DNA of 64,000 bases from a virus (IMGVR_UViG_3300032954_000005:1-64000); one strand, 5' to 3'; counted from the first letter of the stretch, positions 1-64,000 are shown. Numbers and translations: made by a program. Notes: generated from the letters alone by a model not told the origin.

Positions 1-1966
1 TAAGTGGCCCTGGTTGTTTTCCCTTTTCAGTGACAGCATAACCCCTTGGTGATTCTGTTATTTGGAAGTTTTTTGTCTGAAAAAAGGGCTTATTTGTACT
101 GCTACCAGAAGTAAACTCCCCGCCCTCGTTGCGCGGGTGCTCCTCTTCCTTAAACTCCGCGTCACGGGTCGCGCGGCGCCACAGCGCCTGGAACAAGGGA
201 CGCAGGCCGCGCGCCACGGCGCGTCGATCGTCCTGGGTTTTGCGCGCCCTGCGATCCGCGTGGCTTGCCAACGCCGCGCCCAGCGCGCGCAGGCCCGCGT
301 CCCTTGTCTCGGGCGCCGGGGCGGTCGACGTCCACAGCCGTCTGACCGTCGCGCGCACCGCGTCCGTCACCGAGCGCTGCGCCTCCAGCTCTTCGGGAGC
401 TGCCTCGGGCTCAATGTTTTCCTCCGCGCCCTCGCCGGGCGGGAGCTGAAGCGGCTCCTCGCTCCCGGCGCCCAGCAGGCCCTCCATCCCGGGCTGCGCG
501 ATGTCGTTCGTCGCCTCAGCAATGTCCTCGTCGGTGATGTTCGTGCCGAAGCCCGTCACGTCAGCCGCCTGCTTAATCTCCTGGAGGCACGTCCGGCGGC
601 CGATGATACCCGCGTTGAACAGCGCCGTCACGGATGCTGTCATGCCGTTCGCCAGCTCCGCCATCTCCTTGTTTGTCAAGGTCCGCGTCGGAAGCCAGCG
701 GTAGTCAAAGTCGTCGGGAATCTCCCCCAGGGTCGACATCGCGATCACCGGCAGCAGCTTGTCGAGCTGCGGCGAAACCTCCCGCGCCTGCTTCGACGCC
801 AGCAGCCCGTGGTAGAGGTACTCGTCCCCCTCGTTCGACTGGCTCAGGCCCGTGGGCGTGCGCCCAAACAGGCGGCTGAACGGGTACTCGGTCGCGCCGC
901 AGATGTCGAGCATGAACGACTGGTACACGTCGTTGATCCCCGGGAAGCTGTACTGGTGAGTCTCCAGCCCGCCCTTCTCAGGAAGTATCAGCATGCTCTG
1001 GTTTGAGATCAGCTGGTTCTGCACCTGGAGCGCCGCCATCAGGCGCTGCGTCGCGAGGCCCGATGACCCAGCCCCCGCGAGGAGCTGCGCCAGGTCAGGC
1101 TGCTTGTAGGCCAGGATGTTCGCCCGGAAGATAAGGTTCGCGATGTTCCAGCTCGTGTTATCCCGCTTGCGCAGCTCCTCGTAGATGATCTCGTAGACCG
1201 AAATCCCCCACATCTGCTCGACCTGCTTCTCCCAGTTCGGGAGGTCGCCGCCGATGAACCGCAGGATGCGCGAGCAGTGCACGTTGAACGTTCTAGTCGG
1301 GGACTGCGTCGTGACCTGGTAAAACTCAGGGAGCCCGAAGTCAGCGCAGTTCTCCACGTCGTCCACGCGCTTCGCCCCCGGGTAGATCCCGCTCCAGCGG
1401 TCGAACACCAGGAGCCCGCGGTACGTGTCGAGGCCCACGTCGTCGTAGTCCAGCGGCTGGTCGAGGATCTCCTCGTGCCCCTTGATGATGATCAGCGCCG
1501 CCGCCCCGCCGAACAGGCGCCCCCACTTCAGCGCCCGCAGCAGCGCCGCGTTGGTCTGCGTCTTTCGAAGAACCTTATCAAACTTGTCGATCTGCTGCGG
1601 CGTCGCACCGCTGGTCAGCGCGTAGCCGTTCTTCAGCATGTCCTCGGCCATGCAGTCCACGATCTTCCGCGCGATCCAGTTCGACCGGTAGAGCGACTGC
1701 ATCAGCACGTAGTTGCGCGTCAGCCGCGTCAGCGGGTAGGCCGTCGACTCCAGGAGCGACGGCGTGCCGAGCCCCATGCGCGCCAGCGTATTGACGAAGG
1801 CGTCGAGCGTCTGCGCGTCGACCGTGTTCAACGGCTGCGATCGCGTCAGCGAGGGCGCGACCTGCCGCGCTACGCGCGCATCGAGGGCCGCCGCGTCCTC
1901 CAGCAGACGCTGCGCCTCCGACGCATCCACGGTCGGAACGTCCGCCAGCATGATCCGATTATCCAT
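1..1966 (-). CDS. Phage portal protein, DUF1073 family (partial, runs off left edge)
   Basis: Translating the reverse strand from the ATG at 1966 gives an uninterrupted frame of about 655 codons to the window edge. Residues 70-450 look like the DUF1073 (HI1409-type) portal family: a SNWIARKIVD helix, a GRLFGGAAALII strand and the motif FSRLFGRTPTGLSQSNEGD near residue 380. Portals form the dodecameric DNA channel at the capsid vertex. After an acidic linker, the C-terminus holds EHPRNEGGEF, a motif typical of tails fused to portal or head-morphogenesis proteins and often followed by a toxin-like or enzymatic domain; that domain lies outside the window. The start overlaps the stop of the upstream gene (ATGGATAA). 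Confidence 0.85.
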   Translation of the reverse strand, partial: MDNRIMLADVPTVDASEAQRLLEDAAALDARVARQVAPSLTRSQPLNTVDAQTLDAFVNTLARMGLGTPSLLESTAYPLTRLTRNYVLMQSLYRSNWIARKIVDCMAEDMLKNGYALTSGATPQQIDKFDKVLRKTQTNAALLRALKWGRLFGGAAALIIIKGHEEILDQPLDYDDVGLDTYRGLLVFDRWSGIYPGAKRVDDVENCADFGLPEFYQVTTQSPTRTFNVHCSRILRFIGGDLPNWEKQVEQMWGISVYEIIYEELRKRDNTSWNIANLIFRANILAYKQPDLAQLLAGAGSSGLATQRLMAALQVQNQLISNQSMLILPEKGGLETHQYSFPGINDVYQSFMLDICGATEYPFSRLFGRTPTGLSQSNEGDEYLYHGLLASKQAREVSPQLDKLLPVIAMSTLGEIPDDFDYRWLPTRTLTNKEMAELANGMTASVTALFNAGIIGRRTCLQEIKQAADVTGFGTNITDEDIAEATNDIAQPGMEGLLGAGSEEPLQLPPGEGAEENIEPEAAPEELEAQRSVTDAVRATVRRLWTSTAPAPETRDAGLRALGAALASHADRRARKTQDDRRAVARGLRPLFQALWRRATRDAEFKEEEHPRNEGGEFTSGSSTNKPFFQTKNFQITESPRGYAVTEKGKQPGPL

Positions 1967-2300
1967 TTCGCACCGTCACCGTCGCCTTCTCCTCCCAGTG
2001 CGCCACGCCGGCGCTCGTGCTGTTCGCGTCCACCACCAGCGTGTAGTTCGCACCCAGGGTCGTCGCGAGGTCCGTACCCAGCACCACCGTCTGGTATACT
2101 CCTGCCCCCTCGTGTACGAGAACGACGCCCGTCAGCCCCGCCACGGGTGCGCCGCCGTAGCCGTTCACGCGCCCCTGGTAGAGCGTCGCGGTGACCAAGG
2201 CGTCCGTCACCGGGTCACCCGTCACCCCGTTCACCACCGGCCCCCACTGAAGTGTCTGGTCGTTCCCCAGGGTAAACACGAACGTGAACGGCAGGATCAT
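1959..2300 (-). CDS. Small beta-rich virion-arm protein, unknown
   Basis: 113 aa starting at an ATG that overlaps the preceding stop (ATGA). The sequence is rich in Val, Thr and Gly, with alternating hydrophobic residues and an Ig-like or carbohydrate-binding feel (GNDQTLQW, VYQTVVLGTDL, YTLVVDA). There is no signal peptide or membrane segment. It lies between a 122-aa protein and the portal, at the end of the fibre cassette, so a fibre-accessory or decoration role is possible. I do not recognise a family. Confidence 0.6.
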   Translation of the reverse strand: MILPFTFVFTLGNDQTLQWGPVVNGVTGDPVTDALVTATLYQGRVNGYGGAPVAGLTGVVLVHEGAGVYQTVVLGTDLATTLGANYTLVVDANSTSAGVAHWEEKATVTVRNG

Positions 2301-2665
2301 GCTGACACCCCCGCTCCCTGGGCGATCAGGTTCGGAACCAGGCTCGCCCGCGCGCAGACGAGGCAGTTGATCTCCCGCATCTCAAACGCGTAGTCGGCAC
2401 CGCGAACGTAAACGTTCCACCCCTGGTCGTTCTGGTCGCGCAGCCTCACCCCGATGGGCTGGTCGGTGAAGGCGACCGGCGAGTTGAAGAACGTGCCGTC
2501 GTCGTTCACCCCCACCTGCCACGCGAGGCTCACGCCGTCGCTCAGCTCGAGGGTGATCGCCACCCCCGCCGCGGGAGTGGCGTTCAACGCCGGGGTCCCG
2601 TCCGCGGCCACGTACACCGTGACCGCCCAAACGGTTAAGTTCTCCGACCTAAGGTAGAGGCTCAT
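2297..2665 (-). CDS. Small virion-arm protein, unknown
   Basis: 122 aa, translationally coupled to the genes on both sides by ATGA overlaps. It is beta-rich, with segments such as VTVYVAADGTPAL, AITLELSDGVSLAW and WNVYVRGADYAFEM, and two cysteines (CLVC) near residue 103. It looks like a small beta-sandwich protein paired with the 113-aa protein downstream. No family recognised. Confidence 0.6.
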   Translation of the reverse strand: MSLYLRSENLTVWAVTVYVAADGTPALNATPAAGVAITLELSDGVSLAWQVGVNDDGTFFNSPVAFTDQPIGVRLRDQNDQGWNVYVRGADYAFEMREINCLVCARASLVPNLIAQGAGVSA

Positions 2666-5600
2666 CAGTGAACGATCGCGCTGTTAAACCTACCGCTGTT
2701 GATGGTTTTGACCACGTTCGACGTGGCGAACGTGTAGAGCGCCCCAAAGTTCGAGTTACACCGCTCCTGGCTGACGATACCCGCGTCGCTCTCCGACCGC
2801 GGCGCGGCGTAGTAGGTCACGCCCGCGCCCGCGTTGTTGATCACCACCACGTGCTGCCACGTCCAGTCGTTGACCTTCGTGTTCAACGTCGAGTCGAGCG
2901 AGAGCTGCGCACAGTTGTTCGGGTCCGTCCCGTACGCCACCCAGTTATGCGGCGCCGACTCCGGGGTAAGCCAGGTGAACGTGCACCCCACGGAGTTACA
3001 GTTTGAAATCACGGGAGTCCCCACCCGCGCTCCCCCGGAGACGTTGAAGTTAAACGGGTACGTCGCGTCCCCCACGGTCGAGGCGATCGTGCACGGCCAC
3101 GCCTCCCCGCTGTTGCACGGGTTCGAGTCCTGGAACACCCCGTAGGGCGCGTACACGTGCCCGTTGACGGTCGTGACGCGCGCCCCGTTGCGCACCTGAA
3201 GGTAGTCGTAGTAGTTCCGCTGCTGCCCCAGCGCCTTAGGCGCGTACACGCTCGACGGGCTGTTGAAGGCGTTCCCAAATACCAGGTCCCCGCGCGTGCG
3301 GTACGTCGCGTTCGAGGTCAGCGCGTACAGCCACGCGAACGGGGTCGCGTTCAGCAGGTTCAGCTCGGTCGTCGTGTAGTCGAACGGCATGAACGGCGGA
3401 AAACTCGCCCCCGTGTAAAGAAAAGCCGCCGGGTCGCCCGCGTTGTAGCCCGTTGACCCGCAAACCGCCCCCGGTGTCGTGCACCACTCGTGCGCCCACG
3501 ACCAGTCCAGGTACGCCTTCACCGCCGTGGGAATCTCAGGGTGATAACGGTTGAATAGTAGCTCCTTGTTGTAGTAGTTGATCAGCGACTCCACCAGGAG
3601 GCCGTTGTACAGCGTCTTCGCCGCCGTCCCCAGCACGAAGCTGTTCGACTGGTAGTCCACGTCCGCGTAGCTGCGAAGGTTAATCGCCTCTTCTAAAATA
3701 GCCAGCTGCGAGTCGACCCGCGTCTTCTCCATGACGTCAGTAGTGCCGTTGATAAGGTCGCCGGCGTCGGAGTACTGCAGCATGTCGCTCACGAACCGCA
3801 CGTCAAACCCGTCCGCCACCACAGCGTACTTGTAAGCGTTGGGAAGCGCCGCCCCTGTGCTTGTGTAGAACTGCGCGAGAGCGTTCGCGTCGTTCGCCAC
3901 CACGGCGCTTCCCCCGCCGCACCCGGCCTGCGTGCTCCCCTTGCACTTCAGGTCGTTCGTGCGGTAGTAGTCCATCAGCATCGAAAAGTTCGTCGTCGCC
4001 GACCACTGCTGAAGATAGTTAGGGGACACCTGTAAAAAATTCCGAAACGGGTCTAGGTTCGCCTGCGCGCACTTGTAGTGCATCTGCGATGTTCCCACGT
4101 TGAAGTAGCTGGTGCCGTTCGCGTCGCTTACCGTCGACCCCCACGCCGTCGCCGACGCCCAGCTGGGCGCCGTCCCCGCGGAGGTCGACGCGCCGTTGAT
4201 TCCCCCGATCGCTCCCCCGCCCGTGGGAAACGTGTAGTAAACGTAGCCCCCACTGTTCCCCGTCACGGGCTTGATAAGCGTCCCGTACGGGTACGCGTGG
4301 TTCGCCTGCCAGTCCATCGCGACCGCCCCTACGAGGTCCCCCTGGCCAAGCTCCTCGCGCGAGCCATCGTAGTAGTAGAGCCCGACGTTCGACGCCGGGT
4401 AGGCTCCGTTGTCCAGCACGCCCTGTGAGTAACGCCACAGCTGCCCCACGTTCGTCGCAGCGCAGTAGTCCCAGGAAAAGTAGCCCATGAACCCCTGGGA
4501 GTTCACCTGGTTGTTGATCGCAGGAAACGAGGTCGCCTTCATCTCCGAAAAGGTCGGCGATGCCAGCACGGTAAACGCGTAGTTCGCCGCCGCGCCTGCG
4601 CCCACATCGACACCTCCCGTGATCCCCTGCATCGTAAGCTTAAACGTGTACGCGCCGGGTGTCGTCGTCCCGCTCGTCGTCTTTACCCAGACAAAGTTCT
4701 GCGTCGTGTAGCTCGGCGTTCCCGTCCCGTTGTCGAACGAGTCGAGCCCCACCTGGTAGTCAGCCGCGTAGTCGCACGGAGCGGTGGGCCCGCAGGACGT
4801 GGCGGTGTAAAGGTAATCCGTCGATGGGGACCCCGACTGGTAGCTGAGCAGGCTCGTAACAACCCAGAACGAAACGCCGTCCACGCAGCTCCCGCCGTGG
4901 GTGGTCAAGGCGCACGTGTGGTCCGACCCATCGTTGAGAATCGCCTGCTTCAGGTAGATCTGGCTCGTGGCGACACCCGCCACCTTCGCGGTCGCCAGCT
5001 GAATTGGAAACGCGTGCCCCAGGTAAACGCTGGGAGGACCAAACGTGTAGAGCCTCAGGTCGTAGGAGCCCGCCGGGTTCGCCTCCACGGGGGTCAGCGG
5101 CATGAGCATTCCGCCCCCGCCCACGATGTCCACCAGGTGCCCGAGGGTCGCGTAACCACCCGTGTCCGTGCGGATGGACGCCACCCAGAAGCCCCACACC
5201 TGGTCGAACGCGCTGTTGTACGCATCCACCAGGGGGAACACCTTCTTAACCTTCACCGCGTGCGTGGTCACCGAGTCCCCCGCCGCTCCGGTCAACGGGC
5301 ACGGGTCGACGACGGCGCAGGCCCAGCGCTCCGGGTTGATCCCCAGGCTGTTGTAGATGTTCCGCGACATCACCACGCGTGAGTCGGAGGCGTGCGCCGA
5401 CCGCCAGCCCACGCAGACCTCGGTCGCGTCCGCGGGCGCGCAGCCCGTGATCGCCTTGTACGTCGAAACGTCGGGCGCCCAGTAGAGCGTCGTGTTCGCC
5501 CCGTACGCCTGCGCCAGCCCGGGCGTGATGGTCAGGGTTACCGGCCCGGCGCCCGTCGCGGTCACGATGCGGTAAAGGTCCGTGTGGTTCGAGTTCTGTG

Positions 5601-5814
5601 ACAGCGTAAACCTGCTCCCCACGGTGGGCGCGTTCGTTCCCGCCTGGATGACAATCGTCGTCGTGCCCGCGTTGTACGACGCCATCAGCATCCAGCCCAC
5701 GGCGCCGTCCTGGTTCGTCAGCTCCACGTTGTTCGTGTTGTTAAGGTCCTGCGCCCAGGCGCAGCCCATGCTCAGCAACAGAACCCCGAATGTCGCCGTT
5801 AAACGTAAGCGCAT
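2665..5814 (-). CDS. Large secreted fibre/tailspike-like protein with signal peptide
   Basis: 1049 aa. The N-terminus (MRLRLTATFGVLLLSMGCAWAQ) is a typical Sec signal peptide; the Cys at 18 could be a lipobox but the Ala-Gln site fits signal peptidase I better. Residues 25-420 are beta-rich Ig-like repeats. Residues 430-870 are Tyr/Trp-rich and partly helical (AYLDWSWAHEWC, TPFAWLYALTSNATYRTRGDL), which recalls the alpha/alpha toroid of some polysaccharide lyases and glycosidases, but no catalytic residues are certain. A beta-rich tail follows. By context it may be a depolymerase-type spike or a secreted surface enzyme. The gene couples to its neighbours by short overlaps. Confidence 0.65.
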   Translation of the reverse strand: MRLRLTATFGVLLLSMGCAWAQDLNNTNNVELTNQDGAVGWMLMASYNAGTTTIVIQAGTNAPTVGSRFTLSQNSNHTDLYRIVTATGAGPVTLTITPGLAQAYGANTTLYWAPDVSTYKAITGCAPADATEVCVGWRSAHASDSRVVMSRNIYNSLGINPERWACAVVDPCPLTGAAGDSVTTHAVKVKKVFPLVDAYNSAFDQVWGFWVASIRTDTGGYATLGHLVDIVGGGGMLMPLTPVEANPAGSYDLRLYTFGPPSVYLGHAFPIQLATAKVAGVATSQIYLKQAILNDGSDHTCALTTHGGSCVDGVSFWVVTSLLSYQSGSPSTDYLYTATSCGPTAPCDYAADYQVGLDSFDNGTGTPSYTTQNFVWVKTTSGTTTPGAYTFKLTMQGITGGVDVGAGAAANYAFTVLASPTFSEMKATSFPAINNQVNSQGFMGYFSWDYCAATNVGQLWRYSQGVLDNGAYPASNVGLYYYDGSREELGQGDLVGAVAMDWQANHAYPYGTLIKPVTGNSGGYVYYTFPTGGGAIGGINGASTSAGTAPSWASATAWGSTVSDANGTSYFNVGTSQMHYKCAQANLDPFRNFLQVSPNYLQQWSATTNFSMLMDYYRTNDLKCKGSTQAGCGGGSAVVANDANALAQFYTSTGAALPNAYKYAVVADGFDVRFVSDMLQYSDAGDLINGTTDVMEKTRVDSQLAILEEAINLRSYADVDYQSNSFVLGTAAKTLYNGLLVESLINYYNKELLFNRYHPEIPTAVKAYLDWSWAHEWCTTPGAVCGSTGYNAGDPAAFLYTGASFPPFMPFDYTTTELNLLNATPFAWLYALTSNATYRTRGDLVFGNAFNSPSSVYAPKALGQQRNYYDYLQVRNGARVTTVNGHVYAPYGVFQDSNPCNSGEAWPCTIASTVGDATYPFNFNVSGGARVGTPVISNCNSVGCTFTWLTPESAPHNWVAYGTDPNNCAQLSLDSTLNTKVNDWTWQHVVVINNAGAGVTYYAAPRSESDAGIVSQERCNSNFGALYTFATSNVVKTINSGRFNSAIVH

Positions 5815-5816
5815 GC

Positions 5817-8800
5817 TCAGTTGACGATTAGGTAGCTAAAGCACGCCGGGTTGGTGGCCGGCGCCGCCACGAGCCCGATCGTAAAGCTTGTTCCCGCCGT
5901 GCGCGCGGTCACCACGGGTGACCCCAGCGTAAGCGGCGACGTGGTATCACAGGTCACGCCCAAACGCGCGCCCAGGCTCTGGTCCTCGGTAAGTAAGATC
6001 TGACTGTTCGCCGTCACGGCGGTCGTGTCCACCACCACCGTCGTCGCGCTCGCCGCAACGACCACGGCGCCACTCGTGGCGGCGCCGCAGACCGCGGGGC
6101 TCCCCGCGCTGGCGCAGTTCGCCGTTTGGTACCCGGTGATCGCCGTATGCGTAAACGTTCCGCCGCTGTACGCGCAGACGTGCGTCGCGTCGCCGCACGG
6201 GCTGGGGATCGCTACCGCCGTCGGCGCCGCTAAGCTTCCCGTGCCGTTCATGACGATCGTGTTTGCGGCCTGCTTCGCAAAGTTCGCCAGCGGAAGCGCG
6301 TTGTACGCAAACAGCGAGTCGGTCCAGGTGCACGTGCTCAGGGTACAAGAAAGGTACATCAGGTCGTTCCCGGCGGGCGCCCCCACCGGGGCGTTGAGAA
6401 TATAGTTGCTCGTCGCCTTCGTCCCGAGGGTCGTCATGCCCCCGCTCGCGCCGTTAAATAACGTCAGCGTTCCCGAGTGCGTTGCGTCCCCCAGGGTCGG
6501 CGTGCGCGTCAGCGCGGGAGTCGTGCCCGCGAGGATCATGCCCGCGGAGCCCGCCACGTCCAGCGTCGTATTCGAGGATGTTCCCCCCACCACGACCGTT
6601 GCGTTCGGACTCGTGATCGTGTCACCACCCGCCCCGGCAGGTGTGTCACAGCCCGTGCCGCCCGAGCCCTGGTAGGGATAGCACTTCGCGCCCACCGCGG
6701 CGACGGCCGACAGTGGGCTCCCGCCTAAAACGTAGCCCGACAACGTCGTCCCCGTGCCCGTGCCGCCCTGGCCTACGGGAAGCGCCGCCGACAGGTGCGT
6801 CGCGTTCACCGTCGGGTTCGGATAACTCCCGCTAAGGTCCCCCGACGCCGCGCCGTTCGGCGGAAGCGCCGTGGGCGGCGCCCCCGCGTCGGTCAGCTGA
6901 ATGATGTTCGTCGAGACGGTCACCCCCACGAGGTCCCCCGTCGTCGGGGGCGTCGCGAACCCCTTGACGATGCTCGACGAGATCGCGCCCGACGCCCAGG
7001 TAGTGAAGGCCCCCGACGCCCCGTTGTACTCTGTCAGCGTCCCGGAGTGCGTTGCGTCCCCCAGGGTCGGCGTGCGCGTCAGCGCGGGAGTCGTGCCCGC
7101 GAGGATCATGCCCGCGGAGCCCGCCACGTCCAGCGTCGTGTTTGTCGGGGTTCCGCCCACGGTCAGGGTGCCATTCGGGGTCGTGATCGTGTCGCCCCCG
7201 CCGCCCCCGCCGCAGCTCTGCTGCGTCCACGTGTTCGTCGAGGAGCACTCGTAGAGGTTACAGCCCGCGGTCGCGTCAGTCGCGAAGTACAGCTGGCTTA
7301 CCGAGCAGGTCGCGGGCCTGCTGGCCGCTAGGCCGTACAGAAACGTATTCTGAAAATCGGAGCTTCCGTCGTTGTTGTGTCCCAGGCCCACCAACGCCGG
7401 GCTGTTGTGGTTCAGCGCGAGCACCGAGCTATCAAGCAGCAGGTTGCCGTAGATGGACTGCGTGCCCACAGAGTTGGCGACGTCAGCACCGCCGCTGTCC
7501 CCGTTCCGGGTCGATGCCGGGTCCACGTTGGTTACGATCGCGGTCGCGCCCCCCGCGGTGTACACGCCCCACGTGTGGTTCCCACCCGAGGGCGTCAGGT
7601 TCCAGTACGGGTGATCCACCTTGAGAACGGCCGTCGAGGCCGATGACGGGCAGCCCGCCTGGTTCATCTGGTACGCGTGGGAGCCGGTGACCGCCCCGGT
7701 GTTGATCGACGTGATTCCGGTAAAGCTGTACACGCTGTTGTTCGGGTACGCCCCGGTCGAGCAGTCCAGCCCCGCGAACTCGTCATCGTTCGAGACGAAC
7801 GTGCTGTCGCTACCGTACACCGTATTCTGCTGCGTCCCGCCGTTCCGATACACGACCACGTCAGCCTGGCCAACCGCGTACAGGTTCGTAAACTTAAAAT
7901 TTTTCGTCGGGGCCGTGCTGTCGCCGCCGATGGGAGCGGTCAGGCAGCTTGTGGTCGGGGTTATGTAACCCACCCCGTGGGTAAGTAAGTTCGTGGTGCC
8001 GTTCGTGTTCAGCAGGTACGACGACCCACCGCAGGACGCTGATCCCGTCACGATCTGCGCCTGGTAAGGGTTATCGCAGATCGAGTCGACCGTAACGTTT
8101 TTTAAGCCGCTCAGGCTGGGGAGCAGCGCGGAGCCGCAGTCGTACAGCACGGACGCCGGGTTCCCGCAGCTTAACGTAACGGTGTCGCCGCTCGCCAAGG
8201 TTCCGAACGCCATCGCGGTCAAGAGGGCCGTACAGCGGTCGGCGTTCGTGTTCGTGGCCGCGTCGTAAACCGTAGGAGACCCCGTCGCGTGGTAGACGAT
8301 GACCCCGCCGTTCACCAGCCCTGGACCTGCCTGGATCGTGGACGTGGGCCCTGTAGGGGAGGTGATGGTCACGCCACCCGTGCCTACCAGCGTAGTAATT
8401 CCAGCGCCTGCGCTGCCTGAATAAGGGCATTCACCGCCGACGCCCAACAAACAGTGCAGCTTATTGTCGCTTCCCAGGTAAAGCCCGAAGTCGACGCCCC
8501 CGTCCAACGTTGGTGTCCCGGACTGCTTCCAGCCCTCCCACAGGGAGGGCGTCGCGCTCGACCCGACCTGAACGCCCGCGTCGAAGTAGGTCTCCTGCGC
8601 AAAATGCTGGCCCGACGCGTTCAGAAACGCCTTGGAGGCCAGGTCCGCGGGTAGGTTCGTCACCTGACTCTCCGCGATGTTCGCGCTCAGGCCCCCGGCC
8701 GTCCCCGTCGTGCTGGCGGTGTTGTTCGGGATGTCGGCCGACTGTAGCACGGGAAGCTGCGCGTGTGGAAGCGTCCCCGTCGTGAGGTCGGACGCCGACC

Positions 8801-9914
8801 CGGAGGTCGCGACCGCCGTCAGCGCGGGCTTGTTCTTAATAAACGACCCGCCCGACGCGGCGTTCCAGTCAACGTACGCCGCCGCGAGCCCACCCGCCGT
8901 CCCCGTCGTGTTCGCGCCGTTGTTTGGAATGTCCCCCGACTGTAGCGCGGGAAGCTGCGCGTGGGGAAGCGTCCCCGTCGTAAGGTCCGACGCGCTGATT
9001 GTCACGTTCGAGGTCAGCGCGTGCCCGTTGACGGTCAGGCTTGAGGGCACCTTTCCGTTCAGCTGCGTCTGAACGCTCGACGTCGGGTCGAGGTACCCAA
9101 ACGTCGTGGGCGTGACCCCGTCCACCGTCTTGTTCGTCAGCGTCTGCGTGTCGGTCGTTCCCACGATCGCCCCCGCGGGAAGCGTCGGCTTGTTCGCAAT
9201 CGACGCCCCGCCCGAACCAGCGTTCCAGTCGATATACTGGCTGGTGAGCCCGGCGGCCGTCCCGGTGGTCGACTGGTTCCAGGTCGGCGCCTCCGACAGC
9301 TTCAGCTTCGCCGACGCGTCTAGCCCGGCGTACCCTGACGCCGCGTCCTTCGCCGCGACGTTCTCCGGGGTGTAACCAACGTAGGACGACACGCTCGGCA
9401 GGAAGTTCGCGGGGAGCGGGTTCAAGGCGTTGTACGTCGCTCCCCAGGACTGCGACCCCGTGTAGGCCGGGACCCCCGCGTTCGCGGGCCAGGACTGCGA
9501 GCCCGCGCAGGAGATCGAAAACGCCGGAGCGGTGCCTGACACGGTACAGTTGACGAAGTTGAGCGTCCCCGCCGTCGACAGCGTTCCGTAATCGACCCCA
9601 TTGTTCTGGAAACCGATCGACGCGACCCCCGACGACCCGCCGCCAAACAGCGGCTTCCACGTGTAGGTGTTGTCCGTATTTTCCGTACACACCTGCGCCA
9701 CGTCGGCGACCCCCGACCCGCCGCGCACGAAGTTCATAAGACCCGCGTTGGGGTGCGTGTTGTCGCAGTTCGCCGCATAGTTCTTCAGGGTAAGCTGCGT
9801 GAACGTGTTCAGCGCCGTAAAGTTGTTCGCGCCCTCGCGCACCGCCGTCGTGTAGGTCTGGGCGAGGGCCAGAAGGGGCAGCCAAAGGAGCAGCAGGGTA
9901 AGCTTCGTCTTCAT
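5817..9914 (-). CDS. Long repetitive tail fibre-like protein with signal peptide
   Basis: 1365 aa from the ATG at 9914. It opens with a hydrophobic signal peptide (KLTLLLLWLPLLALAQ). Residues 180-400 resemble phage fibre shafts: WNAGSGGASIANKPTLP-type modules and two copies of GTLPHAQLP. The middle (about 560-880) is Asn/Thr/Gly-rich and beta-helix-like. The distal part carries two copies of a module containing LDVAGSAGMILAGTTPALT, with 89 identical bases at 6481-6569 and 7051-7139. Fibre-type repeats argue for a virion adhesin, while the signal peptide is odd for a protein assembled in the cytoplasm. I chose the 9914 start because it places the signal peptide at the N-terminus and follows the upstream stop closely. 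Confidence 0.7.
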   Translation of the reverse strand: MKTKLTLLLLWLPLLALAQTYTTAVREGANNFTALNTFTQLTLKNYAANCDNTHPNAGLMNFVRGGSGVADVAQVCTENTDNTYTWKPLFGGGSSGVASIGFQNNGVDYGTLSTAGTLNFVNCTVSGTAPAFSISCAGSQSWPANAGVPAYTGSQSWGATYNALNPLPANFLPSVSSYVGYTPENVAAKDAASGYAGLDASAKLKLSEAPTWNQSTTGTAAGLTSQYIDWNAGSGGASIANKPTLPAGAIVGTTDTQTLTNKTVDGVTPTTFGYLDPTSSVQTQLNGKVPSSLTVNGHALTSNVTISASDLTTGTLPHAQLPALQSGDIPNNGANTTGTAGGLAAAYVDWNAASGGSFIKNKPALTAVATSGSASDLTTGTLPHAQLPVLQSADIPNNTASTTGTAGGLSANIAESQVTNLPADLASKAFLNASGQHFAQETYFDAGVQVGSSATPSLWEGWKQSGTPTLDGGVDFGLYLGSDNKLHCLLGVGGECPYSGSAGAGITTLVGTGGVTITSPTGPTSTIQAGPGLVNGGVIVYHATGSPTVYDAATNTNADRCTALLTAMAFGTLASGDTVTLSCGNPASVLYDCGSALLPSLSGLKNVTVDSICDNPYQAQIVTGSASCGGSSYLLNTNGTTNLLTHGVGYITPTTSCLTAPIGGDSTAPTKNFKFTNLYAVGQADVVVYRNGGTQQNTVYGSDSTFVSNDDEFAGLDCSTGAYPNNSVYSFTGITSINTGAVTGSHAYQMNQAGCPSSASTAVLKVDHPYWNLTPSGGNHTWGVYTAGGATAIVTNVDPASTRNGDSGGADVANSVGTQSIYGNLLLDSSVLALNHNSPALVGLGHNNDGSSDFQNTFLYGLAASRPATCSVSQLYFATDATAGCNLYECSSTNTWTQQSCGGGGGGDTITTPNGTLTVGGTPTNTTLDVAGSAGMILAGTTPALTRTPTLGDATHSGTLTEYNGASGAFTTWASGAISSSIVKGFATPPTTGDLVGVTVSTNIIQLTDAGAPPTALPPNGAASGDLSGSYPNPTVNATHLSAALPVGQGGTGTGTTLSGYVLGGSPLSAVAAVGAKCYPYQGSGGTGCDTPAGAGGDTITSPNATVVVGGTSSNTTLDVAGSAGMILAGTTPALTRTPTLGDATHSGTLTLFNGASGGMTTLGTKATSNYILNAPVGAPAGNDLMYLSCTLSTCTWTDSLFAYNALPLANFAKQAANTIVMNGTGSLAAPTAVAIPSPCGDATHVCAYSGGTFTHTAITGYQTANCASAGSPAVCGAATSGAVVVAASATTVVVDTTAVTANSQILLTEDQSLGARLGVTCDTTSPLTLGSPVVTARTAGTSFTIGLVAAPATNPACFSYLIVN

Positions 9915-9918
9915 CTTT

Positions 9919-10140
9919 TTAAGGTATGCACACCTTGTACTCACACGGCCACTGCCAGCCGTGATAGGTTGGGTGGTCCGCGTTGTCCGAGTAGCCCGAC
10001 GCACCCACCGCAACTCCTGGCGAGCCGTCCGGCTTCTGAAACAGGACGTTATTTCCGCTGAAGCCCGTTACGATGCCGCCGATCGCCGTAGGAACGAAGA
10101 TGTCGCCTACCTGGATTTCGCGTCCGTTGAGGTCTGTCAT
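9919..10140 (-). CDS. Small hypothetical protein
   Basis: 73 aa starting at an ATG that overlaps the upstream stop (ATGA). It begins MTDLNGREIQVGDIFV, a short SH3-like or KOW-like opening seen in many small phage proteins, and ends with a Cys-containing tail (PCEYKVCIP). It lies between the membrane protein and the long fibre gene. Function unknown. Confidence 0.55.
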   Translation of the reverse strand: MTDLNGREIQVGDIFVPTAIGGIVTGFSGNNVLFQKPDGSPGVAVGASGYSDNADHPTYHGWQWPCEYKVCIP

Positions 10141-10496
10141 TTACGCTTCGCCTCCTCCTCGATGCGCTTGTCCGCCTCCTGGAGGTCGTGGATCTCCTGG
10201 TCCACCGCCCGCCAGTGCTCCAGCGCCACATCCTTGTTCATCTTGCCGTCCTGAAGCACGATGATCTCCTGCTGCTGCTGCGCCACCTGGTCCATCACGC
10301 CGCGAATCTGGATGATTCCGCCCAGCGCGGGGATGATGAGCGACAGCGCCCACGCGATGAGAATCTGCCAGCCCGCGAACCGAGGCTTATGGTTTTCCCC
10401 GAGGGACCGCCTCACGACCTCGGCGATCTGGCCAAGCTGAAGCTCGGTAAACACAGGAACGGCGTGGTTCGACGACGAAGTTACGCGGGGGTTCAC
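10137..10496 (-). CDS. Membrane protein with coiled-coil tail; holin/spanin-type candidate
   Basis: 119 aa from the GTG at 10496, which has a GGGGAG ribosome site; a longer TTG start at 10517 lacks one. One strong membrane segment (WQILIAWALSLIIPALGGIIQI) is followed by a long charged coiled coil (QQQQEIIVLQDGKMNKDV...EEEAKRK). One transmembrane helix plus a long coiled coil is the layout of inner-membrane spanins and of some phage tail-associated membrane proteins. No endolysin is visible nearby, so a lysis role is only a guess. Confidence 0.55.
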   Translation of the reverse strand: MNPRVTSSSNHAVPVFTELQLGQIAEVVRRSLGENHKPRFAGWQILIAWALSLIIPALGGIIQIRGVMDQVAQQQQEIIVLQDGKMNKDVALEHWRAVDQEIHDLQEADKRIEEEAKRK

Positions 10497-10550
10497 CTCG
10501 TCAGCTCCCCAGTCCAATCGCTACGTTTGCCGTCATCAGGCTACATCCTC

Positions 10551-12161
10551 CTACTTAATTCGCAAGCCCGAGTCCACCCAGCTCCCACCCGAGCAGGAGC
10601 AGCCCGTTCCCCGGCACATGCTCCCCGCCGACGCCCCGCCCGAGCAATAATACAGGATATTCGTCCCGCCCGCCTTGACGTAGTAGCCGCTGACCGTCCC
10701 ATTGTCGGCGTGGATCGACGCGCCCGCGCCCGCGGATCCCGATGAGTCGACGAAGATGTCGGCGGTCGTGTCGGCGGGGACGGTATACGGCGTGGCGTGG
10801 GTCGTCGTGTCGGTGTACGTGACGACGTTGTAGCCCGAGAAGCTCCCGCCGATGTTCGTCCCGCTGCAGGGCAGCGCCAGCGCCACCTGGTACCACGTCG
10901 CGCCGTCCGCCGAGACGATGAGGTCGGCGGACTGATACCACGGGTAACAGACGAACGTGACCGTGTTGTTCGGCGAAGCGTTTCCATTCGTAATGTGGGC
11001 CGACGCCCCCGGCTTCGTTCCCAGGCCGTTGTCGTGCCCCACGATTTCGTAGTAAACGGTCGTCGACCCCGTCGTGTTGGGCAGGATGGTCGGCGCCGCG
11101 ATCGCGTTCGCCTTCCCGGTCACGATCCGCCCGTTGAACCCGGTGCCTCCGTTCAACGTGTTCCCGGCGAGGGTCCAGAGCTTACCCGCCCCGACGATCA
11201 CGCTTCCCGTGGTGTTACAGTCCTGGTCGCCGCAGTAAAAGTAGCCCGCCAGCGTGCTAAGGCTCACCGTCGGGTACGCCGTCGTGTCGTTGTCCGTCCA
11301 GTTGCAGTACTCGTTCGGCGCGTTAGCGGGGGTCAGCTCCTCGCACGCGCTAAATGAGCTCAGGACGCCGCCCGACACATGGGTTGGCGTCGACACCGGC
11401 CCGACCTTGCTGCTGTCGCTCGTGAACAGCGCATCGGCCGCGGCGCACGGGTACGCGCCCCGCGAGATGATGACGTTGCTGTAGCCGCCCATGTACTGTC
11501 CTGTGGCCGCGGCGGTCGCTTCCGTCCACGTCAGGTAGTTGTAGTGCGCGCTGTCGATCTGGTCAGCCGACCACGCGCCAGGGGCGGAGCAGGAGATGGG
11601 CAGCGAGTACCCTGAGTTGGAGTCGACGAAGCGAAACCAGTAGCACGCGCCCGACGGGCTTCCTGTCCCCACGTGCGTAACGGTCGCCGGGCACTGCGTC
11701 GGGTCGGGGAGCTGGTACGTGTTCAGCCTTCCCTGGGTGACGAGACCCCCCACCGCGTCATACATCAGCACCGGGACGGAAAAATCAGCCTGCCCCTTGG
11801 TCGTCGGCCACGGGCTCAGCCAGGGGCGGTACGTCAGCTGCTTTGAGTAGCTGGGGTCGGAGGGCGTTCCGTCGGGCTTTAGGAAAATCCAGTCGAGCTC
11901 ACCGGTGTTCTGCATCTGCGTCTTAAAGTAGCGGTAGGTCGCGCTCCCGCCGCCCACGGTGACCGGGCCCTTCGTCAGGAGGCTGGGAAGCGCCTGCCCG
12001 CCCGACAGGTAAGAGTCGAGCGAAAGAAAATTCTGGTTCACGACCGTGTCCCAGTTCGCCGCGTTGTGCGACGGAAGCGTGAGCCCCAGGTTGGGCGTGG
12101 TGCTCTGCGCCCCCGCGGCGAGCGCCGCGAGCAAAAATAGGATAATGCACATTATTTTCAC
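10551..12161 (-). CDS. Secreted fibre-like protein with signal peptide
   Basis: 536 aa starting at a GTG overlapping the upstream stop (GTGA). The N-terminus (MCIILFLLAALAAGAQS) is a Sec signal peptide with an AGAQ cleavage region. Directly after it comes TTPNLGLTLPSHNAANWDT, a segment common at the N-termini of soil-phage fibre proteins. The rest is Thr/Ser/Gly/Tyr-rich beta structure with paired cysteines and a Cys-rich end (CSGGASAGSMCRGTGCSCSG). It is likely a surface or fibre protein; no enzyme motif seen. Confidence 0.65.
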   Translation of the reverse strand: MKIMCIILFLLAALAAGAQSTTPNLGLTLPSHNAANWDTVVNQNFLSLDSYLSGGQALPSLLTKGPVTVGGGSATYRYFKTQMQNTGELDWIFLKPDGTPSDPSYSKQLTYRPWLSPWPTTKGQADFSVPVLMYDAVGGLVTQGRLNTYQLPDPTQCPATVTHVGTGSPSGACYWFRFVDSNSGYSLPISCSAPGAWSADQIDSAHYNYLTWTEATAAATGQYMGGYSNVIISRGAYPCAAADALFTSDSSKVGPVSTPTHVSGGVLSSFSACEELTPANAPNEYCNWTDNDTTAYPTVSLSTLAGYFYCGDQDCNTTGSVIVGAGKLWTLAGNTLNGGTGFNGRIVTGKANAIAAPTILPNTTGSTTVYYEIVGHDNGLGTKPGASAHITNGNASPNNTVTFVCYPWYQSADLIVSADGATWYQVALALPCSGTNIGGSFSGYNVVTYTDTTTHATPYTVPADTTADIFVDSSGSAGAGASIHADNGTVSGYYVKAGGTNILYYCSGGASAGSMCRGTGCSCSGGSWVDSGLRIK

Positions 12162-12301
12162 GGCCGCGCAACCATCCTTCCACCAAGAATTTTTCGCGTG
12201 TTTTGGAGGTACGGGTACTGGCCCTCTTTGAGCAGGTCGGAAGCCGTGACCGTGACCATGCCACCAACGTTCTCGAAGATCATTCGCGGCGAGTTTGGCA
12301 T
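12158..12301 (-). CDS. Small hypothetical protein (47 aa)
   Basis: A short frame between the beta-helix spike and the next fibre protein. The ATG at 12301 directly follows the upstream stop (TAAGATG) and its stop overlaps the next start (GTGA). The sequence (MIFENVGGMVTVTASDLLKEG, with a basic end) is well-formed rather than low-complexity, and it fills what would otherwise be a 140-base gap in a tightly packed operon. Function unknown. Confidence 0.5.
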   Translation of the reverse strand: MPNSPRMIFENVGGMVTVTASDLLKEGQYPYLQNTRKILGGRMVARP

Positions 12302-12302
12302 C

Positions 12303-15300
12303 TTAGTTCACCGGCTGAACACTCAGCCCTACAAGCTGTATTGCTGTACCCTGCGCTCCGCCGAAGGTGCTGCCCGTGAGTGTAGGCGTTCCGCTGCAAG
12401 TCGCCGTTCCGCTATGTACGGTCGCACCCGTCACAGATGTGCAGGCGTAGCCCGTGTTGGTGATCGTAATCGCTCCCGGTGTCCCGCCACTGACTGCAAT
12501 AGTGCCAGACGCCCCGGTGCAGGTCGGCGTAAAAGTGTCGATGGTGCAGGAACCCGTTCCCGAGAACGATCCGCCAGAACTGTAAGTGGTAGTTGAAAGG
12601 CCAGTCGCGGAGAAGAACAATTCGACTTGGGCATTGTAGCTGCCCGTTCCGGGTGCGGTCGGCTGCGCTGTAGCATTGACCGTTCCGGCGGTAGACGACG
12701 GCATGACGATAGCCGTGTAATCCGAAATAACGTGACCATCGGCTGCAGCGGTTGCCGTCTCCTGAAAGGTTACTGATGCTAGGTACTTCGTTATAGCATT
12801 ACCGAGCGCCATCGTCTGCTGCGGATTGACCGCCAGCGTACTCCCGTTGTACAGACGCAGAGTGAGCGTAGGGGCGGTAGTCGGAGTCCAGATGGCAAAA
12901 TCGGCGCGTATCAGCAGTTGCTTGCCGGCAGAAGTAAAGTAGTTCGCGCTTACCGGGTAGTTGGTAGCAAACGTGGCAATCGTGCCACCACTAATGGGGT
13001 CCGTTACGTTAGGACAGCTCGTCGCGCCACCAATAAAAGTTACTGAGGTATCGCCTGCGTGCGCACTAATACAGTCACTGGATGGAACCTGCACGTTTGC
13101 CGTCTGCGCCAGCGCCGCACCTACCGGAATAATGGGAAGCTGATTCCACGTTCCGGGGGTTCCGGCGGAAACACACGTCCACCCGGCCACGCCGCTCCCA
13201 GCCGGGGCTGTGTTCCAAACCGTATCGCCTACGTTGTGTGCTCCGCTAATGGGCACCGCCGTTCCATAGGAGACATTGAACCATGTCGTGCCGCCACTCT
13301 TCGCCGTCCACGCGGAGGCGTTCGTGCCGTCCTTGAAGGTCGAGCCCGCAACCACGGCGTTCGACGGAAACATGGCCGTGGTCAAAGCTAGAGCGTTTTG
13401 CGTCAGGCCATCAATCAAGATCGTCGAGCCAGAACCTGCATAGACCGGGCCGACGTAGTTAGTGGTCGTGCCACCCGTAATTGAAACCGTTCCACCCTTG
13501 ATGTTAAGAACGCTGCCAGTCGTGCCGGACAGGTTATAGCCGTAGACCATCTGCGTCGTGCTCAGATCATCATGGATGTCATTGTTCTCCATGTACTGAG
13601 TCAGCGCGTTGCTGGGGTTGTATTCGTAGATACCCGCACGGTACGCCGAGGTCACGGTTGCAGACTTGGCGGAGCCGCAATTAAACAAATGGTTGTTCTT
13701 GATGACTGCGTTTGGGGTCGTTGCGGCGTTCCAGAAACATGCGCCCGTTGGGTTTATCGCCGTATTGCCATCGAACACGAAGTGAGTAACGGTAGTGCCG
13801 TTCACATCCATCAGTCCGAACGCCTGGCCTCCAGTAACATAGGTGGTCTCGCTTCCCGACTGCGCATCGTAGCCGTCGTACTCCACGAGGTTGCCTGTCC
13901 ACGACATGCTCTCGATGGGCAGGTTCGTAGAGCCGTCCGTATAGATGCCGCGTGGGTAGCCAGTCAGCGCTCCGCCGTTGCTTGGCTTAGTTGTCCACGA
14001 GGCGTTGGCGATCTTGATGTTGTTATTCGCTGCTATGACGTTGTGCAGTCCGTATCCAGAATTATGAGAGCTGTACGTTTCAGAAATGAGACGGATGCCG
14101 TTGTAGAGGTCTTTGCCGACATTGTTCGAGACGTTGATGAGCACACTGTCGGTAATAGCTACGCCCGTCACGTTCATAAACTGATAGAAGCCCACTGCGT
14201 GGTTTCCCTGAATGACTGTGTTGCCACTGTGAGTCTCAATCGCCGCCACACATCCGGCCTTGTTTATCGCGCAGAGAAAGTGATTGTTCGTAATAGAAAC
14301 ATCGTCATTCGTGGTGTAGACGATGGAAGAGTCGAACCAATACGTGCTCCCCGAAGTGTTGACCGAGAAAATGTTGTTATCTATGACGGTGTGATCGGTG
14401 TGGAGCGAGAAGGCATTGGCTGTAGCTAGGTCTATCAACTGCGAGTTCAGCACGCGGTTGTTGCTTCCCGAGGAGGCATAGAAAATCGTGCGCCGATAAG
14501 TCCCGGTGTTCGATGTAGTAGGGTTCCCGGTTGTGTTCGCATTCACGATCAGGTTACTGAACGTGACGTTGGAATACGCTCCGCCGTTGGTGCCAAAGAT
14601 GGATTGATAATCGCCTGTAGAGTCGGCAACCTTAACCCCACCTATACCTTGCCCCTCGAATGTCACACTTCCTCCCGACATAGCAATTAGATGGTCAGAA
14701 AGGTTTGAGGCTTGGGTGATGGTCACAACACATGGGAATAAGACTGTACCGGACGCGGCAATTGCGGCACTCGTGGCGGATTGCACCGCTGCCGTGCTAT
14801 CCCCACTGCCGCATGTTGCGCCATAGCCAACGACATTGAAAGTGCTTCCGGCTCCTCCTGCTGTGGCCTGACCCCACGTACCTGTTCCTGCCGTGATGTT
14901 CTGGCACGTCCACAACTGCCCTGTGGAGTTGACGAGGTTCCCCGGCGCTCCCTGTGGGCAACTCCCCGAGGGCGCGGCCGCCACAGTAATCACCGCGCTA
15001 GGCGGAAAATTCGGGTTCGGGCCGGGAAGCGCCTTCGCCGCGGCGCTCAGCACGGCGGAAAGGTCCTGCGTCGCGCCGTTTATCGTCGCGACGACCGACG
15101 CGCAGTACTGCCCGGTGCTGTCGCAGAAAGCGATGGTCCACGTGGTGTTCGCGGGCGTGATCCCCGCCGCCGACCAAAGGCGCTGCGTAAAGCTCCCGCC
15201 GCCGCTCAGGATGCCGCTGTAGTACTGCGGGGTCACCGCGCCGTCGCCCACGAACGTCGCGCGATCGACGCCCGTGTTGAGCGTGGCGGTCCACGTCCCG

Positions 15301-15416
15301 CCCGCGTACGCCTTCCCGTTCGGGTCGACGATCGTCGCACTGACCGTGGTGTACTGCTGCGCCCGCGCGGCCAAGGAAAGTAAAAACAGCGCGAGGAGCA
15401 AAAGCCTAGATCGCAC
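12303..15416 (-). CDS. Right-handed beta-helix tailspike-like protein with signal peptide
   Basis: 1037 aa from a GTG at 15416. A Sec signal peptide (MRSRLLLLALFLLSLAARAQQ) is followed by a beta-sandwich (to about residue 150) and then VVGYGATCGSGDSTAAVQSA (near 200), the classic first turn of pectate-lyase-fold spikes. Residues 230-700 are Asn/Val-rich helix rungs (VIDNNIF, SITNNHF, VIQGNHAVG). The C-terminus has Thr/Gly-rich beta domains. Such proteins bind and often cleave host polysaccharide. The first 150 codons share the high GC of the phage backbone; most of the rest is clearly more AT-rich, which suggests a domain acquired by recombination. Confidence 0.75.
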   Translation of the reverse strand: MRSRLLLLALFLLSLAARAQQYTTVSATIVDPNGKAYAGGTWTATLNTGVDRATFVGDGAVTPQYYSGILSGGGSFTQRLWSAAGITPANTTWTIAFCDSTGQYCASVVATINGATQDLSAVLSAAAKALPGPNPNFPPSAVITVAAAPSGSCPQGAPGNLVNSTGQLWTCQNITAGTGTWGQATAGGAGSTFNVVGYGATCGSGDSTAAVQSATSAAIAASGTVLFPCVVTITQASNLSDHLIAMSGGSVTFEGQGIGGVKVADSTGDYQSIFGTNGGAYSNVTFSNLIVNANTTGNPTTSNTGTYRRTIFYASSGSNNRVLNSQLIDLATANAFSLHTDHTVIDNNIFSVNTSGSTYWFDSSIVYTTNDDVSITNNHFLCAINKAGCVAAIETHSGNTVIQGNHAVGFYQFMNVTGVAITDSVLINVSNNVGKDLYNGIRLISETYSSHNSGYGLHNVIAANNNIKIANASWTTKPSNGGALTGYPRGIYTDGSTNLPIESMSWTGNLVEYDGYDAQSGSETTYVTGGQAFGLMDVNGTTVTHFVFDGNTAINPTGACFWNAATTPNAVIKNNHLFNCGSAKSATVTSAYRAGIYEYNPSNALTQYMENNDIHDDLSTTQMVYGYNLSGTTGSVLNIKGGTVSITGGTTTNYVGPVYAGSGSTILIDGLTQNALALTTAMFPSNAVVAGSTFKDGTNASAWTAKSGGTTWFNVSYGTAVPISGAHNVGDTVWNTAPAGSGVAGWTCVSAGTPGTWNQLPIIPVGAALAQTANVQVPSSDCISAHAGDTSVTFIGGATSCPNVTDPISGGTIATFATNYPVSANYFTSAGKQLLIRADFAIWTPTTAPTLTLRLYNGSTLAVNPQQTMALGNAITKYLASVTFQETATAAADGHVISDYTAIVMPSSTAGTVNATAQPTAPGTGSYNAQVELFFSATGLSTTTYSSGGSFSGTGSCTIDTFTPTCTGASGTIAVSGGTPGAITITNTGYACTSVTGATVHSGTATCSGTPTLTGSTFGGAQGTAIQLVGLSVQPVN

Positions 15417-15708
15417 GCCTTACCGCCTCCTCGTTGGCGCCCAGCCTCTCCATGAACCTCGCAAACTCAGTTTGGGCGCGGGCGCTCCTCGACCTGCGCT
15501 TTACGTTCGATGTCTTCGCCCCCTCCGCGTCGAGCGTCTTCGCGTTCGCGGGCGGAACGACGGGGGCGACGATCTCCAACCGAAGCGCGATCACCCCGTC
15601 GCTGGGGGTCACCTCCCGCTGCAGGCGCTTGAAGCGCGCGGAGTCGACGCCGAACGCCCGCACCATCTCATCGAGGTAGGCCAGGAGAAGCTTTTCGTCC
15701 TTCGTCAT
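15406..15708 (-). CDS. Small hypothetical protein downstream of terminase
   Basis: 100 aa starting at an ATG that overlaps the terminase stop (ATGA). The first half is acidic and helical (MTKDEKLLLAYLDEMVRAF, SARFKRLQREVTPSDGVIALRLE); the second is very basic (KRRSRSARAQTEF). Position and charge suggest a packaging or head-assembly accessory protein, but no family is recognised. Confidence 0.6.
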   Translation of the reverse strand: MTKDEKLLLAYLDEMVRAFGVDSARFKRLQREVTPSDGVIALRLEIVAPVVPPANAKTLDAEGAKTSNVKRRSRSARAQTEFARFMERLGANEEAVRRAI

Positions 15709-17090
15709 GCCTGCTGTAGCCTCCACGGCGCCAGCTTCGTGTGTACGCCGTACCGAAGGCAATCCTCCGGGTCGTCGTCCTTCTTCAGCGGCTGCTCCAC
15801 CCCGCGCGCCGCGGCCTTTTCGTCCCACTGGTAGTTCGGCAGGTGCGCGACCAGGACGGGACAGTTGTCCTTGTGAATCCTGATCAGGCGCCGCGTGAGC
15901 GCTGACGACACGGTGCGGATTCCGTCCATCACGTCGTTGTTCGCAATACAGTACCAGATTCCACGCTGAACGAGCTCCGCCTCGAACGACGCGCACTCCG
16001 GGGGAAGAATCACCTGCGCGTCGGGCGCGACGTTCTTGTTGCCCGGCTCCCAGCGGCCCGTCGCGTGGTTGAAGCGCGCGTGAAGAAACTCCTCCAGGTC
16101 GTCGGCGTACTGGGCATCGGTTTTTTGGCGCACGGTCTGCTGCGTGTGCGAGTCGCGCGGAACCCAGCGCGCGTCGTCGTGGTCGAAGGTCGACGCGTGC
16201 GAGTCCCACACGTACTCACGCTCCACCCAAAGCGTCTTCCCGTCGTCGAAGATGTCGAAGTACACCTGCGGGTGGTCGGTCCCGTAGTCCACGGGCACGT
16301 ACCGTTCAGCGTAGCCCCCCGCGACGAGGAGCCCCTTCGGGCGCGTCGCGTCGTCGTACAGCAAATCGTCCGACCACGAGTCGCGATAGATCGCACCCGA
16401 CGCCACGACCCACCGGCCGAGGACGAAGCGCTCACGAAACACGCCCGCGTACAGCGAGTTGAGGTACGCCTTGTACGCCTCCGACACGTGCGGGTTGTCG
16501 GCGAGCGTAAAGTGCATGCTGAACAGCGTCCCAGCGTCGATCAGCTTACGGTTGTCGAGAAGCTCCTTCTTCACGTAGTGCTGCGGATTGTCGGGGTTCG
16601 TCGTGAAGTAGGCGCGCGCGTTGTCGGGCGACATGCGGTTGAGGAGCATCATCACGAACGACTTCGGCATCAACGTCAGCTCGTCGCCGATCACGCGCCC
16701 CACGGTCGCGCCGCGCACGTACTTCTCCGACCCCTCGTCCTTCGCGCCCATCACGAGCCACCGCGAGCCGAACAGCGTAAGCTCTCCCGACTGTCGGTTA
16801 TAGGTGTAGTTCTCCGGCCCGATCAGCGTGAACAGGTCGTTCAGCACGTTCGTGTAGATCGTCTGCTTCGACACGCCGGTGAAGAGGCCGACGCCCCCCA
16901 CGTCGTAGCGCGTGAGCGCCAATGCCTTCGGGTGAAGCGCCCAGGTCTTCGCCGAGCGCACCGCGCCGTGAAGGACGTTGATGCGCGCGTCGTACTCAGG
17001 CGGGCGCAGCGCGAAGCGCGCCACGCGCGGCGTGAACGGCTTCAGCGCAGACATAAGAAGCAGCGCGTAAAGAAAAGGTAAGGCGCGCAC
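15705..17090 (-). CDS. terL: Terminase large subunit
   Basis: 461 aa. The ATPase domain has a Walker A variant at 42-49 (GAVRSAKT) and Walker B at 133-137 (VIGDE). The nuclease domain has an acidic residue at 267 (VPVDYGTDHP) and a C-terminal acidic motif (DDPEDCLRYGVH), matching Terminase_3/Terminase_6-type enzymes that cut concatemers and drive DNA into the prohead. The GTG at 17090 has an upstream GAAGG; an alternative ATG is at 17054. The length is typical. It lies directly downstream of the terminase small subunit block. Confidence 0.9.
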   Translation of the reverse strand: MRALPFLYALLLMSALKPFTPRVARFALRPPEYDARINVLHGAVRSAKTWALHPKALALTRYDVGGVGLFTGVSKQTIYTNVLNDLFTLIGPENYTYNRQSGELTLFGSRWLVMGAKDEGSEKYVRGATVGRVIGDELTLMPKSFVMMLLNRMSPDNARAYFTTNPDNPQHYVKKELLDNRKLIDAGTLFSMHFTLADNPHVSEAYKAYLNSLYAGVFRERFVLGRWVVASGAIYRDSWSDDLLYDDATRPKGLLVAGGYAERYVPVDYGTDHPQVYFDIFDDGKTLWVEREYVWDSHASTFDHDDARWVPRDSHTQQTVRQKTDAQYADDLEEFLHARFNHATGRWEPGNKNVAPDAQVILPPECASFEAELVQRGIWYCIANNDVMDGIRTVSSALTRRLIRIHKDNCPVLVAHLPNYQWDEKAAARGVEQPLKKDDDPEDCLRYGVHTKLAPWRLQQA

Positions 17091-17111
17091 ATTTAGCCTT
17101 CGAGCGTGATC

Positions 17112-17381
17112 CTACCTAGCCGACCAGCTCCTCGAGCTCCCGCCAAAAGCTTCTGCGCAACCACGAGGTTCGACTGCGCGGAGGAGTGAAAGGCGACGAT
17201 CCCCACCGGCTGCGTAGCTTCCTTCGGCTCCCCCGACGAGCCCCTGCCCGCGGCAGCGGTCGAGCAGGCTTCGAAGGCGCACTGAGACGTTCGCCGAAAG
17301 TTCGTCGAGCTCGCGCGCCACGCCATGAAGCGACGCGTCGTTAGGTATCTTGGTGGGGATTGAATCGTTTAGAACGAGCAT
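17112..17381 (-). CDS. Small hypothetical protein, possibly frameshifted
   Basis: The ATG at 17381 has a strong AAGGAG seven bases upstream. The first 45 residues look genuine (LHGVARELDELSANVSVRLRSLL), but after about position 17250 this frame becomes Gly/Ser/Arg-rich and unconvincing. The adjacent frame (17093-17326) then reads better (PVGIVAFHSSAQSNLVVAQKLL) and ends just before the terminase start. A third frame gives WRELEELVG then stop. This may be a gene broken by one or two indels or sequencing errors, or programmed frameshifting. Known small phage proteins with a sLLdRlrg...PvG...L pattern support the composite reading. Confidence 0.45.
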   Translation of the reverse strand: MLVLNDSIPTKIPNDASLHGVARELDELSANVSVRLRSLLDRCRGQGLVGGAEGSYAAGGDRRLSLLRAVEPRGCAEAFGGSSRSWSAR

Positions 17382-17403
17382 ATTGATTCTCCTTCTTTGT
17401 TTG

Positions 17404-17733
17404 TCATTGAACCTTCGGTCCTTCCCCCGTGGAAGACGGCACATCATCGGTGGCGGGGACCGCGATCTCGCCGAACTGCCGCTCGTACTCACGCAGCTGA
17501 TTCACGAGCGCCGCGCAGAACGCCTTCGCGTGCGCGGGGGTCATCACGACGTTCGCGCGCAGCGCGTGGCGCATCGCGGGCTTCGGGAACCTGACGGTCA
17601 CGACCTCGCTGAGCAAAAACCGAAAGTCCCAGGCCGTGGTCTGCACCTGCGCGAAGTTACAGTACGCCGCCGCGGCGATCGCATCCCCCTCGAGGGGTGT
17701 CATTACGAACAGGTCGTCAGGCTTCGTCGTCAC
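17404..17733 (-). CDS. DUF3467-like protein
   Basis: 109 aa from a GTG with AAGGAG upstream. Residues 22-90 match the DUF3467 pattern: a strand-rich half ending in DFRFLLSEVVTVRF, then VVMTPAHAKAFCAALVNQLREYERQFGEI. This family is usually a stand-alone protein of about 100 aa with unknown function, common in phages and bacteria. It overlaps the terminase small subunit stop by 17 bases. Confidence 0.65.
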   Translation of the reverse strand: MTTKPDDLFVMTPLEGDAIAAAAYCNFAQVQTTAWDFRFLLSEVVTVRFPKPAMRHALRANVVMTPAHAKAFCAALVNQLREYERQFGEIAVPATDDVPSSTGEGPKVQ

Positions 17734-18262
17734 CAGGTTTCTCCTTCGTCAGTATAGCGTACTGCTTCCTAAACTCCGCGAGGAGGTCGTCCAAGGCGCC
17801 GCGGTCCTTAAGCTCGCCCTCGAACAGCTTGAGGTACTTCCCGAGCATCTCGAGCGCGGGCACGCGGTTCGCCAGCTTATACTTAACGATCGCCCCGTCC
17901 GAGGACACGTCGATCGCGGCGAGGGCATAGGCCGTCGTCTGGTCGAGCTCGTTGACGCGCTTGAGGGAACCGTCGAAGGCGTACACGTTGCGTGGGTCGT
18001 AGAACGCGATCCTCGCGAGGTGCCGCAGCACGTTCTCCGGCGTAACGTCGAGCGCGACGGGCTCCGCCACGCGCTCACGGCGTTCGCAGAGGGCGCGGCG
18101 CGCCTCCTTATCCTCGTCCCATCGGGTCGCGGCATGCGTTTCCGGGGGAGGATCTGGCCCGGCGCCGCGACGCCACAAAGATGGTGCAGCACCACGCCCT
18201 CTGCGCGCGTCGCCAGCGGTCGTAGGCGGAGCGTCCTTATTCTTTTCACGTTTACGGGCCAC
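17717..18262 (-). CDS. terS: Terminase small subunit-like protein
   Basis: 181 aa from a GTG. After a disordered basic and Pro-rich N-terminus, residues 73-165 look like Terminase_2-type small subunits: ENVLRHLARIAFYDPRNVYA, then DGSLKRVNELDQTTAYALAAIDV, then ALEMLGKYLKLFEG. Small subunits recognise the packaging site and recruit TerL, whose gene lies three genes downstream. The recognition helix-turn-helix is not obvious, so the call rests on the C-terminal pattern and the position. Confidence 0.75.
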   Translation of the reverse strand: MARKREKNKDAPPTTAGDARRGRGAAPSLWRRGAGPDPPPETHAATRWDEDKEARRALCERRERVAEPVALDVTPENVLRHLARIAFYDPRNVYAFDGSLKRVNELDQTTAYALAAIDVSSDGAIVKYKLANRVPALEMLGKYLKLFEGELKDRGALDDLLAEFRKQYAILTKEKPGDDEA

Positions 18263-18269
18263 ACCGTCT

Positions 18270-18545
18270 CTAGCGCGTCCTCATCTGCCACACGATGACC
18301 CCGGCCGAGGGGCGTTGGTGCCACGCGCTGCGAAATTCGCCGTTGTGCCAAGCGAGCTCGTCGAGGGGCTTAGGAGGAGGAAGAAGCTGGAGGGCGACGA
18401 TCGTCGAGTCGTCGTCGGTAGCGGTAAAAATGCGGTACCGGCCCTGACGCGCGCGAACCGCGGCGTCGGCGCGCGTAACGTAAAAGAGCGCGGGATCAAC
18501 CCGCGGGTTCACGTCGCTCGCGAAGACAGCGATGGTCTTGGCCAT
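18270..18545 (-). CDS. First gene of the leftward operon, hypothetical
   Basis: 91 aa starting with the ATG at 18545, about 80 bases downstream of the putative leftward promoter. It is soluble, with a beta-strand opening (KTIAVFASDVNPRVDP) and ends RPSAGVIVWQMRTR. As the leading gene of the packaging operon it could be regulatory, but nothing in the sequence shows this. Confidence 0.55.
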   Translation of the reverse strand: MAKTIAVFASDVNPRVDPALFYVTRADAAVRARQGRYRIFTATDDDSTIVALQLLPPPKPLDELAWHNGEFRSAWHQRPSAGVIVWQMRTR

Positions 18546-18630
18546 TTTTTAGCAGGACCGCCGTCGGTCGGGCGGGGCGACGAAGCAGCAACGCGCTGCG
18601 CTCATTTTAGCTTTGGAACGGCGAAGGTCA

Positions 18631-18659
18631 AATGTAGCACAGGGGTGGAAAATTGTAAA
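18631..18659 (-). promoter_or_regulatory. Leftward sigma70-type promoter
   Basis: Read on the minus strand, TTTACA (-35, 18659-18654) and TACATT (-10, 18636-18631) are separated by 17 bases, and TG lies one base before the -10 (extended -10). It points at the terminase operon starting at 18545. The same TTTACA hexamer recurs in two other candidate promoters of the window. Confidence 0.6.
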
Positions 18660-18754
18660 CAACAAAATGCGAAGCGCGCGGCGCGGGGCTCTTGTTATCA
18701 CGTTATCACGTTATCAATAAAAATATAGGTTAAGGTAGGATATAGGGGTAGATT

Positions 18755-18780
18755 AACAGTTAATGTTTGTGTTAACTGTT
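18755..18780. repeat. 9-bp perfect inverted repeat
   Basis: AACAGTTAA (18755-18763) and TTAACTGTT (18772-18780) are exact complements with an 8-base spacer. It sits between the two three-unit octamer clusters. It could be a separate operator or part of an origin structure. Confidence 0.55.
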
Positions 18781-18951
18781 TGGAGCGTAATAATATACCG
18801 GTAGGTAGGCTACAGGCCTTAAAAAGTTGATAACGTGATAACGTGATAAAAATCACTATTTTGTGACTCATCGTAGGCCATATGTGATAACGTGATAATG
18901 ACAAAAGCCGCGCCCCTGCGGGCTGCGCGCTCAGAATTTATCACGTTATCA

Positions 18952-18970
18952 CTTAAAACTGAGTTTTAAG
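18952..18970. repeat. Short perfect hairpin
   Basis: CTTAAAAC, a TGA loop, then GTTTTAAG. It directly abuts the octamer pair at 18937-18952. Not followed by a T-tract, so it is not a clear terminator. Confidence 0.45.
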
Positions 18971-19238
18971 GCGCCTGGGCTCCCCTAAAAACGATCGTGA
19001 TAATAAGTGCACAAACGCGCACGATTCTTTACGTCGCGGGCCGGGACTTTTCGTTTTTCGGCCAATTTTTAGGCCCCCAAAATTGAAATTTTCGTTATCA
19101 CGTTATCACCTTAGTGTTAAGCTCCGACCAGGCCTAGCCTTTTCGCCCGTTCTATTGATAAAATGTGATAAAACTATTTTCGCGAACCGGCCCCGTCGAT
19201 TTATAAATTAAGGTGATAACGTGATAAAAACTTTGTGG

Positions 19239-19268
19239 TTTACAACGAGTCCGCCGCAGGTTTATTAT
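19239..19268 (+). promoter_or_regulatory. Rightward sigma70-type promoter
   Basis: TTTACA (19239-19244) and TATTAT (19263-19268) with an 18-base spacer, just downstream of the last octamer pair (19213-19228). It points at the replication operon and would start transcription near 19275, before the GTG at 19310. Confidence 0.55.
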
Positions 19269-19309
19269 TTAATTTCTTTAATAAAGTCCTCTCGCGAAAG
19301 GAAAAACGC

Positions 19310-19588
19310 GTGGCCGTTAACGTTCGCTCGCTTCTTGCGTCGCTCGATCGCCGCCCCGCCTCTGAGCTTTTTCCACCCGTGACGTTCGGCGTCCAAAGGT
19401 ACGGGCGCCCGCACCAGGCGCTCGGCTACAAGACGGGCGAGGCGCTCGCGCGCCACGTTCGCGCCGCTCACCCCGACCTCGCGGCGCCTGACCCGGCGTG
19501 CGCAGCCTGCCGCGAGATCCAACAACGCTCCGACGCTCTAAAAAAGGATAAAAGATGCCCGTCGTCAACTGGATCAACCTCCCCCTGA
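19310..19588 (+). CDS. First gene of rightward operon, hypothetical
   Basis: 92 aa from the GTG at 19310, preceded by AAAGGA. A longer start at 19235 would lie inside the promoter and is rejected. The sequence (VNVRSLLASLDRRPASELF, RYGRPHQALGYKTGEALARHVRAAHPD) includes a Cys pair (CAACREIQ). Leading position suggests an early protein, perhaps regulatory. The 3' end overlaps the next gene by 34 bases. Confidence 0.5.
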   Translation: MAVNVRSLLASLDRRPASELFPPVTFGVQRYGRPHQALGYKTGEALARHVRAAHPDLAAPDPACAACREIQQRSDALKKDKRCPSSTGSTSP

Positions 19589-19920
19589 ACGTCGAGCTGT
19601 CGTCGGCGCTCGACGAGCTGGTGTATGAGTACAATAAGATCTACCTCGAGCGCGCCCGTCGCGCGATCGCTGCTAACACCCCCGCCGAGCTTGAGGAGGC
19701 GAAGCTGCGCCTTCGCCGCCCGACGCGCCTCTCGGTCGCGCTTGGGCTCCTCGCCCACGCCCTTCGGCGCGATGGGCTCACACCCGCGCGGATGGCTGAG
19801 CTCCTGGCCGACGCCCCGCCCCCCGCGCGCCCTGACCTTAAGCGACGAGCGGAGTTTCACGCTACGACCGCCGTCATGTGTAAACCCCGCCGCGCGCGCC
19901 GTCCACGCGCCGCCGCGTAG
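19555..19920 (+). CDS. Hypothetical helical protein
   Basis: 121 aa, ATG preceded by AAAGGATAAAAG. It is mainly helical: VELSSALDELVYEYNKIYLERARRAI, then RPTRLSVALGLLAHALRRDGLTPARMAELL, ending in an Arg/Pro/Ala-rich tail. It lies directly before the primase-helicase and may assist it. No family recognised. Confidence 0.55.
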   Translation: MPVVNWINLPLNVELSSALDELVYEYNKIYLERARRAIAANTPAELEEAKLRLRRPTRLSVALGLLAHALRRDGLTPARMAELLADAPPPARPDLKRRAEFHATTAVMCKPRRARRPRAAA

Positions 19921-19926
19921 GCGCCC

Positions 19927-22032
19927 GTGGCCAGGCGGTCCCCAGCACCGAACGCTGCTCCCGACGTGCACGCGCTCGCGCGGAAAAAGCTCGCCGCCTC
20001 GGGGCTTGACGCGCGCGACGCGCGCCTCCTCAGGGTCGAGGCGTGCTCCGCTGATGTGCTCGACAGGCGCCTGAACGCCGCGCACGGGCGCGCCGGGCTC
20101 TGGCTTCCTTACTTCGAGCTCGACGGGAAGGTGAACTGCTTCGGGCGCGCGCGCTTTCTCGAGCCCCCGCCTGGGTTCGCGGGGCTCGTCGAGAAGCCCC
20201 AGAAGTACGCGCAGCGCGCGGGAACGACCAACCACTTCTACCTTCCGCCCTTCGCCGACTGGCGAAAGATCGCGAAGGACGTCGAGACCCCCGTCATCTT
20301 TACCGAGGGGGAGCTAAAGGCCGCCGCCGCGTCGAAGGCGCAGCTCCCGGCGATCGGGCTCGGGGGCGTGTACAGCTTTTTGTCGAAGGGCAGGCTTCTC
20401 GACGACTTCAAGTGGTTCGAGTGGCGGGGGCGCGCCGCCTACGTCGTGTTCGACTCCGACGCTGCGCTGAAACCCCAGGTGCTCCAGGCGGAGAACGCCC
20501 TCGCCGAGAAGCTTCTCGAGCTCGAGGCGCGCCCCTACGTCCTGCGCCTGCCGGGCGACCCTGACAACGAACAGGAAAAGGTCGGGCTCGACGACTACCT
20601 CGTCGTTCACGGGGCGGACCGTTTCTTCAAGCTCCTGACAGAGTCGTCGATCCTCTACGAGGGGGCGCGTGAGCTTTTTCAGCTGAACGCCGAGGTGCTG
20701 GTGATTCGCAACCCGGCCTGCGTCCTCGAGCTCGTGACCGACCACCGGCTCTCGGTGTACGAGTTTACGCGCCTGAACTACGCCAACCGGCGGTACCTGA
20801 AGCCCACGGGAAACGCGAAGAAGGGTGCGGCCCAGTACCAGGAGGTGTCCGCCCCCGACGCGTGGCTCCAGTGGCCGGGGCGCAGCGAGGTGCGAAACTG
20901 CGTGTACAAGCCCGGGGAGCAGCGCATCATCGGGCGATCGTTAAACCTGTGGCGCGGGTACGGGGTTGAGCCAAAGAAGGGAGATGTCGGGCCCTGGCGC
21001 GAGCTCCTCGACGTCCTGTTTTGCCCGGACGAGGCGGCGTCGCGCGAGTACTTCGAGCGGTGGCTCGCGTATCCGCTCCAGCACCCGGGGACGAAGCTGA
21101 CGGTCGCCGTCATGGTCTGGGGCGCCGACACCGGGACGGGGAAGTCGATGGTCGGCGAGACGATGAAGCGGATCTACGGTGCGAACTACGCGATGATCGG
21201 CTCCCAGCAGCTTCACTCCTCGTTCAACGAGTGGGCGGAGGCGAAGCAGTTCATCATGGTCGAGGAGCTCGAATCGTCGGAGAACAAGCGCTCGGTCGCC
21301 GACCGGTTTAAGACCATGATCACGCAGCGCGAGGTGCGGATCGAGCGCAAGTATATCTCGTCGTACGTCCTGCCCGACTACACCAACTACTACTTTACGT
21401 CGAACCACGCCGACAGCCTGTTCATCGAGGATAAGGACCGTCGTTACTTTATCCACGAGGCCTCGCAGCCGCCCGCCCCCGCGAAGTTTTATGACGCGTA
21501 CGTGCGCTGGCTCGACGAGGAGGGCGCTGCCGCGCTCTTCGACTACCTTCTTCGGCTCGACCTGAAGGGGTTTAACCCGTTTGGGCACGCCCCCGAGACG
21601 CGCGCGAAGCTTGACATGCGCGACATCGGGCGCTCGGACCTCGCCGCCTGGGTCGCGACGCTGCGTGAGGCCCCGGAGACGGTGCTCACCGCGGCGGGTA
21701 AGCCCGCCGACTTTGACCTCTGGACGATCGAGGAGCTCCTGCAGGCGTACGACCCGCTTGGCGCGTCGCGCGTGACCGTGAACGGGCTCGCCCGCGCGCT
21801 GCGCAAGGGCGGCTTTCGCAAGGTGTACGGCGGGAACATCCTGCCCGGCCTCGGGCGCCGGGTCTGGGCCATCCGCCACGAGGAGAAGTATGCGGCTCAC
21901 GCCGGGTACCAGGAGCTGTACCGGGCGTACTGCGCGCCGCGCGGGATCCAGCCCGTGAACTTCAACACCGCGCGCGCGGCGCTGGCCGAGCAGCGGCGGC
22001 GTAAGCATGAGAGCGCGAGGGGAGAAAAGTGA
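19927..22032 (+). CDS. Primase-helicase: DUF3854 Toprim-like plus DUF5906 helicase-like ATPase
   Basis: 701 aa from a GTG. Residues 121-190 look like the DUF3854 Toprim-type module: PVIFTEGELKAAA (E127) and VVFDSD (176-178). Residues 380-560 carry a superfamily 3 helicase-type ATPase of the DUF5906 kind: Walker A GADTGTGKS at 399-407 and Walker B QFIMVEEL at about 441-448. A C-terminal winged-helix-like region follows (TVNGLARALRKGGFRKVYGG). Such proteins prime and unwind DNA at phage origins, and this one is the first large gene next to the octamer array, a natural partner for an origin there. Length fits the family. Confidence 0.85.
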   Translation: MARRSPAPNAAPDVHALARKKLAASGLDARDARLLRVEACSADVLDRRLNAAHGRAGLWLPYFELDGKVNCFGRARFLEPPPGFAGLVEKPQKYAQRAGTTNHFYLPPFADWRKIAKDVETPVIFTEGELKAAAASKAQLPAIGLGGVYSFLSKGRLLDDFKWFEWRGRAAYVVFDSDAALKPQVLQAENALAEKLLELEARPYVLRLPGDPDNEQEKVGLDDYLVVHGADRFFKLLTESSILYEGARELFQLNAEVLVIRNPACVLELVTDHRLSVYEFTRLNYANRRYLKPTGNAKKGAAQYQEVSAPDAWLQWPGRSEVRNCVYKPGEQRIIGRSLNLWRGYGVEPKKGDVGPWRELLDVLFCPDEAASREYFERWLAYPLQHPGTKLTVAVMVWGADTGTGKSMVGETMKRIYGANYAMIGSQQLHSSFNEWAEAKQFIMVEELESSENKRSVADRFKTMITQREVRIERKYISSYVLPDYTNYYFTSNHADSLFIEDKDRRYFIHEASQPPAPAKFYDAYVRWLDEEGAAALFDYLLRLDLKGFNPFGHAPETRAKLDMRDIGRSDLAAWVATLREAPETVLTAAGKPADFDLWTIEELLQAYDPLGASRVTVNGLARALRKGGFRKVYGGNILPGLGRRVWAIRHEEKYAAHAGYQELYRAYCAPRGIQPVNFNTARAALAEQRRRKHESARGEK

Positions 22033-22253
22033 TGGACGATATCAGGGTAAACGTGGAAACGCGCGTAAGCCCTCTACCGGGGTGGGTGAATAAGCGGGTG
22101 CGGGTCGAGGGGCACTGGTTGGGTGACTTTGAGGGAACGCTCGCCGAGGCGGGGCGCGCGCTCGCGATCGTTCGCAACGGCGAGGGCGTGGCGCGTGAGG
22201 TGTGCTACCTTCGCGGGGTCACGTTCACCTTTCTCGAAAGGAGCATGCTATGA
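22032..22253 (+). CDS. Small hypothetical protein
   Basis: 73 aa; the ATG overlaps the primase-helicase stop (TGATG) and the stop overlaps the next start (ATGA). It reads as a small SH3-like beta barrel: NKRVRVEGHWLGDFEGTL, then ALAIVRNGEGVAREVCYLRGVTFTFL. Function unknown. Confidence 0.6.
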   Translation: MDDIRVNVETRVSPLPGWVNKRVRVEGHWLGDFEGTLAEAGRALAIVRNGEGVAREVCYLRGVTFTFLERSML

Positions 22254-22453
22254 TCAACGCCCTGGGCTACGTCATCAAGTGTCAGAACCGGATCGAGCTC
22301 GGGAACGGCGCGACGACGACCTGCACCCTCGACGAGGGGCACGCCGGCGCGTGCGCGCCCCCGCGCCCGCCCTGCGACCTCTGCCTCAGGCTCGTCGAGT
22401 ACTGGCGGGAGCACGACGCGCGTGAGAAGAAGAAAATGGAGGCGCAACCGTGA
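22250..22453 (+). CDS. Small Cys-rich protein
   Basis: 67 aa from the ATG at 22250 with GAAAGGAG upstream. Two Cys/His groups (C10...C26 and the CDLCLRL segment) and the phrase TCTLDEGHAGAC suggest a zinc-binding fold of the kind often seen in small phage proteins. The stop overlaps the next GTG. Confidence 0.55.
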   Translation: MINALGYVIKCQNRIELGNGATTTCTLDEGHAGACAPPRPPCDLCLRLVEYWREHDAREKKKMEAQP

Positions 22454-22995
22454 GGCCGCTTTTCGTATTGTTGCTGCTGGTGGGCTGCGCGACGGCCCAG
22501 GACGACGCTCCGCCGATGACCCGCCTAACGCTCTTTCCCAACGTTTTACGTTCCCAGGGCACGAAGGAGCTGTACGTCAACGACGTTGACTGCTCAAAGG
22601 ATTGGGCGTACTGCGAGGAGCAGCTAAAGAGCCTCATGGCTGCGCCTACGCCCGCGGCGTCGCAGTGTTCCGCCGATATGCCTCATTGCGTGATTGGCGA
22701 CCCGGCACCGTGGCTCTATGTGCCGCAGCAGTGGGATACCCCGTTCACTTGTACCTATGTGCTCCAAACCCATACGTTTCAAGCCGACCTGAAGGCTCCC
22801 GCGCCTGAGCCGTTCGACGTGCCGGCGGTTGGACATCCTGACCCATGTGGGCCTAACCCCGCTCACAGGAACACAACTGCGGACTTTTGTAATTCAAGAA
22901 CGCCGCTGTGGACTTGTGCCGACCCGCTCCGCATCCTGTTAACGAGCGAAGATGGCAAGCATCACTGCTATGCCTTTTGGATGGTGAAACCATGA
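22450..22995 (+). CDS. Predicted secreted lipoprotein
   Basis: 181 aa from a GTG coupled to the upstream stop. The N-terminus (MRPLFVLLLLVGCATAQ) has a hydrophobic core and a lipobox-like LVGC with Cys13. The mature part has many paired cysteines (DCSKDWAYC, CSADMPHC, DPCGPN, CADPLR), which suggests an exported disulphide-bonded protein. A membrane lipoprotein could act in superinfection exclusion, but nothing specific is seen. Base composition drops from here on compared with the primase region. Confidence 0.55.
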   Translation: MRPLFVLLLLVGCATAQDDAPPMTRLTLFPNVLRSQGTKELYVNDVDCSKDWAYCEEQLKSLMAAPTPAASQCSADMPHCVIGDPAPWLYVPQQWDTPFTCTYVLQTHTFQADLKAPAPEPFDVPAVGHPDPCGPNPAHRNTTADFCNSRTPLWTCADPLRILLTSEDGKHHCYAFWMVKP

Positions 22996-23210
22996 AAACC
23001 GCTGTCTATGTTTTGGGGTTGTTACTTGCCTACCTGTATGTCATCAACGGGCAAGCCTACATTGCGTACCTCTGGCCTTCTCGCTCAGGAGAATGGGACG
23101 CAGGAGTTACTTACAAAGTAGTCATAACTTACGTCGAGGGCGGTGAGCATACTTTTGCCGCTACCAAGATTCGTCCGCCTTTTCGATTCGTGCCGAGGAT
23201 GAAACCATGA
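22992..23210 (+). CDS. Small membrane protein
   Basis: 72 aa, ATGA-coupled to both neighbours. One N-terminal membrane helix (TAVYVLGLLLAYLYVINGQAYIAYL), then a short polar domain. It forms a run of membrane or secreted small proteins with the genes on either side. Confidence 0.5.
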   Translation: MKTAVYVLGLLLAYLYVINGQAYIAYLWPSRSGEWDAGVTYKVVITYVEGGEHTFAATKIRPPFRFVPRMKP

Positions 23211-23512
23211 GCGCCCTATTATGGCTTCTCTTCGGAATAGGATCAGGCCCGATGCCGCCTCCACCACAGGGACAACACCAAATCTTACTGATAGACAAAA
23301 CTTTATTTTTTACTGCAGATGGGACATTAGTATCTCCGCTGCACAATGCTGCTTGCATGATGCGGCATATTACGCTTCCATCCACGTATCCCCAAACTCC
23401 ACCAGTATCTTACATAGTGCTGACATGCAAAACAGCCAAAGCCGTTTGCCAAACACTATTAGGGCAGCCTTGCAGGTGGACTTATTATGCGGAGGTTCGC
23501 AATGAGCGATAG
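23207..23512 (+). CDS. Small protein with LLWLLFGIG leader
   Basis: 101 aa, ATGA-coupled. The opening (MSALLWLLFGIGSGPMPPPP) is a short hydrophobic segment followed by prolines. The opening of the protein at 25561 is very similar. The remainder is a Cys-containing soluble domain (HNAACMMRHI, LTCKTAKAVCQTLLGQPCRW). Probably exported or membrane-anchored. Confidence 0.5.
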   Translation: MSALLWLLFGIGSGPMPPPPQGQHQILLIDKTLFFTADGTLVSPLHNAACMMRHITLPSTYPQTPPVSYIVLTCKTAKAVCQTLLGQPCRWTYYAEVRNER

Positions 23513-23654
23513 CCCCGCACTCATCTGCTTAACCTGTAAAGAGCACAAGCCACGATTGCTGTTATGCCAACAATGCAGCAAGGGCTTGTGCGAGAACTGC
23601 TATTACAGGCACAGCGCCTGTGAAGTTACTGGCGAAAGGAAGAGATGCAAATGA
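23502..23654 (+). CDS. Small zinc-finger protein (B-box-like)
   Basis: 50 aa read from the ATG at 23502. Cys pairs at 9/12, 22/25 and 30/33, with His37 and Cys40, match the spacing of a small zinc-binding fold such as B-box or RING-like. Its stop overlaps the next ATG. Too short for most gene finders. Confidence 0.5.
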   Translation: MSDSPALICLTCKEHKPRLLLCQQCSKGLCENCYYRHSACEVTGERKRCK

Positions 23655-24367
23655 GCGATAAGCACCAACTTGCAGTGAAATATGCCGAGTCTATAGCTGG
23701 TAAAATCACTACCCTTGACGTACTCACAGACCTATTTGAGCGAGCCATCGACGAGGCGGAGGGCACAATGAGCGATAGCCTATGGGAACTAGCGGCTTGC
23801 GGCAGACATGCTGATCGTTATGGAGAAGAAAATTGGGGGTGGGATATAACGTGTCGGCACTGCCAACGTAACTATACTAACCTATCTGAACACGCCGCCG
23901 CCGAGGTCTCACGCGCAACCGAAGGGCTGCAAGCGGAAATACTCAAGCGTGGGAATCAGTGCGCCGTTTCAATCACAGGCTTTCCCGAAGATGCCAACAT
24001 AGCAGACATTAAGACGGCTCTTGCCGCAATAGACGCTGCTTTGCAGCTTGGCATAGAACGTAACAACGAACGAAACCAGTTGCAAGCGGAGTGCGAGAGG
24101 CTGCGGGAGAAGCTACAGTTTCTCAGCCTTCACGCAAGGATGTTATTGAATAAGTTAGAGGAGCACAAAGACCATCGGCACCTAGAAGAAGGTGCGTTAT
24201 GGCAAGCTGTGAAAATGATTGACGCTGCGCTCTCGGAGCCAGCCCCGGCCAAACCTCCCTGCTGGTTTATGAACCATGAGGAGAGTCTGAAGCCCGAGAT
24301 ACAGGTATGCCCATTTTGCAACAAGCCACGGTCGGAGTGGGAGCCAGCCCCAAAGGAGAAACCATGA
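23651..24367 (+). CDS. Coiled-coil protein with zinc motifs
   Basis: 238 aa from the ATG at 23651, which is coupled to the upstream stop and better spaced from AAAGGAAG than the ATG at 23645. A CxxC pair lies near 68 (CRHCQRNY), a long helical/coiled-coil region at about 120-180 (ERNNERNQLQAECERLREKLQFL), and a C-terminal zinc-ribbon-like CPFCNKPRSEW. Unknown function. Confidence 0.5.
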   Translation: MSDKHQLAVKYAESIAGKITTLDVLTDLFERAIDEAEGTMSDSLWELAACGRHADRYGEENWGWDITCRHCQRNYTNLSEHAAAEVSRATEGLQAEILKRGNQCAVSITGFPEDANIADIKTALAAIDAALQLGIERNNERNQLQAECERLREKLQFLSLHARMLLNKLEEHKDHRHLEEGALWQAVKMIDAALSEPAPAKPPCWFMNHEESLKPEIQVCPFCNKPRSEWEPAPKEKP

Positions 24368-24771
24368 GTGACGGTATGAGCGACAACTGTGGGATGAGGT
24401 CAGAAGCATCTGCCAACAACTACGCTGACCCTACACCCCAGCAGCAGATGGAAGCGAGAGCGCGGGACTGCCTTACTAAATTGCAGCAGCAGTTTGGTTC
24501 CTCAACCGCTCCACGTGGGCTAGTCGTTAGGGCGGAGAATGTAGTAACAGCAATGTGTACCTTCGCCCTGCGCGAGATCGAGGCACAGAACAGGCAGGAA
24601 GCAACCCGATGTGACCGCCATTGGCTTTCTGGTCTCCGGTATGGTTGGAATATGGGCCAACTCAACGACCGGGCCGCATACATTGAAGCGCAGGAGTGTA
24701 GAGAGCGTGAAATCAGGGCATCGCATCCTAACCCCAGCCCCCCAGGGAGGGAAAATGAAAGTGATAGTTGA
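24364..24771 (+). CDS. Hypothetical protein
   Basis: 135 aa, ATGA-coupled. The helical core (QQQMEARARDCLTKLQQQFG; NVVTAMCTFALREIEAQNR) is flanked by polar tails. It resembles other small phage early proteins of this arm but no family is recognised. Confidence 0.5.
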   Translation: MSDGMSDNCGMRSEASANNYADPTPQQQMEARARDCLTKLQQQFGSSTAPRGLVVRAENVVTAMCTFALREIEAQNRQEATRCDRHWLSGLRYGWNMGQLNDRAAYIEAQECREREIRASHPNPSPPGRENESDS

Positions 24772-25171
24772 ATTTAATGTACCAAATGGTGTTCCGTTTC
24801 GCAGTGAAGATGCCGAGGATGAGTTTTTGGAGCACGTGGCCGAAGCATCAGAGGGCTGCTTTATGGAATACGAGACGGGAGTTCCACACTTGGTCGAAGC
24901 CCAAATATTATCTATCAAGTGTGAACCAAAAGCTAACCTGCGTCTGGATGAGCAACGCTTGTTAATGGAAGCTCAAGCATCCGTGCGCGACAAGAGCAAG
25001 TCTGTAAATCCATACGATGTTATTGACGTGCTCTCTCGTCTCTCAGAGTTGCGGGAACGCGACAAGGATAAGCGCGAGTTCGCAGCGGAGCAACTGAAGG
25101 AGTTGGCGGCTGACGCCACACGCGACTATGCTAGGGTTCTCCGCGCCCGCGCCGAGGAACTACTGAAGTGA
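24755..25171 (+). CDS. Hypothetical protein
   Basis: 138 aa from the ATG at 24755 with AGGGAGG upstream. A beta-rich first half (MKVIVEFNVPNGVPFRSEDAEDEFLEHV) is followed by a charged helical second half (VIDVLSRLSELRERDKDKREFAAEQLKEL). It overlaps the upstream gene by 17 bases. Unknown function. Confidence 0.5.
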   Translation: MKVIVEFNVPNGVPFRSEDAEDEFLEHVAEASEGCFMEYETGVPHLVEAQILSIKCEPKANLRLDEQRLLMEAQASVRDKSKSVNPYDVIDVLSRLSELRERDKDKREFAAEQLKELAADATRDYARVLRARAEELLK

Positions 25172-25348
25172 CGCGCGCACCTGCGCACGGAAGGGGGTGA
25201 ACAAACTGAAGATGGAAACTCCAGATATACGCGCAATACGTGTAAGTCGAGCGTCCCAGTACCCGGCCCCATGATCGGCGGCGTCGTGGGCAGCGGGAGA
25301 CAAGAGCCGCCAAACTGAAAGGAGCCATACATTTTCTCCCCCGCACAG
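25172..25348 (+). other. Gap with two coupled mini-ORFs
   Basis: This 177-base stretch holds no clear gene. It contains a 20-codon frame at 25212-25274 with GAAGGGGG upstream and a 15-codon frame at 25271-25318 overlapping it by ATGA. Both are too short to judge. An AAGGAG follows at about 25319-25324. Confidence 0.3.
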
Positions 25349-25564
25349 ATGCCAGGCCGGCCTAGTTCCAACTCGAACCTGTATCGTGAGATCGTGGCGA
25401 TCGTAAAAGCCACGGGATCTCACAAGATGCGCTTTCTCACACCTGAGGAGCGCATGAGATTCCATTGGAATTTCGCGCGGGTGGCCCGCGAAAACGGACT
25501 GAAGGCATTCTGGCGGGGGCTATGGTTGACGGTGTACGAGAGAAAGTCGAAGGGGATGCCATGA
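25349..25564 (+). CDS. Small basic hypothetical protein
   Basis: 71 aa, basic and helical (LYREIVAIVKATGSHKMRFL, RMRFHWNFARVARENG), ending with ATGA overlap to the next gene. May bind nucleic acid; no motif proves it. Confidence 0.45.
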   Translation: MPGRPSSNSNLYREIVAIVKATGSHKMRFLTPEERMRFHWNFARVARENGLKAFWRGLWLTVYERKSKGMP

Positions 25565-25830
25565 CAATTCTACTCTGGCTGTTATTCGGAATCGGCGCGG
25601 GCCCGACGTTACCGATGCCGAAGATTGAAGCGCCTGGGCCTCCGGTCACGGCTGCGCTCTATGCTTCATTCATTCGCGCTCGGGCGACAGCTATTCAGGA
25701 CGGTTGGCCTGTTGTTTCATGGGAAGCCAGTGCAGACGGGAAACATTGGGAAACAATCAGGAACTTGCCGCCGCCAGTATGGCTGAAATCGGCAGCACTG
25801 GCTGAGGCCATGCGGAAAGGGAAGAAATGA
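25561..25830 (+). CDS. Small protein with LLWLLFGIG leader (second copy)
   Basis: 89 aa. The N-terminus (MTILLWLLFGIGAGPTLPMP) is nearly the same as that of the protein at 23207, then a soluble domain with a Trp-rich stretch (DGWPVVSWEASADGKHWETI) recalls short F5/8 or Ig-type surface domains. Likely exported or membrane-anchored. Confidence 0.5.
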   Translation: MTILLWLLFGIGAGPTLPMPKIEAPGPPVTAALYASFIRARATAIQDGWPVVSWEASADGKHWETIRNLPPPVWLKSAALAEAMRKGKK

Positions 25831-25964
25831 GCTTGGCGGAAGAAGTTGCAAAGCTGGCATTCCAGCAAGGCGATACTTGGCGGCAAATGGTCATGTGGGC
25901 AGTTGACGAGACTCTGGAACGCGCTGCGCAGGAGTGGCGACAAGTTCGCAACCGAACCGCATGA
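25827..25964 (+). CDS. Mini protein (45 aa)
   Basis: Read from the ATG at 25827 (ATGA overlap with the upstream stop). Amphipathic helix (MSLAEEVAKLAFQQGDTW; ERAAQEWRQVRNR). The stop overlaps another ATG at 25961. Confidence 0.4.
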   Translation: MSLAEEVAKLAFQQGDTWRQMVMWAVDETLERAAQEWRQVRNRTA

Positions 25965-25971
25965 GACGGCG

Positions 25972-26076
25972 ATGCAGATCGGCGGTGACGTTTGTGCTCA
26001 ACGTGTTCGCGCACTGAAGAGCCGCGCAAACGAAAGAGCTAACCAAGAGATTCGCGCCCTGAAGAGCAAGCCATGA
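25972..26076 (+). CDS. Mini basic protein (34 aa)
   Basis: Frame from the ATG at 25972: a basic helix with two copies of an RALKS motif. Competing 18-codon frame at 25961-26017 overlaps it in another frame. Existence uncertain. Confidence 0.3.
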   Translation: MQIGGDVCAQRVRALKSRANERANQEIRALKSKP

Positions 26077-26095
26077 GCGCACACATGGACATGTT

Positions 26096-26206
26096 ATGAA
26101 CGCTGAAGAATGCCGGGATGAACGAGATTCTTTTGACTATCTCCGTAAAGAGGCAGTTGAACCTATTGAACTGCTGATGAAGCTGCGCGCGGAGGCGACG
26201 AAATGA
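26096..26206 (+). CDS. Mini protein (36 aa)
   Basis: Frame from the ATG at 26096, whose stop overlaps the next ATG. Acidic helix (RDERDSFDYLRKEAVEPIEL). Preceded by an 8-codon coupled frame at 26073. Confidence 0.35.
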   Translation: MNAEECRDERDSFDYLRKEAVEPIELLMKLRAEATK

Positions 26207-26295
26207 GAATGAAGCGGTACTGGCCCGAGCCGCTTCTCCACGAGGAGTGGGAGGACGACGTGGCGTATTATTGGAACAACTACTGGTGCTGGTGA
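26203..26295 (+). CDS. Tiny Trp/Tyr-rich protein (30 aa)
   Basis: Frame from the ATG at 26203 (ATGA overlap). Seven of its last 10 residues are aromatic or Asn (AYYWNNYWCW). It may be a small peptide or just a translational link to the next gene. Confidence 0.35.
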   Translation: MRMKRYWPEPLLHEEWEDDVAYYWNNYWCW

Positions 26296-26307
26296 GGGGA
26301 GAAAAAA

Positions 26308-26637
26308 ATGGACACGAATCAATGGTACTTGGCGAACGAGGCGCGGTTCAGCGTCTACGACGCCGAGGGGAACTTCAAGAGCTTCGACGCGCAGGCGATG
26401 CTTCAGGCCTTCGCCGACGCGCTGCGCGCCGAGAAAAAACTAGCAACCTATCAAGTGCTGACCCACGAGTCGGCGGGGCGCCTGGAGCTGATGGTTAACG
26501 CCCACGCCGCTGATGGCTGGCGCCTCGTTAAGGGGGGAACGTACGGCCTCCAGTGCCTCAGGTCAAACGCGTTCGACCCGAAGCTCGTGACCCAGGTGAT
26601 CGAGCACGTGGCGTGGCTGGAGCGGGAGGTTGAGTGA
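26308..26637 (+). CDS. Hypothetical protein, possibly DUF4177-like
   Basis: 109 aa with GGGGAG upstream. Segments TYQVLTHESAGRLELMVNAHAADGWRLVKGG resemble the DUF4177 type (Y..l....~ LE..ln..a.~GW.lv). Followed by a GTG overlap to a J-domain gene. Confidence 0.5.
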   Translation: MDTNQWYLANEARFSVYDAEGNFKSFDAQAMLQAFADALRAEKKLATYQVLTHESAGRLELMVNAHAADGWRLVKGGTYGLQCLRSNAFDPKLVTQVIEHVAWLEREVE

Positions 26638-26948
26638 CCCTCTATGCGATCCTTGAGCTTCCCCCGGGGGCGACGCGCGAGGAGCTCCACGCGCGGTGGA
26701 AAAGCCTAAGCGGCCTTTGGCACCCCGACCGCGCCGACGGAGGGGACGTCGAGCGGTACAAGGAGCTCCAGGAGGCGTACGCCGTCCTAAAAAACGACGA
26801 GGCGCGCGCGGTGTACGATCGCCGCCTGCGGATGGACGGCGCGAACTGCCCGGCGTGCGCGGGTGCGGGCCGCGTCCAGCGGACGCTGTCCTTCACCCGC
26901 GTGGAGAACGTCGCTTGTGCTGCGTGCGCGGGCACCGGACGAAGATGA
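26634..26948 (+). CDS. J-domain (DnaJ-like) mini protein
   Basis: 104 aa from a GTG overlapping the upstream stop. Residues 2-66 are a J-domain: TLYAILELPPGATREELHAR, the signature HPD in LWHPDRADGG, and LQEAYAVLKNDEARAVYDRRL. Then two CxxCxGxG half-motifs (CPACAGAGR, CAACAGTGR) can form one DnaJ-type zinc site. No substrate-binding C-domain is present. Known J-proteins recruit DnaK/Hsp70; phage J-proteins may redirect the host chaperone for replication or virion folding. Confidence 0.8.
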   Translation: MTLYAILELPPGATREELHARWKSLSGLWHPDRADGGDVERYKELQEAYAVLKNDEARAVYDRRLRMDGANCPACAGAGRVQRTLSFTRVENVACAACAGTGRR

Positions 26949-27376
26949 ACGCGCGCATTCTCGCGATCGCGCACTGCGTGGAGATGATGACGTGGGCGAT
27001 CGAAATGCAGAACGAGCACCGCGCGCTCATCGCCGTCGTGGGAGAGCTCGACTGGTACTTTGAGCTTCATGACTTGCTGTACGAGGAGGTAAAAATTATG
27101 CCGCAGCAAACTGAAGACTTTATCTGCGCGTACTGCGCCGCTGCGTGCCGCGTTACGCGCCTGCTCTCGCTCGAGCTGTACCTCGAGCACCTTGACGTGG
27201 CGCACCCGGAAGAAGCGCAGCTGCCCACTTCCCTGCTGGTGCTCTTCGAGCGCGACGCCAGTTGGCACGAGCGCTGGCGCCGTCACCGCGAGCGCCACCA
27301 CTACGTTCACCACACGTTCCCCGCGCGGTTAGCTATCGCGTGGGGGAAACCGCAACCTTTAACCCGTACCTCCTAG
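26945..27376 (+). CDS. Helical protein with Cys/His cluster
   Basis: 143 aa, ATGA-coupled to the J-domain gene. The N-terminus is a long helix (ILAIAHCVEMMTWAIEMQNE); the middle has CAYCAAACRVTRLL with H-x4-H further on (YLEHLDVAHP), which could bind zinc; the C-terminus is His/Arg-rich (WHERWRRHRERHHYVHH). Function unknown. Confidence 0.5.
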   Translation: MNARILAIAHCVEMMTWAIEMQNEHRALIAVVGELDWYFELHDLLYEEVKIMPQQTEDFICAYCAAACRVTRLLSLELYLEHLDVAHPEEAQLPTSLLVLFERDASWHERWRRHRERHHYVHHTFPARLAIAWGKPQPLTRTS

Positions 27377-27386
27377 GAGAAGTAAA

Positions 27387-27716
27387 ATGTTTAACCTGAA
27401 CCTTGGGTTCACCGTCGCGGCCACGGACAACGTGGTCGATAAGAACAACAACCTCGTCCTGAACGCGACGCAGACCGGGCAGGCGTGGTCGGTCGCCGAC
27501 CCGTCGATCGCGACCGTCGTCACCAACCCCGACGGAAGCGCGACCTTCACCCCCGTGGCGGTGGGCTCCACCACCGCGTCGGTTACCGCGACCGTCACCG
27601 CCCCGGGCTTCGGGCCCACGCAGCTGTCGGGGTCTGACACGCTGAACGTCGTCGACACCCCCGCGGGCCTCCAGATCGTGTGGGGCGCGCAAACGCAGAC
27701 GGCGAAGAAGGCCTAG
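27387..27716 (+). CDS. Ig-like (Big_2-type) domain protein
   Basis: 109 aa with AGGAG upstream. The pattern WSVADPSIATVVTNPDGSATFTPV followed by GSTTASVTATVTAPG is that of a bacterial Ig-like fold (BIG2). In phages these domains decorate capsids or fibres or stand alone. It sits among early-arm genes, which is unusual for a virion protein. Ends just before a terminator. Confidence 0.6.
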   Translation: MFNLNLGFTVAATDNVVDKNNNLVLNATQTGQAWSVADPSIATVVTNPDGSATFTPVAVGSTTASVTATVTAPGFGPTQLSGSDTLNVVDTPAGLQIVWGAQTQTAKKA

Positions 27717-27736
27717 CTTTTTCTACCTTTAACCTA

Positions 27737-27783
27737 GCGCGGAGCCTTCAAAAAGAGGTTCCGCGCGACAAATTAAATTTTTA
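27737..27783 (+). terminator. Hairpin with T-rich tail
   Basis: GCGCGGA...CCT pairs with AGG...TCCGCGC (27737-27766) around an A-rich loop, followed by an AT-rich stretch with a run of five T at 27778-27782. It ends the unit that closes with the Ig-like gene. Confidence 0.55.
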
Positions 27784-27812
27784 TTTACAAAGTTATTCGG
27801 CCGAATTATAAT
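27784..27812 (+). promoter_or_regulatory. Strong sigma70-type promoter
   Basis: TTTACA (27784-27789), a 17-base spacer and a perfect TATAAT (27807-27812). It follows the hairpin above and precedes the gene at 27857. It is the best sigma70 match in the window and suggests that the genes from here on can be transcribed by host polymerase. Confidence 0.75.
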
Positions 27813-27856
27813 TGACGTCGAAGCTTAAACTAAAGAAAACGAGGACAAACCTACCT

Positions 27857-28186
27857 TTGAAGCTCAAGCCCCACGCCTTCGTGGCGGCTCTCTTCCGCGG
27901 GGGCTGCGACCGCTGCGGGCGCCCGCCTGACGACCTCGCGCACGCCGGCGAGCTGCGCGTGATCGCGCCCGTGTATGCCCTCGAGACCGTGCGCTACGGG
28001 ACGGCGAAGGCGCCCGGGAACGTCGCGTGGGTAGAGGGCACGGAGCTTACGCTGGTGGTGGGAATGAATGGCACCAAGTACGTGTACCTGGGGCGCGTGA
28101 CGGAGAAGCAGATCCGCCGAAGCAATCACCTGCGCTACACCTACCACCCCACGCAGGCGATCGAGCTTGACGGAGACTTGATATGA
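27857..28186 (+). CDS. Hypothetical protein with CxxC near N-terminus
   Basis: 109 aa if it starts at the TTG at 27857, 11 bases after GAGGA. A start at 27812 would overlap the promoter -10 and is rejected. It has CDRCGRPPDDLAHAGEL, then a beta-rich half (YALETVRYGTAKAP, ELTLVVGMNGTKYVYLGRV, HLRYTYHPTQAIEL). The YVYLG strand recalls the protein at 47731. Start uncertain. Confidence 0.5.
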   Translation: MKLKPHAFVAALFRGGCDRCGRPPDDLAHAGELRVIAPVYALETVRYGTAKAPGNVAWVEGTELTLVVGMNGTKYVYLGRVTEKQIRRSNHLRYTYHPTQAIELDGDLI

Positions 28187-28374
28187 TCATCGTGTTCATC
28201 GCGTTTATGGAAAAGATCAGCGGCCGCGAGATGCTTATCGAACTAGGAAGCATTGAAAGTGTATTTCAAGACGTGACCTGCGTTCTCATAAAGACGAAGT
28301 CCGGTCAAAGCTTTCAGGTCACGAACCCTTACGCTCAGATACTGGAGCGCCTAACCCGAAAAATACCAACGTAG
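28183..28374 (+). CDS. Small hypothetical protein
   Basis: 63 aa, ATGA-coupled. N-terminal hydrophobic strand or helix (MIIVFIAFMEKISG), then LIELGSIESVFQDVTCVLIKTKSG. Unknown. Confidence 0.5.
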   Translation: MIIVFIAFMEKISGREMLIELGSIESVFQDVTCVLIKTKSGQSFQVTNPYAQILERLTRKIPT

Positions 28375-28395
28375 TTCTTAAAAGGAGAACATCGT

Positions 28396-28890
28396 ATGAA
28401 GAAGCTACTATCGATAATCGCGGTTACGCTAGCCGTCGCCCTGACGCTCGCCACGTGGACGGCGTGCACGGGGCTCAACGCGAGCAACGCCAAGATCTGG
28501 CTCACGGCGGCGACCAACGCCTTCGTTGCCGGGATGTCACTGTACAACCCGGGCTGGAGCGGGACGGCGATCGTCACCGACGTCAACAACGCCATCGCCG
28601 CGTGGGAGGTCGGCGCGGGCTGGCAGAACAACGTGATCGTGGAGCTGAACCAGGCGCAGAAGGACGTTCTCACCATCCAGGGCTGCAACAGCAAGTGCCA
28701 GGGGCTCACCACCATCTTCCTGGGGTTCATCGAGACGGGGATTCAGCTGGCGCAGCAGTCCTCGAAGTCACCCGTGCCCGCCTCGGCGTCGCGCGTCGCT
28801 CTCCCGGCGGGCACGCACGCCTACGCGAGCTACGATGACTACAAGCGGGAGTGGAACGCTCAGGCGCCGCCCGTGGCGAGGCTGAAGTAA
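28396..28890 (+). CDS. Secreted or lipoprotein-like protein
   Basis: 164 aa with AAAAGGAG upstream. A signal sequence (MKKLLSIIAVTLAVALTLATWTAC) ends in a possible lipobox Cys24. The mature part is Ala/Asn-rich and helical (IWLTAATNAFVAGMSLYN; AIVTDVNNAIAAWEVGAG) with CNSKC. Export to the periplasm or outer membrane is likely. Its neighbour is a papain-like protease. Confidence 0.55.
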   Translation: MKKLLSIIAVTLAVALTLATWTACTGLNASNAKIWLTAATNAFVAGMSLYNPGWSGTAIVTDVNNAIAAWEVGAGWQNNVIVELNQAQKDVLTIQGCNSKCQGLTTIFLGFIETGIQLAQQSSKSPVPASASRVALPAGTHAYASYDDYKREWNAQAPPVARLK

Positions 28891-28893
28891 GCC

Positions 28894-29880
28894 ATGAAAC
28901 CAGGCGCGATCGTTCAGCTCAGGTCGGGAGGGCCGCCGATGACGGTCCTCCGCGTTTATAGCAACAACGTCGTTCAATGCCGGTGGTTTAGCGGCAACGA
29001 CATGCGCGTAGACATGCTTCCCCTGGCGACGTTAAAGGAGATGGTGACATCCTCGCCGCTCCTCGCTGCCCCGTACGGCGCGGCCTCGGGCGCCCGCCGG
29101 TACGGCGCGCGCAAGGACGCGGCGGACGTGCGCGACCTCAGGCTCAGCCTGAGCGCGCTGTCGCCGCTGCCTACGCCGCCGTCGCATGACGAGTCGCGGT
29201 GGCTGGGCCCGGTGCGCGATCAGGGGGCGGAGTCGTCGTGCGTCGGCCACGCCTGGGCCGCGCACGCCAGTTGGCTGTTTAACAAGTTTGGCGATAAGGG
29301 GTCGCTCGACTTCAGCCCTCAGTTTCTTTATTACCTCGCGCGCCAGCTCGAGGGGACGCTTCCCGCTGACGGCGGGTGCCAGGTGCGGTCGGGCGCGAAG
29401 GCGCTTAATCAGTACGGGGCGGCGCTGGAGACGGACGACCCCTACGAGGCGTCGACCCTGAACCAGGCGCCGACGATCGCGGCCGTCAAGGACGCGCTCA
29501 ATTTCAAGGGCGGCGCGTACCATCGCCTCACGAGCGTTCTCGACATGAAGGCGTGCCTCGCCTCGGGCTACGCGTTCGTAGACGGGATCGAGGTCTACGC
29601 CAGCTTCGAGTCGGCGGCGGTCGCGCGATCGGGCGAGGTGCCGCTGCCTAACGCCGCGGCGGGTGAGTTCTACTTAGGCGGCCACTGCGTGCTGACGTTC
29701 GGGTACGACGACAACCACGTGAACCTGGACTCGACACGCGGCGCGTTCCACAAGCGCAACTCGTGGGGCGCGGCGTGGGGAGAGGGCGGGGACTTCTGGC
29801 TTCCGTACGCTTACATGCAGAAGTACCTGATGGACGCCTGGGTCCTGCACCTCGGGCCGGCGTGGGTAAAAAAGCCGTGA
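28894..29880 (+). CDS. DUF2158-papain-like (C1A) cysteine peptidase fusion
   Basis: 328 aa. Residues 1-50 match the small DUF2158 (YodC-like) domain: PGAIVQLRSGGPPMTVLRV and VQCRWFSGND. Residues 75-325 are a papain-fold peptidase: oxyanion Gln110 and catalytic Cys116 in GPVRDQGAESSCVGHAWA, His264 in GGHCVLTFGYD, Asn289 in KRNSWGAAWGEGG. All three catalytic residues are present, so it should be active. There is no signal peptide, so it acts in the cytosol or the virion. Substrate unknown; host-protein processing or counter-defence are possibilities. Confidence 0.85.
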   Translation: MKPGAIVQLRSGGPPMTVLRVYSNNVVQCRWFSGNDMRVDMLPLATLKEMVTSSPLLAAPYGAASGARRYGARKDAADVRDLRLSLSALSPLPTPPSHDESRWLGPVRDQGAESSCVGHAWAAHASWLFNKFGDKGSLDFSPQFLYYLARQLEGTLPADGGCQVRSGAKALNQYGAALETDDPYEASTLNQAPTIAAVKDALNFKGGAYHRLTSVLDMKACLASGYAFVDGIEVYASFESAAVARSGEVPLPNAAAGEFYLGGHCVLTFGYDDNHVNLDSTRGAFHKRNSWGAAWGEGGDFWLPYAYMQKYLMDAWVLHLGPAWVKKP

Positions 29881-30005
29881 GCGGCTCCGACCTTAGCACC
29901 GCGGAGGCCGTCGCCTTTTTAACGATGGTGACGGTGACGGCCGCAGTGGTGGCCGTGGCGGCGGCGCTCGTGGTAGGCGCCGTCGTCTTAAGGATAATCA
30001 GGTGA
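29877..30005 (+). CDS. Small single-pass membrane protein
   Basis: 42 aa from a GTG overlapping the protease stop (GTGA). Almost all of it is one membrane helix (FLTMVTVTAAVVAVAAALVV). It could be a small holin-like or regulatory peptide; its stop overlaps the next GTG. Confidence 0.45.
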   Translation: MSGSDLSTAEAVAFLTMVTVTAAVVAVAAALVVGAVVLRIIR

Positions 30006-30286
30006 GCGAACTTTGCCACAACCCGCCGCGCGTTGACTGCGCGGCGTGCTGCGCGCTGGTCAACCAAAGAAACGCCGCGCAGCGCGCGTGCCCGCACTGC
30101 CTGAGCGGACACGGCACGCTCGTCTGCGACTGCGGGTGCCCGCACGCCGACCACGTGCGCGGCGGCGGGTGTCGTAGGCATAACGACTGCGACGCGTACA
30201 GCCAGCGGCTCCTGAACAGGCGCGCGGGTGTAGACAAGAGCGCGCCGCTGGCCGCACGGCGCAGCGCTGCCTTGGAGGACGTATGA
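30002..30286 (+). CDS. Cys-rich zinc-binding protein
   Basis: 94 aa, GTGA-coupled. Cys groups CAACC, CPHC and CDCGCPHADH suggest two or more zinc sites, followed by a basic tail. No family recognised. Confidence 0.5.
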   Translation: MSELCHNPPRVDCAACCALVNQRNAAQRACPHCLSGHGTLVCDCGCPHADHVRGGGCRRHNDCDAYSQRLLNRRAGVDKSAPLAARRSAALEDV

Positions 30287-30462
30287 GTTTGAATCAAAAC
30301 GAAGAGCTTCAGGGTGTTGGATGCTACTGCTGCGGTGCGCCGTTTGAGAACGGTAATAAGACCTGCGACTGCACGCTCGCGATGTGCCAAGATACGTCGG
30401 GATTGCGTTGCTGCAACTGCTGCGAGCACGGGCACCCGGAGCTAGTAACGAATCTATCTTAA
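30283..30462 (+). CDS. Small Cys-rich protein (59 aa)
   Basis: Read from the ATG at 30283, coupled to the previous stop. It has ten cysteines in 59 aa (CYCCG, CDCTLAMC, CCNCCEHGH) and is likely a zinc-binding mini protein. Similar in style to the gene before it. Confidence 0.45.
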   Translation: MSLNQNEELQGVGCYCCGAPFENGNKTCDCTLAMCQDTSGLRCCNCCEHGHPELVTNLS

Positions 30463-30476
30463 GAAAGCGAGGACAA

Positions 30477-30908
30477 GTGAAGAAGGTTGAGGAGTTCAAG
30501 GTTCCCAAGCAGCTGCCGAAGTCGCTGGCGCAGTGCGCCGACCTCCTGTACCTGGCGCGGCAGCAGCGGCTCGAGGTGCAGAAGCGGGTGGACGCGATCC
30601 AGGAGCTTGAGGTGAGGCTCAAGGACAGGATCATCGCGGAGCTCCCGAAGTCCGAGGCCTCGGGGATCAGTGGGCGCGTGGCGCGGGCGCAGCTCGACCG
30701 CAAGTCCGTTCCCCAGGTGTCGGAGGAGGCGGGCGGGTGGCCCGCTTTCTACGCGTTCGTCGCGCGGGAGAAGGCGTTTGACCTCCTGCAGCGCCGCTTG
30801 AACGAGGCGGCGGTGAAGGAGCGGTGGGAGAACAAGAAGCGAGTGCCGGGCGTGACGGCGTTTCACGTCGTCACCGTCAGCTGCACGAAGCTGGGAGGGA
30901 AGAAATGA
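30477..30908 (+). CDS. Coiled-coil replication-arm protein
   Basis: 143 aa from a GTG with GCGAGGA upstream. An N-terminal coiled coil (KSLAQCADLLYLARQQRLEVQ; VDAIQELEVRLKDRIIAEL) is followed by GISGRVARAQLDRKSVPQV and a Trp-containing helix (WPAFYAFVAREKAFDLLQRRL). This resembles small phage proteins found beside DNA polymerase and SSB genes, but I cannot name a family. Confidence 0.55.
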   Translation: MKKVEEFKVPKQLPKSLAQCADLLYLARQQRLEVQKRVDAIQELEVRLKDRIIAELPKSEASGISGRVARAQLDRKSVPQVSEEAGGWPAFYAFVAREKAFDLLQRRLNEAAVKERWENKKRVPGVTAFHVVTVSCTKLGGKK

Positions 30909-31111
30909 ATTCGGACCTTAAAAGCTTAGAAATTCTACGCGTGCTTGAGGGGCGCGCGCGCCTAAAGGGCGCAGAGAGCTTCGTGAAGCGCTTAAGCGAA
31001 ACCGGCTGTTGGTTTCAGGCCGATTATCTCTACCAAGCAAGGAAGCGCGTGCTGCGCCGGCGGCGGTTCGTCGCCACGCGGCGATACCGGTACCCGCGGG
31101 GGTCTCGGTGA
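30905..31111 (+). CDS. Small basic hypothetical protein
   Basis: 68 aa, ATGA-coupled. Helical with a very basic end (ARKRVLRRRRFVATRRYRYP). May bind nucleic acid. Confidence 0.45.
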   Translation: MNSDLKSLEILRVLEGRARLKGAESFVKRLSETGCWFQADYLYQARKRVLRRRRFVATRRYRYPRGSR

Positions 31112-31377
31112 GCAACGTGGAGAAGCTCGTGGCGACGCTTCAGAAGGACAAGGAGCTTGAGCGCCGCCTGCTTAGGCTATCGCCTAACGACCATGCCGCG
31201 ATCGCACGGGCGCTTCAGCAGAACCCGGTCACGGCGGCGCAGCTGAGGCTCCTTTACGACCGCGTCGCCGTGGCGAAAACCTCCGACGAGGTGATCAACC
31301 TTCTCGGCGCGGCGCTTCAGTTCGGGGTCACGCTAGGGTACCTGATCGGGAAACCGGAGGAGCTGTATGCCGTCTGA
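31108..31377 (+). CDS. Hypothetical helical protein
   Basis: 89 aa from a GTG. Charged helices (VEKLVATLQKDKELERRLLRL; NDHAAIARALQQNPV; VINLLGAALQFGVTLGYLIG). Unknown function. Confidence 0.5.
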   Translation: MSNVEKLVATLQKDKELERRLLRLSPNDHAAIARALQQNPVTAAQLRLLYDRVAVAKTSDEVINLLGAALQFGVTLGYLIGKPEELYAV

Positions 31378-31546
31378 CGTGAACGCGGCGATCGAGCGTG
31401 AGCGGCTCGTACGTCTGCAGGAGCTTTATGAGGCGCGGCGCGCCCAGTGGCGGCGCGAGGCCGCGGCGCACGTCTGGCGGTGCGACCTTTCGCGGGAGCG
31501 TCCAGGCTTTTGGAGGCGTTTAATTCAACGATGGAGGACGAAGTGA
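31367..31546 (+). CDS. Small basic helical protein (59 aa)
   Basis: Frame from the ATG at 31367, overlapping the previous gene by 11 bases. One long Arg/Glu-rich helix ending in GFWRRLIQRWRTK. Its stop overlaps the next GTG, which favours expression. Confidence 0.4.
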   Translation: MPSDVNAAIERERLVRLQELYEARRAQWRREAAAHVWRCDLSRERPGFWRRLIQRWRTK

Positions 31547-31722
31547 AAACGGAAATCTACCGGGAGGGTGACCTCCTGATTATTCAGCGGCAGGCTGAGC
31601 CGTTTAGCGGCGCGCTGCTGGTGCTTCCCGCGCAGCGGGTGCACCTCGACGACGGGAAGCTTAGCTACCAGGGAAACGCGGTACGACTTTACGAAAGGAG
31701 GAAAGATGGCGCAGCGCGCTAA
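31543..31722 (+). CDS. Small hypothetical protein
   Basis: 59 aa from the GTG at 31543, with GGAGG at the right distance and a GTGA overlap with the upstream stop; a longer ATG at 31531 lacks both. Beta-rich (EIYREGDLLIIQRQAEPFSG; LLVLPAQRVHLDDGKLSYQ). Unknown. Confidence 0.45.
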   Translation: MKTEIYREGDLLIIQRQAEPFSGALLVLPAQRVHLDDGKLSYQGNAVRLYERRKDGAAR

Positions 31723-31927
31723 GACGAAGCTTCCGCCCAAGACGATGAAGTTCGAGGTGTGGGTCGACGACAAGCCCGCGGACGGCGAAGACTACCTGGC
31801 GACCGCCGACATCGCTGACCGCTTAAAGAACGTGGACCTAGGCGTGGCCGGGGTCAGCGTGGGGCGCGCGCTGTTTCAGAACAACGTCACGCGTAACGGC
31901 GACGCCACGCCGGAGCCTGAGCGATGA
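31706..31927 (+). CDS. Small hypothetical protein
   Basis: 73 aa with a strong GAAAGGAGG. Basic start, then MKFEVWVDDKPADGEDYLAT. Unknown function. Confidence 0.5.
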   Translation: MAQRAKTKLPPKTMKFEVWVDDKPADGEDYLATADIADRLKNVDLGVAGVSVGRALFQNNVTRNGDATPEPER

Positions 31928-32142
31928 ATAGTGAAGAACGTTTACGGCGCATCGCCTTTTACGCGAATAAGGTGCTAGAGATTTCACTCCTTAATACGCG
32001 TGTGAGCTACCTAGCTGACAATATTCGCATGTTGGCGGTCGCGTCTGACCAAGTTCTTTTCGCTAATTTAACAAATTTCGCAGACTCAGATTTGAATAAG
32101 GAGAACGCAGATGCCGACAAAGCAAAAACCAGTAACAAGTAA
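31924..32142 (+). CDS. Small hypothetical protein
   Basis: 72 aa, ATGA-coupled. Helical, no motif. Overlaps the SSB-like gene by 32 bases. Confidence 0.45.
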   Translation: MNSEERLRRIAFYANKVLEISLLNTRVSYLADNIRMLAVASDQVLFANLTNFADSDLNKENADADKAKTSNK

Positions 32143-32917
32143 CTCCCTAACCAAGTGGGACCAGCGCCTCGCTGACCTCGCCAAGAAAAAGGTGCAGACG
32201 GTCGCCGACATCGGGGGCGGCGCGTTCATCTCGATCAAGGCGGGCGTGATGACGTGGAACGGCGCCGAGATCCCCGGAAACAAGGCGAACGTCGTGATCC
32301 TGTGCGACACGAAGGAGAACGACTACTACACGGGCGGGTTCGACCCGGACAACATCGCCGTCCCGGACTGCTTCGCGTTCGGGCAGACGCTCGCCGAGAT
32401 GCGCCCACACGAGCTGGCGACGAACCCCCAGGGCGGCGAGTCGGGCGGCTGCCGTGACTGCCCGCAGAACGAGTTCGGCACCTCGGATCGCGGGAAGGGG
32501 AAGGCGTGCCAAAATCGTATCCGCATGGCGCTGATCACGGAGGGCGACCTGAAGAAGGACATCGCTACCGCCGAAGTGGCGTACCTAAAGATCCCGCCGA
32601 CGTCCCTCAAGGGGTACGCGGGATACGTGCGCGATTTAGAAGCCACGTATCAGCGCCCGACGTTCGCCGTTGTGACTGAGGTGGCGGTCGTTCCCGACGC
32701 GAAGACGCAGCTCAAGGTAACGTTCAAGCTCGTGTCGACGATCGACGACGCCGACGTGCTTGAGCAGCTCTTCAACCGAAGCGAGCGGGTGGCGAAGGAG
32801 ATTGACTTCCCCTACCAGCCCATCGCGGAGGACGCCGCCCCCGCGCCGCGGAAGCCGCTCAAGGGGCAGCGCGCGCCCGCTCAGCCGGCGCAGCCCGCGC
32901 GCGGCGCGCGGCGGTAA
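32111..32917 (+). CDS. SSB-like replication protein with Cys cluster
   Basis: 268 aa. The core opens FISIKAGVMTWNGAEIPGNKANVVIL (OB-fold-like strands), followed by a Cys cluster GGCRDCPQNEFGTSDRGKGKAC, then more strands (AEVAYLKIPPTSLKGYAGYV; RPTFAVVTEVAVVPDAKTQLKVTF). The tail is Pro/Ala/Arg-rich. This layout is known in phages next to DNA polymerase A and nuclease genes, where it is taken as an ssDNA-binding protein. The neighbourhood supports a replication role; the exact family is not certain. Confidence 0.6.
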   Translation: MPTKQKPVTSNSLTKWDQRLADLAKKKVQTVADIGGGAFISIKAGVMTWNGAEIPGNKANVVILCDTKENDYYTGGFDPDNIAVPDCFAFGQTLAEMRPHELATNPQGGESGGCRDCPQNEFGTSDRGKGKACQNRIRMALITEGDLKKDIATAEVAYLKIPPTSLKGYAGYVRDLEATYQRPTFAVVTEVAVVPDAKTQLKVTFKLVSTIDDADVLEQLFNRSERVAKEIDFPYQPIAEDAAPAPRKPLKGQRAPAQPAQPARGARR

Positions 32918-33067
32918 AGGTGTCCAGCTGTTGGGACAGCAAAGGCTGTTTGTAGCGCGATTAGATCGTGTGCAACCAGTACAACTGCCAACGAATACGC
33001 AATGGCAGCTTAAAGTGACGGCAGGGGCGCGGACTAATACGCGCCCTGGTCGTTCGGAGGTTTTAAT
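32918..33067 (+). other. Gap with a possible 46-aa gene (32931-33071)
   Basis: A frame starting at the TTG at 32931 reads LFVARLDRVQPVQLPTNTQW and ends with a stop that overlaps the next GTG (ATGTGA). The sequence looks protein-like, but the start codon is weak. An inverted repeat (TGTCC...GGGACA, 32921-32938) lies just at its start. Confidence 0.3.
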
Positions 33068-33256
33068 GTGAAAGAAGAGGCTTGTCCGCACTACAGCACC
33101 GTTACAGCGCGTACGTGCCGCGTTATGTTCTTTGAGTGCCGCGGCGCCGGGTGCTACTACCGCGGGTGCGAGCCGTGCATCGAGGAGCACGAACGAACGT
33201 GCCCAGAGGTGCTATTAACGCGAAAGCGCGAGGCGCCCGCGAAGGATGACGTATGA
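33068..33256 (+). CDS. Small Cys-rich protein
   Basis: 62 aa from a GTG with GGAGG upstream. Cys/His positions (CPHYST, CRVMFFECRGAGC, CEPCIEEHERTC) suggest a zinc-binding fold. ATGA-coupled to the next gene. Confidence 0.5.
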   Translation: MKEEACPHYSTVTARTCRVMFFECRGAGCYYRGCEPCIEEHERTCPEVLLTRKREAPAKDDV

Positions 33257-33495
33257 ACGCGCCGAAGCGAACCCGCTTTCTTCATTCGCCCACGCCCGGC
33301 ACGCTCCTGTTTGAGCCGGGGCTGACGGTGAACCTGACGCTCTTACCGCATCCACGCCCGGTGCTTGGGCTGCTGTTCTGCCGGCACCGCGACCGCGGGC
33401 ACTTTACCTGGGTCAACGCGACAGCGCACTGGGCGGTGACGGGCGACTACTGCCGCGCGTGCTTCCGCGTGCTGCGGTGGGAAAGGATCTACTGA
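33253..33495 (+). CDS. Small hypothetical protein
   Basis: 80 aa, with CRHRDRGHF and CRACFRVLRW, which may bind one zinc. Beta-rich start (TLLFEPGLTVNLTLLP). Unknown function. Confidence 0.45.
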   Translation: MNAPKRTRFLHSPTPGTLLFEPGLTVNLTLLPHPRPVLGLLFCRHRDRGHFTWVNATAHWAVTGDYCRACFRVLRWERIY

Positions 33496-33659
33496 TGAGC
33501 GACGACCGCTACGTGTGGATGAATGCGCGCTACCGCGGCCGGTGCCACGAGTGCAGGCGCGCGATCGCCACGGGCGAGCGCATGCTGTACGACGCCCTTG
33601 ACCGCGTGGCGTACTGCGAGGAGCACGGCGAGGAGATCCAGCCAGGAGTGGTGAAATGA
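33495..33659 (+). CDS. Small zinc-ribbon-like protein (54 aa)
   Basis: From the ATG at 33495 (TGATG overlap). It has CHECRRAIATGERMLYD and CEEHG, the layout of small phage zinc proteins with two CxxC/CxxH half-sites. Confidence 0.5.
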   Translation: MSDDRYVWMNARYRGRCHECRRAIATGERMLYDALDRVAYCEEHGEEIQPGVVK

Positions 33660-33811
33660 CAGAAAAGCAATGGGCCTTACTTTGTAGGTTTATGCTCACC
33701 GCGCTGCGCTTAATCGCATTGACCGCGGCTAAGCTTGAGGTCGAGATCGCCCAAGACGTCAGAGGTGATTTTTACCGGCTAAAGGAAGACCTAACAAGCG
33801 AGCTGAGATGA
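33656..33811 (+). CDS. Small helical protein (51 aa)
   Basis: Read from the ATG at 33656, ATGA-coupled at both ends, directly before the polymerase. A single amphipathic helix region (FMLTALRLIALTAAKLEVEI). Unknown. Confidence 0.4.
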   Translation: MTEKQWALLCRFMLTALRLIALTAAKLEVEIAQDVRGDFYRLKEDLTSELR

Positions 33812-35712
33812 GCGCGCCCAAGGTCACGATCGTCGACTTCGAGACGGAGCGGATTCAGCCGCGGCCGCACTATCCTCCTAAGCCCGTGGGCGTGGCGCTG
33901 CGCTACCCCGGGCGGCGGGCGAAGTACCTGGCGTGGGGGCACTCGTCGGGGAACAACACGACGCGCGACGCGGCCGTGCGCGAGCTGCGCGACGTGTGGC
34001 ACGGCGATCTTCTTTTTCAGCACGCGAAGTTCGACCTCGACGTGGCGGAGACCCACCTCGGGCTGCGCCCGCCGCCCTGGGACCGCGTTCACGATACGAA
34101 GTACCTTATCTTCTTCCGCGACCCGTACGCGCCGTCACTGTCGCTGAAGCCGAGCGCTGAGCGCCTCCTGGGCATCAAGCCCGAGGAGCGCGATCGCCTG
34201 CGGGAGTGGGTGCTCGGGCATGTGCCCGAGGCGCGCCGGAAGCCAACAGAGTGGGGCGCGTACATCGCGCGCGCCCCGGGGAACATCGTGGCGCCTTACG
34301 CGTGCCAGGATGTTGACGATACTGCAGCGCTGTTCGACCACCTGTGGCGTGAGGTGGTCGAGGGCTGGTCGATGCGTGAGGCGTACGACCGCGAGCGCCG
34401 GCTCATGCCGATCCTCCTTGAAAATGAGCGCGCGGGTGTGCGCGTCGACCTCGACGCGATGCGGCGCGACCTCGTCGTTTATAAGAAGGCGCTCGAGACG
34501 GCGGACGCGTGGCTACGTAAACGCTTAGGCCTACCAAGGGACGCAAACATCGACAGCGACCCGCTGATGGCGCAGGCGTTCGTCAACGCGCGGGTCGTTA
34601 CCGGCCTCAAGCGCACCGCGCCTACGAAGAAGTTTCCCGACGGGCAGCCGTCGGTGTCGGGAAAGAACCTCACGCCCGACATGTTCCTCGACCCGCAGGT
34701 GGCGTCGGCGTACGCATATCGCAATAAGCTGTCGACGTGCCTGGGGACGTTTCTTGAGCCCTGGATCGAGCTGGCGCAGGAGTCGGCTGGCGACCCGCGC
34801 ATACATACCTCGTGGAACCAGGTACGCGCGTCGGAGTCGGGTGGAAAGTCGTCGGAGGGCGCGCGCTCGGGCCGCATGTCGAACCAGCCCTCGCTGTCGA
34901 ACGTTCCCGTGGACTGGTCGAAGGCGAAGGGAGAGGGGTACGTCCACCCTGGGTTCCTCAAGGTTCCAAAGCTTCCGCTCATGCGCGTCTACTTCCTGCC
35001 CGACCCCGGGGAGCGGTGGGGAAAGCGCGACTACAACGGGCAGGAGCTGCGCATCCTCGCCCACTACGAGGACGGGCCGCTCCTCGCGCGTTATCAGGCG
35101 AACCCGCTCGTCGACATCCACCAGGAGGTGCGGGAGGGGTTCATTCAGTACGCGAACGTCGACCGCCCCAGAAAGTCGGTAAAAAACGCGAACTTCGCCG
35201 ACATCTACGGCGAGGGCATCGGCCAGCAGGCCACGACCCTGGGAATCAGCGTGGCGCAGATGCGTCTGCTGCGCCACATCAAGGACACGCAGCTCCTGCC
35301 CGGCGTGGCGTCGCTGCGCCACGAGCTGATGCGGATCTGGAAAACGGGCGGCGCGATTAGGACGCTGGGCGGGCGGGAGTACTACTGCGAGCCCGCGCGG
35401 TTCGTTAAAAAGCAGAACCGGGTGATGGACTTCGCGTACAAGGCGCTGAACTACCTCATCCAGCCCTCGGGGGCCGACATGATCAAGCAGTCGATCATCG
35501 ACTATCATGAGCACCCGAAGAGAGAAGCGCGGTGGCTGCTCTCGGTCCACGACGAGAACGACGCGTCGATGCCGCGGTCGAAGGCTGGGCACCGGGAGCA
35601 GCAGCGCGTCCTTGCCGAGGCGATGGAGGGCGCGTTTAAGCTCGACCTGAAGATTATTACGGACGGCGAGAGCGGGCCCAACTGGGCCAAGCTCGAAAAG
35701 TGGGAGGACTAG
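33808..35712 (+). CDS. DNA polymerase, family A with 3'-5' exonuclease domain
   Basis: 634 aa. The exonuclease domain (1-200) has motif I VDFETE (D10, E12), motif II LLFQHAKFDLDV and motif III PYACQDVDDT. The polymerase domain has motif A KRDYNGQELRIL, motif B RKSVKNANFADIYGEG and motif C LLSVHDEN. There is no 5'-3' exonuclease domain, as in many phage replicases. The residue matching E. coli Pol I Phe762 is Phe, which normally excludes dideoxynucleotides. It should replicate the phage genome together with the primase-helicase and SSB-like protein. Confidence 0.95.
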   Translation: MSAPKVTIVDFETERIQPRPHYPPKPVGVALRYPGRRAKYLAWGHSSGNNTTRDAAVRELRDVWHGDLLFQHAKFDLDVAETHLGLRPPPWDRVHDTKYLIFFRDPYAPSLSLKPSAERLLGIKPEERDRLREWVLGHVPEARRKPTEWGAYIARAPGNIVAPYACQDVDDTAALFDHLWREVVEGWSMREAYDRERRLMPILLENERAGVRVDLDAMRRDLVVYKKALETADAWLRKRLGLPRDANIDSDPLMAQAFVNARVVTGLKRTAPTKKFPDGQPSVSGKNLTPDMFLDPQVASAYAYRNKLSTCLGTFLEPWIELAQESAGDPRIHTSWNQVRASESGGKSSEGARSGRMSNQPSLSNVPVDWSKAKGEGYVHPGFLKVPKLPLMRVYFLPDPGERWGKRDYNGQELRILAHYEDGPLLARYQANPLVDIHQEVREGFIQYANVDRPRKSVKNANFADIYGEGIGQQATTLGISVAQMRLLRHIKDTQLLPGVASLRHELMRIWKTGGAIRTLGGREYYCEPARFVKKQNRVMDFAYKALNYLIQPSGADMIKQSIIDYHEHPKREARWLLSVHDENDASMPRSKAGHREQQRVLAEAMEGAFKLDLKIITDGESGPNWAKLEKWED

Positions 35713-35713
35713 A

Positions 35714-35878
35714 GTGAAGCACAAGGGCTGCGGCGGCGAGGTGATTTTCGATGCTGATGAGGTATTTTTCAAAGGATACCGCTTTACTGGAGAAGAGGCA
35801 AAGCAGTTCGGCGCGTTCGTTTCGGCGACTGTTTGCCTGAGATGCAAGCAAGAGGTTATCGGCGACCGCGATGATTGA
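35714..35878 (+). CDS. Small zinc-ribbon-like protein (54 aa)
   Basis: From a GTG two bases after the polymerase stop. It has a lone CGGEVIF at the start and CLRCKQEVIG near the end, an arrangement typical of short zinc ribbons. A further 21-codon frame (35871-35936) overlaps its end. Confidence 0.45.
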   Translation: MKHKGCGGEVIFDADEVFFKGYRFTGEEAKQFGAFVSATVCLRCKQEVIGDRDD

Positions 35879-35922
35879 CCTGGGAGAGAACGAATTTATG
35901 TACAATGAGACGAAGGAGAAGA

Positions 35923-36627
35923 ATGCCAACCCCTAAGCTGGTGACGATTACGGCGTGGTCGTACTCGCGCTACAACGACTACGTAAAGTGCCCGGCGCTC
36001 GCGAAGTACAAGCATGTGCTGCGCATCCCCGAGCCCTCTAACCATGCCATGGAGCGTGGCGGCGTGATCGATCAGCTCGCGGCGGACTACGCGCTGAAGA
36101 AGTTGCCCGCAGCGCCCGTGCCCGCGGAGCTCGCGCGGTTCGCGGAGGAGTTCAAGCTGCTGCGCCGGGAGAAGTCGCTCGTGGCGCAGGCGGAGTGGGC
36201 GTTCACCGCGACGTTCGACCCCTGCGGGTGGAAGGACTGGGGGCGCGCCTGGGTCAGGATCAAGACGGACCTCCACTACCTGACGGGCAGGGGGAAGGCG
36301 TGCGTCGTCATCGACGTCAAGACTGGGCGCGAGTACCCGGAGCACAAGAAGCAGCTGTCCCTCTACGCCCTGGGGGCGTTCCTCACGTACCCGAACGTCG
36401 AGCGGGTAACGGTGGCCGATTGGTACGTTGACCAGGGAACGATCGGGGGGCCGGAGGCGTGGGAGTGCAATCAGCTCGACGCGCTGAAGCTGGAGTGGAT
36501 CAAGGCGACGAAGCGCCTCCTCAGTGACACGGCGTTCGCACCCACGCCCGGCCCGCAGTGCAAGTGGTGCTTCTTCCGGAGGAGCAACGCGGCGGCGGGC
36601 GGCGGGCAGTGCAAGTTTGACGGCTAA
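35923..36627 (+). CDS. Cas4/RecB-like PD-(D/E)XK nuclease with probable Fe-S cluster
   Basis: 234 aa from the ATG at 35923 (AAGGAG upstream). SRYNDYVKCPALAKYKH with Cys23 opens the fold; the nuclease core has D116 (RIKTDLHYL) and D131/K133 (VVIDVKTGR), then QLSLYAL (motif QxxxY). At the end Cys213, Cys216 and Cys230 (CKWC...C) with Cys23 fit the four-Cys Fe-S site of Cas4-type exonucleases. In phages these proteins serve in recombination and replication; there is no CRISPR array here. Confidence 0.8.
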   Translation: MPTPKLVTITAWSYSRYNDYVKCPALAKYKHVLRIPEPSNHAMERGGVIDQLAADYALKKLPAAPVPAELARFAEEFKLLRREKSLVAQAEWAFTATFDPCGWKDWGRAWVRIKTDLHYLTGRGKACVVIDVKTGREYPEHKKQLSLYALGAFLTYPNVERVTVADWYVDQGTIGGPEAWECNQLDALKLEWIKATKRLLSDTAFAPTPGPQCKWCFFRRSNAAAGGGQCKFDG

Positions 36628-36640
36628 GGAGGGTATGACG

Positions 36641-36964
36641 ATGCGTTGCTTCTACTGTGGCACCGTGCTGACGACGGCCCCCGCGGCGCGCAGTCCGCGC
36701 CGGGCAAGTGTAGATCACCTTACGCCGTTGAGCCGGGGCGGGCGCGATAAGCGCAACAACAAGGTGCGGGCGTGCCAGGCGTGCAACCGCGACAAGGGTC
36801 CGCTGACGCTCGAGGAGTACCGCGTAATTAAGTTGTTTCGCGCGGGCAAGCTTAACACTAATAGCTTGGACAGTCTTCAACTTGTAGATCGCCCCTGTTA
36901 TGAGTTTTGGGGCGAGCGGCAGCTTCGTGAGCGGAAGGAAAAAAACGCTGAATGCGATTCATAA
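36641..36964 (+). CDS. HNH endonuclease
   Basis: 107 aa from the ATG at 36641, well spaced from AAGGAGGG; an ATG at 36635 is too close. CFYCG, VDHLTPLSRGGRDKRNNKVRACQACNRDKG are the standard zinc-bound HNH motif (DH...N...CxxC). A long acidic-to-basic tail follows. It may be a homing enzyme or part of the recombination set, as the neighbours are also nucleases. Confidence 0.85.
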   Translation: MRCFYCGTVLTTAPAARSPRRASVDHLTPLSRGGRDKRNNKVRACQACNRDKGPLTLEEYRVIKLFRAGKLNTNSLDSLQLVDRPCYEFWGERQLRERKEKNAECDS

Positions 36965-37278
36965 TGAAGCGAGAGTCGGCGATCGAGCAGAACATCGTCA
37001 GCTACTCCCTGGAGAGGTACCGCGTGGGGTCGATCAAGCTCAACGTGATGTCGAACGCTGGTTACCCCGACCGCCTCTTCCTGTTCCCCAGGCGCCCGAC
37101 GTGGCTGGAGATCAAGAAGCCCGGGGAGGAGCCGACGCCCCTCCAGTACACGCGCCTCCAGGAGCTTGAACAGCTGGGCTACACGGCGGCGTGGGTCGAC
37201 AACGAGGCGGATGGGCGCGCGTTCGTCGATCGCTGCGCGACGTTGGCGTTACGCAAGAGGAAAGATGCTAAACGATAA
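36964..37278 (+). CDS. VRR-NUC domain nuclease
   Basis: 104 aa from the ATG at 36964 (TAATG overlap); 36952 is an alternative start. It contains GYPDRLFLF and WLEIKKPGEEPTPLQYTRLQELEQLGY, the VRR_NUC fold of stand-alone phage enzymes, with acidic D near 30 and E-x-K as metal ligands. VRR-NUC genes next to SNF2-like helicases are a known phage pair, thought to process branched DNA. Confidence 0.85.
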   Translation: MKRESAIEQNIVSYSLERYRVGSIKLNVMSNAGYPDRLFLFPRRPTWLEIKKPGEEPTPLQYTRLQELEQLGYTAAWVDNEADGRAFVDRCATLALRKRKDAKR

Positions 37279-38755
37279 CGGAGCAATTACGCCGCAGGAG
37301 TGGAGGCCGGAGCCCTACCAGGTGCACGGCGTGGAGTTCTTGGTCGGGCAGGGCGCCGCGGGCCTCTTCTTCCCGCCCGGCATGCGAAAGACGTCGGTCG
37401 TGCTCAAGGCCCTGAAGACGCTGCGCGACGCCGAGCAGGTCGGGTCGGCGCTGGTGGTCGCGCCGCGCCGCCCCTGCCACCTCGTGTGGCCGCGTGAGAT
37501 CCAGAAGTGGCGTGAGTTCAACGACCTCACGTACGTCGTCCTTCATGGCCTGACCGAGAAGCAGCGCGGGCGCGCGCTCGAGGAGAAGGAGAGAAAAGAT
37601 TTATACATCATCAATCCGGACGGGCTCCCCTGGCTCCTCAAGGACAAGCTGCGGCTCCGCCGGCTGGGGATCGACGTGCTAATTGTGGATGAAAGTAGTA
37701 AGTTTAAGCACGCGAACACGCAGCGCTTCAAGCTGGTGAAGCCGTTCCTTCCGCAGTTCAAGCGGCGCTACATCATGACGGGAACGCCCAACCCGAACGG
37801 GTACCTCGACCTTTTCGGGCAGATCTACCTCCTCGACCTGGGGGCGGCGCTGAGCCCGTACTACTCGCACTACCGCAACACCTACTTCTACTCGGTCGAC
37901 AAGTTCGGCTGGAAGTGGAACCTGATGCCCGGCGCTGACCAGCTGATCCAGAGGCAGATCAAGCCGCTGATCCTCTGCCTCGACGACAAGGACTACATCA
38001 AGCTTCCGCGGTTCGTCGGGACGGCGGGCGACGCGACGGAGCACCAGATTCGGGTGGAGCTCCCGCCCGACGCGCGTAGAATCTACGACCAGCTCGAGGA
38101 AGACATGATCGCGCGCGTGGGGGGCGAGACCGTGCTGGCGGTGAACGCGGGTGTCGTCACCCAGAAGTGCGCGCAGGTGGCGAATGGTGGCATCTACTAC
38201 GATGAGGCGCCGGGGGCGGACCTGCGCGAGCGCGCGCCGCGCCGGACGGTGCAGCTGCACGACGCGAAGACCGAGGCGCTTCAGGAGCTGATCGACGAGC
38301 TGAACGGCGCGAGTCTTCTCGTGCTGTACGACTATCATCACGACCTGGAGCGGCTAGCAGCCGCGTTCTTTCCCAGGGTACCATTGAAGGACGTTCCCTA
38401 CATCGGCGGGCAGGTGACTGACCGGCGCACCGCCGAGCTGTGCGACCGCTGGAACGCGAACCAGCTCCCGCTTCTTCTCGGTCACCCCGCGGCGATGGGG
38501 CACGGGCTGAATCTCCAGGACGGCGGGCAGCACATCTGCTGGTACTCGATCCCGTGGGACCTCGAGCTGTACGATCAGACGAACCGCCGCGTCAGGCGTA
38601 GCGGGTCACGCCACGCGCGGGTGTTCGTTCACCACCTGGTGGCGGAGGCGACGGTGGACGTGGCGAAGATGGCGGCGCTGCGCCGCAAGGATAAGACCCA
38701 GCGCGGGCTCCTTGACGCGCTGCGGGAGTACATTGGCAAGAAGAAAGGACGATGA
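37265..38755 (+). CDS. SNF2-like superfamily 2 helicase
   Basis: 496 aa from the ATG at 37265. Motif I is degenerate (PPGMRKTSVVL, 37-47), motif II is VDESSKF (142-146), motif III MTGTPNPNG, and the second half has GHPAAMGHGLNLQDGG and motif VI NRRVRRSGSRH. This is the SNF2/RapA-like layout of phage helicases. Genes upstream are VRR-NUC and HNH nucleases, so it likely acts with them on DNA repair or recombination intermediates. The lack of GKS-type glycines in motif I (Met-Arg in place of Gly/Ser) is common in this branch. Confidence 0.8.
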   Translation: MLNDNGAITPQEWRPEPYQVHGVEFLVGQGAAGLFFPPGMRKTSVVLKALKTLRDAEQVGSALVVAPRRPCHLVWPREIQKWREFNDLTYVVLHGLTEKQRGRALEEKERKDLYIINPDGLPWLLKDKLRLRRLGIDVLIVDESSKFKHANTQRFKLVKPFLPQFKRRYIMTGTPNPNGYLDLFGQIYLLDLGAALSPYYSHYRNTYFYSVDKFGWKWNLMPGADQLIQRQIKPLILCLDDKDYIKLPRFVGTAGDATEHQIRVELPPDARRIYDQLEEDMIARVGGETVLAVNAGVVTQKCAQVANGGIYYDEAPGADLRERAPRRTVQLHDAKTEALQELIDELNGASLLVLYDYHHDLERLAAAFFPRVPLKDVPYIGGQVTDRRTAELCDRWNANQLPLLLGHPAAMGHGLNLQDGGQHICWYSIPWDLELYDQTNRRVRRSGSRHARVFVHHLVAEATVDVAKMAALRRKDKTQRGLLDALREYIGKKKGR

Positions 38756-39111
38756 CGATGTCGGGTTTCGTGGTAGTAAAACTGCGGTGGCCCAGGTCGG
38801 TGCCGCTTGACCAGATTAGCGAGAAGTTCCTGCAGGGCATGCTCGACCGCATGGCGATGGGGTTCCACACCTATGGTCATGTTATGCGTGACGAGAATGT
38901 GCCCGACGCACTGGCGTCCCTCGACGTGCGGCTGAAGAAGTACCGCGTCACCGGGAACACTGAGTTCCTGATGGACTGCGCGAACTTCTGCATGATGGAG
39001 TTTATGCGCCCGTCGGTCGAGGACGCGTACTTCGAGCCGACAACGAAGCGGGAGAGTCCGGGCGCGGTTCTCCTCGACAAGCGGCGGGTGAAAGGCAAGG
39101 AGGACTACTAA
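38752..39111 (+). CDS. Conserved phage hypothetical protein
   Basis: 119 aa, ATGA-coupled to the helicase. It includes DQISEKFLQGMLDRMAMGFHTY and VTGNTEFLMDCANFCMMEFMRP, a pattern I associate with phage proteins about MazG or dUTPase-like helices, but I cannot name it. Could be a nucleotide-pool protein. Confidence 0.5.
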   Translation: MTMSGFVVVKLRWPRSVPLDQISEKFLQGMLDRMAMGFHTYGHVMRDENVPDALASLDVRLKKYRVTGNTEFLMDCANFCMMEFMRPSVEDAYFEPTTKRESPGAVLLDKRRVKGKEDY

Positions 39112-39248
39112 TGAAGATCGTACGGCCGTACATGCGAATGCTGACGACGGGCGACGTCTTATTCGTCAGGCACCGTCTTGCGTCGTACACCCAGGAGGAC
39201 ATCGAACCTGAGGGGCGCCAGATCGACAACCTAAGGAGGGCGCGATGA
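39111..39248 (+). CDS. Small protein (45 aa)
   Basis: Frame from the ATG at 39111 directly after the upstream TAA (TAATG), stop overlapping the next ATG (TGATG). Basic ends, no motif. Confidence 0.4.
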   Translation: MKIVRPYMRMLTTGDVLFVRHRLASYTQEDIEPEGRQIDNLRRAR

Positions 39249-40009
39249 GGATTGGAATTATCGGAAACGGGGTTCTCGGGTCCACGCTTCACAGGTGGTT
39301 CCGTGAAAAATTTGTTGACGTTGCAGTCTACGACGCGAACCCTGAGCGGTCGCTGAATACGTTCGACGAGGTGGCGGCGGCCGACTGGGCGTTTATCTGC
39401 ATCAACATCCTCGACAACTGCGCTTCGTTGGAGTCACGTTGGTCGCTGCTTAACTTGACGCGTGAGCTTTCGAGGGTGAAGACGATCGTTGTGCGCACGA
39501 CGGTCGTTCCGGGAACAACCGACTTTCTTCGCACGCGGACGGGGTTGACGATCCTGTTTTGGCCCGAGTTCCTGGTCGAGCGCGCGCCGTGGCGGTCGTT
39601 CTCCGAGCCTGCGCTTCAGGTCGTCGGCGCGGCGCGGGAGGACCTTGCAGTCGCCTATACGCTGCAGCGGATGGCGCCCGCCGCGAGCTGCTGCGCGCGC
39701 GTCGTTACGCCGCGCCAGGCGGAGATTCTAAAGCACGCGCTCAACGCGTGGCTCGCGACAAAGGTGAGCTTCTTTAACCAGCTCTACGACTACTTCGGCG
39801 ACGACCTTGGGCCGGTGGTCGAGGCTCTGCGGCATGAGCCGCGCGTGGGCGCGACGCACATGGACCAATATCAGGACGGCTACCGCGGCTGGGGCGGCAA
39901 GTGCTTCACGAAGGACGTTCCTGCGCTCGCCGCGCTCACAAAGGGAACGATCCTCGATGCGGTCGTAAAGTATAACGACGCGCTGATAAGGAAGGGAGAG
40001 AAGGGATGA
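39245..40009 (+). CDS. Short UDP-glucose/GDP-mannose dehydrogenase-like enzyme
   Basis: 254 aa. NAD site GIIGNGVLGSTL at 3-14, VVRTTVVPGTT and WPEFLVERAP (family NPEFLrEG-like), then KHALNAWLATKVSFFNQL and GWGGKCFTKDVPAL with the position of the catalytic Cys retained. The third domain of the usual 430-aa enzymes is missing. The full-length family oxidises UDP-glucose to UDP-glucuronate or GDP-mannose to GDP-mannuronate. Its downstream neighbour is a glycosyltransferase-like protein, so it may make a sugar donor for DNA or surface modification. Confidence 0.8.
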   Translation: MRIGIIGNGVLGSTLHRWFREKFVDVAVYDANPERSLNTFDEVAAADWAFICINILDNCASLESRWSLLNLTRELSRVKTIVVRTTVVPGTTDFLRTRTGLTILFWPEFLVERAPWRSFSEPALQVVGAAREDLAVAYTLQRMAPAASCCARVVTPRQAEILKHALNAWLATKVSFFNQLYDYFGDDLGPVVEALRHEPRVGATHMDQYQDGYRGWGGKCFTKDVPALAALTKGTILDAVVKYNDALIRKGEKG

Positions 40010-41040
40010 GGATACTCCTAACGGGCTTCAACGCCCGCTCGACGGGCTCCAAGCTTCTGCGGATGACGTACGTATCGACCTCGGGCGCGCTCCTCCGCGG
40101 CCTCAGCGACCTCGGGCACGAGGTCGACATGCGCCCTCCCGTGTTCGGGGAAGACCTGTCGGCGTACGACCTCGCGCTCATCGCGCTCGCCCTCCTGGGG
40201 GCGCGCGGGACGTACCACCACGAGAAGTGCGCATGGGTCTTAAAGGCGATGGCGGACCGCTGCGTCCTCTACTTCGACGACTGGTCGACGTACCTCCTCG
40301 CCTACGACATGGACTACCGCCTCAACGTGATCCGCGACAAGTACCTCAGGTGGCGCGGCTGGGAGAACCTCCCGAGGAACGTGCGCACGACGCTCGTCGA
40401 GGAGATGAACCGTATCATCTCTCCCTCCTGCCCGTGGCCGCTCCTTCTTCCGACGTTCGCGTGGGGCGACCACTCCCTGATCACAACAGCGCGCCCCGGG
40501 TTCGCGCTTCACCCGTCGCGGGTGTACACGCTCGACCCGACCTACCTCGCAGAGCTTCCCCCGGTTCCCGTTCCCGCTCCCGCGGCGCGGCGCGAGCACG
40601 CGTGGGTGCACGCGACCCTCCAGGACAACGACCGCTGGCTCGAACGCCAACAGTGCGGGTGGCCCGTGAAGCGCTTCGGGAACGTTCGCCTCGGTGACCC
40701 GTGCGTGGACGAAGAGATGGTCGTCAACGAGTACGCGCGCGCGTGGGGCATAACCTGCCCAGAGTATAAGATCTCCGGCTCCGGCTGGTGGCGCATGCGT
40801 TACCACTACGCGGCCGCACTGGGGTGTGTGATGCTGACGACGGGGGCCGACGCTCGAGCGCTGGGCGAGGCGTTTCAGTTCACCGCGCGTGACTACGAGG
40901 CGATGGCTCTGAAAAGGCTGCGGGAGGTCGCGCAAGCGCAGGGCGATCGCGTACGCGAAACGATGGACACGCGCAGGCAGGCGCTCGCGAAGCTCGCGCG
41001 CATGGTCGACGATAACGCACGGAAAAGGAGATCACGTTGA
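40006..41040 (+). CDS. Glycosyltransferase-like protein (GT-B type)
   Basis: 344 aa, ATGA-coupled. The N-terminal Rossmann-like half (RILLTGFNARSTGSKLLRMTY; LLRGLSDLGHEVDMRPP; YDLALIALALLG) and the C-terminal part (ISGSGWWRMRYHYAAALGCVMLTTG, then ALGEAFQFTARDYEAMALKRL) follow the GT-B plan. This ending is typical of glycosyltransferases where donor binding glutamate or Asp lies in the last third. Between a UDP-sugar dehydrogenase-like gene and a C5-methyltransferase it is a good candidate for a DNA base glycosyltransferase, though no family hit is proven. Confidence 0.6.
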   Translation: MRILLTGFNARSTGSKLLRMTYVSTSGALLRGLSDLGHEVDMRPPVFGEDLSAYDLALIALALLGARGTYHHEKCAWVLKAMADRCVLYFDDWSTYLLAYDMDYRLNVIRDKYLRWRGWENLPRNVRTTLVEEMNRIISPSCPWPLLLPTFAWGDHSLITTARPGFALHPSRVYTLDPTYLAELPPVPVPAPAARREHAWVHATLQDNDRWLERQQCGWPVKRFGNVRLGDPCVDEEMVVNEYARAWGITCPEYKISGSGWWRMRYHYAAALGCVMLTTGADARALGEAFQFTARDYEAMALKRLREVAQAQGDRVRETMDTRRQALAKLARMVDDNARKRRSR

Positions 41041-42140
41041 AGCCCGTACTTTTAATCAACAGCTACGCCGGGTCGCTGAACATTGCGGCCCACGCCGTCG
41101 GGGCGAAGATCGTCGGCTCCTACGAGGACTGCGGGTTCGGGCTCAGCGCGCAACAGCTCAACTATCCGGGCCTCGACTACCGCGCGACGACCGCCGACTG
41201 GCCGCGGCGTCCTGACCTCGCGGGTTGCGTTGTGATCGCGCACCCGCCCTGCGCAGCGTTCTCCGTAATAAATAGTTCATACGGTAAAGATATTCGTGGA
41301 GTTAAAGCTAATAGCTTTCAGCCGCACAAGGTCGTGATGCGGTACGCGCTCGGCGCGGGTTGTGATGGGCTGGCGATCGAGTCGGTGCCGGGTGTGCTGC
41401 GCGCCGCGTCCGTGTACCTCGATTACGCGCGCCGCTACCGGTACAATGCGTTCTTCGTGAAGCTGAACTCCGTGACGTTCGGTTGTCCTCAGTGGCGCCC
41501 GCGTGTCTGGATTCTCTTCAGCCGCGAGCCCGCGCTCGCCGTGGAGTACACGCCGAACGTTCAGCCGCTGTCAACCGTCATGCGCGTGAAGGGGACGCCC
41601 GACTTTAACACGATCTTTTACCAGAAGACGATCGCCGCCTTGGCGAAGATCACGCGCGTGTCGGAGAACGAGGCCTACGAGACGCTCTACTCGGGCGAGC
41701 GCATCGCTACCGTTCGCAAAATTGTTCAAGATACATACGGAGAAAAAATACATGAGCGTTGGCTTCAAGCGTGCGGAAGTTTTTTCGACATGCATTATCC
41801 GCGCGTTGTAAGCTCAGAACGTTGGGCGACGACGATCCTGCACAGCACGTTCTTCGTCTGTCACGGGCGCCCGCTCTTCGTCGAGGAGTACGAGGGAATC
41901 ATGGGGTTCCCGCGCGATTGGCGGTGGCCCGACAAGCTGCGGCGCAGCTACAAGCTTTACCTCTCAAAGGGCGTCTGCCCGCCCGTCGCGGCGTGGGTGC
42001 TGCGCGCTTTGGGCGAGGAACCCGCGCACCCGAACCTGCAGCTGCTTCCACGGCAGCTGTGCGACATCACCGTTACCCAGAAAGAGGCCGTCGAGCTTCT
42101 TACGCAGCAGCGAAGGAGAAAAAATGCGGGCGTTAAATAG
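41037..42140 (+). CDS. DNA cytosine-C5 methyltransferase-like protein
   Basis: 367 aa. Motif I LLINSYAGSLNIAAHAVG, catalytic motif IV AHPPCAAFS with Cys72, motif VI AIESVPG (Glu114, usually ENV), motif VIII PQWRPRVWI, and motif X YKLYLSKGVCPPVAAWVL are all recognisable, so the fold and key residues are intact. Motifs are somewhat divergent from bacterial Dcm/HaeIII types. It could methylate phage DNA against host restriction, but see the cytosine-modification finding: C5 may already be modified here. Confidence 0.85.
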   Translation: MKPVLLINSYAGSLNIAAHAVGAKIVGSYEDCGFGLSAQQLNYPGLDYRATTADWPRRPDLAGCVVIAHPPCAAFSVINSSYGKDIRGVKANSFQPHKVVMRYALGAGCDGLAIESVPGVLRAASVYLDYARRYRYNAFFVKLNSVTFGCPQWRPRVWILFSREPALAVEYTPNVQPLSTVMRVKGTPDFNTIFYQKTIAALAKITRVSENEAYETLYSGERIATVRKIVQDTYGEKIHERWLQACGSFFDMHYPRVVSSERWATTILHSTFFVCHGRPLFVEEYEGIMGFPRDWRWPDKLRRSYKLYLSKGVCPPVAAWVLRALGEEPAHPNLQLLPRQLCDITVTQKEAVELLTQQRRRKNAGVK

Positions 42141-43053
42141 GGTCGTCATCGTTGAGGGGCCAGACGGCGCGGGCAAGACCACGCTGTGCCGTGAGCTGAA
42201 GGAGCGCTACCGCGAGTGGGGAGCGTCCGTCGCCCCGATCATGGAGCACGAGGGCGTGCCCGCGGCGGGCGTCGACCCGTTCACCAGCTATACGGAGAAG
42301 CTCCTGCGCTACCTGACGGCGCGCGTCCCGCGCGTCCTCGACCGCTTCCACCTCGGGGAAACGGTCTACGGCCCGATCTGCCGCGGCGAATCGAAGCTGG
42401 GCGCCTACGGCGTGCGCCTTCTCGACCGCCTCTGCGCGGCGTACGGCGTCGCGATCATCGTCGCGCTTCCCGCGCGCGCGACGTGCGTCGCGAACTGGCG
42501 CCTGAAGGATGACTACGTCAAGACGGAGGCGACGTTCAGTGCGGTCTATGACGCCTACGTGTCCTTAAAATTTCGCTACCTAGCCTACGACTACGAACGC
42601 GAGGGTAGCCTGACGGATCTCTTCGAGTATCTAAATAAGCCGCGGCCGACGCTTCCGCTGGGGGCGGCGGGGAGCCCCGCCGCGCGCGTCCTCCTCGTGG
42701 GCGAGCGCCCGAATGGGGCGCTTGACCTGCCGTTCCACGCGCTCACGAACAGCTCACGCTATCTAAACGACGCCCTCGAGCGGGCGGGGCTCCCTGAGTA
42801 CGCGCTCGCCCTGGCCAACGCGCGCCGCTGGGACAACCAGCCGTTCGACCTGCACGCGTTGGCCGCGCAGCTACCGAACCTGCGGCTCGTCGTTCCACTG
42901 GGAAACGTCGCGGCGCGCGCCGTTCACGCGCTGGCGCACAACGGGGTCGACGTTCTCCCGCTTCCCCACCCGCAGCACTGGAAGCGGTTTCACGCGCGGG
43001 AGGCTGAGGCCTATGTTCAAATGCTCAAGGAGGTGAAGCGTGTCGCGCTTTAA
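42124..43053 (+). CDS. dNMP (thymidylate-type) kinase fused to UDG-fold domain
   Basis: 309 aa, overlapping the methyltransferase end by 17 bases. Residues 1-180 are a P-loop nucleoside-monophosphate kinase: GPDGAGKTT (12-20), DRFH at 73-76, and TMP kinase-like helices. Residues 190-305 resemble the uracil-DNA glycosylase superfamily (family 4-like): VLLVGERPNG, DALERAGLPEYALALANARRWD, LVVPLGNVAARAVHAL and LPLPHPQHWKR, without Fe-S cysteines. The kinase could phosphorylate a modified dNMP, as gp1 does in phage T4; the UDG-like part may bind or edit bases. Confidence 0.75.
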   Translation: MRALNRVVIVEGPDGAGKTTLCRELKERYREWGASVAPIMEHEGVPAAGVDPFTSYTEKLLRYLTARVPRVLDRFHLGETVYGPICRGESKLGAYGVRLLDRLCAAYGVAIIVALPARATCVANWRLKDDYVKTEATFSAVYDAYVSLKFRYLAYDYEREGSLTDLFEYLNKPRPTLPLGAAGSPAARVLLVGERPNGALDLPFHALTNSSRYLNDALERAGLPEYALALANARRWDNQPFDLHALAAQLPNLRLVVPLGNVAARAVHALAHNGVDVLPLPHPQHWKRFHAREAEAYVQMLKEVKRVAL

Positions 43054-43894
43054 CCAGGTCAGTGAAACGTTTGGGCAGGCGTGGTACAACCTCGTTGACC
43101 ACATCGTCTACGAGGGGAAGGTCACGTGCCCCCGCGGGCTCGAGACGCGTGAGACGACGGCCGTGTCCCTGACCGTGACAAACGCCCTTCAAAACGTGCT
43201 CGTCGACCCGACGCGCAACCTGAACTACAGGTTCATGGTCGCCGAGTGGCTGTGGATCACCGCGGGGCGCGCAGACGTCGCCTCGATCGCCGCGTTCAAC
43301 AAGGAGGTCGCGAAGTTCTCGGATGACGGCATAACGTTCGCGGGAGCCTACGGGCCGCGGCTCCTTCCTCAGTGGCCGTGGCTCCTGTCGCTTCTTCGGC
43401 GCGAGCCCGACACGCGCCAGGCGGTGGCGACGATCTTCACGCCCACGCCCGCGTCGTCGCGCGACGTCCCCTGTACGCTCTCCCTCCAGCTCTTGCGGCG
43501 CGACGCGCGCCTCCACGCGATCGTCACGATGCGCAGCAGTGACGTGTGGCTGGGGCTCCCCTACGACTTCTTTAACTTTTCGATGCTCCTCGCGTCGTGC
43601 GCCGCGGCGCTCGAAATCGACGTGGGCGCGTTGACCTTTAACCTCGGGTCGTCGCACCTGTACGCGGCGAACCTCGACGCGGCGCGCGAGGTGCTGCGGA
43701 GGCAGGAGACGACGACCCTCCCGTCGCCGCGGCTTCCGCGGTACGTGACGGCGACCGCGGCGGAGGTGACCCTCCTGGACGTGGACCTCGTCAACGGCCT
43801 GAGCGCGGAGCGCCTGCCCGTTTATTACGACGCGCTCCACGTCGCGAAAACCCGCCGGGAGGCGCTGGAGGTGCTGCGTGCCGCGCGAAAGTAA
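43040..43894 (+). CDS. Thymidylate synthase homologue, candidate dCMP hydroxymethylase
   Basis: 284 aa. TS-fold marks: catalytic Cys145 (DVPCTLSLQLLRR), RSSDVWLGLPYDFFNF at 165-180, and SSHLY with His206 and Tyr208. In TS the residue after GLPF is Asn177 (E. coli); here it is Asp176 (GLPYD). That Asn-to-Asp change is known to shift substrate from dUMP to dCMP in T4 dCMP hydroxymethylase and related enzymes. The usual PCH histidine is Thr here. So a dCMP-modifying enzyme (hydroxymethylase or methylase) is more likely than thymidylate synthase. Start GTG, overlapping the kinase gene. Confidence 0.75.
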   Translation: MSRFNQVSETFGQAWYNLVDHIVYEGKVTCPRGLETRETTAVSLTVTNALQNVLVDPTRNLNYRFMVAEWLWITAGRADVASIAAFNKEVAKFSDDGITFAGAYGPRLLPQWPWLLSLLRREPDTRQAVATIFTPTPASSRDVPCTLSLQLLRRDARLHAIVTMRSSDVWLGLPYDFFNFSMLLASCAAALEIDVGALTFNLGSSHLYAANLDAAREVLRRQETTTLPSPRLPRYVTATAAEVTLLDVDLVNGLSAERLPVYYDALHVAKTRREALEVLRAARK

Positions 43895-44342
43895 AAACGC
43901 GTACTACCTCGCGATGCTCGCGCTCGTCGCGACGCGCGGCACGTGCCCGCGGCGGCGGGTGGCGGCGATCCTCACCGACGCGGAGGGGCGCGTCCTCGCA
44001 ACCGGGTACAACGGGCCCCCGCCCGGATACCCGCACTGTATCGACGACCCGTGCCCGGGGGCAAGGGACGCGGCGGGGGACACGTCGCGCTGCGTCGCCA
44101 TCCACGCCGAGCAGAACGCGATCGTCCAGGCGGGGCTGGGCGGAAACCTGGCGCGGGCGCGGCACCTGTACACGTCGGCGTCGCCGTGCTTCTCGTGCTG
44201 TAAGCTGCTGTGCGCGCTTCCCGCGCTGTGGGAGATCTACGCGCTCGACCTGTACCCCGACGCCGCGGGCCTCGACCTGCTGCGGCGCAGGAGAATTAAG
44301 CTTTTCGTTAAGACCAACGACGGCCTAAAGGAGATCTTATGA
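43878..44342 (+). CDS. dCMP deaminase
   Basis: 154 aa. Zinc site residues are His76 and catalytic Glu78 (HAEQNAIV), and Cys104/Cys107 (SPCFSCCKLL). TGYNGPPPGYPHC is the standard loop. The enzyme turns dCMP into dUMP and normally feeds thymidylate synthesis; in a cytosine-modification setting it also lowers unmodified dCMP. Overlaps the TS-like gene by 17 bases and couples to the next gene by ATGA. Confidence 0.9.
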   Translation: MPRESKNAYYLAMLALVATRGTCPRRRVAAILTDAEGRVLATGYNGPPPGYPHCIDDPCPGARDAAGDTSRCVAIHAEQNAIVQAGLGGNLARARHLYTSASPCFSCCKLLCALPALWEIYALDLYPDAAGLDLLRRRRIKLFVKTNDGLKEIL

Positions 44343-44926
44343 ACGACGACTACACCGCGTGGGAGCTGGTACGCGCGTTCCACCTGCGGTACGGCCACGC
44401 TGCGCCCGACGCGCTGACCGCTCTTTCGCCCGAGGTGCGGCTTCTTCGGCAGCGCCTAATTTTGGAAGAGCTCGGCGAGCTCGCGGTCGCCGTTCACCAG
44501 CGCGACCTCATCAAGATCGCCGACGCGGGGTGTGACCTCGCGTACGTCCTTCACGGGACGGCGGTCGCCGCGGGCAAGCTCTCGCGCTCGATGTGGACGT
44601 ATGACCCGGTAAAGAGCGCGATCGAGCGGCCGTCGCTCACGCGGGTCGCGCTGAGCGCCGCGACGTGCTGCGCGAAGCTCGACACCGACGGCGTCGCGTA
44701 CTACGTGGAGGCGGCCGTCCTCGACGTGGGGCTGCTGCTGCGGAGTCTTCGGATTCCGTTCGAGGCGTGTTTTCGCGAAGTGCACGCGTCGAACATGACG
44801 AAGGCCGTTCCCAGCGCGACGAAGCCCGGTGAGAAGTACGGCGACGGCGAGAAGACTGGGAAGGGCGCGACGTTCGTCCCGCCTGACCTGCGCGCGATTC
44901 TTCGCGACGCGGGACTTACAGTTTAG
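44339..44926 (+). CDS. MazG/PRA-PH-like nucleotide pyrophosphohydrolase
   Basis: 195 aa. WELVRAFHLRYGHAAPDA opens the fold, then RLILEELGELAVAVHQRDLIKIADAGCDLAYVLHGTAVAAG carries the EExxE...ExxD type metal ligands (EELGEL; D in ADAGCDL), and EVHASNMTKA comes near the end. This is the phage phosphoribosyl-ATP pyrophosphohydrolase-like group, all-alpha NTP pyrophosphohydrolases. Here it may destroy dCTP or another unmodified dNTP, the job of gp56 in T4. Confidence 0.8.
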   Translation: MNDDYTAWELVRAFHLRYGHAAPDALTALSPEVRLLRQRLILEELGELAVAVHQRDLIKIADAGCDLAYVLHGTAVAAGKLSRSMWTYDPVKSAIERPSLTRVALSAATCCAKLDTDGVAYYVEAAVLDVGLLLRSLRIPFEACFREVHASNMTKAVPSATKPGEKYGDGEKTGKGATFVPPDLRAILRDAGLTV

Positions 44927-45004
44927 AAACTCCTTAACCAACATCGGCGGGCATCGAGCGACGCCCGCCGATATTGCCCCGCCTGATTCGCAGCCCGTAA
45001 CCCG

Positions 45005-45032
45005 TTGAAAATAAAGAAAATAAATCTTTAAT
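45005..45032 (+). promoter_or_regulatory. Candidate sigma70-type promoter
   Basis: TTGAAA (45005-45010), 16-base spacer, TTTAAT (45027-45032), in a short AT-rich stretch. It would drive the unit of small genes and the UvrD-like helicase that carry the repeated RNA leaders. Confidence 0.5.
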
Positions 45033-45437
45033 TATTTTGTGTACAACGCTGAGAAAGGGTTTAGAATTATCTTTCCTTACGGAATGGTTGTTCGGTTCGT
45101 TGAAAACAAAGGCAGGCGCGTAGGGCCCGAGAGAATCGGAGCCGCTCAGGGTGGTGCCTATCGTCGCGACGACGAGGGATGCAAGCGGGGCAGGCGCGGC
45201 CGGAATACGAAGCTGAAAAGCAAGACGCGGAGAATACGACGACGCGGGCGGCGCGAAAAACGGATGCTGTGAGCGAACGCGGGAGGCGAGGTCACGAAGG
45301 TCGACCTCAACGGCGGGAGCGGGCAATATGGTTCGGTCGCGGGGTGGGCGTACGGGTTGCGGACGTTGGCTGCTTTCAGTCGCACGAACTTTTCAAAACG
45401 TGTGAAGCCCCGCACCGGCATCGGGCGGGCAAATTTT

Positions 45438-45535
45438 GCAGAGGACGACCGCGGCGCAGACCGCGGCGGAATGCGCGGCCCAGGTTCCAAGCCCTGGGCG
45501 ACATTTAACCCCAAGCGACGCGGCGCACGTACCGC
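45438..45535 (+). ncRNA. Repeated structured RNA leader element, copy 1
   Basis: Conserved GCAGAGGA (45438-45445), a variable first stem (CCGCGG repeated around CGCAGA), AATGC, then a 7-bp hairpin GCCCAGG/CCTGGGC with loop TTCCAAGC (45478-45499), and a small third hairpin GCGG/CCGC with loop CGCACGTA (45520-45535). A ribosome site and the ATG at 45549 follow at once. See the finding on the five copies. Confidence 0.65.
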
Positions 45536-45548
45536 GAAGGAGAACAGT

Positions 45549-45815
45549 ATGATGAATCAATACAAGTGCAGCAACTGTCACAGCTCCAACCTTCACCAAA
45601 GCAAGAGCAGCGAGCACGACGTTGTCTGTAACGACTGCCACATGACGACGGACAAGGTCACTGCCCTGAAGGCGCCCTGGGCGTACTGCGGTTTCGACGA
45701 GGTTCACGTGCCGCAGCACGACGGGGCAGAGCGCATCATCACCCGAAAGCAGGCGAAGGCGGAGGGAATCAAGCTCGCGCCTTACAAGTATTTTTACACA
45801 GCTTTGAAGTTCTAA
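45549..45815 (+). CDS. Zinc-ribbon protein
   Basis: 88 aa from tandem ATGs at 45549/45552 with GAAGGAG upstream. CSNCHSSNLHQSKSSEHDVVCNDCH is a complete four-Cys zinc ribbon; the remainder (ERIITRKQAKAEGIKLAPYKYF) may be a DNA- or RNA-binding tail. Preceded and followed by copies of the structured RNA element. Confidence 0.6.
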   Translation: MMNQYKCSNCHSSNLHQSKSSEHDVVCNDCHMTTDKVTALKAPWAYCGFDEVHVPQHDGAERIITRKQAKAEGIKLAPYKYFYTALKF

Positions 45816-45817
45816 GC

Positions 45818-45917
45818 GCAGAGGACGACGATCGCCACGCGATCGTCGTAATGCGGCGCGCCGGTTCCAAGCCCGGCGGGTTCGTATAATAACGATGCGA
45901 CGCGGCGCACGTACCGC
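45818..45917 (+). ncRNA. Repeated structured RNA leader element, copy 2
   Basis: GCAGAGGA (45818-45825), then an 11-bp perfect stem 45825-45835/45839-45849 with a CAC loop, TAATGCGGC, then CGCCGG/CCGGCG around TTCCAAGC (45859-45878), and GCGG/CCGC around CGCACGTA (45902-45917). The SD and ATG of the helicase gene follow. Confidence 0.7.
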
Positions 45918-45930
45918 AGAGGAGAGCAAG

Positions 45931-47448
45931 ATGAACACAACGCAGTTCAGTCCGCTTCAGCAGCGCATCTTCAAGTTCGTCGCGGAGGAAACCGGGAACG
46001 CATCGATCGAGGCGGTCGCCGGGTCAGGCAAGACGACCACGATCGTGGCCGCCGCGTCGTACCTTCCGCCAACGTCGCGCAACCTCTTTCTGGCGTTCAA
46101 CAAGTCGATCGCCGAGGAGCTCGCGACACGCCTTCCCGCGCACGTCACGGCGAAGACGTTGAACAGCCTTGGGCACGGCGCGTGGGCCGCAAAGCTCCGC
46201 CCAGCCCGCCTAAAGCTCGACGCCAACAAGACGCGCGCCATCCTCGATAAGCGCGTCGTCGAGGCAGACAGAAAGCTGTACGGCTCCCTGGTGACGCGCC
46301 TCGTTGCGCTGGCGAAGTCCGCGGGCCTCGCACCCGCGGGTGCCCCAAACGCATATCCCCTGGTGGACGACACCCTCGATGCGTGGCTCGACATGATCGA
46401 GTACCACGACCTGGAGGTGCCCGAGGAGGGAAACGTCAACCGCGCGATCGACCTGGCGCGCAAGGTGCTCAGCGAGTCGATTCGGCAGGCGTTTCTTGGC
46501 TGCATCGACTTTGACGATCAGATCTACATGACGGTGGTCTACCGCGCTCCGATGAGCAGGTTTGACTTCGTGTTTGTCGATGAGGCGCAGGACCTTAACT
46601 GCATCCAGCACCAGCTGATTGCGATGGCAATCAAGTCGGGCGGTCGGCTCATCGCGGTGGGGGACCCCCGCCAGGCAATCTACGGCTTTCGTGGGGCGGA
46701 TGCGTCGAGCATGGAAAACCTGCAGCGGCGCTTTCGCACAGTAACGCTTCCGCTGTCGATCAGCTACCGCTGCCCACAGGCCGTGGTCCGCGAGGCGCAG
46801 AAGCTGGTTTCGCACATTCAGTCAAGCGAGACGGCGCCCGTCGGGGTTGTTGAAACGCTTGACGCGTACAACGCCGATACGTTTAACGACAGCGACGCAA
46901 TCGTGTGCCGCAACGCGCGACCCCTGGTCGCGCTCGCCTTCCAGCTGATTCGCGCCGGGCGTGGCTGCCGCGTCCTTGGGCGGGACATTGGCCAGGGCCT
47001 TCAGGCGCTCATAAAGAAGATGAACGCGGCCGACGTTGACGCGCTCGAGACCAAGCTTGACGCCTACCTCGACCGTGAAACGCGCCGCCTGCTCGCGAAG
47101 AACCAGGACGCGAAGGTCGCGGCGCTCGAGGACAAGGTCGACACCATCCGCCTGTTTATCGACCAGCTGGGCGAGGACGAGCGGACGATCGACGCGCTGT
47201 TTGGGAAGATCGACGCACTGTTCACCGACAACGGCCACGGAAAGCTTACGCTGTGCACCGTCCACAAGGCGAAGGGCCTCGAGTGGGAGCGCGTGTTCAT
47301 CCTCGACGCGCACCTCATGCCGTCGAAGTACGCGCGACAGGATTGGCAGCTGGCGCAGGAGACGAACATCCACTACGTGGCGATCACTCGCGCGAAGCGC
47401 GAGCTGCGCTACATCGACAGCGAAGGATTCAAAGCTAAGAAGCAGTAA
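45931..47448 (+). CDS. UvrD/Rep-like superfamily 1 helicase
   Basis: 505 aa from the ATG at 45931 (GAGGAG upstream; an in-frame start at 45895 lies within the RNA leader). Walker A AVAGSGKTT (28-36), FLAFNKSIAEEL, DFVFVDEAQD, VGDPRQAIYGFRGAD, LPLSISYRCP, TVHKAKGLEWERVFIL and HYVAITRAKRELRYI are the SF1A motifs in order. It is a 3'-5' DNA helicase, likely for replication restart or recombination. It is shorter than host UvrD (about 720 aa), as is common in phages. Confidence 0.9.
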   Translation: MNTTQFSPLQQRIFKFVAEETGNASIEAVAGSGKTTTIVAAASYLPPTSRNLFLAFNKSIAEELATRLPAHVTAKTLNSLGHGAWAAKLRPARLKLDANKTRAILDKRVVEADRKLYGSLVTRLVALAKSAGLAPAGAPNAYPLVDDTLDAWLDMIEYHDLEVPEEGNVNRAIDLARKVLSESIRQAFLGCIDFDDQIYMTVVYRAPMSRFDFVFVDEAQDLNCIQHQLIAMAIKSGGRLIAVGDPRQAIYGFRGADASSMENLQRRFRTVTLPLSISYRCPQAVVREAQKLVSHIQSSETAPVGVVETLDAYNADTFNDSDAIVCRNARPLVALAFQLIRAGRGCRVLGRDIGQGLQALIKKMNAADVDALETKLDAYLDRETRRLLAKNQDAKVAALEDKVDTIRLFIDQLGEDERTIDALFGKIDALFTDNGHGKLTLCTVHKAKGLEWERVFILDAHLMPSKYARQDWQLAQETNIHYVAITRAKRELRYIDSEGFKAKKQ

Positions 47449-47454
47449 AGGGAC

Positions 47455-47548
47455 GCAGAGGACGCCGGCGATCGCCGGCGTAATGCGGCAGGCTGGGTTC
47501 CAAGCCCCCGGCGCGCAGAACACCAAGCGAGGCGGCGCGTGTACCGCC
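47455..47548 (+). ncRNA. Repeated structured RNA leader element, copy 3
   Basis: GCAGAGGA (47455-47462), 8-bp stem ACGCCGGC/GCCGGCGT with a GATC loop (47462-47481), TAATGCGGC, a second hairpin with loop TTCCAAGC where one pair is G-U and one base bulges (47492-47511), and a third hairpin GGCGG/CCGCC with loop CGCGTGTA (47531-47548). Confidence 0.65.
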
Positions 47549-47561
47549 GAAGGAGAATGAA

Positions 47562-47741
47562 GTGACTAGCAAGCAAAAGAGCCAAAACTTCAAGCTGCGT
47601 ACAGCCTTGAAGCTGATCAAGCTGCACATCACGGAGGAGGCGAACGATCAAAACCGCCACCTTCACAACGCCGTTCAGCTCATCGTAGACGTGGCGAGGG
47701 AGCATAACCTTTTAATTGAGGAGGTGCGCCGTGCAGGTTGA
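47562..47741 (+). CDS. Small helical protein (59 aa)
   Basis: Read from the GTG at 47562 with GAAGGAG upstream and the copy-3 leader before it. Helical, basic start (KLRTALKLIKLHITEEANDQ) and acidic end. Overlaps the next gene by 11 bases. Confidence 0.45.
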   Translation: MTSKQKSQNFKLRTALKLIKLHITEEANDQNRHLHNAVQLIVDVAREHNLLIEEVRRAG

Positions 47742-48222
47742 GATCGGGCAGGGCGGCAGGCTTACCACCGCCGCGGACGCGCTGAACTTCATCCTGGCCG
47801 GGAACGCCGTGTTCACGCTGGTGTCCCGGGCGACGAGCGCGCGGTACACCTACAAGGTGTCGCGCGCGGTCGACCGCGTGGGCAGGCCCAGCGCGACGCT
47901 GTTCAAGGAAGACACCGCCGGCCCGGTCTACTTCGTTTCGCTCCTGGCCGGGCCGGACAACACGGCGGACTACGTCTACCTTGGAATCATCCGGGACGGC
48001 GCGTTCCGTCTGACGCAGAAGAGCAAGCTGACAACCGCGTCGAAGCCCGTCCAGGCGTTCACGTGGACGCTCACGCGTCTGCTCCTCAGCCACCTTCCCC
48101 TGAACGTCGAGGTGTGGCACACGGGCAGGTGCGGGCGCTGCGCGCGGCTCCTCACCGTACCCGAAAGCGTGGCGCGCGGCATCGGCCCAGAGTGCGCGGC
48201 GCGAATGGATGGCGCCGCGTGA
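47731..48222 (+). CDS. DUF6011-like protein
   Basis: 163 aa from the GTG at 47731 (GAGGAGG upstream). A beta-rich N-terminal part (ADALNFILAGNAVFTLVSRATS; YFVSLLAGPDNTADYVYLGII) ends in GRCGRCARLLTVPESVARGIGPECAARM, the DUF6011 zinc-binding tail found on many phage and bacterial proteins. Role unknown. Confidence 0.65.
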   Translation: MQVEIGQGGRLTTAADALNFILAGNAVFTLVSRATSARYTYKVSRAVDRVGRPSATLFKEDTAGPVYFVSLLAGPDNTADYVYLGIIRDGAFRLTQKSKLTTASKPVQAFTWTLTRLLLSHLPLNVEVWHTGRCGRCARLLTVPESVARGIGPECAARMDGAA

Positions 48223-48530
48223 GCGGGCTGTATTTGCTCCACTTCGAGCCGCGGTATAGGCACGCCGGGCACTACCTTGGTTACGCAAAAAACATCTCCC
48301 AACGTGTTGCAGAGCATCGTGCGGGAAGAGCGCGAACGCCGCTGACTACGGCCGCGGCGCGCGCCGGGTGCTGGATGTTCCTGGTGCGCACGTGGGAGGG
48401 CGGGACACGCGACGACGAGCGCAGGCTCAAGGGCACGTCGCGCCCAACTACGGGAAGAACGGGCAGCCTCGCACGCCTCTGCCCGGCGTGCGCGGCGCTC
48501 AAACAGAAAGGAGAACGAAGTGGAAGTTGA
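48219..48530 (+). CDS. GIY-YIG nuclease-like protein
   Basis: 103 aa from a GTG overlapping the upstream stop. GLYLLHFEPRYRHAGHYLGY and ISQRVAEHRAG match the first half of the GIY-YIG fold (Tyr-Leu, Tyr-Leu-Gly, Arg, His). The C-terminal half has CPACAALKQK. It may be a homing enzyme or a small repair nuclease. The usual catalytic Glu is not certain. Confidence 0.6.
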   Translation: MSGLYLLHFEPRYRHAGHYLGYAKNISQRVAEHRAGRARTPLTTAAARAGCWMFLVRTWEGGTRDDERRLKGTSRPTTGRTGSLARLCPACAALKQKGERSGS

Positions 48531-48759
48531 GCAGCTGATCGAATTTTTATCGACCGTAACAGACAAGGAGGTGCGCATGGCGCAGCAGACGTTGTGCAGG
48601 GGGCCTGCGGGTATTCACCGCATCACGCGGGAGGGCGTCGCGCCCGGCTACCGCTGGCGCTGCGTGGACTGCAACGGGCAGTTCAAGATCGCGCCATCAG
48701 CCTACAACCTAGACCTGGCGCGCGAGCGTCAGCTTAACCAAACAACGAAAGCGAGGTAG
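48520..48759 (+). CDS. Small hypothetical protein with CxxC
   Basis: 79 aa from a GTG with AAAGGAG upstream. N-terminal helix (VEQLIEFLSTVTDKEVRM), then GYRWRCVDCNGQFKIAPSAYN, a possible zinc knuckle. Unknown. Confidence 0.5.
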   Translation: MEVEQLIEFLSTVTDKEVRMAQQTLCRGPAGIHRITREGVAPGYRWRCVDCNGQFKIAPSAYNLDLARERQLNQTTKAR

Positions 48760-48760
48760 C

Positions 48761-48943
48761 ATGAACGTCTCAATCAAGAACGGTGTTCTCACGATCACCA
48801 TCCCCGTCAACAAGGACCCGCTCCCGGAGTCGAAGTCGAAGAAATCGCTCGTCGTCGCCTCCACCAACGGAAACGTCGTGACCAAGGAGCTTGTCAACGG
48901 CAAGCCCCTGGTCATCGGCCTCAACGCCTACGTGAAGGTGTAA
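48761..48943 (+). CDS. Small beta-strand protein
   Basis: 60 aa. A compact beta protein (NVSIKNGVLTITIPV, SLVVASTNGNVVTKELV, LVIGLNAYVK) of a kind common in phage early regions, often with transcriptional or unknown role. The fourth RNA element follows. Confidence 0.55.
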   Translation: MNVSIKNGVLTITIPVNKDPLPESKSKKSLVVASTNGNVVTKELVNGKPLVIGLNAYVKV

Positions 48944-48947
48944 CTTC

Positions 48948-48988
48948 GCAGAGGACGGCGCGCGCAGTACGGCGCGCCGTAATGCGGC
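48948..48988 (+). ncRNA. Repeated structured RNA leader element, copy 4 (short form)
   Basis: GCAGAGGA (48948-48955), 9-bp stem ACGGCGCGC/GCGCGCCGT around GCAGTACG (48955-48980), TAATGCGGC. It lacks the TTCCAAGC hairpin. The 44 bases 48947-48990 are identical to 49187-49230 of copy 5. Confidence 0.65.
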
Positions 48989-49024
48989 GGAAAATAAGGC
49001 GAAGCTTAAGCTAAAGGAGGCAGT

Positions 49025-49186
49025 GTGATTACAGAGCTGAAAGCCGTGGAAACTGCTATGCGCAGCTTTATCAGCAATTGGAGCCAAGGGCTAAAAGATG
49101 ATGGGCTTTTCGACAAAGCTCGTGCGATCGCTGACAGCCTTTCAAATCTAGCTGCTGCGATTGAATCCAGCGAGGACAACGTATAA
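49025..49186 (+). CDS. Small helical protein (53 aa)
   Basis: From the GTG at 49025 with AAAGGAGG upstream; lies between RNA elements 4 and 5. Helical (ELKAVETAMRSFISNWSQGL), unknown function. Confidence 0.45.
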   Translation: MITELKAVETAMRSFISNWSQGLKDDGLFDKARAIADSLSNLAAAIESSEDNV

Positions 49187-49187
49187 C

Positions 49188-49250
49188 GCAGAGGACGGCG
49201 CGCGCAGTACGGCGCGCCGTAATGCGGCGGTCGCGGTTCCAAGCCCGCGC
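49188..49250 (+). ncRNA. Repeated structured RNA leader element, copy 5
   Basis: Same first hairpin as copy 4 (49195-49220), then TAATGCGGC and a second hairpin CGCGG/CCGCG with loop TTCCAAGC (49232-49249). Confidence 0.7.
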
Positions 49251-49279
49251 ACGCAGAGCCTAGAAAAGGAGGTAGTACA

Positions 49280-49471
49280 ATGTACCAGCGAATCATAAGG
49301 CAGACCCTGGGCTGTAACGCGCTGATGGCGGCGCTCGTCGAGGGCGTCATCCGCCAGGAGGCCCCCAACCACAACCTGGACGCGCTGTCGCGCGTCGAAC
49401 TCGAGGACGCGATCGTGACGGCGTACCGCGTCGTCGAGTACGGCTACAACGTCGTCATCGGGGAGGCGTAA
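49280..49471 (+). CDS. Small hypothetical protein
   Basis: 63 aa with AAAAGGAGG upstream and RNA copy 5 before it. Helical (LGCNALMAALVEGVIRQEAPN; ELEDAIVTAYRVVEYGY). Unknown. Confidence 0.5.
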   Translation: MYQRIIRQTLGCNALMAALVEGVIRQEAPNHNLDALSRVELEDAIVTAYRVVEYGYNVVIGEA

Positions 49472-49472
49472 C

Positions 49473-49796
49473 GTGGCGACGAACAAGGTGCACCAGAAGG
49501 ACGTGCGCGTCGGCGCGGTCTACGCCGTGAAGGTCAGCGGCGCGATCGCGCCCGTGCGCATCGACGCACGGGACGAGTACTTCATTCGCGGTAAAAAGCT
49601 CGTGCGCTGGAATGGTACGAGCCTACGCACGAACCTGAAGGTCTACGTGCGCAGCGCCGCGAAGCTGCGCTACGAGCTTATTAGATGCGAGGGCGGGTGC
49701 GGGCGCTGGATTGAAAAGCTCACCACGCCCTCACGGTGCAGGGCCTGCAAGGGCCGCGCGCTCATCAACGAGGAAAATAATGCGGCGCCCTCGTAG
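49473..49796 (+). CDS. Zinc-ribbon-containing hypothetical protein
   Basis: 107 aa from a GTG. N-terminal small barrel (VRVGAVYAVKVSGAIAPVRI), then CEGGCGRWIEKLTTPSRCRACKG, a four-Cys ribbon. Unknown. Confidence 0.55.
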   Translation: MATNKVHQKDVRVGAVYAVKVSGAIAPVRIDARDEYFIRGKKLVRWNGTSLRTNLKVYVRSAAKLRYELIRCEGGCGRWIEKLTTPSRCRACKGRALINEENNAAPS

Positions 49797-49974
49797 AAAG
49801 CGCCGCCACCTGACCCTTGAGGGAGTAGTCGCGCGCGCCCTGCGCGACTACCTCCTGGGCGTCCGCCGCGGCGACGCGTCGCGGACGCCGCGCGCCCGCG
49901 CGCGAACCCTCGAGCGGCGCGGCCCGCGCTACGGCTACCGCCGCCGCGTCAACAACCCCCTGAGCTGGTTTTGA
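49780..49974 (+). CDS. Small Arg-rich protein (64 aa)
   Basis: From the ATG at 49780 (GAGGAAAAT upstream), overlapping the previous gene by 17 bases. About one third of the residues are Arg (RRPRRKRRHLTLEGVVARAL). Likely nucleic-acid binding. Confidence 0.45.
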   Translation: MRRPRRKRRHLTLEGVVARALRDYLLGVRRGDASRTPRARARTLERRGPRYGYRRRVNNPLSWF

Positions 49975-49987
49975 AAAAGGAGAACGC

Positions 49988-50290
49988 ATGAACCTGTCGG
50001 CGCTACTACGCAACGCGGCGCAGAAGCTGTTTTACCGCACAAGGCACGAGGCCCAGTTCAGCGACCAGCAGCGCGCCGCGCAGGCCGTTGCCCAGGAGAA
50101 GGCGGCGGAGGCTGAGCAACACGAAACGTTTAAGGACGCGCGCCCACTCCACCACGGCAACAAGCGGACGCGAGGAGGCGGCACGGCGCGCTGCCGCTGC
50201 GCATCGAAGGCGCTCATTCCCGTGTGGTGCCCGCGGCACCGGGCCTACGTGCTGAACGGCGCCGCCGACCGCGAGCTGACTCACAAATAA
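49988..50290 (+). CDS. Hypothetical protein
   Basis: 100 aa with AAAAGGAG upstream. Helical charged N-terminal half (FSDQQRAAQAVAQEKAAEAE) and a C-terminal CRCASKALIPVWCPRHRAYV with a possible zinc site. Unknown. Confidence 0.5.
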   Translation: MNLSALLRNAAQKLFYRTRHEAQFSDQQRAAQAVAQEKAAEAEQHETFKDARPLHHGNKRTRGGGTARCRCASKALIPVWCPRHRAYVLNGAADRELTHK

Positions 50291-50293
50291 TTA

Positions 50294-50322
50294 TTTCAAT
50301 TTTACGCGGCCTGTGGTACAAT
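50294..50322 (+). promoter_or_regulatory. Extended -10 promoter
   Basis: TACAAT (50317-50322) preceded by TGG, giving an extended -10, with a weak TTTCAA 17 bases upstream. It lies alone in an AT-rich gap before the last rightward gene. Confidence 0.5.
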
Positions 50323-50385
50323 GGTCGTCGTTGAACAAACCATCCGGCGCCGACCGCGCCGCTCAAAATCAAAAGGAGAACCACC

Positions 50386-50688
50386 ATGCCAACCGAAACC
50401 GCCACCCCGCGCGCGAAGTTCACGTCCGTCGCGCCCACGAAGAAGACGAAGAAGAGCGCGAAGGCCGTGAAGAAAAGCGCGTCGACCGGCGCGCGCAGCA
50501 CGTACGCCACGGACCAGCGGAAGATCAAGGTACTGGCGAAGGAAAACCCCAAGCGGAAAGGGTCAGCAGCCTACCAGCGCTTCGAGCTGTACAGGAAGTC
50601 GACGACCGTCGCCGACTTCATCGCGAAGGGCGGGCGCACGATCGACCTCGCGTATGATCAGTCTCATGGGTTCATCAAGCTGGATTAG
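50386..50688 (+). CDS. Basic, DNA-binding-type small protein
   Basis: 100 aa with AAAAGGAG upstream. The first 45 residues are Lys/Ser/Ala-rich and disordered (KKTKKSAKAVKKSAS); the rest (ENPKRKGSAAYQRFELYRKS; TVADFIAKGGRTIDLAYDQSHGFI) is a pattern seen in many phage proteins that I take as a small DNA-associated domain. It has its own promoter and terminator, so it is probably made in quantity. Confidence 0.6.
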   Translation: MPTETATPRAKFTSVAPTKKTKKSAKAVKKSASTGARSTYATDQRKIKVLAKENPKRKGSAAYQRFELYRKSTTVADFIAKGGRTIDLAYDQSHGFIKLD

Positions 50689-50950
50689 GTAAACCACGTC
50701 GGGTCTCTAAAACGCGCCCCTGGGTCACCGGAGCGCACTAGCGACAGGCCTTACGCGCCCGTCGCCGCGGCCCTGGCCAACGCGGCCAGGGCCTTTTTAA
50801 GGCCCAATATATGACCTAAAGTCAACTATGATGGCCCAGGCGCGTCCCGATTTGAGAGGCTTAGGAAAACCGCACGTCGTCCCGGGCGGGGCGTTGAGGA
50901 GTGAGCCGGCCGGCACAGGCCGTGACGTCTGCGCGTCGCGGCGATCGCGC
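50689..50950. other. Convergent intergenic region
   Basis: No gene found. It separates the end of the rightward arm from the end of the leftward fibre arm and contains the terminator listed next. The rest shows no clear motif. Confidence 0.5.
50769..50798 (+). terminator. Strong rho-independent terminator
   Basis: Perfect 10-bp stem GGCCCTGGCC/GGCCAGGGCC around a 5-base loop, followed by TTTTT. It ends transcription of the rightward arm. Confidence 0.9.
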
Positions 50951-51286
50951 CTACTGCTGTACCAGGTTGGTCGGCGTCAGCGGAATGTTCTTCACGTCCA
51001 CCTGGTTCGACGGCAGCGACTCAAGCTGCGTGGCGTTGTCCACCGCTGTCACCTGATAGCAATATCGCCCCACAGCGAGACCCACGTCCACGTAAGTCTT
51101 GGGAACGATCCCCTCTTTTACGGCCGCGAACTGCGGGTTCTGCGCGCACGCCTGTGGCGCACGGTAAAGCGTGTAGGTCACCGAGTTCGGCGGGTTCTGC
51201 GTATCCTGCCACGCCAAGGTGACCGACGCCGCAAACACGTTGCCGCCGTAGAGCAAGGAAGCGAACAGCATAAGTTTCACAAGCAT
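50951..51286 (-). CDS. Secreted fibronectin type III-like protein
   Basis: 111 aa from the ATG at 51286 (GGAGG upstream). A signal peptide (MLVKLMLFASLLYGGNVFAAS) precedes one FN3-like domain: VTLAWQDTQNPPNSVTYTLYR, VGRYCYQVTAVDNATQLESLPSNQV. Last gene of the leftward arm. FN3 domains in phages decorate virions or bind sugars; the signal peptide suggests export instead. Confidence 0.65.
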   Translation of the reverse strand: MLVKLMLFASLLYGGNVFAASVTLAWQDTQNPPNSVTYTLYRAPQACAQNPQFAAVKEGIVPKTYVDVGLAVGRYCYQVTAVDNATQLESLPSNQVDVKNIPLTPTNLVQQ

Positions 51287-51320
51287 TTCATCGAACCTCC
51301 AAGCGGTGCGTTTAGTCCTG

Positions 51321-52907
51321 TCATGGCTGAGTGCATCCTGTCCCATAAATATAGTCGAGACAGACGGCTCCGTAATACCAGTCGGCACCAGTACTCCAAG
51401 TGTCGTTGCCCCCATTGCCAAGGTGTATTTGATCTGCGGGGCCACCGCCAGAAATGGTACAGCTAGAAGTAATGTGCAAAAGCAATGGTGGACTAGCGCC
51501 GCATCCTGTATAAATATAGATTTCGTGCTGCCCCGCTTGGTGGTATTTATTAACAACAAAATACTTAGAGTTTGCCGCCCATAAATTTGTGCCAGTGTAC
51601 GTAGGAGTACCACCGCACTTGGGTTCCATTTGCCACGGATGTGCTGCGCCTGCGCCCCAAGCCAGATTGACATAATCAGCGTTCCCTGTGTTATCACCGC
51701 CGAAAATAACAAACGAATCTAACCCGCAACTACCACCCGGACAGGCACTGGATACTCCGGGTGATGCCGTAGTTTGGATACACGTACTCGCTGTCGTGTC
51801 TCCATTTGTAGTATCAAAGTAAAGAGCTAACCCGCCTGCTGTACCACTAGCATGATCTAGGCCAAGAGTATTGCTTCCAGCGCCGGTTCCAGAATAAAAC
51901 GGGCAACTACGGGTGGTCGCCAGCGGCTGATATGCAGAAGTATTACAAGACAATCCAGTGCCAGAACCTGAGAAAACTATTCCCGGAGGATGAGCCAGCT
52001 TATCTGCATTGGGCTGGGCCTGATCTCCATAAGTTGATGCTTGCACTGTTCCTGTAGTAAACGAGGAGCCACACCCGTTCCAGTCAATAATGGCTGAGGC
52101 TCCGCAAGTTCCAGCATGGTTCTGCCCATAAGCTGCCATGCCGATGCCATAGCTTACCGATGAAGCATCAGTGTATGGGCCAGTCGTAGCTGTTTTTGTG
52201 GTCTGAACCCAGTGCTCCGAGTATAGGTTATTGGTGTTGGCGTCTAAAGTAAAATTTGTTCCTGCTGTGTTTGTGCCGCTCTGAATCTGCCCCGCCGAAA
52301 TCACAATTTCATTGTTCGCAAATGGAGTATAGCTATTGCCGTTAGCAGGGTTAGTGGATGTATTGGTTCTCGATTGCATGACGCTGGAATCCAGCGCATA
52401 GGTTGATGGCGTTCCCCTGAGTTCTTCGCAATAGATTCCACCATTGGTTTCGGCAGGTGAGTAGGTCAGCGTAATGGTGGTATCCGAGGCGGCAACATTT
52501 TCTTTGTAGTAGGAGCCATAAACATAAGAGTGATCTTGACGGCGCAAGCGGCTGATTTCTGGCAAATACACGCCGCTATTTACGTTGTCGGCAACCGAAG
52601 TAAAGGTTGCGCTGTTGCTGTATTTAATGTCGCAACGGATAACGCTTCCGGCATTTGGAGTACCAATATCAACCACAACGGTTGTAGAGCTTGACGAGGC
52701 ATTATCTGTGAAATTGTTAACCCCAACGGTGATCGCGGGATAGCCGGATATCGGCAGGGTAGGAGCAGGAAATGAAATTCCAAGCTGCGGGTCTATGCCA
52801 ACCCTTACCCATTCGTCCGAAATAGGGTCATAGTAAGTCCACGGCTCGGCACTCGCCGCGGCACAAAGAAGTATCAGTATGATAACAAATAGTACAGCCC
52901 GTCTCAT
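51321..52907 (-). CDS. Large secreted beta-rich protein, possibly lectin-like
   Basis: 528 aa from the ATG at 52907 (ATGA overlap). Signal peptide MRRAVLFVIILILLCAAASAE. The remainder is Thr/Ser/Asn/Gly-rich with repeated Trp/Tyr strands and paired Cys, resembling concanavalin- or laminin-G-like surface proteins (ITLTYSPAETNGGIYCEEL; KYFVVNKYHQAGQHEIYIY). GC is clearly lower than in neighbouring genes. Probably a host-derived or recently recombined adhesin. Confidence 0.6.
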   Translation of the reverse strand: MRRAVLFVIILILLCAAASAEPWTYYDPISDEWVRVGIDPQLGISFPAPTLPISGYPAITVGVNNFTDNASSSSTTVVVDIGTPNAGSVIRCDIKYSNSATFTSVADNVNSGVYLPEISRLRRQDHSYVYGSYYKENVAASDTTITLTYSPAETNGGIYCEELRGTPSTYALDSSVMQSRTNTSTNPANGNSYTPFANNEIVISAGQIQSGTNTAGTNFTLDANTNNLYSEHWVQTTKTATTGPYTDASSVSYGIGMAAYGQNHAGTCGASAIIDWNGCGSSFTTGTVQASTYGDQAQPNADKLAHPPGIVFSGSGTGLSCNTSAYQPLATTRSCPFYSGTGAGSNTLGLDHASGTAGGLALYFDTTNGDTTASTCIQTTASPGVSSACPGGSCGLDSFVIFGGDNTGNADYVNLAWGAGAAHPWQMEPKCGGTPTYTGTNLWAANSKYFVVNKYHQAGQHEIYIYTGCGASPPLLLHITSSCTISGGGPADQIHLGNGGNDTWSTGADWYYGAVCLDYIYGTGCTQP

Positions 52908-55057
52908 CGGAGCACCGCCCAATTCACCACCATAGATGAAGGAGTAATAGGCCCACTAGTACTGTTGCACACCTTGAAATTCACGTGGTCAGCAGTTGGA
53001 TAGGCATAGAGATTGAGTAGCGCTCCGGTTGCGCTCACTCCCCAGCCTGTGTAGCCTGTTGGGTCGGCGTTCGGCGTGTACTCAATCCTGTCTGTCGTTA
53101 GGACTCCCGTAGCCGTTCCACCATCAATGGCACTCGTACAGGTATTGTTGGTCACCGCGCCCGGGTTGATCGTGGCCGTTCCGCTGGCTATACGTACAGG
53201 AGCCGCAACGCATGACCACGTGTGAGTCGAAGTGTTGTAGAGGTCGGCCCCGCTGGTGCAGATCGGCATGGATACCGCTGTCGGAGCCGCACTGCCTCCA
53301 GTTGCGTTTATTACTACCGTGTCAGCAGCTTGGGCGGCTATGTCGGTCAAGGCAACGGTTGCGCAAGTCGGACGCCCGGAACTGTCAATCGAGCGAGTAA
53401 ATTGGTTGGTGCAGGTTCCGCCTGGAGTGTTGCCGTTGACCTTTACGACTGAAACCGCGTTGCTACCGCTGGTCGTCGCGTCACCGCTTAACTCTGCCCC
53501 AGTGAAGGGCGAAGCCCCGCGCAGGATGCCAGTTGGAGCACTCGACGGAATCTGCGCCTCTTGTGCCGTCGTAGTGATCGTTGAAGCTGCGTCCTGCACC
53601 GCAACGTGACGATTCGTAGTGAGTGCGGAGACCGTAAAATCGAAAGACTGATTCGCCGCATTTCCAAGGAACAAGTCGCCAAAAGGCAGGGGGGCCGTGC
53701 CAAGATTCTTGGCTGCGGCCACCGCCGGGGTTATACTTTCCGTTGCTGTGATAGTTGTGCCGTTATCGTTGAGGTGGGCTGCACCGAATCCGCCAGAGCC
53801 GTCATTGTCCTGCAGGTCGCCAGAACTGCCGCCAGGAGAGCCGCCACCACCCCCTGCGTCGCAGCCCGTGCCCCCGCTACCACCGTATAGGTATCCCTTG
53901 GAGCCGCATGAAAATAATGCAGTAACGTCAGTGGCCGTAGCGGCAGACAGTACTCCCGTCGTGGTGGTGTTTTTAAGTAGGCCCGTGGCCAGCGCGCCTA
54001 GGAATTGCGCACCCGATAAGCCGGCGTCTGACGTTCCCTGAACGATGAAGGCGTTGGCGAAGGGGACGTTCGCAGAGCCGTCCACGCTGTTCCCCGCCAG
54101 GCTCCTCGCCGTCGCCCACTTCGCTGCGCTACCCGTCGTATCTTGGTTCAGCGTGGGAAAGTCGCCGGCGACGGCGATCGAAAGAACGCCTGTCGTCGTT
54201 GTGTTCTTCAGAATACCGGTTGAGAGCGCGCCAAGAAACTGAGCGCCGGATAAGCCAGCATCAACTGTACCCTGAACAACGAACTTATTAGAGAACGCGA
54301 CGTTCGCAGAGCCGTCCACGCTGTTCCCCGCCAGGCTCCTCGCCGTCGCCCACTTTGCCGCGGACGTTGCGTTGATCGCGCCCGTTCCGGTCGCGTCTAA
54401 GGTTGAGCCGTTGCCAACGTGGAGCGTCTGACCCGCGTTCGTTCCCGACGTCACTGTGTTCCACGCGGCCGAACCCGCCGCTCCCGGCCCAACTAAGAGC
54501 GGTACGCCACTGTTACAAGAATACAGGTCCCCTGTGGTTGAGTCCGTAATCAGCTGGCTACCAAAGCACGACGGCGGTACGCCGGGATATGACAGCGAGC
54601 CGCCGGAGCCCTGCGCTAGGGTCTCAGTGGTGGTGACCGTCACCGTGGGAGCGGTGCCCCCGGAGAACGTAGGCACCAGCTTGAAGTAGTCGTAGACGTT
54701 AGAAAACGTCACGGCCTGGTTCCCCGTCGAGGTCGACGTGTAGGTCGCAGCCACGCTGTCGCACGCGCCGCCCGCGAGGCAGCCCTGGATTGGGATCGAC
54801 ATCGCGGCGGGGGAGCCCGTGATGCTGATCCCGAAGTTTACCACGAGCGCTCGGATGTTGTTGTTTACGGTGATCGCCGTCCCGCTGACGGTCACCTTCT
54901 GCGCTGGGTTAACGCAGCTCGACGGCGTCGCCACGTACGACCCGCCTGGCGACCCGACTACGTTCAGCACGCAGTCCGTCGGCGCCTGCGCGTAACCATA
55001 AGCGCCGAGCCCGCTTAGCAGACCCAACAGCAGTAGGCCCAGCGTTCTAATTTTCAT
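52904..55057 (-). CDS. Repeat-containing tail fibre-like protein with signal peptide
   Basis: 717 aa. Signal peptide KIRTLGLLLLGLLSGLGAYGYAQ. Residues 230-390 hold two 78-aa repeats starting SAAKWATARSLAGNSVDGSANV, a motif seen in many phage fibre shafts; 57 bases are identical between 54065-54121 and 54299-54355. A Gly-rich region (GGSPGGSSGDLQDNDGSGG) follows and then a C-terminal beta head (DRIEYTPNADPTGYTGWGVS). The last third, on the DNA, is more AT-rich than the first. Fibre-like by repeats, exported by signal peptide. Confidence 0.7.
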   Translation of the reverse strand: MKIRTLGLLLLGLLSGLGAYGYAQAPTDCVLNVVGSPGGSYVATPSSCVNPAQKVTVSGTAITVNNNIRALVVNFGISITGSPAAMSIPIQGCLAGGACDSVAATYTSTSTGNQAVTFSNVYDYFKLVPTFSGGTAPTVTVTTTETLAQGSGGSLSYPGVPPSCFGSQLITDSTTGDLYSCNSGVPLLVGPGAAGSAAWNTVTSGTNAGQTLHVGNGSTLDATGTGAINATSAAKWATARSLAGNSVDGSANVAFSNKFVVQGTVDAGLSGAQFLGALSTGILKNTTTTGVLSIAVAGDFPTLNQDTTGSAAKWATARSLAGNSVDGSANVPFANAFIVQGTSDAGLSGAQFLGALATGLLKNTTTTGVLSAATATDVTALFSCGSKGYLYGGSGGTGCDAGGGGGSPGGSSGDLQDNDGSGGFGAAHLNDNGTTITATESITPAVAAAKNLGTAPLPFGDLFLGNAANQSFDFTVSALTTNRHVAVQDAASTITTTAQEAQIPSSAPTGILRGASPFTGAELSGDATTSGSNAVSVVKVNGNTPGGTCTNQFTRSIDSSGRPTCATVALTDIAAQAADTVVINATGGSAAPTAVSMPICTSGADLYNTSTHTWSCVAAPVRIASGTATINPGAVTNNTCTSAIDGGTATGVLTTDRIEYTPNADPTGYTGWGVSATGALLNLYAYPTADHVNFKVCNSTSGPITPSSMVVNWAVLR

Positions 55058-55680
55058 CGCGTTTCCTTTCCTGCCGGGACTCCCGGCAACTTAAATTTCG
55101 TCGCTTCGCCAACAATTGAGCCAAAGGCGTGCGCTGCCCCCGCCTGGTAGTACACCGTGATCGAGACGTAGTCGAGGCCCGCCGTCTCCGAGGCGTCGCT
55201 GTTCTGGTTGTGCACCGCGATCGTTAGGCCGAACGAGCTGTCGTCGACCGTCGCCCCCATCGGCGAGCTGACGCCCCAGACGTCGGTCGGCGAGCCGTAG
55301 GTGGCGGTCGACGGCCCGGGCAGCCAAAGTCCCAGCGCCGCCTTGTTGTTTCCGATGGCGACGCCCCCGGACTGAAGCTGAACAGTGTAGTCGCTCAGGT
55401 CCCCGAAGCCCGTAAGGTCCGAGCGGTAAACCGTCACCACAATTCCCTGGATTAGAGCCCCCGCGGGGACGGTAAACCCGAAGCCCTTCGTGACGTTGTT
55501 CGCCGAGTTCGAGCTGGGCAGGATCGACTTCGATGCATACTGGCCGTCCCGCACGAAGATGTACGTCGGGTTCGCCCACCCGCCCGCGGTCACCGTCGGC
55601 CCATTCGGGCCCTGGGAGAGTTGCCCCAGAGCCGCTGCGGCGCTAATCGTTAGAAAAAGTAACGCGCGTATCAGCTTCAT
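55054..55680 (-). CDS. Secreted beta-rich protein with signal peptide
   Basis: 208 aa from the ATG at 55680 (ATGA overlap). Signal peptide MKLIRALLFLTISAAAALGQ. The domain (GFGFTVPAGALIQGIVVTVYRS, YTVQLQSGGVAIGNNKA, LDYVSITVYYQ) is a beta-sandwich typical of fibre-end or surface proteins. Confidence 0.6.
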   Translation of the reverse strand: MKLIRALLFLTISAAAALGQLSQGPNGPTVTAGGWANPTYIFVRDGQYASKSILPSSNSANNVTKGFGFTVPAGALIQGIVVTVYRSDLTGFGDLSDYTVQLQSGGVAIGNNKAALGLWLPGPSTATYGSPTDVWGVSSPMGATVDDSSFGLTIAVHNQNSDASETAGLDYVSITVYYQAGAAHAFGSIVGEATKFKLPGVPAGKETR

Positions 55681-56366
55681 GGAACCGAGCACCTCAGGGC
55701 CATCGTGGCGTGCTGTAACGTGGTCGCGGAGAGGACATAAAACGAGATCAGCGTGTTCTGAGCGACGCTCGTCGACCAGCCCTCCGCCGCGATATTAAAG
55801 TCCTGCGACTTGTAGGCCGATGAGATCACGGGATAGTGCCCGTTTACGATGCTCCCCGACGTGGGAAACAACGAGTAGCTGGTCGCCTGTACGTCCAGCG
55901 CGATCGAACCCGAAAGGTCGATCGAAAGAAGCGTCCAGCCCTGAAGGGTACAGGCGAAGGGCACCTCGAGCGTTCCCTTCCAGCCCGTAGTGATTGGTGA
56001 CCCCCCGCCGTCGAGCACCATCGTTATGTCCTTGTACGTCGTGATGGGAACGATCTGCGCGCTCCCGTTCGTGCCCAGCTGAACGGAGCTCACGCCCGCG
56101 CCCGAGGAAATCAGCACGGGCGAGGTCACGGACGTGGCGGCGGAGACCGTCCCGGCGCTCAACGCGGTGATCGTCGCGGCGGGGGTCGTAACCGACGTGT
56201 TCGCGCTGAGCGTCGTCACCGTCGCCGCCGCGGGGGTGGTGCCCCCGATCACGGTGCTGTCGATCAGCGAGTTAAAGAGGTGCACGGCGTTCATGTTTGA
56301 GTAGCTGAGCGCTGCCACGCCGATCGCGCAAAGTAGCGCCAGGGCTAACCAGTAATATCTTTTCAT
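55677..56366 (-). CDS. Secreted/membrane-anchored fibre-like protein
   Basis: 229 aa from the ATG at 56366 (GGGAG upstream). The N-terminus (RYYWLALALLCAIGVAALSY) is a signal or anchor helix, then low-complexity Thr/Ala/Ser repeats (PAAATVTTLSANTSVTTPAA) and a beta-rich end. Repeats look like a fibre shaft. Confidence 0.6.
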   Translation of the reverse strand: MKRYYWLALALLCAIGVAALSYSNMNAVHLFNSLIDSTVIGGTTPAAATVTTLSANTSVTTPAATITALSAGTVSAATSVTSPVLISSGAGVSSVQLGTNGSAQIVPITTYKDITMVLDGGGSPITTGWKGTLEVPFACTLQGWTLLSIDLSGSIALDVQATSYSLFPTSGSIVNGHYPVISSAYKSQDFNIAAEGWSTSVAQNTLISFYVLSATTLQHATMALRCSVP

Positions 56367-56368
56367 TA

Positions 56369-56944
56369 TTAAGCTCCCATCATTGGGCCCACCGCGCGGA
56401 GGTTGTTGTCTGGGCAAACCCTGAACCTTTGGATTCCGTACTGGTTCGCCGTGGGCCAAACTGAGCCCCCGCCCAGCACGTTCGCGGGCCACGCGACCGT
56501 GCGCCCGCCCACGCCGTCCTGCTGAAATTGAAACTCGATCGGGAGTCCAGGGGTCGCGTGGATCACCGTGGGTGCGGTGACGTTCCCCGTCAGCAGCATG
56601 TAGAAGTTCCAGCCCAGCGAGCAGTCGAACACCGGGTTGGCGCTGTAGGGGACGACGATGATCCCCGTGATCAACGGAAGCGTCGAGTCCAGCAGCACCT
56701 GAAGGGTCGCCGCCAGGGTCGCGGTGCTGGCGTCAGAGGTAGAGTAGCCGTTGATCGCGAGCATCTGCCCCAGCGCCGCGCACATCACCGACCACTGGCG
56801 AAACATTTTGTTCATGCGCGCGGAGGGCATAATGTCGTCCACGGCGATCCCGTTTAGGCGCTGGGTGTCAGTAAGGTACGTCGAGTCGGACTCCTGGTTC
56901 GCCTCAGTCGGGTTCCACTCCAAAAAGTTTGTGCTTGACGGCAT
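56369..56944 (-). CDS. Tail fibre or adaptor-like protein
   Basis: 191 aa without a signal peptide. The first 70 residues (NFLEWNPTEANQESDSTYLTDTQRLNGIAVDDIMPSARMNKMF) match the N-terminal attachment segment found in many baseplate-bound fibre proteins; the end is a beta domain (IPIEFQFQQDGVGG-like). It lies directly after the DUF2612 baseplate protein, as fibre-attachment genes do, so it is the best candidate for a true virion fibre base here. Confidence 0.6.
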   Translation of the reverse strand: MPSSTNFLEWNPTEANQESDSTYLTDTQRLNGIAVDDIMPSARMNKMFRQWSVMCAALGQMLAINGYSTSDASTATLAATLQVLLDSTLPLITGIIVVPYSANPVFDCSLGWNFYMLLTGNVTAPTVIHATPGLPIEFQFQQDGVGGRTVAWPANVLGGGSVWPTANQYGIQRFRVCPDNNLRAVGPMMGA

Positions 56945-56956
56945 TTAGTTCGTCCT

Positions 56957-57595
56957 TTAGGCCGCGTGCCCCAGGTCGGCGCCCGCGATAAACGAGTTGC
57001 TTAGGTCCGCGCCAAAGATCGGCGTCTCACTGAAGATATAGTTGATCAGCACCCCCTCGGGGCGCGGCACGATCAGGTCGTGAGTGATTATCTCCTCGAT
57101 GATCGACGTGAACGAGCCGGTGAGGATGACGTTGAACGTCATGTCCTGGTTGTCCTGCACCACCAGCCGCCCGTTAGGAAATAGGCCCAGCCAGAGTTGC
57201 TGTAGGCCGTCGATCGTGCCGTTCCACGTGTTCCGCCCGATCTGCGCCTGGAGCAGGATCCGGTAGGTCGCGTCGTCGAGGATCGGGGACCCCGACGTCG
57301 GCTGAAACGGAAGCGTTCGGCTTACCCCCACGATCTCGCCGAGAACGTCGAGCTGCGCCCCCACCGCAGTCGCCAGGTCAAACGCGTTGAAAAAGCTGTA
57401 CAGGCAGTTGGTGATGTCGTCCAAAAACTGAAGCGCCGCCGCGGCCCACGCTAAGAGCTTCTGGGACTGCTGGTACTGCGACGTAAAACGCGCCAGGTAG
57501 TACGAGACAGGCTCGGAAAAGGTCGGTTCCCCCCCGCCCCCGTACGGCCCCACGCCGTAGCCCCCCGCACCGTAGCCGATGAAGGTTGGTGGCAT
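56957..57595 (-). CDS. Baseplate wedge-type protein (DUF2612 / gpI-like)
   Basis: 212 aa. Gly/Tyr-rich N-terminus, then FFNAFDLATAVGAQLDVLGEIVGVSR and YRILLQAQIGRNTWNGTIDGL, patterns of the DUF2612/P2 gpI group that connects gpJ to the fibres. Directly follows the J-like gene, the standard order in contractile-tail phages. Confidence 0.75.
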   Translation of the reverse strand: MPPTFIGYGAGGYGVGPYGGGGEPTFSEPVSYYLARFTSQYQQSQKLLAWAAAALQFLDDITNCLYSFFNAFDLATAVGAQLDVLGEIVGVSRTLPFQPTSGSPILDDATYRILLQAQIGRNTWNGTIDGLQQLWLGLFPNGRLVVQDNQDMTFNVILTGSFTSIIEEIITHDLIVPRPEGVLINYIFSETPIFGADLSNSFIAGADLGHAA

Positions 57596-59019
57596 TAGAC
57601 CAGATTCACCGTAACGTTTCCCGTCACGCCCTGTGTTACCTCGTTAAAGTTCACCCCGACGTCCAACGTCTGCGCCGCACCGCTCGCCGTGATGTTTACG
57701 GTGGCGCCCGTTCCCACTCCCGCCCCGGTTTCAAGAAGCGCCACACCCGTCGCCGTCACGTAGTCCGTACCCGTTTGGATCAGTGAGATGCCCGTGATGT
57801 TTCCGCTTCCCCCCACCGAGGTCACCTTGACCTGGGCCGCGTTGCTGGAGTTATTTTGGTTAACGATCAGGACGTCGTTGACCGCGTAGCCCGTGCCCGC
57901 CGCGTTGATCGTCGCCGTCTGCAGGAGCCCGGAGTGTGCCAACGTCAGCGAACGAATGGAGAAGGTAGGTGCCTCAAGGCTCCCAGCCTGCGCCATCACG
58001 TAGGCGCTCAGCGCGCTCAGCGTCAGCGGCTCCCCGATCTGTAGCGAGTTAAGGTAGCCGACGATCGCCGCCTGAACCGCCGCCTGGGTGGCGCTGTTGT
58101 TGCCGCTGATGATGTGGACTTGCGCCACGACCACGATCGCAACATACGTCGGGCGGTCGAAGCGGATGGTCGTCACGAAGCCCGTGTATGGGTCGGTGAT
58201 CGCCACCGAGGAGGCGCCGTTGGTGTAGCACCCGGGGGTCTTATTGTTGTAGATCGTCTGCGCGACGTTCTGGTCGGTGTCCCCTTCGACCACCGCGGTT
58301 ATGGAGTGGGGCGGATTCCCGTAGATGTCGGTGGCGCCCGTCGGGTTCTCCGCCACCGTCGCGCGCGTCACGTTAGGCAGCGCCTTAAGCCCGGCCAACG
58401 TCCCGTCCACGCGCGTCTGCGAGGGAAGCGCCACGCTCAGGTAAAACCGCGCCCGGAGCTGCGCGTCCGTCTCGATGGGTTGCCCAATCGCCGCCGCGCC
58501 CGCGTTGTTGACCGTGCTCCAGCCCGCGGTGGGATTGTTGATGATACTGATGGTGCTCGGCGCAGCGGAGACCGCGCCCAACGTCTCGCACGTCGCGGTC
58601 ACGTCGATCGTGCCGCTCATGGGGATGGTCACCGTTGAGGGAAGGTCCCAGAGAAACCCGTTCACGTCGCGCGCCACGCCGTTCGCAATCACGGTATTCG
58701 CCGTCCCGGTGATGGTCAAGGTCACGGAGCTCGCGGTCGCCTGCTTGCGCGCGATCCCAGACAGCTTCACGATCCCGTCGAGCCCCGCTCCCACCGCGGT
58801 CGCCGGGCTGCGGTTGAGGTAGACCAGCTGAAGCCCCTGAAGCGTGTCATTGATCTTCAGGCAGACGGTGGAGATCCACTGGTACTCTGCCGCGTCGTTC
58901 CCCACGTACGCACCCGGTCCGTAGATGCTCTGAAACGAGTTCAAAAGAGAGTTGAGAATGTCGAGGTACTGCGAGATCGTGAGTCCCGCGGCGCCGATCG
59001 TCGGCGGCGTGTACGCCAT
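57595..59019 (-). CDS. Baseplate J-like protein
   Basis: 474 aa. NDTLQGLQLVYLNRSPATAVGAGLDGIVKLSGIAR at the N-terminus, IGQPIETDAQLRARFY and AEVENPTGATDIYGNPPHSI-like segments are the signatures of gpJ-type baseplate wedge proteins. Located between the gp25-like and DUF2612 genes. Confidence 0.85.
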   Translation of the reverse strand: MAYTPPTIGAAGLTISQYLDILNSLLNSFQSIYGPGAYVGNDAAEYQWISTVCLKINDTLQGLQLVYLNRSPATAVGAGLDGIVKLSGIARKQATASSVTLTITGTANTVIANGVARDVNGFLWDLPSTVTIPMSGTIDVTATCETLGAVSAAPSTISIINNPTAGWSTVNNAGAAAIGQPIETDAQLRARFYLSVALPSQTRVDGTLAGLKALPNVTRATVAENPTGATDIYGNPPHSITAVVEGDTDQNVAQTIYNNKTPGCYTNGASSVAITDPYTGFVTTIRFDRPTYVAIVVVAQVHIISGNNSATQAAVQAAIVGYLNSLQIGEPLTLSALSAYVMAQAGSLEAPTFSIRSLTLAHSGLLQTATINAAGTGYAVNDVLIVNQNNSSNAAQVKVTSVGGSGNITGISLIQTGTDYVTATGVALLETGAGVGTGATVNITASGAAQTLDVGVNFNEVTQGVTGNVTVNLV

Positions 59020-59420
59020 TAAAAGCTCCCCGCGCTGGGCGGCTGCGGCATGTTGGTCACGACCACCGCGCCGAACTGCGTTTGAACCACGGCATAAAAG
59101 TCGAAGGTAAGTGTCGCACGGTTAAAGCTCGCGTAGAGGGACTGAATCCCGTTAGGAAGCACGTAGGGCGTACCCAGGATGCGCTGCTGGATCAGCAGCG
59201 TAATCTTCTGCTGGTTCGCCGGGCTCGCGCTCGCGCCTAAAATCTGCTGCCACAGCGGAAGCCCGTCGAGCGTGTTCTCCCACCACTCCCCCACGAAGAG
59301 CAGCAGCCGCGTCTGAATTGCCTGCGCCACCGCGTCCACGTCCGTCAGGTAGTTCGCCCGCCCCTGCCCGTAGATGGGGTCGTGGTTCGCGTCCAGCTTC
59401 CGATAAAGGATGGTCGCCAT
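59019..59420 (-). CDS. gp25/W-like baseplate protein
   Basis: 133 aa. VAQAIQTRLLLFVGEWWENTLDGLPLWQQILG is the core of the gp25/gpW family (T4 baseplate wedge). Proteins of this kind sit at the inner baseplate. Gene order matches: after the spike-like gene and before gpJ. Confidence 0.8.
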   Translation of the reverse strand: MATILYRKLDANHDPIYGQGRANYLTDVDAVAQAIQTRLLLFVGEWWENTLDGLPLWQQILGASASPANQQKITLLIQQRILGTPYVLPNGIQSLYASFNRATLTFDFYAVVQTQFGAVVVTNMPQPPSAGSF

Positions 59421-60122
59421 TTAGACCACGCCTCCCGTGTCGCCGCTTCCCGGCTGGACGCCGCTGTGCTTGTGGCTCAAAAAAACCTTGCCGTCGATCG
59501 TCGTGTTGTCGCCGATGGAAACGGCGGAGTTCCCGATGGTCACCTGATCGCTTCCCGTGATGTTAACGGTCTGCGCCGTGACGTTGATCGTTCCCGTCTC
59601 GACCTCCAGGTTGAGCTCCTGGTCAGCGTAGTCGAGCGTGATGACCACCTTCCCGTCGTCGCTGCGCAGCTGACAGTTGTCTGGATCATAGTTCTGAATT
59701 ACATTGGGCTTTGACCAGCAGCCTAGGATCGCAAAGGGGTCCGACAGGCTGTGCCGGCGTGGCACCAGCGGGTCCTGAACTTCCCCGGACTGCCACCACG
59801 TGTCGATGCACGCGTCGGCGAAGACCAGCAGGCACTCGTCCCCCGGCTGGACCGGGATGGTCAGCGAAAATCCACCGCCGCGCGGGAGCACCACGGGGAC
59901 GTCGGCCAGGTCGGGTATCTCCTCCGTCACCAGCTCCTGGTTTTGAATCGTCACCTCGCGCAGCGCCACGCTCACCACGGCCAGCTGCGTGTCAGCGTCA
60001 AAGCTCCGAACGATGCCCGGCACCGCCACGCGCAGCGCGCAGCTAAGCTGCCAGAGCGGCAGCCGGTACTTGTTGACGTCGATTCCCAGCCGGGTCGGAA
60101 AGTTTACCTGCGGCGTCGACAT
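59421..60122 (-). CDS. Baseplate spike/hub-type protein (Gp138 / gpV-like)
   Basis: 233 aa from the ATG at 60122, overlapping the upstream stop. Gp138-type N-terminal OB fold (VPGIVRSFDADTQLAVVSVALRE; PIQPGDECLLVFADACIDTWWQSG-like), then a beta-helix shaft with LNLEVETGTINVTAQTVNITGS and a His-containing tip (FLSHKHSGVQPG), which may bind metal as spike tips do. Confidence 0.8.
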   Translation of the reverse strand: MSTPQVNFPTRLGIDVNKYRLPLWQLSCALRVAVPGIVRSFDADTQLAVVSVALREVTIQNQELVTEEIPDLADVPVVLPRGGGFSLTIPVQPGDECLLVFADACIDTWWQSGEVQDPLVPRRHSLSDPFAILGCWSKPNVIQNYDPDNCQLRSDDGKVVITLDYADQELNLEVETGTINVTAQTVNITGSDQVTIGNSAVSIGDNTTIDGKVFLSHKHSGVQPGSGDTGGVV

Positions 60123-61102
60123 TACTGCCCCCAGCCTAAGAGCAGCAGCGCTGCGTTCGTCACCCCGTGCACCTCGCTGTACCACTGCGGGCCGCGGGTG
60201 TCCCCCACGTGGCGCACCGCCGCTACCTTGTAGATGCCGTCCTGGTCGAGGATGCTGACCCTCTGCCCGATTTGCGCTTTGATAAATCTGATCACGCTGT
60301 TGTCAATCTTCGCCTGCTGCGGTGGGTACTGCACTTTAAGCCTAGGATCTAAAAGCACGCGAAAGCTAAGGCCGTCCTGCGTCTGCTGAGGGACGCCGAC
60401 GATCGACCCGGGGGCCGACGCCACCTGCCCGCTTAGGCTGGGCGGGGAGTACGTAAAAATTTCCCCGCTCGTCGCGCTGTCGCTCAGGTCGCTCAGGACG
60501 AGGCCGTCGTCATCCACGTAGTAGGCGTACTGGTTGTCGGCCGCGACCCACGCCAGGAACTCGTCGGGAGTCCCAAAGATGGTCTGCGCCCGTGGAAACT
60601 GCGTCGGCTTAATTCCCTTGGGAATCGTCACGTTGCCCAGCGGGTTAAGCGCCTCCTCCACGATGCGCCTCACCAGCTGCGCCTGCGTCGCGTAGGCCGA
60701 CTGCGCGAAGCTGACGAAGTTGTTGCCCAGCTTGTCGGGACCAATGACGCAGTGAAGGGTCATCTTAAAGTCCACCACGTTGTCCCGTTCCCAGAACGGC
60801 TGAAACAGCTTGCCCTTGAAGATCTGTCCGTAGTTGCCGTTTTCGTACCCCGCGCTGACGGTCACCGTCATGCCCTTTTGTAGCAGCGTTTCAGTGGTCT
60901 TCGTGTTCAGGTTGTAGAGCACGATGTCCCCGTACCAGAACTGCACGTAGCCGGGCTGCAGGATGTCGAACGTCGCGCGCAGGTTCGACGTTTCGTTGAT
61001 GGGCGGGTCAAAGATCGCATTCCCGTCCGCGTCGAGCACCTGGATCTCCCACCGGCGCAGGTACCCTGTGGCGCCCGTCGGCTGCTGCGCGGTCGCGCTC
61101 AC
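60122..61102 (-). CDS. Baseplate hub protein (gpD/gp27-like)
   Basis: 326 aa from the GTG at 61102, coupled by GTGA; an earlier start at 61123 is possible. Segments LRATFDILQPGYVQFWYGDIVLYNL, GYENGNYGQIFKGKLFQPFWERDNV and DEFLAWVAADNQYAYYVDDDGLVL have the paired barrel layout of phage hub proteins. Located between the plug and spike genes. Confidence 0.7.
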   Translation of the reverse strand: MSATAQQPTGATGYLRRWEIQVLDADGNAIFDPPINETSNLRATFDILQPGYVQFWYGDIVLYNLNTKTTETLLQKGMTVTVSAGYENGNYGQIFKGKLFQPFWERDNVVDFKMTLHCVIGPDKLGNNFVSFAQSAYATQAQLVRRIVEEALNPLGNVTIPKGIKPTQFPRAQTIFGTPDEFLAWVAADNQYAYYVDDDGLVLSDLSDSATSGEIFTYSPPSLSGQVASAPGSIVGVPQQTQDGLSFRVLLDPRLKVQYPPQQAKIDNSVIRFIKAQIGQRVSILDQDGIYKVAAVRHVGDTRGPQWYSEVHGVTNAALLLLGWGQ

Positions 61103-61452
61103 GGCGTGGGCTGGTCCCCCCACACCAGCACGTAGCCGTCGCCCAGGTTGGTGTTGTCAGGAGAGTCGAACGCCGAGGAGGTGTCGTTCCCCGTGTTGAT
61201 CACGTACGCGCTCCCGATGCCTAGGTAGCCGTACTGCCCCAGGATGTTTGCCGCCGGCCACACGCCCGTCAGCAGCGGCACGCTGTCCAGCAGCAGATTA
61301 CCACTCGCGTCGCTGATCGACAGCACCCAGTAGTCAGCCATCTCGCTGTAGCGCAGCGCGCAGTTCAGCGTTACGGTTTTCCCGTTGACGTCGACCGTCA
61401 CCCGAAAGTTCTGGTTCGGCGCGTTGGTCAGCGGCACAACCTGGTTGCTCAC
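61099..61452 (-). CDS. Baseplate plug-type protein (DUF6983-like)
   Basis: 117 aa from the GTG at 61452 (GTGA overlap). NFRVTVDVNGKTVTLNCALRYSEMADYWVLSI and SVPLLTGVWPAANILGQYGYLGIGSAYV are the pattern of baseplate plug proteins. The position before the hub gene fits. Confidence 0.75.
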   Translation of the reverse strand: MSNQVVPLTNAPNQNFRVTVDVNGKTVTLNCALRYSEMADYWVLSISDASGNLLLDSVPLLTGVWPAANILGQYGYLGIGSAYVINTGNDTSSAFDSPDNTNLGDGYVLVWGDQPTP

Positions 61453-62201
61453 CGCGCAAGCCCCGTAAGCTGCGTGGCGAGCGACGACCACGTTCCCGCG
61501 CCCGGAATATTGGTTGCTTTCTCAACAATGTGCGTAAGTAACGAATCCTTAGGAAGCAGCGGCTGAAGCGACCCGTCGTGCGTTGCCTGAGACGTCTGGT
61601 CCCGCTGGCTCTGGGCCGGCAAAGGCTGCGTCGCCACGTTGACGATCGCCGGAATGATCTGCTGCAGGCTGATCACCGCCCGCAGGCCGCTGATCGTCTT
61701 ATGGTCGTCGATCACGATAATGTTCTCGATGATCATGTTCGTGTAGGTGCGCAGCCGCGTGGTCAACGTCAGCGGCTGGCGCGACGCCTGAACGCTTAAA
61801 AACGTGTTGTAGGCCGACACCGACTTCGGCCCGCTGGCGTACGCCTTTGCATCGTAGCTGTCCATCGCATCCGACATGCCCACGCTCAGCTCCACACGCG
61901 CCGGAAGCAGGTACATGTGATCGGTGATCGGCGCCCCCGACTGCGTCGGATGCTGCGTCGCCACAGCCGGCTGCTGATGCAGGAGACGCAGTACGGCGTC
62001 GAAGTAGTAGTTCGTGGTGCCGCTTCCCGTCGTGGTCGTCATCACCGCGAGGCTCGTCTGCGGGGGCGCGTTCGTCCACTGCGGCGGGCGCCACGGCCCG
62101 CGCTGCGTGCTGGGCGCAGGCGGGGGCGCGATCGAAAAACGCAGCACCGTCCACGGCGCTTCTAAATTTCCCAGGATCGACTGTGAGCCAAAGTTTCCCA
62201 C
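61449..62201 (-). CDS. Dit-like tail/baseplate protein
   Basis: 250 aa. Residues 90-180 (LLPARVELSVGMSDAMDSYDA; NMIIENIIVIDDHKTISGLRAVISL) resemble the N-terminal part of Dit-like phage tail proteins. Pro-rich N-terminus. Located between tape measure and plug genes, as usual. Confidence 0.65.
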   Translation of the reverse strand: MGNFGSQSILGNLEAPWTVLRFSIAPPPAPSTQRGPWRPPQWTNAPPQTSLAVMTTTTGSGTTNYYFDAVLRLLHQQPAVATQHPTQSGAPITDHMYLLPARVELSVGMSDAMDSYDAKAYASGPKSVSAYNTFLSVQASRQPLTLTTRLRTYTNMIIENIIVIDDHKTISGLRAVISLQQIIPAIVNVATQPLPAQSQRDQTSQATHDGSLQPLLPKDSLLTHIVEKATNIPGAGTWSSLATQLTGLAR

Positions 62202-63860
62202 CTAGCGATAAACCCCCGTGGCCTGTGACAGCGTGCGCTGCGTCTTCTTTACCAGAGCGTCCTCGATCGCGTGAAGGACGACCGTCTCGATCTCCTCCTT
62301 TGACGCCCCGGGCTGCGTGATGTTAATGGTCACCCCTCCCACGTTAAGTTCCCGCTCCTCCACGTCGCGGGCATACTTTTGAACGCTCGCCGGGATCGCG
62401 CCGCCCGTGGCCAGCGCCCGCGCCAGCTTGTCGGGACCCCAGTTGTAAGCCTCCAGGGCGAGGGTCTCGTCCTTAAACTGCCTAAGCAGCTGCTGGTAGT
62501 AGCGAAGCCCGCCCGCGATGTTCTGCTCGTAGTTGAACGGGTCCTTCACCCCCTCGCGAAGCGCAGTGTCGGGCATCAGCTGCATCACGCCCTTCTCGCC
62601 TGATGTGCCCACAGCGTTGGGGTTAAAGTCTGATTCCTGCTTCGCGATGCCCAGGGCCAACCCAGGAGAGATCCCCAGGTTCTGCGCCGTGCTAATGATC
62701 GCCCTCACCACGCGGTCGCGCGTCTCCGCCAAGCTTTGTGCCATCGCGCCCGCGGGAACCCCTGGCGCGGGCGGCGCGGGCGGAAGCGTCGGGGGCCCGC
62801 CGATCGTCTCCTGCGGCATGGGCGTTTCGCCGTAACGGTTAAACAGGAACCACTTGGCCCAGTCAACGATCTGCTTATCCTCGCGGGTAACCCCCAGCGC
62901 CCCCGTCGCCCCCGGCGCGGGCGACCTAACGCCGGCGAGCTGGTCCACGCCTTGCCGAAACAGATCACCCGCCTTCTTAAACTCGCCGTGCCGCGCGGCG
63001 TCGAGCGCGTCGCCAAACTTGTCGAGCCCCTGAAACAGCAGCTTGATATCGGCCCACGTCGTCTTGATTGCCGCGTCCACGTCGTCGATCGCCTTTAGGA
63101 GCTTCTCAAAGGTAAGCGGCCCCGCGAGCGCCTTGTCGCCCGTCAGCTCGCTCACCATGTGAACGAGCCCGGTCGCGACCTCCCGCGCCGCGGCGCCCAG
63201 GTCCTTCGCGATCTGCCACGCCTCCTTGAGCGCCGGCACCAGGTCCGTCGCGATCCCCCGGGAGATCTCCGGGATGCGCGCGATAAAGTTGTTAAGGTAC
63301 TCGTCGAGCCGTTTCACGCCCTCCTGGCTGTCGAGCCCGAAGGCCCGCGCCAGGCTTACCACCACGCTCTGCCCCAAGTACTGAAACGCCACGCCCAGCT
63401 TCGTAAACTCAAAACGGATGTCGCGCAGATTGCGCATCTGCCGCTGGTAATCGCCGCCCAGCTGCTTTTGAAGTAAAGCCTGCTCCTGGATCAGCTCACG
63501 AAAGCGCTCACGCAGCTCAGGGTTCCACGCGATCTGGTCGAGGGAGTAGCCCAGCGCCTCGGACGCGATCTTCATCTTTTTCGCCGCGTCCACCGACATG
63601 TACATCTGCATCGCGTAGAGCTGAAAGTCAAGCTCCCCCTGGGACACGCTGTTTGCGAGCCCTACGGTCGCCGTGGCGATCGCCGCATACGCTCCGACGA
63701 TCGAACCCGTCAGCTTTACGAACATGTTGCCCAATCCGACGGTATGGTGCTCCACCTCCCGCTGTACCTTCGCCAGCGTCTGCTCGAACTGCGCCATCTG
63801 GTTGGTATCAATCTGCCAGCCCAGCGCGACGAGATAACTTTTGATGACGTCGGTGTCCAT
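62202..63860 (-). CDS. Tape measure-type protein with C-terminal lytic transglycosylase
   Basis: 552 aa. Helical and coiled N-terminal two-thirds with one hydrophobic stretch (VKLTGSIVGAYAAIATATVGL). Residues 395-510 form an SLT domain: AQNLGISPGLALGIAKQESDF (catalytic Glu in KQES), GEKGVMQLMPDT, QNIAGGLRYYQQLL, ALEAYNWG. The enzyme cuts peptidoglycan during DNA entry. It is short for a tape measure, which may mean a short tail or that this is a separate tail lysozyme with a tape-measure gene outside the window. Confidence 0.75.
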   Translation of the reverse strand: MDTDVIKSYLVALGWQIDTNQMAQFEQTLAKVQREVEHHTVGLGNMFVKLTGSIVGAYAAIATATVGLANSVSQGELDFQLYAMQMYMSVDAAKKMKIASEALGYSLDQIAWNPELRERFRELIQEQALLQKQLGGDYQRQMRNLRDIRFEFTKLGVAFQYLGQSVVVSLARAFGLDSQEGVKRLDEYLNNFIARIPEISRGIATDLVPALKEAWQIAKDLGAAAREVATGLVHMVSELTGDKALAGPLTFEKLLKAIDDVDAAIKTTWADIKLLFQGLDKFGDALDAARHGEFKKAGDLFRQGVDQLAGVRSPAPGATGALGVTREDKQIVDWAKWFLFNRYGETPMPQETIGGPPTLPPAPPAPGVPAGAMAQSLAETRDRVVRAIISTAQNLGISPGLALGIAKQESDFNPNAVGTSGEKGVMQLMPDTALREGVKDPFNYEQNIAGGLRYYQQLLRQFKDETLALEAYNWGPDKLARALATGGAIPASVQKYARDVEERELNVGGVTINITQPGASKEEIETVVLHAIEDALVKKTQRTLSQATGVYR

Positions 63861-64000
63861 CAGCGGTTCCTTATTTCGTCCAGGTATGCGGCCTCGTTCA
63901 GCTTATTTTCCTCGATAACGTCAAGAAGCAGGTTGATCTCGATGAGGTCATCGACCGTGTAGGTGCCGTCCCACGTCTCGTGCTGCCGCCACAGTCCCGC
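63860..64000 (-). CDS. Partial small protein upstream of tape measure (DUF6889-like or chaperone)
   Basis: Only the last 46 codons are present; it continues beyond the right edge. The reading AGLWRQHETWDGTYTVDDLI, then DVIEENKLNEAAYLDEIRNR ends at a stop overlapping the tape measure ATG (TGATG). The place just before the tape measure is where tail assembly chaperones or the DUF6889 group are found. Confidence 0.5.
   Translation of the reverse strand, partial: AGLWRQHETWDGTYTVDDLIEINLLLDVIEENKLNEAAYLDEIRNR

Follow-up and report, generated by a model that had tools for sequence, protein, structure and literature searches.

The element that recurs five times in the 64,000-nt window analysed here, a stretch of uncultured phage DNA (IMGVR_UViG_3300032954_000005:1-64000), is identified by its match to Rfam entry RF02684 as the type-P5 twister self-cleaving ribozyme, a known family. 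The fold is supported by covariation, the copies lie between genes and arrays of them are present in many phages. Their main role is probably self-cleavage between cistrons, which would split a polycistronic phage mRNA and place hairpins at both new ends.

Family assignment and state of the five copies

The window, a portion of a 77,248-nt virus record, was compared with Rfam 15 at the gathering cutoff (37.6 bits for RF02684) and also at a permissive threshold. All five copies matched RF02684 at the permissive threshold (45437–45496, 45817–45876, 47454–47509, 48947–49007 and 49187–49248 for copies 1–5), copies 2, 3 and 5 scoring above the gathering cutoff and copies 1 and 4 below it. E-values ranged from 1e-10 to 2e-4 (5.8-kb region against all of Rfam), which is far beyond chance. 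The five sites originally predicted agree to within 1 nt with the Rfam boundaries at 45437, 45817, 47454, 48947 and 49187, and no sixth type-P5 twister was found when the whole 77,248-nt record was searched with RF02684. The copies are as follows.

45437–45502, plus strand: copy 1, divergent type-P5 twister (35.2 bits; expected cut between 45469 and 45470)
45817–45882, plus strand: copy 2, apparently intact, before the helicase gene (55.2 bits; expected cut between 45849 and 45850)
47454–47514, plus strand: copy 3, apparently intact, directly after the helicase gene (52.0 bits; expected cut between 47481 and 47482)
48947–48990, plus strand: copy 4, 5' part only (P2, P1, cut site and T2 strand; 34.3 bits, L4 replaced)
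49187–49254, plus strand: copy 5, apparently intact (58.8 bits; expected cut between 49220 and 49221)

The helices P2, P1 and P4 were found in the type-P5 order with a closed P1 hairpin, P4/L4 being absent from copy 4; the cmscan alignment contains no non-standard pairs in copies 2 and 5 and two in copy 3, both in P4. The original prediction had placed the element outside known families, a claim that it had itself staked on there being no Rfam match, and a novel RNA family is ruled out by RF02684. No riboswitch was found in the window at the gathering threshold, relaxing the limit to E 10 gave nothing beyond weak, chance-level matches, and no tRNA was found in it with ARAGORN.

The predicted arrangement of GCAGAGGA, a variable perfect stem and AATGCGGC holds for copies 2–5 and fails for copy 1, which has AATGCGCGGC. 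The stem is P1, a closed hairpin in the type-P5 permutation, and TTCCAAGC, whose hairpin was correctly predicted in four of the five copies (it is missing from copy 4), is loop L4 of P4. Pairing of GCAGAGGA with AATGCGGC had been read as a loop-E or kink-turn motif; this was ruled out, as GCA and UGC (TGC in the DNA) form helix P2 and the other bases belong to T1, T2 and the active site, and it is replaced by the twister core with its cut between N and A. In pseudoknot T1 the GGA of GAGGA pairs with the UCC of L4 (GGA/UCC in copies 1, 2, 3 and 5). In pseudoknot T2 the GGC after AAUGC pairs with GCC; by inspection it is complete in copies 2, 3 and 5, shortened in copy 1 and absent in copy 4. 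The cut is predicted before the A of AAUGC, giving new 5' ends at 45850, 47482 and 49221 in copies 2, 3 and 5; the bases at the cut are U/A in copies 2–5 and G/A in copy 1.

Copies 2, 3 and 5 look intact, with the whole core kept. They share with RF02684 the helices P2, P1 and P4, the core GAG...N-AAUGC...AAGCC, both pseudoknots and the phage setting, and no structural difference from the family was found, although T1 is GGA/UCC here and GGG/CCC in the Rfam consensus. Copy 1 has G rather than U at position –1, and AATGCGCGG shortens its P2 and T2, so cleavage may be slow. The nearest relative found (IMGVR_UViG_3300031251_000054, referred to below as G022) has an orthologous copy in which AATGCGCGG is also present but the –1 base is U, and hence the shortening was inherited and the G is a change in a single lineage. 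Among 97 hits with a clear P1 the –1 base is T in 75, C in 16, G in five and A in one; as G occurs in these five, copy 1 may still cut and is probably a slow cleaver. Copy 4, which has lost P4/L4 with TTCCAAGC, is presumably inactive.

Covariation and placement between genes

The RF02684 structure line does not include the T1 pairing. Hits were collected with a pattern in which CGCAGA, AATGCGGC, GGT and AAGCC were fixed and T1 was left free on both sides. Viral contigs and prokaryote genomes (one per species) gave 205 distinct hits, including copies in loci already collected. T1 was perfectly paired in 191 of the 205, against 75.7 after permutation (sd 5.2, maximum 99 of 2000; L4 side redealt), and about 20 letter combinations were used (GUG/CAC, GGA/UCC, GCA/UGC, GGG/CCC, UGG/CCA, AAG/CUU and others). 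Since nothing but exact duplicates was removed, kinship inflates these counts but not the variety of T1. P1 pairing was undercounted in the 205-hit test because the GTG-type copies have the stem one base out of register. The twister fold is thus supported by covariation, strongly so for T1 across some 200 copies. The conserved fold with compensatory changes put forward originally stands; the further claim that the stem differs in every copy does not, as it is identical in copies 4 and 5, which share an exact 44-nt duplication.

Placement was analysed for 213 copies, non-redundant by their flanks, taking the longest upstream ORF. The upstream ORF ended within –150 to +30 nt of the ribozyme in 188 of the 213, and 75 of these 188 had the stop codon 0–1 nt before it. 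Where both neighbours were found (161 copies), the median distances were 1 nt from the stop codon and 34 nt from the end of the pattern to the next start. A gap of 0–1 nt was seen 67 times, compared with 46.4 for random placement in the same gaps (sd 3.6, maximum 60 of 5000). As the gaps are short and random placement already accounts for 46.4, any genuine preference for the stop codon is modest, and its abutment was downgraded as a strong stand-alone signal, compact gaps explaining most of it. What can safely be stated is that the gap barely exceeds the ribozyme plus ribosome site and that the ribozyme lies on the sense strand of both neighbours.

The predicted position before phage genes is borne out in the window. 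This is a tailed phage; genes for DNA polymerase, primase and baseplate lie in other parts of the window. Downstream of copies 1–5 lie ORFs for an 88-aa zinc-ribbon-like protein, a UvrD/REP helicase and proteins of 59, 53 and 63 aa, respectively. The main features around the copies are

45520–45535, plus strand: third hairpin, within the leader that follows copy 1 (copies 2 and 3 are followed by exact counterparts, at 45902–45917 and 47532–47547, respectively)
45549–45815, plus strand: ORF of 88 aa with a weak zinc-ribbon-like match (PF09723, E 0.0013, below its cutoff)
45931–47448, plus strand: UvrD/REP-type superfamily 1 DNA helicase, 505 aa (PF00580, 2.8e-23; phrog_1967, 3.3e-108)
49280–49471, plus strand: ORF of 63 aa following copy 5 (56% identity with the ORF downstream of the last ribozyme of G022)

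Copy 2 starts 1 nt past the stop codon of the 88-aa ORF and copy 3 starts 5 nt past that of the helicase; several genes between 47562 and 48943 follow one another with no ribozyme between them. The helicase gene was considered as a carrier and rejected: 47 records with helicase relatives (32–41% identity) contained no type-P5 twister, so the ribozymes do not travel with this gene family. Relatives of the ORF at 48761–48943 were found at six loci, none of which has a ribozyme.

The third hairpin, GCGGCGCRYGTACCGC, was predicted in three copies and is present exactly at 45520, 45902 and 47532, after copies 1, 2 and 3 only. It is one example of a leader shared within a genome. Post-ribozyme leaders are far more alike within genomes than between them (19.7 versus 9.7), and ribozyme and leader therefore seem to multiply together.

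Duplication, conserved upstream region and arrays in relatives

Copy 4 is identical to the first 44 nt of copy 5 and then continues in differing sequence. The non-coding region before copy 1, the segment between the repeats and the ORF in that segment are

45085–45436, plus strand: conserved non-coding, probably structured region of about 350 nt directly upstream of copy 1 (76% DNA identity to G022)
48991–49230, plus strand: inserted segment of 240 nt, 52.5% GC, between exact 44-nt repeats (copy 4/5 junctions by exact comparison)
49025–49186, plus strand: ORF of 53 aa within the insert, with no family match (48.1% GC versus 62.9% around it)

The 53-aa ORF's stop codon is followed immediately by copy 5. 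Insertion into one ribozyme accompanied by a 44-nt duplication is the simplest reading.

The counterpart of region 45085–45436 in G022 likewise precedes the first twister. The two-sequence consensus fold has an energy of –95.3 kcal/mol, against –76.1 (sd 4.9, lowest –87.2) in 60 column shuffles, and contains 13 doubly changed pairs, against 5.6 (sd 2.5, maximum 14) in the same shuffles. Single-sequence folds of the region were not unusual, Rfam gave no match to it, and an 18-nt conserved string from it was found among viral contigs in G022 alone. Judged from these two sequences, the region possibly encodes a structured RNA, with copy 1 generating its 3' end.

G022 carries eight copies within 6 kb on one strand, and its helicase segment is 86% identical to that of the window. 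The two genomes have orthologous first copies, and the neighbours of their last copies are orthologous as well; in between, most genes are different. At least 15 other records, most of them from phages, carry arrays of three to eight gene-spaced copies, on a single strand with one exception. One of these records is a Clostridia metagenome-assembled genome, not a phage contig.

Proposed intercistronic cleavage and alternatives

The ribozyme would fold as RNA polymerase passes, forming P2, the P1 hairpin, P4 and the pseudoknots T1 and T2, and the RNA would then be cut before the A of AAUGC. The upstream product would end with its stop codon and a stable P1 hairpin bearing a 2',3'-cyclic phosphate; the downstream product would begin with 5'-hydroxyl AAUGC, followed by the P4 hairpin and the ribosome site. 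A polycistronic transcript could in this way become a set of gene-sized mRNAs, each new end carrying a hairpin, as with the engineered insulator RiboJ. We infer that these copies are active, that they cleave during infection and that stability or expression is affected. Structure predictions for the ribosome-site region differ very little between precursor and product, which suggests that cutting separates cistrons and is not a ribosome-site switch; cleavage-dependent exposure of the ribosome site was accordingly discarded, the folds giving no clear change. The degenerate state of copies 1 and 4, which indicates that not every junction needs cutting, counts against the proposal, as do the gene junctions between 47562 and 48943 that have no ribozyme. 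Among the roles originally listed, a processing site is supported; nothing was found in favour of a ligand-binding leader or protein target.

Several known systems bear on this proposal. Self-cleavage of RiboJ, too, places a hairpin immediately before the next gene's ribosome site, and in E. coli RiboJ increases transcript abundance about twofold (PMC6206723), but it is a synthetic hammerhead placed after promoters, whereas here a natural twister lies between genes. The glmS ribozyme is likewise a self-cleaving RNA preceding a gene; it requires glucosamine-6-phosphate and its cleavage represses, whereas no ligand need is indicated here. Cleavage of glmS leads to mRNA degradation (review, PMC6154101), so a transcript is not necessarily stabilised by a 5'-hydroxyl end. 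Gut phages encode theta (HDV-like) ribozymes (PMC10879173), which are likewise small and self-cleaving and process phage transcripts, but these have the HDV fold and lie at tRNA 3' ends, whereas ARAGORN found no tRNA in the window.

It is a serious possibility, if not a probable one, that the ribozymes serve as seams for gene exchange, a duplicated ribozyme and leader giving homology or a tolerated joint for small accessory genes and the RNA cut insulating the newcomer. The GC-poor 240-nt insert with its one ORF, flanked by the exact 44-nt ribozyme 5' repeat, the first and last ribozymes that keep their neighbours in the window and G022 while most genes between differ, and the likeness of leaders within genomes all point this way; yet homologous recombination is limited by the P1 stems, which vary between most copies, a single insertion scar was seen, and the duplication may be mere slippage or end-joining. 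The copies are most improbably non-catalytic relics kept only as hairpins, or functionless: copies 1 and 4 are indeed degenerate, but copies 2, 3 and 5 retain an intact fixed core, and the strong covariation across some 200 copies is in T1, a tertiary contact that the ribozyme fold requires and a simple hairpin does not.

Two further readings concern the fate of the RNA ends and the control of cutting. The freed 5' end AAUGCGG might be captured by a CCGCAUU-like element before the ribosome site, the 5'-terminal stem blocking re-ligation and decay. Within 60 nt downstream, complements of at least 6 nt to AATGCGG were found 17 times where 4.8 were expected, an excess shown by none of six control heptamers; the pairing probability of the 5' end was 0.473 against 0.390 in shuffles (Wilcoxon p = 3e-8), and one G021 copy combines AATGTGG with CCACATT. 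This concerns a minority of copies, possibly from a few related phages; nine other AATGTGG copies were searched and the matching element was not found, and within the window copy 2 alone has a complement, of 5 nt (TGCGG/CCGCA), with which a local hairpin competes. Capture of the CCGCATT type was consequently downgraded from a general to a minority feature and is unlikely to be the main role. A position 0–1 nt past the stop codon is inside the expected footprint of a terminating ribosome. Such a ribosome on the upstream gene could cover CGCAGAGG and delay folding, cutting then reporting upstream translation. The 75 of 188 copies at this distance agree with such control, but twisters cut fast and compact spacing accounts for most of the proximity, and we consider it quite unlikely.

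The role of bacterial and phage twisters has been called unknown or speculative, and it had been noted earlier that such ribozymes cluster with one another and close to genes of Mu-like phages (PMC10085705; PMC5408937); some of the positional facts may already be present in the twister discovery papers. For intercistronic cutting and accessory-gene insulation, the gene-punctuating arrays, the median of 1 nt past the stop codon and the insertion scar provide a concrete, testable setting; if cleavage between cistrons is the role, phages naturally use what engineers built as RiboJ. More tentatively, the arrays could be accessory operons in which nearly each small gene has its own twister, a natural insulator whose boundaries are sites of gene gain and loss, copy 1 in this window also trimming the 3' end of the putative structured RNA of about 350 nt. 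Each newly acquired gene would then receive its own mRNA ends. RF02684 matches of 20–30 bits elsewhere are apparently mostly type-P1 twisters, with ATAAATGCAGAGGAC downstream.

Features beside the ribozyme copies

The following features were located in the window.

45085-45436: A/G-rich conserved non-coding region of ~350 nt, directly 5' of ribozyme copy 1 (counterpart in the nearest relative, IMGVR_UViG_3300031251_000054, at L270:5063-5422)
48219-48530: short ORF, weakly similar to GIY-YIG nucleases (E 0.0015, under the Pfam cutoff)
48991-49230: 240-nt GC-poor insert with a 53-aa ORF, flanked by two exact 44-nt ribozyme repeats

The insert looks like a gene gained recently inside a ribozyme. 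The short ORF at 48219-48530, close to the ribozyme array, could encode a homing-type endonuclease of the free-standing kind. The region upstream of copy 1 is probably structured; it was compared with Rfam and matched no family there. Upstream of this region, around 45010, an AT-rich stretch carries a shared ATAAAGAAAATAAA.

Possible stop codons within the ribozymes

In the 213 type-P5 twisters made non-redundant by flanks, the most frequent variant of the T1 pseudoknot was GAGUG-A, which holds a UGA able to be in frame. In 14 copies the longest upstream ORF terminates 10 nt inside the ribozyme, so that its stop codon may be contributed by the ribozyme itself.

Arrays in other records

In a Clostridia MAG contig (JAFYOX010000031.1), type-P5 twisters occur four times, all on the same strand and 490-720 nt apart; this is probably a prophage array within a bacterial genome. 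The 20-30-bit RF02684 matches, including loci L281 and L282, lie in phage records and appear to be mostly type-P1 twisters (TAATGCAGCC...ATAAATGCAGAGGAC); these are clustered in multiple copies, as are those of type P5 (e.g. four in record G002).
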